Shown piece by piece: positions 1 to 25,666 of a stretch of DNA of 25,666 bases. Both the position numbers and the translations under genes were made by a program. The stretch spans positions 1-25,666 of the IMG/VR virus record IMGVR_UViG_3300033153_001772; one strand, 5' to 3'. A model generated the notes under the pieces. It was not told the origin of the DNA. It saw nothing but the letters and a program-made list of their open reading frames with translations, and ran no database searches. Every line of letters starts with the position of its first letter. The stretch's first letter is position 1. Origin of the DNA: a virus.

Positions 1-28
1 TAGAGCCTCCATATGAGCAAAGAACAGC

Positions 29-58
29 AAAAAACCAGCTTGTAAGAGCTGATTTTTT
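29..58 (+). terminator. Rho-independent terminator, probably bidirectional
   Basis: CAGCT (36-40) pairs with AGCTG (47-51) around a six-base loop. After one mismatch, an A6 run (29-34) pairs with a T6 run (53-58). The A6/T6 flanks let it work on either strand. It could end a transcript entering from the left or the minus-strand transcript started near 589. Confidence 0.6.
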
Positions 59-61
59 GTG

Positions 62-272
62 TGTGGATATTTCAAAACTCATTTATGGAACTAACCATTA
101 TTAACCAAACCCAAACAATAACCACAACACTACGCAACAGCAGACCAAGGGCTTTATTTTTTGCCCTAACCTAATAGTAGTAACTAAAAAAGACATAGTA
201 ATAGATAACTAACAGATTATGGATAGCTTAAAACGCAACCAAGAGCCTTGCATAATGGCTAGTTGTGGATAA
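62..272. promoter_or_regulatory. Cluster of DnaA-box-like sites
   Basis: TGTGGATAA at 264-272 is a perfect complement of the bacterial DnaA box TTATCCACA, and it sits in the inverted repeat GTGGA-TAAT-TCCAC (266-279). Near matches are TGTGGATAT (62-70) and TTATGGATAG (217-226). A further one-mismatch copy, TGTGGATGA, lies at 1904-1912. Nine-base matches can arise by chance in AT-rich DNA, so origin use is only suggested. Confidence 0.35.
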
Positions 273-322
273 TTCCACGATATAGGGGTAGCGGTAGCCC
301 TTGGGGTATTTTTTGCCCCCAA
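148..322. repeat. Two related stem-loops with an A/T-run loop
   Basis: AGGGC (148-152) pairs with GCCCT (163-167) around a T-rich loop. TTGGGG (301-306) pairs with CCCCAA (317-322) around another T-rich loop. Both contain TATTTTTTGCCC followed by AACC, so they look like copies of one element. A third TTTTTTGCCCT occurs at 799-809. On the minus strand the loops become A-rich. Their role is unknown; protein binding sites or RNA hairpins of the minus-strand transcript are possible. Confidence 0.4.
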
Positions 323-457
323 CCTGTAACTACTACTATAAGAGGTATAAGACACTTAAGCACTCACACACTCAAGCGTTAGGGCATGAGTGATAGCGTG
401 GTAGTGGATAGCCCAAGAGTGGGTTGGAGTATATACACCCCTCCCAACTCACACACC

Positions 458-494
458 TAAAAGAATAAAGCCCCCAGTTATAAGGGCTATAACT
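458..494 (-). terminator. Minus-strand Rho-independent terminator
   Basis: Read on the minus strand, AGCCCTT pairs with GGGGGCT (two G-U pairs) around a short loop and is followed by a T-rich tail (TTTATTCTTTT). The same DNA holds an alternative perfect 7-bp hairpin, AGTTATA / TATAACT (476-482 and 488-494). It lies about 100 bases downstream of the minus-strand promoter. Confidence 0.5.
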
Positions 495-589
495 ATGGAG
501 CATACACAACAAGAGCATTGAAAGCGTTAAAATGGAAGGCGATAGGATAGGAAAGCGAGAGGGTGGGGGTACGGGGTACAATAGGGCAA
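458..589 (-). ncRNA. Possible short minus-strand RNA
   Basis: A transcript from the promoter at 596-624 should start near 589 and could end at the T tract around 458, giving an RNA of about 130 bases. Its 5' half is rich in C and U and shows little pairing. A 69-codon frame lies inside it, but it needs a TTG start, has no ribosome site, and ends in TGA, which no other gene here uses. An RNA is therefore the better reading, though expression is unproven. Confidence 0.3.
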
Positions 590-595
590 GATATG

Positions 596-624
596 ATTAT
601 ATACCCCCCACCGTACATATGCAA
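596..624 (-). promoter_or_regulatory. Minus-strand sigma70-type promoter
   Basis: On the minus strand, TTGCAT (624-619) is followed by exactly 17 bases and then TATAAT (601-596). This is the same -35, spacing and -10 as the plus-strand promoters at 920, 2473 and 5564, so it is likely real. Predicted start is near 589, running leftward out of the window or to the terminator at 458. Confidence 0.65.
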
Positions 625-788
625 TACCCAATATTAATGTAATACATATATATTATATACTACTATTAACGTAAGTTAGCCATTAAAAGGATACTTATTT
701 ACCCCCCCGTAAAAGGAGAGTGCTCTCTCACAAGGACTAGGTATAGCTACCTTAAAAGACCACCTACTAAAAAGTGAAAAAAACAGAG

Positions 789-851
789 AAAAAACGTCTT
801 TTTTGCCCTAAAAAACGTCTTTTTTCCCTCCTTTTTTGTCTTTTTTCTGTC
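789..851. repeat. Tandem A6-CGTC-T6 repeats
   Basis: AAAAAACGTCTTTTTT occurs twice in tandem (789-804 and 810-825), separated by GCCCT. Two more T6 blocks (832-837, 841-846), each followed by a GTC-type triplet, come after. Each unit can form a weak A6/T6 hairpin with a CGTC loop. The array lies upstream of the small-terminase promoter and could block read-through, bind a protein or bend DNA. Function unknown. Confidence 0.5.
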
Positions 852-866
852 TATTTCTTAGAGAGG

Positions 867-878
867 GCTAACGTTAGC
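867..878. promoter_or_regulatory. Perfect 12-base palindrome, candidate operator
   Basis: GCTAACGTTAGC is a perfect palindrome about 40 bases upstream of the -35 at 920, followed by an A-rich tract. A diverged copy is seen on the opposite strand around 665-680 (GGCTAAC and ACGTTA separated by two bases). Two related palindromes flanking a promoter region suggest a regulator binding site. This is inference. Confidence 0.4.
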
Positions 879-919
879 AAAAAAATAAAAATAAAAATAG
901 TAGAAAAACAGCGTAATAC

Positions 920-948
920 TTGCATTTATTGCACAAATATGCTATAAT
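920..948 (+). promoter_or_regulatory. Promoter of the small terminase operon
   Basis: TTGCAT (920-925), 17-base spacer, TATAAT (943-948), with an extended -10 TGC just before it. The usual start is 7 bases beyond the -10, at about 955, only 3 bases before the ATG at 958. No Shine-Dalgarno site is present, so the mRNA is predicted to be leaderless. Confidence 0.8.
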
Positions 949-957
949 ACACTAAGT

Positions 958-1509
958 ATGAAGATAAGTAAAGAAAACAAAGTAGAACTATTCAAGAGTC
1001 TAGCATCTCAACCTCTATATGAGGTAGGAGTTGCATATAACATGGATAGGTTCTATAAGAACAAGGTAGCGATAAAGAACGCTGTCTATAAGATATACAA
1101 CGATATTAGGCACAAACCTGAAGATTATGGTCTAGCCATTGAAACTGTTAACTTAGTAGTGGATGCAGTACAGAACAGGTCTGCAGCTCCATCAACATCG
1201 TTACAGGTAGATAACACTAAGTTGGAGACTAAAGAGCTATTAGGTAACATACAGGGGAAGACACTGCGACTACTTGACAGACGACTTGATTTGTTGTCTA
1301 AGTCTAAGAAGAAGTTAGAGAGTGTATCCCTGACACAGTTAGGTACACTAGCTGGTATCATCTTTGATAAGAATCAGATAATTAAAGGTGAGGCTACGCA
1401 ACACGTAGCAGTCCACGCTAAGATAGATAAGGATATGTCACCAGACCAATTGATTGAATTTGTGCAGAAGACTAGGGAGGGTCACTTTGAGGAGAACACA
1501 AAGAAATAA
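958..1509 (+). CDS. Small terminase subunit (TerS)
   Basis: A 183-residue protein, probably the DNA-recognition subunit of the packaging motor, which marks phage DNA for cutting by TerL. The N-terminal third is helical and could hold the DNA-binding helices. Residues about 95-150 are rich in Leu, Lys and Arg with heptad-like spacing, followed by a KNQIIKGEATQ stretch of a type I associate with small terminases. The call rests on this pattern, the size, and the position just upstream of the large terminase. The ATG at 958 is chosen because a consensus promoter ends 9 bases before it. A tiny gene follows after 1 base. Confidence 0.65.
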   Translation: MKISKENKVELFKSLASQPLYEVGVAYNMDRFYKNKVAIKNAVYKIYNDIRHKPEDYGLAIETVNLVVDAVQNRSAAPSTSLQVDNTKLETKELLGNIQGKTLRLLDRRLDLLSKSKKKLESVSLTQLGTLAGIIFDKNQIIKGEATQHVAVHAKIDKDMSPDQLIEFVQKTREGHFEENTKK

Positions 1510-1510
1510 A

Positions 1511-1657
1511 ATGAAAGCATTTACTGATTGTATGAAAAAGGGAGGAAAAATAAAGACTAGACAACTAGGTAAGGGTAAGTACCAGAGGATTTGCACACTT
1601 AAGAAGAAAGCCTACCTGGGAGAGATTAAGGTTAGAAAGAATCCTAAGAAACGTTAG
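1511..1657 (+). CDS. Small basic protein, function unknown
   Basis: A 48-residue, strongly basic protein with two cysteines (C7, C28) and a Lys/Arg-rich end (VRKNPKKR). The pattern is a short helix, then GGKIKTRQLGKGKY and a small beta-like part around ICTLKKKAYLGEIKV. The ATG at 1511 lies 1 base after the TerS stop, so the two are likely co-translated; a longer TTG-started form would overlap TerS and is less likely. The TAG stop (1655-1657) overlaps the first two bases of the tRNA. High charge suggests nucleic-acid binding, but no family is recognised. Confidence 0.6.
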   Translation: MKAFTDCMKKGGKIKTRQLGKGKYQRICTLKKKAYLGEIKVRKNPKKR

Positions 1658-1723
1658 GTCTGTTAATTGGATTAGCAGTAGCCTCCAAAGCTACTTACGA
1701 GGGTTCGACTCCTTCCAGACCTG
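1656..1723 (+). tRNA. tRNA-Trp (anticodon CCA), shortened D arm
   Basis: Acceptor stem AGGTCTG (1656-1662) pairs fully with CAGACCT (1716-1722), with G1723 as discriminator. The anticodon stem is GTAGC / GCTAC (1678-1682, 1690-1694) around loop CTCCAAA, giving anticodon CCA. The T stem is GAGGG / CCTTC with loop TTCGACT. A1-T72, G73 and CCA match bacterial tRNA-Trp identity. The D region is only about 13 bases (AATTGGATTAGCA); compared with E. coli tRNA-Trp, about four bases of the 5' D stem are missing. No CCA tail is encoded. It overlaps the preceding stop codon and may need processing from that mRNA. Confidence 0.75.
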
Positions 1724-1731
1724 CTAAACAC

Positions 1732-1760
1732 TTGACATTTATACTGAAATATGATACAAT
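1732..1760 (+). promoter_or_regulatory. Consensus promoter of the structured RNA
   Basis: A perfect TTGACA (1732-1737), 17-base spacer and TACAAT (1755-1760) preceded by TGA. This is the best -35 in the window. The predicted start, 1767, is within a base of the first base of the outer stem of the RNA below. Confidence 0.85.
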
Positions 1761-1766
1761 AGCTAT

Positions 1767-1883
1767 AGTGTTGTTAGGTTAACGAAATGTAATGTTTTTA
1801 CATTGTAATATAAAAAGCCTTCGCAACTGCGAGATTCGTTTAACCTCAATCAACACTAGTTGTTGGGGCTTTTTATATTATAA
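1767..1883 (+). ncRNA. Novel-looking structured RNA, probable pseudoknot
   Basis: An RNA of about 115 bases beginning at its own consensus promoter. Stem P1 pairs 1766-1773 with 1851-1858 (TAGTGTTG / CAACACTA). P2 pairs 1777-1786 with 1835-1845 with one bulged T. Inside P2 are hairpins ATGTAA / TTACAT (1787-1803) and TCGC / GCGA (1821-1832). The strand left between them, 1806-1819, is perfectly complementary over 14 bases to 1867-1880 beyond P1. P1/P2 and this long helix cross, so they form a pseudoknot or two alternative folds. There is no open reading frame of note. I do not recognise the family; a riboswitch-like attenuator or a stand-alone phage RNA are both possible. Confidence 0.6.
1803..1883 (+). 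terminator. Terminator-like long helix with GGGGC-T5
   Basis: TAATATAAAAAGCC (1806-1819) pairs with GGCTTTTTATATTA (1867-1880), extendable by G-U and A-U pairs at both ends to about 17 pairs. The 3' arm is a GGGGC followed by T5 and more A/T, as in an intrinsic terminator. Its 5' arm sits inside P2 of the RNA, so termination may compete with P1/P2 folding. Confidence 0.5.
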
Positions 1884-2259
1884 GTAATTTTACAACTGAA
1901 GTTGTGGATGAGCAATGGGGCATCTCTCATCAGAAAAATAAACATTGTCCGAGATAGTTGTGCTCTTTTTGCAAACTAGGGGGTAGCGTTCTTTTAGCCG
2001 TTCTCGTCCTCTAGCCGAAAAAGTACATAACTTAATAAACTGTCAACTAAGGTTAAAGTTAAGACCCACGCTGATACACACCCTCAGCAGGTTACATTGT
2101 ATGCTCTACATATATTGGTAGAAGATGTAACAGGGAAAACGGTAATGACTGAAATTGGTAAATCCGTCTCATACCCTCTTGTTGATACAACTTCAGCCAT
2201 ATCGCCCAATACGTTCCTTACCGTTTCGGTAAAGAACGGTGGGTGTGTCTTTAAACACA
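1884..2259 (+). other. Non-coding stretch with serial hairpins before glutaredoxin
   Basis: No convincing gene is seen. Perfect or near-perfect hairpins follow each other: ACAAC / GTTGT (1892-1905), GATGAG / CTCATC (1907-1931), CTAGGGG / CCTCTAG (1976-2014, one G-U), GCTGA / TCAGC (near 2070-2090), and a strong one at 2212-2238. It could be a long structured leader of the glutaredoxin gene or several small RNAs. A plus-strand frame crosses it but has no features of a gene. Confidence 0.4.
2212..2238 (+). promoter_or_regulatory. Strong hairpin upstream of glutaredoxin
   Basis: CGTTCCTTACCG and CGGTAAAGAACG pair in 11 of 12 positions around a TTT loop. It ends 21 bases before the ATG at 2260. 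No T tract follows, so it is more likely a leader structure or processing signal than a terminator. Confidence 0.45.
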
Positions 2260-2484
2260 ATGATACTATATACAACAACAAACTGTCCTCACTGCCAACT
2301 CTTAAAGGAGTTCTTAAACGAACACAATATTTCCTTTATGGCATATGACATAACTAATGACGCTACTAAGAGACAGGAACTAATAGAGATGACAGGACAA
2401 ATGGGAGTTCCTATCTTAGAGATTGATGGTGACTACTACGTAGGATTCAACGAGACACTACTAAGAAATGTATTGCATTTATAA
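2260..2484 (+). CDS. Glutaredoxin-like thiol oxidoreductase
   Basis: A 74-residue protein with the complete small glutaredoxin/NrdH pattern: beta strand, redox motif CPHC near the N-terminus, a helix, then the cis-proline segment GVPILEIDGDYYVGF. Such proteins pass electrons to ribonucleotide reductase or reduce disulfides in the cytoplasm. The start at 2260 (MILYTTTN) puts the motif in its normal place; an upstream start would add residues foreign to the fold. No ribonucleotide reductase gene is in the window, so its partner may be elsewhere or host-encoded. Its last codons contain the -35 of the large terminase promoter, so the two genes are physically interlocked. Confidence 0.85.
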   Translation: MILYTTTNCPHCQLLKEFLNEHNISFMAYDITNDATKRQELIEMTGQMGVPILEIDGDYYVGFNETLLRNVLHL

Positions 2485-2501
2485 GGTAAGTGTGCTATAA
2501 T
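2473..2501 (+). promoter_or_regulatory. Promoter of the large terminase
   Basis: TTGCAT (2473-2478), 17-base spacer, TATAAT (2496-2501) with TGC extension. The -35 lies inside the end of the glutaredoxin gene. Predicted start near 2508 leaves a 4-base leader before ATG 2512, so the mRNA is effectively leaderless. Confidence 0.8.
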
Positions 2502-2511
2502 ACAGTAAACT

Positions 2512-5127
2512 ATGCTAACAACAGAGCAAAGGGAAGCAGAGACACAAAGAAAGGAAAAGGTATTCCAAGAGTACCTTCTTTCTGCTGACTACCAGAAGAA
2601 ACTAAAACTGAGAGCAGAGATTAACGATGCCTGTGGACGTAGTGCCAAAGCTAGGGTAGCCACATGGCAACTATGCGAAAGACCTGACAATACTGTTGAA
2701 GGAATAAAGTTCTTCCTCAATAACTTCTGCTATACTCTCAGTACAAAGACTGACCCCAAACACCTACCCTTTATATTATTTGAATTTCAGGAAGATGCTA
2801 TTAGATGGATTGTAGACAGAATTGAAGGTAAAGAAGATGGACTCATAGAGAAGTCACGGGAAATGGGAATGTCTTGGTTAATGTTTGTAGCTGTACCAAT
2901 CTATTACTGGTTATTCCGTGATGGTATCAACATCTTAGTTGGTTCTTATAAGGAAATGCTTGTAGATGATAGAGGTATTGACTCTCTCTTCGGTAAGATG
3001 GATTATCTACTACAGGGACTACCTAAATGGTTACTACCTAAAAGGTTCAAATCTGATAAACATAGGAAGAAGATGCAATTAACCAACCCCGCCAACAACA
3101 ACCTTATTACAGGAGATACTATGAACCCCAACTTTGGACGTGGAGCTAGGAAGACATTGGTGATGTATGATGAATTAGGATTCTGGGACTATGCTAAAGA
3201 TGCTTGGGAAGGTGCGTCAGATACTACCGACTGTAGGATATGTAACAGTACACCTTGTGGCTATAACTACTATGCTCAATTAAGGGAATCAGAGATGCCT
3301 GTACTATCATTATTATGGAAACTTCATCCATTAAAAGACCAAGCCTGGTATGACTACCAGAAACTACGAAGGACTGAAGAGGAACTCGCCCAAGAGGTAG
3401 ACATCTCCTATTCTAAGTCTAGGGAAGGTAGAGTCTACCCTGAATGGAATGAGACCAATGTAGAACGAGGACTGTTTGAGTATGACGACAATGCACCCTT
3501 GTTTGTATCCCAGGACTTCGGGAAATGTATGTCTGAGGATACAGAAGCTCTTACAAAAGAAGGATGGAAAACTTATGATAAGTTAAATGTAGGAGATTTA
3601 ATATATACTCTTAATCAAGAAACATTAAAGGGAGAGTGGCAACCTATTAATGGAATTTATGTAAAAGATTATGATGGTAAATTAAAGATGTTTAATAGTC
3701 CTAAAATGAAGGCTATGTTTGAACCAGACCATAAATGGTATACACAAAAGTGGTATGGAAAAGATAGAAAAATAGTTCCTGGTAGTTTTAAAAGTTCTGA
3801 TGAGTTCAAAACTACAGATATACTTCCTGTTGCGGCTGTGTCAGGTGAATTACCTAAAAATAAAACTTACGATAATAGCTTAGTAAAACTTCTTGCTTGG
3901 TCTTGGACAGAAGGTCATATAGGATTAAGTGGTGCAATTGAGATAGGTCAAGCTATACCAGAAAATATCCCTACCATAAGAAAGGTTCTTGAAGATGAAT
4001 TTGGAAAACCAAAGAAGAGTTTACTTGGTGTTAAGGAATCAGCATGGACAGAAAGAAAACCAAGATGGAGAAAGAATACTAATTATCCAATAACTATTTT
4101 TTATATTAATAAACCTGGAGCAAAAAGAATCAGAGACTTATTTAACGAAGATAAGGTTATTAAATATGATGTTATTAATAAGTTTACAAAAAAACAATTA
4201 GAATCATTTATGCACCACAGTATGATGGCTGACGGTTGTAATAGTCTACTTAAACAATCTAATCTAAAAAGAACAGAAGTGTTCGGTTATGTTTTATCAT
4301 TACTTGGATATAGAACATCTTTTGGAACTGAAAAAATGAAAGGATATTCAGACTGTCATTATGTTAGATATTCAACCAAAGATAAATTATATCTTGGAAA
4401 TTATATTAAAACAAAGAATCATATAGTTGACGTTGATTATAATGGAAAGATTTGGTGTCCAAGTATAGATAATCATGTTTGGTTAGCTAGAAATAGAGGA
4501 AAAACTTATTTTACTGGCAACAGTGATGACAATGCTATCATATGGGCACAGCCTACTAAGGATGGTAAGCTAAGGATTATTGATACCTATAGGAATACAG
4601 GGAAGAACATAGACTTCTATGTACCTTTTATTACTGGATACTTCCCTGGTGACTCTAACTATAACTATACCGCAGATGAACTAAATATAATAGAAGACCA
4701 CAGAAACTGGAAAAGAGCTACACACTTCGGAGACCCAGCAGGTAGATTCCATAACCAAGTATCAGATGAGTCTGTTATTGACGTATTAAGAAAATATGGT
4801 GTAGTTGTTAACTTTAAGGACAAATGGAAAGAATTTAAGATTAGAAAGAGTACTACTAAGAGACTAATAATGGATGGTATAGAACTGAACTCCAATGTTA
4901 GGAACAAATACTTTGATATATGTATCATTAACTCTTCTTACCCTAAGGTTAAGTCAGAGGGTATGGCACAGGTTAGGAGTGAGAAACCACTTCACAATTC
5001 TTATTCACACTACAGGAGTGCCTTAGAATACCTAGCCTTAGGACTATCTGATATGGATAATAGAAAGCACACACCAATAGATAAGTTTAAACCAAGAAGC
5101 AGTGGTAGAATCGCTGGAGGATACTAA
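2512..5127 (+). CDS. terL: Large terminase subunit (TerL) with intein
   Basis: The ATP-driven motor and nuclease that packages phage DNA into the empty head. The N-terminal ATPase has a Walker A variant SREMGMS (about residues 115-121) and Walker B LVMYDE (216-221). The C-terminal RNase H-like nuclease begins at VSQDFG (D335 is a likely metal ligand) and continues after the intein with SDDNAIIW. The 871-residue precursor is longer than usual because residues 339-670 form an intein; without it the protein is 539 residues, normal for TerL. The start at 2512 follows a promoter by 10 bases. A small gene starts 1 base after the stop. Confidence 0.93.
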   Translation: MLTTEQREAETQRKEKVFQEYLLSADYQKKLKLRAEINDACGRSAKARVATWQLCERPDNTVEGIKFFLNNFCYTLSTKTDPKHLPFILFEFQEDAIRWIVDRIEGKEDGLIEKSREMGMSWLMFVAVPIYYWLFRDGINILVGSYKEMLVDDRGIDSLFGKMDYLLQGLPKWLLPKRFKSDKHRKKMQLTNPANNNLITGDTMNPNFGRGARKTLVMYDELGFWDYAKDAWEGASDTTDCRICNSTPCGYNYYAQLRESEMPVLSLLWKLHPLKDQAWYDYQKLRRTEEELAQEVDISYSKSREGRVYPEWNETNVERGLFEYDDNAPLFVSQDFGKCMSEDTEALTKEGWKTYDKLNVGDLIYTLNQETLKGEWQPINGIYVKDYDGKLKMFNSPKMKAMFEPDHKWYTQKWYGKDRKIVPGSFKSSDEFKTTDILPVAAVSGELPKNKTYDNSLVKLLAWSWTEGHIGLSGAIEIGQAIPENIPTIRKVLEDEFGKPKKSLLGVKESAWTERKPRWRKNTNYPITIFYINKPGAKRIRDLFNEDKVIKYDVINKFTKKQLESFMHHSMMADGCNSLLKQSNLKRTEVFGYVLSLLGYRTSFGTEKMKGYSDCHYVRYSTKDKLYLGNYIKTKNHIVDVDYNGKIWCPSIDNHVWLARNRGKTYFTGNSDDNAIIWAQPTKDGKLRIIDTYRNTGKNIDFYVPFITGYFPGDSNYNYTADELNIIEDHRNWKRATHFGDPAGRFHNQVSDESVIDVLRKYGVVVNFKDKWKEFKIRKSTTKRLIMDGIELNSNVRNKYFDICIINSSYPKVKSEGMAQVRSEKPLHNSYSHYRSALEYLALGLSDMDNRKHTPIDKFKPRSSGRIAGGY
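3526..4521 (+). other. LAGLIDADG intein inside TerL
   Basis: A protein intron of 332 residues (C339-N670). It starts with CMSEDTEALT, a typical N-terminal splice block, and ends FTGN followed by Ser671 as the downstream nucleophile. The usual penultimate His is Gly, a variant found in some inteins. Two degenerate LAGLIDADG motifs are visible: LVKLLAWSWTEGH (acid E467) and LESFMHHSMMADGC (acid D574), so the homing endonuclease may be active. The insert is visibly richer in A/T third bases than the flanking TerL, a sign of later arrival. It sits within the nuclease motif DFGK-SDD, so TerL should be inactive as nuclease until splicing. Confidence 0.92.
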
Positions 5128-5128
5128 A

Positions 5129-5503
5129 ATGAAATCAGAATACTTTAAAAGGTTCAAGAAGGACTGTGAAAGAATCAGTCCCCACATCAAGTTCAGACGC
5201 ATTAAGTTTGGCTTCTATCGTCTGTACTGGATTAATGGTGGAGAACCAGCTTACCTCTACGAAGTGATGGAGGATATGCCACAAAAAGGCTACAACATAG
5301 AGGAAAAGAACATTCAATTACAGAGCCAACGATACTATGAGGAATATGAGGACAATGCCGAACTAATACAGAAAATAAAGAACTTTAGAGAAGGATACTG
5401 GGATTCACTAGACAGAATAAAGACCCGTGTTTACATGTTAAAGAACGATAAGGAGTTCCGTAAGGAAGCCACCAATGCTTATAAGACTAGGATAGTAAAA
5501 TAA
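5129..5503 (+). CDS. Uncharacterised protein after TerL
   Basis: A 124-residue charged protein with many Lys, Glu, Tyr and Arg. The middle part reads IKFRRIKFGFYRLYWINGGEP, suggesting beta strands, and the last third is helical. It begins 1 base after the TerL stop; GGAGG lies 6-10 bases before the ATG but is also part of TerL codons. A GTG start 27 bases earlier would overlap TerL and is less likely. No family is recognised. Position between terminase and portal suggests a packaging or connector accessory role; this is inference. Confidence 0.65.
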   Translation: MKSEYFKRFKKDCERISPHIKFRRIKFGFYRLYWINGGEPAYLYEVMEDMPQKGYNIEEKNIQLQSQRYYEEYEDNAELIQKIKNFREGYWDSLDRIKTRVYMLKNDKEFRKEATNAYKTRIVK

Positions 5504-5513
5504 GAAAACTTGG

Positions 5514-5534
5514 TCTAAAATTAAAAATTTTAGA
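5514..5534. terminator. Perfect 9-bp AT hairpin after the packaging genes
   Basis: TCTAAAATT and AATTTTAGA pair perfectly around an AAA loop, 11 bases past the stop at 5503. Stem GC content is very low and no clear T tract follows, so it may be a weak terminator or a processing site. Confidence 0.35.
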
Positions 5535-5536
5535 TG

Positions 5537-5565
5537 AAGTTTAATTAAAGAATTAAATTAAACTT
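5537..5565. promoter_or_regulatory. 10-bp inverted repeat overlapping the portal -35
   Basis: AAGTTTAATT (5537-5546) and AATTAAACTT (5556-5565) are perfect inverted repeats with a 9-base centre. The right arm shares its last two bases with the -35 TTGCAT of the next promoter. Symmetry plus overlap with a promoter element is the usual look of an operator; it could also be an RNA hairpin of incoming transcripts. Confidence 0.45.
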
Positions 5566-5592
5566 GCATTATATTACAACTTGTGCTATAAT
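5564..5592 (+). promoter_or_regulatory. Promoter of the portal-capsid operon
   Basis: TTGCAT (5564-5569), 17-base spacer, TATAAT (5587-5592) with TGC extension. Predicted start near 5599 gives an 18-base leader with no Shine-Dalgarno site before ATG 5617. It is the only one of the mapped protein-gene promoters with a leader longer than 4 bases. Confidence 0.8.
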
Positions 5593-5616
5593 GAAATAAA
5601 TCTTGTTAAATAGATA

Positions 5617-7620
5617 ATGACAGAAGCGAATACAAAAAACAAACCTTTACTTGAAGAAGTAAACGAAACGTTTGAGGACATTAAACTTTCAGATAAAGCA
5701 TCTGAGGTTCGTTCTGCTGTATTTGAGAAGTTTAGATTGACTGCTGATGCACGAAACTTAAACTTTGAGAACTTTGATGGTGATAATCTTATTACCTATA
5801 TAGAAGACTCTGTTAGACGTTATATCACTAACAAAGACCTACGTGAGGATATAGAAGATTGGCAAGCACGTGTCCACGACCAAATCACTAGGAACAAGGT
5901 TACTGCTGTCCTAGGTAAAGCCGTCAATGTTTTACCCATAGCTCAACTCGTAGGAAGAGGAGATGAAGATGTACGGAGGGTCAGAACCCTAGACGACCTA
6001 TATCAATACTCAGAAGACGTAGAGGACTATAAAGAGTTTATGGTTAGCTATTTAGAGGAGGCTATCGTCAAGGGAACTGTAATCGGTTACGAGGGACATG
6101 AGAAGAAGATTCGTGTTCTAAAGAACATCAAGAACTCTGGTGATGAGATAAAACAAACAGATACTATAGAAGAGAGTAACAGACTTACCCACTCCGTAGT
6201 TAAACTGGAGAACTTTTATCCCTCATCTGTAGGAGTAAGACGTATAAAGGATATGCCTTACTGTTTCGTAAGGTACAATATACCTCTTAACCTGTTTAGA
6301 CAAGACTATGCAATGTATTCTAAGACTGCTGATGTTCAACCACAGTCGTTCCTTGTAGGAGAAGAAGACAGACCAACTTACCTAGATTTTATAAGTAATG
6401 ATGTCGCTGAAGGTAATGTTGAGATAATAAAGTATTATAATAAAGACACAGACGAATTTATCATACTAGCCAATGGTATTTGGCTAAACCCGATTATGAT
6501 TAAGGAAGAGGAGATAATCTCTGGTATTCCTTTTAATCACAAAGAATTACCGTTCTTTGACCTAAGATATGAGTCATTTGGTAACGACTTCTTTTATGGA
6601 AAGTCTTTACCAGACAAATTGAAATCAATGCAGGATGTATTGAATGTATTAACTAACATGCTGTTAGACCAATCATTCCTAACAATCTTTCCACCATTAT
6701 TGACTAATGGCTTTGATTCAATAGAGGACGACTACCTAAGACCAGGGAGAAGGACACCTATAGACACCCAAGGATTGTCAATTAGGGATTCATTTATGAA
6801 GTTAGACCTTGGAACTCCAAGCGGTTGGCATCAGTTTATTCTACAGTATACTAGAGGTATAATGGAAGAATCATCTGTTGACAAGGTATCGCAAGGTGTT
6901 GCAGGTCAAGGAGATAGAACTACTGCACAGGAGATTAGGGTTGCGGCTGCTGGTGTAGCCTCAATGCTAGGCTTATTCGGAGAGTTCGTTAAATATTCTA
7001 TTAAAAGAAAGGCTATGCTTAGAAGTAGTAATATACTACAAATCTGGACAAGTAAGAACACTCCTATTATAGAGAAGATAATGGGTGAGGGTGGTGCTGC
7101 AGATATGACTAAAGCCTTTAATATAATAGAGATTGATAGTACTATAATGACATCTGGTAAGAGAGGTAGAAAGGTTATTGAGATGTATGCTGATGAGAAC
7201 GATATGCCAAGCCCAGGAGAGCTTAAAGCTAGGGAGGTTATATTTGAGATAGAGACTGGACAGAAGATAGAGGTTCTTGCCATTCCTGCTGAGTACATAA
7301 GAGACCTATCCTATGACGTTAAGATAATCGTTAACCCTGTATCAGAGGAGACACAGGAGAACGAGAAGGCATTAATACTAGAGAAGGCTAGAGTTTACAT
7401 GAGCTTCTTCCCTAATCTAGTAAATGTAGAGGAATTAGCTGCACAGATAGCTGAGAAGTTCGGAGATGACCCAACCAAGATGTTGAAGCAAAGTAAACCA
7501 GGAGGAGCACCTGAGGAGGGTCTAGTTAACGCAGAACAAGACCAGGGACTAGGAATGAAGCCACAAGGTAATGTAGCTAACAATATTAGTAGAGGATTAA
7601 GAAGTGGTGAAAGAGCTTAA
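5617..7620 (+). CDS. Portal protein
   Basis: Forms the twelve-subunit ring at one vertex of the head through which DNA enters and leaves; it is also the docking site for terminase and tail. The 667-residue protein has family-like features: an alpha-helical N-terminus, the FFYGKSLPDKLKSMQDVLNV region typical of the portal stem and wing, the GDRTTAQEI motif in the crown-proximal part, and a Gly/Gln-rich tail. Its length is nearer to the long portals of short-tailed phages such as P22 than to the roughly 400-500 residues common in long-tailed phages. It follows TerL as usual and its stop overlaps the next start (TAATG). Confidence 0.88.
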   Translation: MTEANTKNKPLLEEVNETFEDIKLSDKASEVRSAVFEKFRLTADARNLNFENFDGDNLITYIEDSVRRYITNKDLREDIEDWQARVHDQITRNKVTAVLGKAVNVLPIAQLVGRGDEDVRRVRTLDDLYQYSEDVEDYKEFMVSYLEEAIVKGTVIGYEGHEKKIRVLKNIKNSGDEIKQTDTIEESNRLTHSVVKLENFYPSSVGVRRIKDMPYCFVRYNIPLNLFRQDYAMYSKTADVQPQSFLVGEEDRPTYLDFISNDVAEGNVEIIKYYNKDTDEFIILANGIWLNPIMIKEEEIISGIPFNHKELPFFDLRYESFGNDFFYGKSLPDKLKSMQDVLNVLTNMLLDQSFLTIFPPLLTNGFDSIEDDYLRPGRRTPIDTQGLSIRDSFMKLDLGTPSGWHQFILQYTRGIMEESSVDKVSQGVAGQGDRTTAQEIRVAAAGVASMLGLFGEFVKYSIKRKAMLRSSNILQIWTSKNTPIIEKIMGEGGAADMTKAFNIIEIDSTIMTSGKRGRKVIEMYADENDMPSPGELKAREVIFEIETGQKIEVLAIPAEYIRDLSYDVKIIVNPVSEETQENEKALILEKARVYMSFFPNLVNVEELAAQIAEKFGDDPTKMLKQSKPGGAPEEGLVNAEQDQGLGMKPQGNVANNISRGLRSGERA

Positions 7621-7853
7621 TGGAAGACTTTAATATAGAAGAATTAGAAGGTTCTGAGATAGACAAGAAGTTGGCTGAAGAGGTTTTCGCTACCCTATCT
7701 AAGTTAGATGGTGTAGAAGAATACCTACGACAGACAATGGTAGAGGATATAAAGAGATACTTCAGTGCTCCAGATGATATTTCAAGGGAAAGAATCAAAG
7801 GACATTACGCACTAGCTTCTTATATGAGGCGAGAACTGATAGCAGCTAGATAG
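7620..7853 (+). CDS. Small acidic protein coupled to portal
   Basis: A 77-residue, mostly helical protein (FNIEELEGSEIDKKLAEEVF, then a Ser-Arg-rich C-terminus). Its ATG uses the last A of the portal stop, so it is likely translationally coupled. The C-terminal RERIKGHYALASYMRREL looks like an amphipathic helix. No family is recognised. Between portal and scaffold, a head-assembly accessory is the likeliest role, but this is inference. Confidence 0.65.
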   Translation: MEDFNIEELEGSEIDKKLAEEVFATLSKLDGVEEYLRQTMVEDIKRYFSAPDDISRERIKGHYALASYMRRELIAAR

Positions 7854-7960
7854 CAGCTTGACAATTAAATAATTAAGTGTTCTTGCTCGGCTTTGTTACT
7901 CTGTTGACGAAGTCGACCAAGACTACTTAATGTAGCCTAAGTGTCGCATACTATAAATTA

Positions 7961-7992
7961 ACTGGTCTCAACCAGTCTTGGTCTCAACCAAG
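7961..7992 (+). repeat. Tandem twin hairpins with identical loops
   Basis: Two perfect 16-base hairpins abut: ACTGGT-CTCA-ACCAGT (7961-7976) and CTTGGT-CTCA-ACCAAG (7977-7992). Both have a CTCA loop and the core GGTCTCAACC. They sit in the 176-base gap between the portal-linked gene and the scaffold gene, which also holds GTTGAC-GAA-GTCGAC (about 7903-7917). The motif TCTCAACCAAG recurs at 11036-11046. No T tract follows directly. RNA processing, mRNA stabilisation or a binding site for a repeat-recognising protein are possible. Confidence 0.55.
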
Positions 7993-8029
7993 TAAAAAAG
8001 GGATAACTTAAAAAGGGAACTTTATAACT

Positions 8030-8725
8030 ATGGAAAATAATGAAACACCTCCTGTAGAAGAGACTCCTGTCGAGGGAGAATCTACTATAGAAGAAGACGC
8101 AAGTAAGAACGTTGAAGAAATTAAAACCTTAAAGGAAGAAAAGACTAATCTTATTAGTGAGATACAGTCAATTAGGAAGGATAGGGCTGAAACAAGAGAG
8201 GAAATCGAAGTCTTGAAGAAGAAGCTTGAAGACAAGGTAGAGACTCCTGCTGACGCAACTCCAACTAATGACGAAATCATAACTGAGACGGTTAAGAAGA
8301 TTCTTTTAGAAGGTGACAAAGATAAAGCTAAGTCTAATAAAGATGAAGCTTTGAAGAGGTTTATTGCAGAAAATAAACAATTCAATGAAGATAACGACCC
8401 AACTGGGTTAAAGCGTGATGCTTTGGAAAAGAAGCTAGCACGGTTTAATACAGAAGGACTATCTACATTAGAGGAATTTTATTCTGTAATTGGAGATGCT
8501 CATAGTCTCCTAGGTGGAAACGATACAAAGCCTAAAACTGATGAGGTTGCAAATCCTTATTCTACAACACCTGCGATAGACGTAACGCCTGTCGTGGTAA
8601 CTAATTCTGAACTATCTACAAAGGAAAGGGAAACAGCTAAGAGATTAGGATGGACTGAAGAGAAAATGCTAAAAATCAAGACTGACAAACCTGACTACTT
8701 TGCAAGACTGTTTAGAGAAGTTTAA
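8030..8725 (+). CDS. Putative scaffolding protein
   Basis: A 231-residue, very acidic protein with a long coiled coil (about residues 25-75, with regular Leu, Ile, Glu, Lys), a Pro/Thr-rich linker, and a helical C-terminus (TAKRLGWTEEKMLKIKTDKPDYFARLF). Acidic N-terminus, coiled coil and position directly before the decoration and capsid genes are the marks of phage scaffolds, which shape the procapsid and then leave. The ATG at 8030 has only a weak, distant AGGGA upstream. No protease domain is visible. Confidence 0.72.
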   Translation: MENNETPPVEETPVEGESTIEEDASKNVEEIKTLKEEKTNLISEIQSIRKDRAETREEIEVLKKKLEDKVETPADATPTNDEIITETVKKILLEGDKDKAKSNKDEALKRFIAENKQFNEDNDPTGLKRDALEKKLARFNTEGLSTLEEFYSVIGDAHSLLGGNDTKPKTDEVANPYSTTPAIDVTPVVVTNSELSTKERETAKRLGWTEEKMLKIKTDKPDYFARLFREV

Positions 8726-8760
8726 CACTTGTAATTATAGGTTAATTACGATTAATACAA

Positions 8761-9282
8761 ATGGCTTTCACACAACACGGTACATTGAACACACATGGTG
8801 CTCCTGTACTAAGGAAAGAAATTGCTGCAAATTCTATTGACATAACTGTTGAAGATTCAGTTAAAGCTGATACTGATGGTTTCGTTGCATTAGGTACTGC
8901 CGCTGCTTTGGTTTTCGGACACGTAGTTGGTATCGCATCTGCTAAAGATGTTGGTATGCAAACTGACGGTTCTACTGGAGCTGCTATGGGAAGTTTTCAA
9001 AACACTTACACCACAGCATCTGACAACGAGACAGTTGCAAAAGTAAGGGCTGAATGTGATGTTTCTAAAATGACATTGTACTCTGCGGAGCATGATGACA
9101 CAATAGGAAGCACAACTGGTTCTAACCTTTTGGGTTACTTCTTAGATTTAGAGGACGAAGATACACTTGATGAATCTTCATGTCTAACAACTACTTTGCA
9201 GTATTTCAACTGGGGCTTAGACCCAAACAACTCTGCAAGGTCTATAGTCAACATTTATCAATCTGTCGTATTCGGAGTATAA
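8761..9282 (+). CDS. Putative head decoration protein
   Basis: A 173-residue protein with alternating beta strands and many Thr, Ser, Ala and Gly. The N-terminal part (residues 20-65) looks like the beta barrel of head-stabilising proteins that lie just before the major capsid gene. The length and lack of signal peptide fit a virion protein. The ATG at 8761 has no ribosome site. Eighteen bases separate it from the capsid gene, so both should be made from one mRNA at high level. The family call is from position and composition, so only moderately sure. Confidence 0.6.
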   Translation: MAFTQHGTLNTHGAPVLRKEIAANSIDITVEDSVKADTDGFVALGTAAALVFGHVVGIASAKDVGMQTDGSTGAAMGSFQNTYTTASDNETVAKVRAECDVSKMTLYSAEHDDTIGSTTGSNLLGYFLDLEDEDTLDESSCLTTTLQYFNWGLDPNNSARSIVNIYQSVVFGV

Positions 9283-9299
9283 TAATCACTTAAAAAAAC

Positions 9300-10280
9300 A
9301 TGGAAAGTAGAGCAAAGTGGACGGATTTAATTCCTGACACAGGACTAAAGATTTCTGAGGCTTATGACCAAGGTGATGATATTTATACACCTGGTATTAG
9401 TTCTGTACTAAAAGTTATCTCTACCGATAAGGCACAGGTAAACTTTACTGGTAAAACAGGTACAGGTAGACTAAAGAAGTTCTTAGATGGAGACGATATT
9501 CCAACAACGGTAAGAGACAAAACTTACACAACTCAAGTTGCTATCACTAATTACGGTGAGGCAATTGAGGTCACAAAAAACACAATACAGGATAGAGATT
9601 TTGATTCAGAACTAAGCGAGATGAAAGACATCTCGAAGATGGCTAACTATTCAATTGATGAGGCTGGATTCCAGTTATTCAACGGTGGTTTCGCAACTAC
9701 TACTTCGGTAGGTGGTTATGAGATGACTTGGTACAATGACGGAAAACCTCAATTCTCAACAGCTCACCCAACAGTCGTTGCTGGTGGTTCAACACAATCA
9801 AATGCTTCCTCAACAGGAATCACATTTGGTCACGATAACTTGGAAACAGGTACGTTGGCACTACAACTTCAAAAGGCTGACAACGGTATTCCTTTGGCAA
9901 TGACAGGTAAGATTTCTATCGTACTTCCATTGGCTTTGGATAGGGAAGGAAGGGAAGAATTAGAAACACCAAAAATCGCAGAGAACGCTAATAACGCTAT
10001 AAACGTTTATCATGGCGGAACTCACGATATGGTAACTTCTAAGTTCTTAGATAACGGAATGGTAGCTAGTGGTGTAGGTTCAAACACAGCTTGGTTCTTA
10101 ATAAACCAAACTGAGGCTAAACTTTACCACATGACTAGACAAGAAAAGACTCTTGAATCTGATGTTAATATCAGGAACAAGGTTGTTACATTTACAGTTG
10201 ACGCTAGGTTCGCTAACTTCTCTAAGGAGTATAAGGGAACATGGGCTAGCAAAGGCGACGTTTCCTCATACACAGGATAG
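9300..10280 (+). CDS. Major capsid protein, HK97 fold
   Basis: The main shell protein of the head. The 326-residue protein shows features I associate with Mu gpT-like capsid proteins: an N-terminal helix, the TTQVAITNYGEAIEVTKN strand region, a helical spine (about 100-125), the PQFSTAHP motif in the middle, IPLAMTGKISIVLP in the A domain, and a C-terminal DARFANFSKEYKGTWASKGD end. It has no N-terminal delta domain, matching the separate scaffold gene upstream. The stop is TAG. An HNH gene with its own promoter lies directly downstream. Confidence 0.85.
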   Translation: MESRAKWTDLIPDTGLKISEAYDQGDDIYTPGISSVLKVISTDKAQVNFTGKTGTGRLKKFLDGDDIPTTVRDKTYTTQVAITNYGEAIEVTKNTIQDRDFDSELSEMKDISKMANYSIDEAGFQLFNGGFATTTSVGGYEMTWYNDGKPQFSTAHPTVVAGGSTQSNASSTGITFGHDNLETGTLALQLQKADNGIPLAMTGKISIVLPLALDREGREELETPKIAENANNAINVYHGGTHDMVTSKFLDNGMVASGVGSNTAWFLINQTEAKLYHMTRQEKTLESDVNIRNKVVTFTVDARFANFSKEYKGTWASKGDVSSYTG

Positions 10281-10290
10281 AATATATAAC

Positions 10291-10319
10291 TTGCAATATC
10301 TCCCTATTTGTGATATAAT
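10291..10319 (+). promoter_or_regulatory. Private promoter of the HNH gene, leaderless
   Basis: TTGCAA (10291-10296), 17-base spacer, TATAAT (10314-10319) with TGA extension. The predicted start base (7 beyond the -10) is 10326, exactly the A of the ATG. A homing gene thus carries its own leaderless promoter between two structural genes. Confidence 0.8.
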
Positions 10320-10325
10320 AGAGAG

Positions 10326-10991
10326 ATGGAAACAAAAAATATAATCTGTAAGTATTGTGGAAAAGAATTTCAAATTCAAAAATATACAATTAAGTATAAA
10401 AGTGGAAGAGAAATTCAAAGATTTCCTTTAACAAAATATTGTTCTTCAAAATGTTGTTCACGTAATAAATATTTGAAGAACATAGAATATTTCAAGAATT
10501 ACTGGTTAACTCGTCCCAATCTTTGGGCGTGGAAGAAATCGAGAATATGTGAAGTTTGTGGTTTAGAATATAAACCTAAATCACCAAAAGCAAAAACATG
10601 TTCTAGAAAGTGTTCCAGCAAAAGATGGAAACTTCTTAATCCAGAAAAAAACAGAGAAACTAATCGTCTTTCTGCACAACGATGTAGGAAACGAGACCCT
10701 GAAAGATACAGACTCTATGTAAAAAATAGAACTCATCTATTAAGGGAAGCGTCTGGAGGAGTAAGTGGAAGAAATCTTTCAACAGCTTTTACGCTGAAAG
10801 ATTGGGAGGAGATAAAAGAGAAGTATAATCAATGTTGTGTCTTATGTGATGCTAGTGATTTAAAACTCACAATTGACCACATAATACCACTTTCAAAAGG
10901 TGGAAGACATAAGAAAGAGAATATACAACCTCTTTGTCACTCATGTAATTCATGGAAAAAGGACAAGATTTTGTTACCAATCACAGGCTAA
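10326..10991 (+). CDS. HNH homing endonuclease with zinc fingers
   Basis: A 221-residue nuclease. Two Cys-rich elements come first: CKYCGKEF with a later CSSKCC, and CEVCGLEY with CSRKCSSKR, probably zinc-binding DNA readers. A basic linker follows. The HNH core lies in the last 50 residues: CVLC, LTIDHIIPLSKGG and ENIQPLCHSCN. The catalytic His of DHI and the Asn/His of the helix are present. The gene is richer in A/T and AAA/ATT codons than the capsid gene, suggesting recent arrival. It does not interrupt a neighbour, so it is free-standing. Expression is from the promoter at 10291. Confidence 0.9.
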   Translation: METKNIICKYCGKEFQIQKYTIKYKSGREIQRFPLTKYCSSKCCSRNKYLKNIEYFKNYWLTRPNLWAWKKSRICEVCGLEYKPKSPKAKTCSRKCSSKRWKLLNPEKNRETNRLSAQRCRKRDPERYRLYVKNRTHLLREASGGVSGRNLSTAFTLKDWEEIKEKYNQCCVLCDASDLKLTIDHIIPLSKGGRHKKENIQPLCHSCNSWKKDKILLPITG

Positions 10992-11010
10992 TCTGAATTG
11001 ATAATTTTCT

Positions 11011-11036
11011 AGTAGGGGTTTAGATAAACTCCTACT
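11011..11036 (+). terminator. 11-bp hairpin after the HNH gene
   Basis: AGTAGGGGTTT (11011-11021) pairs with AAACTCCTACT (11026-11036), one G-U pair, around AGAT. The sequence TCTCAACCAAG follows at once, the same eleven bases as in the twin hairpins near 7982-7992. No long T tract follows, so terminator function is uncertain; it may mark an RNA end or an insertion boundary. Confidence 0.45.
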
Positions 11037-11082
11037 CTCAACCAAGATTATCTTTAATCTCCAAGGTAATCAACAAAGAGTA

Positions 11083-11385
11083 ATGAGATACAATTTGTTA
11101 AAAAAACATTCAACCCATGCAGAGAGGCTATTCTATGAAATCCTTAAGGAGCTCAAGATACCTTTCAGACATAGGTGGATAATAGAAGGCACAGAAGTGG
11201 ACTTCTTAATAGGTAAGTATGTCATCGAAATAGATGGACACGACCAAGTATCAGAGAAAAACATAAAGCTGGCAGAACTTGGATACATACCTATTCATTT
11301 TAACAATGACGAGATTATAAGAAACAAACAACAAACAAAAATATGGCTAACTCATATGGAACAAATTTCTTTCGAGAAAGAATAA
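11083..11385 (+). CDS. DUF559/Vsr-like nuclease, putative homing
   Basis: A 100-residue protein of the PD-(D/E)XK type. An N-terminal helix HAERLFYEILKEL carries a conserved Glu; the core reads EVDFLIGKYVIEIDG, where Asp and Glu are the expected metal ligands; then a helix and strand GYIPIHFNNDEI. This is the DUF559 pattern, related to Vsr mismatch nicking enzymes. In phages such small genes are often mobile. It lies between the HNH gene and a structural gene and overlaps the start of the latter by 43 bases in another frame, so its C-terminus is encoded over the neighbour's N-terminus. Confidence 0.75.
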   Translation: MRYNLLKKHSTHAERLFYEILKELKIPFRHRWIIEGTEVDFLIGKYVIEIDGHDQVSEKNIKLAELGYIPIHFNNDEIIRNKQQTKIWLTHMEQISFEKE

Positions 11386-12302
11386 ACCCAAGCGGAGACA
11401 CAGAATATGTGGCTTTGGCTGATGAGAAGAACGATGTCTTGCTTTGTAGGGGTGAAACTACACCTACAAATGGAGACGCTGGTTACGCACCAGGATGTTC
11501 ATTCATCGATACTGACGCTTCCGCAACTGCTGTACTATATTTGAATGAAGGTTCAAATACGTCTTGTGATTTTAATGTAATCAATCCTGCTGCAACAAAT
11601 GCAACAGCTTACGATGACATAGGAAATCCAGACGCAAGTGGTTCAATCCAATTTACTGCTTACACAGGAACTTATACTTCAACAACTGCAAACTGGGGTG
11701 GTTTGATTTTAACAAACACTCACGCTAATCCGACTGCTGGTGCTAGTCTATTAAATCTAGACTATACAGCAAATGGAGACGCACACGGTATATTCATTGA
11801 CTGTACTGACACAGTAGGAACTGCTTCTCAATTTAAGGTAGGAGCTGATGGTAACACCGTTATCACAGGTACTGCTACAGGAACAGACGCATTGACATTA
11901 ACTGCTGGTGACATTACAGTTACTTCAGGTGATGTAACAATGACTGCTGGTGATTTATTGCTAACATTAGGTGGTTTAACACTGACAGCTGGTGATATTG
12001 TAAACACATTAGGTGATTTAACACTGACAGAAGGTGACTTACTAATGACTACTGGAGACCTTGACTTAACAGACGGTTCTGTTAAGATTAGCAAAGATAA
12101 TGAATTGCTAACATTAGGTGCTGATGATGCAACTGATTCTTATATTAAATTCGATGGTTCGAATCTAATATTCTATGACTCAGATGTAGCTTCTGAAGCA
12201 ACGTTAGCTCAACTGCTTACAGGTTTGGGAACAGACCCAACCGTAACTGGTGACTTAACAATTACTGAAGGTAAGTTTAACTGGACGGACGGTGTAGACT
12301 AG
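11343..12302 (+). CDS. Beta-repeat structural protein, part before in-frame TAG
   Basis: 319 residues ending at TAG (12300-12302). The frame stays open after that codon for 577 more codons to TAA at 14036, so this is the N-terminal third of an 897-codon gene. The N-terminal region reads like a virion or fibre protein (GYAPGCSFIDTDASATAVLY). Residues 188-250 hold nine heptapeptide repeats with a GD core, likely a beta-solenoid. The last residues, GKFNWTDGVD, run naturally into VAATWDFAGTTNNDISWAS after the TAG, as expected for one continuous domain. A short form ending here, a readthrough form, a mutation or a sequence error are all possible. Confidence 0.75.
   Translation: MANSYGTNFFRERINPSGDTEYVALADEKNDVLLCRGETTPTNGDAGYAPGCSFIDTDASATAVLYLNEGSNTSCDFNVINPAATNATAYDDIGNPDASGSIQFTAYTGTYTSTTANWGGLILTNTHANPTAGASLLNLDYTANGDAHGIFIDCTDTVGTASQFKVGADGNTVITGTATGTDALTLTAGDITVTSGDVTMTAGDLLLTLGGLTLTAGDIVNTLGDLTLTEGDLLMTTGDLDLTDGSVKISKDNELLTLGADDATDSYIKFDGSNLIFYDSDVASEATLAQLLTGLGTDPTVTGDLTITEGKFNWTDGVD
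11904..12092 (+). repeat. Nine 21-base repeats coding GD heptads
   Basis: Nine consecutive 7-residue units (AGDITVT, SGDVTMT, AGDLLLT, LGGLTLT, AGDIVNT, LGDLTLT, EGDLLMT, TGDLDLT, DGSVKIS). The period and alternating small/hydrophobic pattern suggest a beta-helix shaft. Copy number may vary between relatives. Confidence 0.85.
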
Positions 12303-12515
12303 GTAGCTGCTACATGGGATTTCGCAGGTACAACTAATAACGATATTTCTTGGGCTTCCAAAAATATCTCTGCCGCATGTCTACAAATTACTGCCAACGA
12401 TGTAACAACAGGTTCTATTATTTCTCTAATCTCTTCGGATGCTAGCTTTGCTGGTGAATGGATTAGATGTAATGATGGTTCTAACGATGACTTCGTAGTT
12501 GCCGCTGATGGTAAC

Positions 12516-14036
12516 ATGACTATTAAAGGAACTGCTGCTGGAACAGCTGCTGTAACTTTAGACCTTGGTGATTTAGTTATCACTGATTCAGATGCTAACA
12601 CAATTTCATCTGTAAATGGTACAGGAACACTATTGACATTAGATAACGCAAGTGGTGTTATTGGTGACAATGAGGCTGTACTTACATTAGATGCTGGAGG
12701 TGCTTTAGGTGCTGCTGGCTCTAACGTACTTAGAGTTGAATTTACTGGAACTGATACTAACAAGCCTATGCTTGTAGAAGTTATTGGTGGAGGTAAAGAC
12801 TGCTCAGGACTTTCTATTGACGCTGACCCAACAGTTAATGATGTTGCTCTGATTCATTCAGATGCTGTCATAGCTGCTGATAAAGGTGTCCTTAGACTTA
12901 CTCATGCAACAGGCTCAAGTGCTGCAGGTTCTGCTATCCTTAGGATTACAGAAAGTGCTGCAACACCAGATGCTGATGCAAGAGCTCTAGAAATTGACGC
13001 ACAATTCGCTGGAAGAGCTATGTATGTTGATTCCAACTGTATCGCTAACCACGCTTGTGAAATTACTCATACAGGAAACATGGCTACTACAAAATCAGTC
13101 CTATTGGTAACTGATGCTGGTACGCCTGATGACGCTACTCCTGCTGTAATTCACGCACAATTTACTGGAACAACTGCTAACCAACCTATAATCTTCGCTG
13201 ATGGTGGAGGTAAGGATGTTATCGGTTTGAAGATTGATGCTGATACAACTACTCACTCAGCTGCTAGTGCTCAATTACTTTTGAGTACAGACCACGCTGA
13301 TGCTTTAGGTGGTAGTATGTCAGTTCATCACAATTCTGCTACTCCTGCCGCTGAAGACCAATTATTTGCTATTCACGCATACGGTGAAGAAGCAACGTCT
13401 TCTGACACTATGCTCTATGGTCAAATGACTTTTGAGTCTGCTGTCGTAACGGAGAACGCTATCGAAGGTGCTATTAAACTTGGTGTAGCTGATGGTACAG
13501 CTGGTGCTTCTAACATAAGAGAATCATTCTGGTTAACAGATGATACTCTAGCTGTTGGTGATGGTGCTGCTTTTACCCTTGGTTCAAATGGTTCAGTAGA
13601 CCTTACAATTTCGACTGCAATTGACACAGCTGGTGTTAATGCTCTTGAACCTAAGATTGTTATGACTGATGGTGCTAGTGGTGATATTACTATCACAGCT
13701 GGTGGTACAGACGGAGAAATCGTATTGGCTTCTCCATTAGTTGTTAACGCAACTGCATCATATACAGGTGCTGATGAAGCAATTCCTGCTACAACATCTA
13801 TTGCAGAATTTACAACTGATGGTGATGGTACTGCTCATGTCTTAGCTGACGGAGTAGAAGGACAATTCATGTCCTTAATCATGATTTCTGATGGTGGAGG
13901 TAACGCTGTTATCTCACCGACTAACTTAGGTGGCTATGCTACTATTACTCTTAATAACGCTGGGGAAACTGCTTTCCTACAGTTTACTAATGGTAACTGG
14001 TATGTACTTGGTTCACAAGGAGCTACTATAGCGTAA
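12516..14036 (+). CDS. Beta-repeat structural protein, part after in-frame TAG
   Basis: First Met after the amber codon, but the open frame begins at 12303 and the 71 codons before 12516 read as ordinary protein in the same style. No promoter or ribosome site precedes 12516, so independent start is doubtful. The 506 residues are rich in Gly, Ala, Thr and Asp with repeated beta-strand units (for example GGGKDCSGLSIDADPT and GGGKDVIGLKIDADTT). The C-terminal 40 residues (VEGQFMSLIMISDGGGNAVI ending in WYVLGSQGA) are of a kind I associate with the end of phage fibre-like proteins. Best read as the C-terminal two thirds of one long virion protein. Confidence 0.7.
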   Translation: MTIKGTAAGTAAVTLDLGDLVITDSDANTISSVNGTGTLLTLDNASGVIGDNEAVLTLDAGGALGAAGSNVLRVEFTGTDTNKPMLVEVIGGGKDCSGLSIDADPTVNDVALIHSDAVIAADKGVLRLTHATGSSAAGSAILRITESAATPDADARALEIDAQFAGRAMYVDSNCIANHACEITHTGNMATTKSVLLVTDAGTPDDATPAVIHAQFTGTTANQPIIFADGGGKDVIGLKIDADTTTHSAASAQLLLSTDHADALGGSMSVHHNSATPAAEDQLFAIHAYGEEATSSDTMLYGQMTFESAVVTENAIEGAIKLGVADGTAGASNIRESFWLTDDTLAVGDGAAFTLGSNGSVDLTISTAIDTAGVNALEPKIVMTDGASGDITITAGGTDGEIVLASPLVVNATASYTGADEAIPATTSIAEFTTDGDGTAHVLADGVEGQFMSLIMISDGGGNAVISPTNLGGYATITLNNAGETAFLQFTNGNWYVLGSQGATIA

Positions 14037-14050
14037 AGCTAAATAGTTTC

Positions 14051-14094
14051 TGGTTGGTTCTATTTCTAAAAATCAACCACCCTCCTTTCGAGGG
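14051..14094 (+). terminator. Two hairpins after the long structural gene
   Basis: TGGTTG (14051-14056) pairs with CAACCA (14074-14079), and CCCTC (14080-14084) pairs with GAGGG (14090-14094) around CTTTC. No plus-strand T tract follows, so termination may be weak or absent; on the minus strand the second hairpin is followed by TGGTTGATTTTT. Confidence 0.35.
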
Positions 14095-14130
14095 CATTAA
14101 TAAAAACAAAACTAATAAATTAATTCAAAA

Positions 14131-14724
14131 ATGAAAGAACTTATTAAAAAACCTATTGCTGTATTCTTAGCTAGTTTGCTAGGAGCTGGTATGATGGTTG
14201 GTGGTTACGCACTTACAGATAAAGATGTGGTCGTAGACACTGAGGAAATTGCTGCATTGGCTGCATTGCAAGTTGATGTACCAGAGGCAATGAAAGGTGA
14301 TAGAGGTTACAAAGGTACTGCAGGTAAGGATGGAGTAGGAAAGGACGGAGTTGATGGTAAAGATGGAGTAGACGGAATAGATGGTAAAGATGCTGTTATT
14401 GACCTTGATGACCTCGCAGAATTGGTAGAAGAGAGAATAGAAGATGGAAACCAAGACCCTGTCTTTTCAAAGAGAGGTGACGAGGGAAACTACTCTTACG
14501 CTTTTTCAGTTGATGACTCTGGTTATCACAATTTCACATTGAAACACTTTGGTTCAGGAGACTTTATTGTCACACTTGAATATGAAAGTGGTGCAATTGA
14601 TACTCTTGTAGATTCAAGCGGACACGTAAACACTGAGTTTACTAACGTTTATCTTGACGATGATGACGTGAACGAGATTCACATCAGTGCTGATGGAGAT
14701 TGGAAAGTTGAAATAGAAGAGTAA
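14131..14724 (+). CDS. Membrane-anchored collagen-like protein
   Basis: 197 residues. Residues 1-27 look like a signal peptide or N-terminal membrane anchor: two Lys, then a hydrophobic run with LASLLGAG. There is no lipobox Cys. Residues 56-88 are Gly-X-Y collagen-like triplets (GDR GYK GTA GKD, then GKD GVD repeats) with one register slip at GVG. The C-terminal domain (about 105-197) looks like a compact beta sandwich ending ISADGDWKVEIEE. Collagen-like shafts are common in phage fibres, but an export signal is not, so the protein may reach the host envelope instead of the virion. No close family is recognised. Confidence 0.7.
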   Translation: MKELIKKPIAVFLASLLGAGMMVGGYALTDKDVVVDTEEIAALAALQVDVPEAMKGDRGYKGTAGKDGVGKDGVDGKDGVDGIDGKDAVIDLDDLAELVEERIEDGNQDPVFSKRGDEGNYSYAFSVDDSGYHNFTLKHFGSGDFIVTLEYESGAIDTLVDSSGHVNTEFTNVYLDDDDVNEIHISADGDWKVEIEE

Positions 14725-14748
14725 TTATCAATTAATTCTTAAGAAAAT

Positions 14749-15036
14749 ATGATTGTTATAAATCCATTAGACGAAGAAATAACAGTAACTCTCTCAGGGA
14801 ATGTTTACACTGTACCTGCAAAGGGACAAGTTAAAGGCGTTCCTGTGAGAGATGCTCTTTACTGGAAGGATAGTCTACACAACTTTCTAACACTACAGGA
14901 AGAGATTTCTACAGTCACTAAACCTATGGAAGAAGAAACAAAAGTGGAAGAGGTAGTAGAAGTCGCTGAAGAAGCGGTTTCTCCTAGCCCTGAAGCTGTA
15001 GAAGAGGAGGAGATTATAAGTGAAGTAAAAGAATAA
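14749..15036 (+). CDS. Small acidic-tailed protein, function unknown
   Basis: 95 residues. Residues 1-55 form a compact, beta-rich part (VINPLDEEITVTLSGNVYTV and a KGQVKGVPVRDA turn). The C-terminal half is almost all Glu, Val, Ala and Pro and is probably disordered. No ribosome site precedes the ATG. It lies between the collagen-like gene and a beta-sandwich structural gene, with only 4 bases to the next start, so a minor virion role is likely. I do not recognise the family. Confidence 0.6.
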   Translation: MIVINPLDEEITVTLSGNVYTVPAKGQVKGVPVRDALYWKDSLHNFLTLQEEISTVTKPMEEETKVEEVVEVAEEAVSPSPEAVEEEEIISEVKE

Positions 15037-15040
15037 AACA

Positions 15041-15703
15041 ATGGGATTAGACTACAGAGCACATTCAATTTCAGCACTAATTGGTTCTAAGAGTGGTACT
15101 ACTAGAACTGGTGCTACCCTTACCGATTACTATGATTTTGATGGAGATGCTACAAAAATTATTGAGGTAGGTGGTTATTCTAAACTTGAATTATCTGGAG
15201 TTTATACAGTAGGTGCTGACGAAACAAGTAACTCTATTCAGATAATCCTTGAAGGAAGTACTGATAGAACTAATTGGTATAGATACTTAAATGAAGCTAC
15301 ATCAACTAGTACATCAACCTTAACTCAAAGAGAGTTTACTATAGCTCAAGCAACTACTTCTGGTACTTTAGGATATGACGCAGAATCAACAGGATTCACA
15401 GTCGGATTTAAAGTAACTGGAAATGGTGGTGCTACTGGATACATTGAAGCTGATACAGAGATTGTTGCAGGTACATCAGGAACGTTGACATTATCAAATG
15501 TTACTGGTGCTTATGTCAACGATGAAGCTTTAACTGACTCTGGTTCAGGTGCTGCTACAGTAAACAAGTTGCTAGTATCCACAACTACTTTCACATTACC
15601 AATAGATATTTCTTCAAAATATGCAAGAATATCTGTAAAAGAGACTGGTAAAGCTGCTACTCATGGAAACGTATTCATAGAGGCAACGTTATCGGGTCGT
15701 TAG
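15041..15703 (+). CDS. Beta-rich virion protein, unknown
   Basis: 220 residues of beta-rich sequence. Residues 1-125 and 185-220 look like one domain (YSKLELSGVYTV, IILEGSTDRTNWYRY, ending YARISVKETG and FIEATLSG), of the kind found in head or tail-tip accessory proteins. An insert at about 128-180, rich in Gly, Thr and Ala (ATGYIEADTEIVAGTSGTLT), resembles a small domain that recurs in phage tail proteins. The stop is TAG; the next ATG follows after 4 bases. Exact role unknown. Confidence 0.6.
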   Translation: MGLDYRAHSISALIGSKSGTTRTGATLTDYYDFDGDATKIIEVGGYSKLELSGVYTVGADETSNSIQIILEGSTDRTNWYRYLNEATSTSTSTLTQREFTIAQATTSGTLGYDAESTGFTVGFKVTGNGGATGYIEADTEIVAGTSGTLTLSNVTGAYVNDEALTDSGSGAATVNKLLVSTTTFTLPIDISSKYARISVKETGKAATHGNVFIEATLSGR

Positions 15704-15707
15704 AACT

Positions 15708-16454
15708 ATGAAATTAAAACCCAAAAAGAAAATTAAGATTGACAATTACAAGGCTCAGTACAATAGTATTTTGGGTAACATTTCAAGTGCTAATAAAACA
15801 CTAGAGGGTATTTTAATCAAAGTAGTGAACTCTCAAAAAGAGTTCACTACTCTGATGTCCTCTTTAAAGGAAGGAAGGAAGGAACTCAAGAAGGTAACCA
15901 AACTTTACTATGACACAGATTCTGCTGTCAATCATAAAGAAAGGTTAATAGAGAAAAGAGAATTAGGGTTGGAGAAGAAAGAGACTAAGGCTAAAGAACA
16001 AGAAGCTAAGTCGTTAAAAAAGATTGCTGATAAAGAAAATAAGAGTGAGAGTAAACTTAAAAAACTAGAGGACAAAGTAGTAGATAAAGAAATGGAACTT
16101 GTTTACTTAAACACAGAGGTAGAAGAAGTTAAAAACAAACTTGATATTATCCTACCACAAATTGTATCTAAGACATCTGAACTTAGGAATATAGAATCTA
16201 TGTTTACAAAGACAGAGAAAGATATGTCTGAGTTCATGATTACATCACAGAAGAAGGTAGATGTCAAGATTAAAGAACTAGAGAAAATAGAAGAGAAAAT
16301 AACAGAGGAAAAGAGTAAAATAGAACTGCCTATGTTGTCGCTAAAAGAGGCAGAATTAAAATTAAAGAGACAGGAAAAGAATCTTAATACACTTATCACA
16401 AGATTTAACAGAGTTTTTAAGGTTAAATTTCCTGAACAAGAATTAATAATATAA
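15708..16454 (+). CDS. Long coiled-coil protein
   Basis: 248 residues, basic at the start (KLKPKKKIKIDNYKAQY), then almost continuous coiled coil (about 20-235) with heptad-spaced Leu, Ile and Val among Lys and Glu. No signal or membrane segment. No catalytic motif. Such proteins can be trimeric fibre shafts or internal virion proteins; the length is too short for a normal tape measure. It starts 4 bases after the preceding stop and is the last gene before the tail-fibre promoter. Confidence 0.65.
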   Translation: MKLKPKKKIKIDNYKAQYNSILGNISSANKTLEGILIKVVNSQKEFTTLMSSLKEGRKELKKVTKLYYDTDSAVNHKERLIEKRELGLEKKETKAKEQEAKSLKKIADKENKSESKLKKLEDKVVDKEMELVYLNTEVEEVKNKLDIILPQIVSKTSELRNIESMFTKTEKDMSEFMITSQKKVDVKIKELEKIEEKITEEKSKIELPMLSLKEAELKLKRQEKNLNTLITRFNRVFKVKFPEQELII

Positions 16455-16455
16455 A

Positions 16456-16484
16456 TTGACTATTGGTCGGTTGTATGATATAAT
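16456..16484 (+). promoter_or_regulatory. Promoter of the tail fibre operon
   Basis: TTGACT (16456-16461), 17-base spacer, TATAAT (16479-16484) with TGA extension. It begins 1 base after the upstream stop. Predicted start near 16491 is 2 bases before ATG 16493: leaderless. Confidence 0.8.
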
Positions 16485-16492
16485 TAAAAAAA

Positions 16493-19400
16493 ATGGGACA
16501 CTTTCTTGAACAAAATCCTGGCATCGGAGGAATAGACGAACTAACAGATGCAGAAGAACTTTTTATACAAAACTTAGCTGGCTTAGCTTACGCTGCTGGT
16601 GATATTCTTTATCATGATGGTAGTAACCTTAATAGACTAGCAAAAGGTACAGATACAAATGTATTAACATTAGCATCAGGTTTACCCTCATGGGCTGCTG
16701 GTGGTGGAGACGTAAGTAAGGTAGGAACACCTGTAGATGGACAGATAGGAGTATGGACTGGAGACGGAACTATCGAAGGAGATAGTGCCCTAACCTTTGA
16801 TACATCAACAGATAGCCTAGTTATCGCTGCTAGTGGTAACTTACTCTTTGGTGCTGTATCAATCTTAGATGATACTACAGGTACTATGACACTTCAAAAT
16901 ATTGATGCTTTGGATGCGACAACCGAATCAACAATAGAAGCTGCTATAGACACCTTAGGAGCTATTACAATAAACGCTACAACAGAACCTGCTCTTACTA
17001 TTAGTATGACCAACATCTCTGGTACAGACAACCAAGCCATTGATATTGTTGGTGGAGAGGCTCTAGGAGCTGCAGAACACTGGACAGGAATAAGAGTAAG
17101 ACCTAATGACTTAGACCCTACTGGTGCTGATACAAGAGTACGAGGAATGGCTATCAACCTAAGTGGTGTTGACACTACTCAGGGTTTTGAAGCTTTCGCT
17201 GCTCTTAGATTGGTAATGCCTAGTGCTTATGATATAAATACCTGTGCATTAGATATACAAGATGGAAAGATATGTCACAACTATACAACAGGTAGTGATG
17301 CTGGAGCAACCTATACTGCTTATGACTCAATCGTAGATGCCTCTAATTTAAATGCTAATTCAGAATTTCATGCTTTAGATGTGGCTGTAGCTGGTGGTAC
17401 ACCATCAGGAGCAGTAGTTGCTCTTGGAACTCACTCTAATGTATCCCCAATACACCAACACATTGGTTCATTCTCTACACCATCACAAACAGAATATGCT
17501 GGTAGAAAGACTGGTGGTGGTGCAACATGGGCTGATGGAGTAGATACAATAGAAGTCTTTATAGCAAACTCTGATGAAGTTTACTTAGGTGCTGTTGCGA
17601 CATTCTCAGAGATAGAGGTTATAATGACAACACCAGGAACTAAGACTGTTAGTCCTACTTTCTGGTACAACACAGCTGCAGATAGTTGGACACAATTCTA
17701 CCCTGCAGATGATACAAATGGTTTCAAACAATCTGGTACTATTCGATGGGATAGTGGAGACATCTCAGGATGGACAAATGACGGAGACCCAGGAGCAGGA
17801 GACTCTTCTGCTGGTTACTGGATAAAGATAGTCAGAACAGCAAATCCAGACCCAGGAACACCAACACCAACAACAATGAAGACTGGTACTGTCACAGAAT
17901 ACTACTGGGATAAAGACGGTGATATGAGTGTTAAAGGAGTGTTACTAGCTGGAGACTTAGGAGTTACAGGAACTAGAGTAACAAAGGGTTGGTTCACTGA
18001 CCTAGAATGTACTAACTCAATGGCTGGCTCTATTACAGGAACAGCTACCAACCTTTCAGGAACTCCAGCTTTACCAAATGGTACAACAGCGACAACTCAA
18101 AGTGCATCTGACAACTCAACCAAACTGGCTACTACAGCTTATGCTGATACAGCAGCCGCTGGTGGTGGAGCTTCTGCAGCTTTAGATAACTTAGCTTCAG
18201 TAGCAATTAATCTTTCATTAGTCTCTGATACATATAATACAGATGATTTAGGAACTTCTGCTAAAGCTTGGAGAGACTTATACTTAGGTAACACTTCGGT
18301 TATAGAATGGTCATCTGCAGCTTCAACTTCAGACTTAACATTGACTCATTCAGCAGAAGTACTTACATTTGCTGGAGGAACTATCGCACTAGGAACTGCA
18401 ACAGCAACAGGAGGTTTAACAGGAGACATAACAGGTAACTGTACTGGAAGTTCTGGTTCATGTACTGGAGAATCAGCTACAGTAGCTACAATCACGACAT
18501 TAGCACCAGACACAGCTACTACACAGGCAACACAAGCTAGTATAACTACTTGTACTAACTTAGTAACAGTTGGTGCTTTAAATGCTGGTTCAATTACTTC
18601 TGGTTTTACATCAATAGATGTAGGAGCAGGAGCAATAACAACTACTGGTGATATAACGGGGGGAGGTATTCTACTTACAGGAGATACGTCTTCTGGAGAT
18701 ACTGCCGCACTAGGATATACAGCAACAGAAGGTATAGTTGTTACTGGACAAGGCTCTACATCAGATGTAACTTTGAAGAATGATGCAGATGGCACTGTAC
18801 TAACAATACCTACTGGTACAACTAACGTAGATGTAGTTGGTGATATAACTGGTGCTACAATACATGCTGATGGAGATACTTCAGCTGGAGACTTAGCAAC
18901 CATTGGATATACAGCTACAGAAGGACTTATCCTTACAGGACAAGGTTCAACTAATGATATAACTCTTAAGAACGATGCCGATGCAACTGTACTGGGTATA
19001 CCTACAGGAACAACTAATATAAGTGTAGGAGCAACTGATGTAGCAACAAAAATTATTCTTGCAAATGAAACAACTATTCAGATGAGTGACTCTGCTATTG
19101 ATGCAGATGGAGACCACAATGGAATAACCTTTATTGGTACAGCGGGTGAAACAGTAGCATTTGGAGATGTGGTTTACTTAAAGAACGCAGATAGTCAATG
19201 GTACTTAGTAGATGCAGATGCAACCGCAACAGGTGGTGTTGTAGCAATCGCAATTTGTGTATCTTCTGGTACAGACAATAATCCAGTTACCTTAATGACA
19301 CATGGAATTATACAAGCAAATGGTGGATTCCCAGCACTAACAATTGGTGCTCCTGTCTATCTTTCACTGACAGGAACAACAACGAACACAGTAACAGTAA

Positions 19401-19504
19401 CAGCACCATCAGCCACAGATGATGTTGTAAAGATTATTGGACACGCATTAACAGCTGATAAGATGTTATTTAATCCTAGTGTGGACTGGATAACTATAGT
19501 ATAG
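16493..19504 (+). CDS. Tail fibre / receptor-binding protein
   Basis: 1003 residues, the longest uninterrupted gene. The N-terminus (ELTDAEELFIQNLAGLAYAA and GDILYHDGSNLNRLAKGT) is typical of phage fibres that attach by their first 100 residues. The middle holds beta domains and a TATTQSASDNSTKLATTAYA motif common in fibres. Residues about 730-845 contain a 64-residue tandem repeat. The C-terminal 120 residues (FGDVVYLKNADSQWYLVDAD to SVDWITIV) form a compact domain that recurs at the end of phage proteins. It likely contacts the host surface. The TAG stop is followed in frame by the next gene's ATG two codons later. Confidence 0.82.
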   Translation: MGHFLEQNPGIGGIDELTDAEELFIQNLAGLAYAAGDILYHDGSNLNRLAKGTDTNVLTLASGLPSWAAGGGDVSKVGTPVDGQIGVWTGDGTIEGDSALTFDTSTDSLVIAASGNLLFGAVSILDDTTGTMTLQNIDALDATTESTIEAAIDTLGAITINATTEPALTISMTNISGTDNQAIDIVGGEALGAAEHWTGIRVRPNDLDPTGADTRVRGMAINLSGVDTTQGFEAFAALRLVMPSAYDINTCALDIQDGKICHNYTTGSDAGATYTAYDSIVDASNLNANSEFHALDVAVAGGTPSGAVVALGTHSNVSPIHQHIGSFSTPSQTEYAGRKTGGGATWADGVDTIEVFIANSDEVYLGAVATFSEIEVIMTTPGTKTVSPTFWYNTAADSWTQFYPADDTNGFKQSGTIRWDSGDISGWTNDGDPGAGDSSAGYWIKIVRTANPDPGTPTPTTMKTGTVTEYYWDKDGDMSVKGVLLAGDLGVTGTRVTKGWFTDLECTNSMAGSITGTATNLSGTPALPNGTTATTQSASDNSTKLATTAYADTAAAGGGASAALDNLASVAINLSLVSDTYNTDDLGTSAKAWRDLYLGNTSVIEWSSAASTSDLTLTHSAEVLTFAGGTIALGTATATGGLTGDITGNCTGSSGSCTGESATVATITTLAPDTATTQATQASITTCTNLVTVGALNAGSITSGFTSIDVGAGAITTTGDITGGGILLTGDTSSGDTAALGYTATEGIVVTGQGSTSDVTLKNDADGTVLTIPTGTTNVDVVGDITGATIHADGDTSAGDLATIGYTATEGLILTGQGSTNDITLKNDADATVLGIPTGTTNISVGATDVATKIILANETTIQMSDSAIDADGDHNGITFIGTAGETVAFGDVVYLKNADSQWYLVDADATATGGVVAIAICVSSGTDNNPVTLMTHGIIQANGGFPALTIGAPVYLSLTGTTTNTVTVTAPSATDDVVKIIGHALTADKMLFNPSVDWITIV
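18680..19036 (+). repeat. Tandem 64-residue repeat in the fibre
   Basis: Residues starting at 730 (GDTSSGDTAALGYTATEG) and 794 (GDTSAGDLATIGYTATEG) begin two near-identical units; each includes a TGQGSTxDxTLKNDAD block and ends near PTGTTN. The period is 192 bases; the second copy ends near 19036. Confidence 0.85.
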
Positions 19505-19507
19505 AAT

Positions 19508-19939
19508 ATGAAATTAATTAAAGCAAAAGTATATTTTACAAAGAGTAATGGAGGTACGCACTATTCTGGTGGCTACCCTAAAACTTGGGATTCAGAGAAG
19601 ATACCATTCGCTACTTATTGTGAGGTGGGAAATGATGGTAAAGATTTTCACTATGTATTAGCAGCAGTTCCAGAAGATTTATATGATGTGATGATTGAAG
19701 ATTTACAATGCGAATCAATAGCAAAAGAAGATGCAATAGTTTCTGGTACAGAATATAGACCTCAAACTGAAAAGATAACAGACGATTTAATGGTATTGGC
19801 TATCGTAAAGAAGGTTGTTAATAAAGAGGAATTAACAAAAAAGGAATTAAATAGTATAGATTCGGATAAATCTGAGCAAGGCATTAATAAGAATAAGTCT
19901 TTCGAGGACATGTGTAATGATTATGGAATTATCTGGTAA
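19508..19939 (+). CDS. Uncharacterised protein before glycosyltransferase
   Basis: 143 residues. The N-terminal part is beta-rich (KLIKAKVYFTKSNGGTHYSGG, then a YCEVGNDGKDFHYVLAAVPE stretch), the C-terminal half is helical and charged. It starts 3 bases after the fibre stop and in the same frame, and its end overlaps the glycosyltransferase start by 23 bases, so the three genes are tightly coupled. A fibre chaperone or accessory is possible by position only. No family is recognised. Confidence 0.6.
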   Translation: MKLIKAKVYFTKSNGGTHYSGGYPKTWDSEKIPFATYCEVGNDGKDFHYVLAAVPEDLYDVMIEDLQCESIAKEDAIVSGTEYRPQTEKITDDLMVLAIVKKVVNKEELTKKELNSIDSDKSEQGINKNKSFEDMCNDYGIIW

Positions 19940-20549
19940 ATCAAAATCAGTTTTATGTGCAATTCCCAATACTGGTTTAATGAGAGTAGAACTAGCAAAT
20001 ATACTTATTAAGATGAGCCACGATAAGAGATATAGTTTTACAGTGTATTATCCCAATCAACAACCGATAGATAACAATAGAGGTTGTATTGTTAAGCATT
20101 TTCTTGAAAGCAAGCATGATTATCTTTTAATGATAGATAATGATAATCCCCCAATAAAAAATCCATTAGATTTAGTTGAGTTAGATAAGGATGTAATCGC
20201 CTGTCCTACCCCTCAGTGGAATAGCACAGACCCGAAGTTTCCTATTTATTGGGTGGCGATGGATAAGGTTGAGGACGGCTATAAAGAACACAAGGAGAAG
20301 AAAGATTTACAGGAGGTTGATGCTGTAGGTACAGGATGTATTTTAATTGCTCGCAGAGTATTAGAAGAATTAGAAGCACCATTTATGAGAAAGTGGAGTG
20401 AAGATGGTGTCGCAGAGGTTGGATTAGATTTTAGATTTTGTGAAAAAGCAAAAGAAAAAGGATTTAAAATATATACACACTACGATTACCCGTGCTCACA
20501 TTATAAAGAATTAAATTTACTAGATATATTAGAATTTTACAATGGCTAA
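19917..20549 (+). CDS. GT-A fold glycosyltransferase
   Basis: 210 residues similar to family 2-type glycosyltransferases that transfer a sugar from a nucleotide-sugar donor. Visible: VLCAIPNTGLMRVELANI at the start, NNRGCIVKHFLES then DYLLMIDNDN, where DND matches the metal-binding DXD motif, and a GTGCILIARRVLEEL acceptor-side loop followed by GLDFRFCEKAKEKGFKIY. The protein is shorter than many GT2 enzymes, but the core is complete. No membrane segment. Located in the fibre cluster, it may modify fibre or virion proteins, or host sugars. Starts at 19917 or 19923 are equally possible. Confidence 0.78.
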   Translation: MIMELSGKSKSVLCAIPNTGLMRVELANILIKMSHDKRYSFTVYYPNQQPIDNNRGCIVKHFLESKHDYLLMIDNDNPPIKNPLDLVELDKDVIACPTPQWNSTDPKFPIYWVAMDKVEDGYKEHKEKKDLQEVDAVGTGCILIARRVLEELEAPFMRKWSEDGVAEVGLDFRFCEKAKEKGFKIYTHYDYPCSHYKELNLLDILEFYNG

Positions 20550-21297
20550 TTTATATTTAATTGGAAACGCAAACAATAAAGTCTACAAAATGTCAGGCTT
20601 TACTACTACCGTACTTGATAGTTTTACATCTAAGGCTAGTGGTGATGAGAGAGGTGTGACTTGGGATGGAACGAATGTATACCAAGGAGAAGATACAAAT
20701 GATAAGTTCTATAAAATGTCTGGTTTCTCTAATTCTGTTACAAGTAGTCTTTCTTTAACTGTTCCTCGTATGTGTACTACTGATAGTGATGGTAATTTTT
20801 GGGCACAAGGACATACTGGCTCTTGGAAAGCGTATAAATATTCTGGATTTTCAGTAACACTAAAAGACAGTTTCACAATACCAGCTGGAGGTAGTGGCCC
20901 TAGGGGTTTAACAGCAGATGATACTGACTTATATACATGTGAACAGGATGCAGGAAGTTCTAAGTTCTACAAAATGAGTGGTTTCTCTAACAGTGTTACT
21001 ACAAGTATGGGAACACCAAATGCACAACCCAATGGAATTAGTATTGATACAAGTGGTAATTTTTATTCTTTAGATTTAACTTCTGGTAAATGCTATAAGC
21101 ACTCTGGTTTTACTACCACAATATCAGATTCATTTGCATCACCAGATGGTACATTGTGGGGTATGGAATGGTCGGAGAGATTCCCGTCTGCAGGCCCAGC
21201 AACTGTCAAGACAGTAAACGACATAGCAATCGCAACTGTCAAAACAATTAACGACATACCAATCGCAACTATTAAAACTTGGAACGATATAGCATAA
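20542..21297 (+). CDS. Propeller-like repeat protein with KTxND tail
   Basis: 251 residues. Residues 1-210 hold about five repeats with a K(M/H)SGF core followed by a Ser/Thr strand (KMSGFTTTVLDSF, KMSGFSNSVTSSL, KYSGFSVTLKDSF, KMSGFSNSVTTSM, KHSGFTTTISDSF), about 40 residues apart. This is a beta-propeller-like pattern similar to NHL repeats. The last 32 residues are three copies of an 11-residue motif. The start overlaps the glycosyltransferase stop by 8 bases. A fibre-tip or adhesin role is likely, because propellers often bind ligands; no direct evidence is seen. Confidence 0.68.
   Translation: MANLYLIGNANNKVYKMSGFTTTVLDSFTSKASGDERGVTWDGTNVYQGEDTNDKFYKMSGFSNSVTSSLSLTVPRMCTTDSDGNFWAQGHTGSWKAYKYSGFSVTLKDSFTIPAGGSGPRGLTADDTDLYTCEQDAGSSKFYKMSGFSNSVTTSMGTPNAQPNGISIDTSGNFYSLDLTSGKCYKHSGFTTTISDSFASPDGTLWGMEWSERFPSAGPATVKTVNDIAIATVKTINDIPIATIKTWNDIA
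21199..21294 (+). repeat. Three 33-base repeats coding ATVKTVNDIAI-type units
   Basis: Three consecutive units ATVKTVNDIAI, ATVKTINDIPI and ATIKTWNDIA end the protein. Similar short C-terminal repeats recur in phage structural proteins (from general familiarity). They could dock the protein or be a trimer tail. Confidence 0.8.
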
Positions 21298-21327
21298 TGG
21301 TCTTAACTTGTCGAGTTAAGACACCAT
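21297..21327 (+). terminator. Hairpin after the propeller gene
   Basis: TCTTAACT (21301-21308) and AGTTAAGA (21314-21321) pair perfectly around TGTCG, and ATGG / CCAT extend the stem past a two-base bulge. A weak T run (TTTAAAAT) follows, so termination is possible but not certain. Confidence 0.5.
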
Positions 21328-21346
21328 TTAAAATGAAATTTTAAAA

Positions 21347-21535
21347 GTGAAAGACAAACAATTATACGAAGACATAGGATACATTCGTGCTAGAGTAGAA
21401 CGAATACCTGAAATAGAAAAGGAAATGAAAAGGATTAACAAGAAAGTTAACTTCATTTATGCGTGGGCTAGTGGCGTTGCCTTTAGTGTTAGCCTAGTTT
21501 ATTTTTATATTAAAGACACATTTTTCAATGGATAA
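21347..21535 (+). CDS. Small membrane protein, holin-like (XhlA type)
   Basis: 62 residues: an amphipathic helix or short coiled coil (IGYIRARVERIPEIEKEMKRI) then one hydrophobic segment near the C-terminus (FIYAWASGVAFSVSLVYFYI). This layout matches the XhlA/haemolysin-like proteins that work with phage holins at the membrane. The start is GTG at 21347, the only non-ATG start accepted here. The stop overlaps the next ATG by 8 bases. No endolysin is in the window, so lysis role is unproven; a single-pass anchor for a virion protein is an alternative. Confidence 0.55.
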   Translation: MKDKQLYEDIGYIRARVERIPEIEKEMKRINKKVNFIYAWASGVAFSVSLVYFYIKDTFFNG

Positions 21536-22643
21536 TCAGCAACTACAAGAACAAGTGGATGAACTCTCAATACGACTTAACGAACAAGTTAATGATATTG
21601 AAGAACTCAGAAACGAAATAAGGACTCTTAACAAAGACTTAAAGAATAATGAGGTTGACCTAGAGATTTTTGATGGTGAATACGAAAGACATAGCCACAG
21701 TGGTTATGATAGAACTGCTGAAATAGATGGTACACTAAAACTAAAGAGTGAGTCTTGGCTTAACATTGGAAACACATATAGAACAGATGTCAATGCCTAT
21801 GTTGGTACTACTTCTGAAATAAATAGAATGTATTTAGGTGTTGGTTCAGGTAATGATACTGAACTAGCCTTATCTAACTCTACAAAGAATACACAAATAA
21901 CAGTAGAACACTTACCAGGAACTACTGGTGCAGGATTAGCAAATGCAAGTTTTATATATGCTTTTAGACCACCTGTATATATTAAGTGGGGTGGTATTGG
22001 AATAACAAGTGGAGGTTCAACAATAACTAATACTGATGCAGATTGGGTAACAAACGAACTGAGTGGTGCTTATGTAAATGTATTTGATAGTTCTAGTGTA
22101 TTTAAAGAAACTAGATTAATAGCATCAAACACAGGTACAGTTATAACAATAAGTGGAACTTTCTCATACACTGATGCTAACTCTAGTTATAGTGTGTTTA
22201 TGCCAGTCTATATGGGTTCTGCTGAATTTCCATGGAGGAGACTTTACACTATATCAGATATTAGACTTGGTATGGGAACTTCAACAGGGTCTGAGGTATG
22301 TTACATAAAACATGGTACTGCTACACCAGAGGGTGCTGTAACAGCACAAGTAGGAAGTTTATTCCTTAGAATGGACGGTGGAGCTAATACAACATTATAC
22401 GTTAAAGAATCAACACCTGCAACAACAACTGATGGTGTCGAAGACCTTTCTGGTAGTACAATAACTGTTGCAGCTACAGCTGATTTTGCTGCTTCTGGTA
22501 CTTTTGTAGTTGATGGACAAACAATTACTTATACAGGCAAAACCGCAGGACCAGATACCTTTACTGGATGTACAGGAGGTATTGGAAATAGTACTAATAA
22601 TGCAGTAGTCACACAGCCCACTATTGGTTGGGTTGCAAAATAA
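21528..22643 (+). CDS. Second fibre/tail-tip protein
   Basis: 371 residues. The first 45 form a coiled coil (LQEQVDELSIRLNEQVNDIE), then beta-rich sequence. Residues about 255-300 read VCYIKHGTATPEGAVTAQVG and SLFLRMDGGANTTLYVKES, a motif of phage fibre tips that usually runs straight into GWVAK. Here the final GWVAK is separated by about 65 residues (SGTFVVDGQTITYTG...), as if a small beta domain had been inserted. Overlap by 8 bases with the membrane gene upstream. The ATG has no ribosome site. Confidence 0.75.
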   Translation: MDNQQLQEQVDELSIRLNEQVNDIEELRNEIRTLNKDLKNNEVDLEIFDGEYERHSHSGYDRTAEIDGTLKLKSESWLNIGNTYRTDVNAYVGTTSEINRMYLGVGSGNDTELALSNSTKNTQITVEHLPGTTGAGLANASFIYAFRPPVYIKWGGIGITSGGSTITNTDADWVTNELSGAYVNVFDSSSVFKETRLIASNTGTVITISGTFSYTDANSSYSVFMPVYMGSAEFPWRRLYTISDIRLGMGTSTGSEVCYIKHGTATPEGAVTAQVGSLFLRMDGGANTTLYVKESTPATTTDGVEDLSGSTITVAATADFAASGTFVVDGQTITYTGKTAGPDTFTGCTGGIGNSTNNAVVTQPTIGWVAK

Positions 22644-22644
22644 A

Positions 22645-24285
22645 ATGAGTAAAATTACAATCGATTTATCGGGAATAGGAGGTCTAGCACCAAAGTTTAA
22701 CGGTGATATGGACAGAACAGTAGCAACACCAAACTTGCGTTACATTGGTAATGACAATCAAATGGCTGATGGTATCTACAATCCCCTAAGAAGATATGGT
22801 TATCTTTCCCCTGCCAATGCCACAATGGCAAGCTTAACCTTTACTGGTGGTACTCATGACTCCAACCTAACAACAGGTATATATGATAGTGTAAATGATG
22901 ATTTTTATATTGGAGGAGCTGACCGACAAATATGGCAAGGAGATACTTTAGATGATACTCAGTTACAACAAAAAATAGACCTAGGTGCAACTGGAACTCC
23001 ACATATCTATGACCTAGAAATCTACCAACTAAATGATGTTAGAAAACTATTCTATGTCTATGAGACAGGTGGTAAGTTAGAGGTTGGAACAGCAACACTA
23101 CCTTTTGCCTCTGCTAACAGTGATTGGCTTTCAACAGATGTCGCCAATACTATCGACAACACTTTATCAGCAGACTCATATCCATTTATGAGAGTAGCTG
23201 ACAATGGCTTTGCTTATATCTTTGAGTCTAACAATATTCATAAACTAGATGGTACTGCTTCTGGTGGAGCTAACGGAACAATGACAGCTAACGTCATTCA
23301 ATTCCCTGCTTACTTTCAAATAATAGATGCTATAGACTACAGAGGTAAGTTGTATGTAGTTATTCAACATACAACAAAAGTATACTCAAATAATTCTTTA
23401 ATTGTATTTAATAAGAGAGTTGGAGTATACATTTGGGATAGGTTCTCTTCCATTGTTAATATGAGAGATTACATTCCTGTTGAAGGTGTCCGAGAGATAC
23501 AAAGGATTTATGTAAGTCCTCAAGGTGACCTAAGAATAATGACAGCAAGCTCAGAGGCTATGGCTCAGATAAGAAGTTTCAATGGCTCTACCTTCAAAGT
23601 TATAGAAGAAATAGGTTATCATGCTGGTATAGGTAGACACCTTGATTCATTGACAAACACATCTAATATGACAATGTGGCTTGGTACAGATGGTATCTTA
23701 TATGCACAAGGTAAACTAACCCATAGAGACAAAGAAGCTGTCTACAAGATAGGAGATACCGCTATTGTAACTTATAGTATGAGTACTCCTGGTGTGGTTC
23801 TATTCGGTGGTGCTAATACAGATAGTAGTAGTGGAAATTGCAAAGCAACAAAGAATGGACTCTTTCTTGGCTACATGGACTCCTCTGCAGCTAAATACGC
23901 TAAAGAGTGGGATATATATGGTACTGGTTCTGATGGTGTAGTAGCCAAGCAAGCACAAGGAGATGTTTACTCACTGGTTAAATTCTTACCACAGATGTCT
24001 AACATTAACCACATTGACCTATATATGTTTCCTGGTAGTGGTTCTGGTGCAACAGCAATTGGCACACTAAAGATTTACTTTAACCAATCTACTACTCCAT
24101 GGGCTTCTAAGACAATTACACAAGGAGATAGTGCTTTAGGGTACAAACGAATAGAGATAAATGAACAATACATAAACTCAGTTCAACTTGAGGTGGAGTA
24201 TCCAACAGCTAGTAGTATTGGTACAACAGACTTTGCTCCCTCATTTTGTGTCGTAGATTATTCTCCTACTAATACTAAAGGTTAA
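22645..24285 (+). CDS. Tail protein, beta-propeller plus beta-sandwich
   Basis: 546 residues from ATG 22645 (MSKITIDLSGIGG), chosen because the longer TTG start overlaps the preceding gene. Residues 40-420 show repeated strand pairs ending in Gly-Asn/Asp turns (NGFAYIFESNNIHKLDG, GKLYVVIQHTTKVYS), suggesting a propeller; residues 430-546 look like a beta sandwich. Similar proteins lie beside the adaptor gene in short-tailed phages and form part of the tail or stabilise packaged DNA. The specific assignment is inference; the virion role is likely. Confidence 0.6.
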   Translation: MSKITIDLSGIGGLAPKFNGDMDRTVATPNLRYIGNDNQMADGIYNPLRRYGYLSPANATMASLTFTGGTHDSNLTTGIYDSVNDDFYIGGADRQIWQGDTLDDTQLQQKIDLGATGTPHIYDLEIYQLNDVRKLFYVYETGGKLEVGTATLPFASANSDWLSTDVANTIDNTLSADSYPFMRVADNGFAYIFESNNIHKLDGTASGGANGTMTANVIQFPAYFQIIDAIDYRGKLYVVIQHTTKVYSNNSLIVFNKRVGVYIWDRFSSIVNMRDYIPVEGVREIQRIYVSPQGDLRIMTASSEAMAQIRSFNGSTFKVIEEIGYHAGIGRHLDSLTNTSNMTMWLGTDGILYAQGKLTHRDKEAVYKIGDTAIVTYSMSTPGVVLFGGANTDSSSGNCKATKNGLFLGYMDSSAAKYAKEWDIYGTGSDGVVAKQAQGDVYSLVKFLPQMSNINHIDLYMFPGSGSGATAIGTLKIYFNQSTTPWASKTITQGDSALGYKRIEINEQYINSVQLEVEYPTASSIGTTDFAPSFCVVDYSPTNTKG

Positions 24286-24289
24286 TATT

Positions 24290-24850
24290 ATGACAAATAT
24301 AGGACAATTTCAAAAAGGACACACACCATGGATAAAAGGAAAAACTAAAATAGATTTTCCTCAACTGCGTGGTGGAAGAAAAAAGGGCTTTATTCCTTGG
24401 AATAAAGGAAAAAAAATGTCAGAAGAGTATTGTGAAGGATGTAGGAAAATAAACTTAGGAAGAAAGGCATCGGAAGAAACAAAGAAAAAATTATCATTAA
24501 TGAGACGTGGCAGTGATAATGCTAATTGGAAAGGTGGTATAACACCATTGATATTATCTTGTAGAACCTGTATAAAATATAAAGAGTGGCATCAATCTGT
24601 CTTTGAAAGAGATAATTGGACTTGTCAAGAATGTGGGAAAAATGGAGGTATTGTCGCACATCATATTAAACAGTTTGCACAAATATTTTATGACAACAAC
24701 TTAAAGACAATAAAAGAATCTTTAAATTGTACGGAGCTGTGGGATATAACAAATGGTTTAACTGTATGTGTAAGATGTCATAAGGAGATATTTCACCCCA
24801 ATGGAAACCAATACCAACCTACATTAGAGGCAACAGGGACAAAAGGATAA
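24290..24850 (+). CDS. NUMOD3-HNH homing endonuclease
   Basis: 186 residues. The first half holds repeated basic DNA-binding motifs of the NUMOD3 kind: KGHTPWIKGK, KKGFIPWNKGKKMSEE and GRKASEETKKKLS. An HNH domain follows: VFERDNWTCQECGKNG, VAHHIKQFAQI, then NGLTVCVRCHKEIF with two CxxC pairs for zinc. Both the HH pair and the Asn/His helix are present, so it may be active. Gene is free-standing, 4 bases after the preceding stop. It is richer in AAA codons than its neighbours, suggesting transfer. Confidence 0.9.
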   Translation: MTNIGQFQKGHTPWIKGKTKIDFPQLRGGRKKGFIPWNKGKKMSEEYCEGCRKINLGRKASEETKKKLSLMRRGSDNANWKGGITPLILSCRTCIKYKEWHQSVFERDNWTCQECGKNGGIVAHHIKQFAQIFYDNNLKTIKESLNCTELWDITNGLTVCVRCHKEIFHPNGNQYQPTLEATGTKG

Positions 24851-24855
24851 CAAAC

Positions 24856-24884
24856 TTTACAATTAATAGAAAAAATGGTATAAT
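24856..24884 (+). promoter_or_regulatory. Promoter of the adaptor gene
   Basis: TTTACA (24856-24861), 17-base spacer, TATAAT (24879-24884), with TGG extension. Predicted start near 24891 is 3 bases before ATG 24894: leaderless. Confidence 0.75.
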
Positions 24885-24893
24885 CAAAACAAC

Positions 24894-25666
24894 ATGGCAC
24901 TAACTTTAGCAACATTAAGTACTGACTGTGACAGTTACATCGGAGACGCTTCAACCGATAGAATTTCTGCTGCACAAAGATTGTCAGCAATATCAGAAGC
25001 AACAGTCGACTTAGCACAAAGATTAAACAACGACCACCAAGTAGCAACACTTGAGTTCGACTTCTTTGACTCGGTTAACTATTATAAATTAACTTCTTCT
25101 TTACCTGACTTTATAGAGCCAACAGACTTGGCTGTGAAAGACAAGGACTACCAAGACTCTTTCCTTACAAGAAAGTCTCCACAAGAGATGAGAGTGGAGA
25201 TAGGTTCAGGCGAGGACGAAGAATGTTATGCTGTAGAGAGACGAGACTCTGACCTTTACTTAATAATAAACCATTCTTCACAGAACAGTGCCACACAAAT
25301 CGCTAAGTTTGATAGCTTAACAGAAGACGGAGCTTGGGCTTTAGATACCACTAACGGTGATGGTACAAACCTTACTGCTGATACCAATGAAATGAAAGAA
25401 GGAGCTGCATCACTTAACTTTGATGTAGATGTCACTCAGTCTGGTAACAACTTAGTTAAACTAGAGAACTCAACATTATCATCATTAGACTTATCAGAAG
25501 ATGAAGACTTATCATCATTTATATTTTGGACTTACCTACCAGATGTCACAAACTTTACTTCGGTCACTCTATATTGGGGGTCTAGTAGCACCGTATATTG
25601 GTCTGCTACTGCGACTACTGATATTGACGGTGCTTCATTCTCAGATGGATGGAATCAAATAGAGAT
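24894..25666 (+). CDS. Probable head-to-tail adaptor, partial
   Basis: 257 codons are visible; the gene runs off the right edge. Residues 1-45 are helical (CDSYIGDASTDRISAAQRLS, then EATVDLAQRLNND), followed by a beta-rich part (VATLEFDFFDSVNYYKLTSS and DFIEPTDLAVK). This order resembles the adaptor/tail-accessory proteins of short-tailed phages such as P22 gp4, which close the portal ring. From about residue 145 a second beta domain (WALDTTNGDGTNLTADTNEM) looks like a jelly-roll sugar-binding domain. A fibre-like role is the alternative. Only moderately sure. Confidence 0.6.
   Translation, partial: MALTLATLSTDCDSYIGDASTDRISAAQRLSAISEATVDLAQRLNNDHQVATLEFDFFDSVNYYKLTSSLPDFIEPTDLAVKDKDYQDSFLTRKSPQEMRVEIGSGEDEECYAVERRDSDLYLIINHSSQNSATQIAKFDSLTEDGAWALDTTNGDGTNLTADTNEMKEGAASLNFDVDVTQSGNNLVKLENSTLSSLDLSEDEDLSSFIFWTYLPDVTNFTSVTLYWGSSSTVYWSATATTDIDGASFSDGWNQIE

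Follow-up and report, generated by a model that had tools for sequence, protein, structure and literature searches.

A self-promoted, structured non-coding RNA in the terminase gap of a viral contig: a possible transcription attenuator

What does a strong phage promoter make when no reading frame stands behind it? The question arises at position 1732 of a 25.7-kb viral contig (IMG/VR record IMGVR_UViG_3300033153_001772; its 25,666 nucleotides, analysed as a whole, are called the window here). The window carries tailed-phage genes, all of the named ones on the + strand (Table 1), and the structured RNA predicted downstream of the promoter sits between the two packaging (terminase) genes. An earlier note on this DNA had described a promoter, a set of crossing helices and a terminator-like end, and had offered three guesses: a regulatory attenuator, a phage RNA acting on the host, or a new RNA family. 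The nearer relatives of the virus are viral contigs with ~50–67% terminase identity. A CPR (Patescibacteria) host is likely from the placement of relatives, because one of them (L107, 47%) lies within a Parcubacteria MAG; another lies in a MAG labelled as an archaeon. The large terminase itself contains an intein-like insert (~3521–4590) between the motifs DFGK and SDDNAIIW, and the terminase of the relative L002 is continuous without it.

Table 1. Positions of genes, promoters and RNA elements in the window, with example loci in relatives
Feature	Position	Strand	Remarks
Small-terminase-like gene	958–1509	+	
47-aa basic protein	1511–1654	+	
tRNA-Trp (CCA)	1656–1724	+	upstream neighbour of the RNA region; only Rfam match in the neighbourhood
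Predicted sigma70-type extended -10 promoter, TTGACA-N17-TACAAT	1732–1760	+	TG before the -10; start predicted at ~1767; consensus scan
-35 hexamer TTGACA	1732–1737	+	followed by 17-nt spacer
-10 hexamer TACAAT	1755–1760	+	
Structured non-coding RNA / leader	1767–1883	+	terminated product would be ~108–110 nt (to ~1875)
P1	5' strand 1766–1773, 3' strand 1851–1858	+	3' strand also inside terminator hairpin 1844–1868
P2	5' strand 1777–1786, 3' strand 1835–1845	+	1844–1845 common to terminator hairpin
Hairpin 1 (7 bp)	1786–1804	+	
14-bp helix, 5' arm (junction strand UAAUAUAAAAAGCC)	1806–1819	+	
Hairpin 2, UUCGC-AACU-GCGAG	1820–1833	+	
Predicted intrinsic terminator, CCUCAA-u-CAAC-ACUA-GUUG-UUGGGG then C-UUUUU	1844–1874	+	excludes P1 and outer P2
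14-bp helix, 3' arm	1867–1880	+	U tract included
ORF without ATG (CTG 2040 or TTG 2097)	2040–2348	+	codon use resembles coding sequence; first candidate gene under the leader
Glutaredoxin	2263–2484	+	second candidate gene under the leader
Separate promoter, TTGCAT-N17-TATAAT	2473–2501	+	just upstream of large terminase ATG 2512
Large terminase with intein-like insert	2512–5127	+	ATG 2512
Portal	5617–7620	+	
60-nt hairpin before scaffold gene	7872–7931		region z -6.7
Two adjacent hairpins with six-base loops	7961–7976, 7977–7992		
A-rich GGG motifs 1 and 2	8000–8002, 8015–8017		then scaffold ATG 8030
Scaffold-like coiled coil	8030–8725	+	
Capsid protein	9300–10280	+	
Class promoters with a gene	920; 2473; 5564; 10291; 16456		small terminase; large terminase; portal; HNH gene; tail-region gene
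Scaffold-leader loci in relatives (model R2, examples)	L029 6130–6190; L039 5336–5396; L045 4832–4892		

Promoter 1732 ranks best among the 23 sites in the first 6 kb of the window. Its hexamers, spacer and positions are exactly those of the earlier note, which had called it perfect; that word was too strong for an extended -10 site matching the consensus at 11 of 12 positions. The promoter puts the predicted start at the first P1 bases, as had been proposed, and the helices described downstream were recovered in full: P1 with 8/8 pairs and P2 with 10 pairs (U1839 bulged), both at the exact positions, the 14-base pairing with 14/14, two internal hairpins that could be placed (Table 1), and the GGGGC-T5 end resembling a terminator, at 1865–1874. 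Folding of the region is considerably more stable than that of shuffled sequence, with z -4.9 for 1767–1890 and z -4.7 for 1767–1884, where none of 500 shuffles was as stable. The window contains a single perfect 14-bp inverted repeat with a loop of at most 60, and none of 100 shuffled windows contains any. When the whole window was scanned with a rough sliding fold, the RNA region ranked fifth and the leader before the scaffold gene second. Codon scores of the three frames of 1767–1883 range from -0.46 to -0.68, as expected of real genes read out of frame, and neighbouring genes score +0.16 to +0.18; a coding explanation was rejected, in agreement with the claim that no protein frame explains the region. 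The product of promoter 1732 would therefore begin as a non-coding RNA. At the level of sequence, the observation of a non-random, self-promoted, non-coding structured RNA is confirmed. Between this RNA and the next ORF lies a second folded non-coding stretch (1885–2040), with a hairpin CAAC-UGAA-GUUG and a stem at ~1960–2012.

The promoter belongs to a class, TTG-N20-TGnTA(T/C)AAT (TGnTANAAT), with six members in the window: 1732 and the five listed with their genes in Table 1. In five of the six, the -10 ends 6–24 nt upstream of an ATG, and this spacing suggests near-leaderless mRNAs, the expected start lying a few bases from the ATG at four of the five promoters that have a gene. The class is frequent in relatives too, where a reading frame is found within 80 nt of the promoter in 104/169 cases. 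Promoter 1732 is the sole member in the window without a reading frame behind it. Elsewhere, class promoters followed by a strong fold and no early frame were seen at L050 917, L063 minus 10211 and 11034, L042 minus 8382 and L055 2437, and the RNAs behind them are possible further phage non-coding RNAs. A consensus scan of 1760–2473 found no class promoter; the ATG-less ORF and the glutaredoxin gene would therefore need read-through that starts at 1767 or somewhere upstream of it. The ORF scores 0.03 in its own frame vs ~-0.7 in the other two, the glutaredoxin gene 0.18. No homologue of the ORF was found, and glutaredoxin is rare at this place in relatives, with one weak match (L013/L032).

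The earlier note had drawn all helices into a single pseudoknotted fold and had missed a hairpin at 1844–1868 (-9.8 to -10.5 kcal/mol), which together with the U tract forms the predicted intrinsic terminator. P1 and outer P2 share 1844–1858 with this hairpin, so that the helices are mutually exclusive. For the full transcript, the nested energy minimum is a long hairpin that includes the 14-bp helix, at -33.5 vs ~-26.7 kcal/mol for P1/P2. With both 14-bp arms left unpaired P1/P2 reaches -26.2 kcal/mol, and the 14-bp duplex contributes -14.8; coexistence of all three helices would thus total -41 kcal/mol, comparable to the nested fold, before any pseudoknot penalty. In such a pseudoknot the 8-nt linker 1859–1866 would have to bridge ~20 stacked pairs, which we estimate to be sterically marginal. 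The arms of the proposed fold are therefore exact and can coexist on paper, but the linker is marginal and nested folds also account for these arms; in these models, the "pseudoknot" arms are better read as competing states. Along the growing transcript, the computed probability of P1/P2 is 1.0 by 1858 and at least 0.98 up to 1874, after which the long hairpin with the 14-bp helix displaces it, P1 being down to 0.03 by 1878. The terminator hairpin is only ~0.5% populated at equilibrium at the decision point. These populations are unconstrained probabilities; energies of forced folds (-34.8, with one non-standard pair) were set aside.

We searched for relatives of the RNA in several collections. 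At curated thresholds, Rfam 15 gave no family for 1766–1884, the neighbouring tRNA-Trp being the only match, and relaxed thresholds (E up to 5) added only chance-level microRNA models on the region. A blastn search with 1500–2500 found no match among phage records. The covariance model R1, built from a single sequence and thus liable to miss distant relatives, recovered from 830 kb of terminase, portal and capsid loci of relatives only itself and a chance opposite-strand match of its own palindrome; over 29 whole viral records, the 2 MAGs that bear relatives and 192 genomes of the phylum of the Parcubacteria MAG, it found none at the limits used. Pattern scans of viral DNA gave 0 matches for the P2 5' strand plus junction, 10 for the AAAAAGCC/GGGCTTTTT arms (P1/P2 absent from all of them, most being ordinary terminators or chance), 53 for the P2 arms (none fitting R1) and 1, unrelated, for hairpin 2 with the arms. 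A T-box, considered for the adjoining tRNA-Trp, was rejected (no T-box signature and no Rfam match), as was a tmRNA or RNase P RNA, considered since relatives carry them here (no model match). A literature search for RNAs of CPR phages and for RNase P RNA in phages found nothing on point. The RNA is an orphan in every collection searched, from which near copies of the window's own genome may be absent, and is therefore a candidate of a known kind; the suggestion of a new RNA family did not find support. That the window holds the first example of a new class private to Patescibacteria (CPR) phages, either a ligand- or protein-sensing transcription switch or a pseudoknotted RNA, seems unlikely to us.

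A better candidate for a new RNA family, judging from sequence comparison, is the leader between the portal and scaffold genes, reached via the same promoter class. Its model, R2, matches 51 loci, a number that includes duplicates of one contig. A coiled-coil-like ORF lies downstream in 33/33 analysed sequences, its ATG 6–28 nt past the second GGG motif. In the alignment of these 33 sequences (A3), which we cut and registered ourselves, with the register of L006 set by hand, 98.7% of cells are paired and 100 cells changed on both sides; the covariation score is 0.58 vs 0.17 for shuffled alignments. Loop 2 pairs with motif 1 and loop 1 with motif 2, the middle pair alternating among U.G, C-G and A-U. 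By automatic extraction, from a set of 34 that includes one spurious extra row from L002, these pairings hold in 34/34 and 33/34 cases (permutation p <1e-4, relatedness not corrected), whereas with the partners crossed only 22/34 and 21/34 pair, no more than chance. The best reading of the leader is two H-type pseudoknots, one nested within the other, of which the outer one covers a possible ribosome-binding GGG before the scaffold gene; its role is perhaps the autogenous control of scaffold translation. Rfam gave no match to it in the window or in 11 relatives, a search of 287 genomes from the phylum did not detect it, and no consensus -10 was found before it in the window.

Relatives carry RNA genes in the gap between the terminase genes. 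Three contigs (L006, L020 and L025) have ~20 tRNAs each there; in L025 a tmRNA (4263–4576) stands among 23 tRNAs, and in L020 (IMGVR_UViG_3300024518_005648) a class A RNase P RNA (1840–2111) lies inside the tRNA cluster, at 76 bits, under the curated cut-off of 100, with E 1.3e-23 over 272 nt. In L106, a tRNA-like minihelix, read by eye, lies directly upstream of tRNA-Met (2107–2150), with an acceptor-like GGGACTG/CAGTTCC and a T-arm-like hairpin, then ACA.

How, then, might the RNA at 1767 work? Our preferred reading, which we hold tentatively, is that of a phage transcription attenuator ahead of the unnamed ORF and glutaredoxin; among the guesses of the earlier note it fits best, and the structured non-coding RNA with its own promoter stands with it. 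Host polymerase would start at ~1767 from the extended -10 promoter, and the first ~100 nt of RNA are computed to fold into P1/P2 plus two small hairpins. The 5' arm of the terminator is shared with the 3' strands of P1/P2, so that P1/P2 would by position be the antiterminator, sequestering that arm. If P1/P2 were unformed or opened, the hairpin and its CUUUUU would halt transcription at ~1875; otherwise read-through would reach the ORF and glutaredoxin, with the large terminase served by its own promoter. A protein, small molecule, ribosome or RNA could be the signal that selects between the states, and the 14-bp helix would close a stable final hairpin once its 3' arm has emerged. By analogy, a closing stem, a junction and a terminator that shares the closing stem is attenuator logic. 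The adjoining of hairpin and U tract, the computed exchange of P1/P2 for the long hairpin along the growing transcript, the shared strands, the strength of a promoter without an ORF, the lack of another class promoter before 2473 and the precedent, in the same genomes, of the conserved scaffold leader all favor attenuation. Against it stand the long distance from leader to glutaredoxin (~500 nt), an intervening ORF with neither ATG nor relatives, the rarity of glutaredoxin at this place in relatives, and the absence of homologues, which leaves neither state with comparative support. The low population of the terminator hairpin at the decision point means that active opening or kinetics must be assumed.

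The storage of RNA genes in the terminase gap of relatives is why the attenuator is put forward only tentatively and why a free-standing phage small RNA of ~108–110 nt has to be weighed as its main rival. Such an RNA, with its own promoter and terminator, would act in trans on host or phage and could be a true pseudoknot. A start at the first P1 bases, a terminator at the 3' end, the non-coding sequence and the summed energy of P1/P2 and the 14-bp helix agree with this possibility, as does the company of up to 23 tRNAs, a tmRNA and an RNase P RNA in relatives. We nevertheless consider it doubtful: competition between P1/P2 and its own terminator would be odd in a simple small RNA gene, the linker is short for a full pseudoknot, and neither 29 whole viral records nor 192 CPR genomes yielded a homologue.

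The region could also be an ordinary constitutive terminator, a long hairpin ending the small terminase/tRNA-Trp transcript, with P1/P2 incidental. The A-tract/GCC...GGC/T-tract sequence is typical of terminators, the energy minimum of the whole region is a single long hairpin, and similarly outlined pattern matches in other viruses resemble ordinary terminators. An extended -10 promoter between the tRNA and such a terminator would be pointless, however, and P1/P2 makes the sequence ahead of the U tract unusually stable in itself (z -3.0, 3/500 shuffles), so that this explanation has little probability in our view. Packaging signals are often located between terminase genes, and the position of the repeat would suit a DNA-level packaging or recombination site that only resembles RNA structure. 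This we regard as highly improbable: promoter, stem and terminator follow one another asymmetrically on one strand, and the terminase gaps of relatives, several only tens of bases long, hold no counterpart.

Collectively, these results indicate that the 1767 RNA is real and non-random, a non-coding leader under its own promoter with what is probably a conditional terminator. No relative was found in the collections searched, and its job we infer. To our knowledge, regulation in CPR/Patescibacteria phages is almost unexplored, and should the leader indeed switch termination, the packaging genes of such a virus would have an RNA control point beside them. The wider result carries more weight: near-leaderless extended -10 transcripts, RNA genes in the terminase gap and a covarying scaffold leader absent from Rfam.

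Several known systems invite comparison. The phage tRNA/tmRNA clusters between terminase genes, common in relatives, occupy the same genomic place as the 1767 RNA, which, unlike them, fits none of the tRNA, tmRNA and RNase P models. The lambda late leader (pR' - 6S RNA - tR') likewise combines a strong promoter with a short, structured, terminated RNA and phage genes downstream on the same strand, whereas in the window separate promoters serve the large terminase and other late genes. The put antiterminator RNA of HK022 is, like the proposed 1767 leader, a phage leader structure that lets polymerase pass a terminator in cis; put is a pair of simple hairpins and acts on polymerase at terminators far away, whereas in the window the helix directly overlaps one terminator. 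In pbuE-type (adenine) ON riboswitches, a P1-closed 5' domain shares the 3' strand of P1 with a terminator hairpin. Although it contains no aptamer sequence of any Rfam riboswitch and no homologue of it was found, the 1767 RNA resembles them in its P1-closed 5' domain, its three-way-junction-like fold and the sharing of the P1 3' strand with the terminator.
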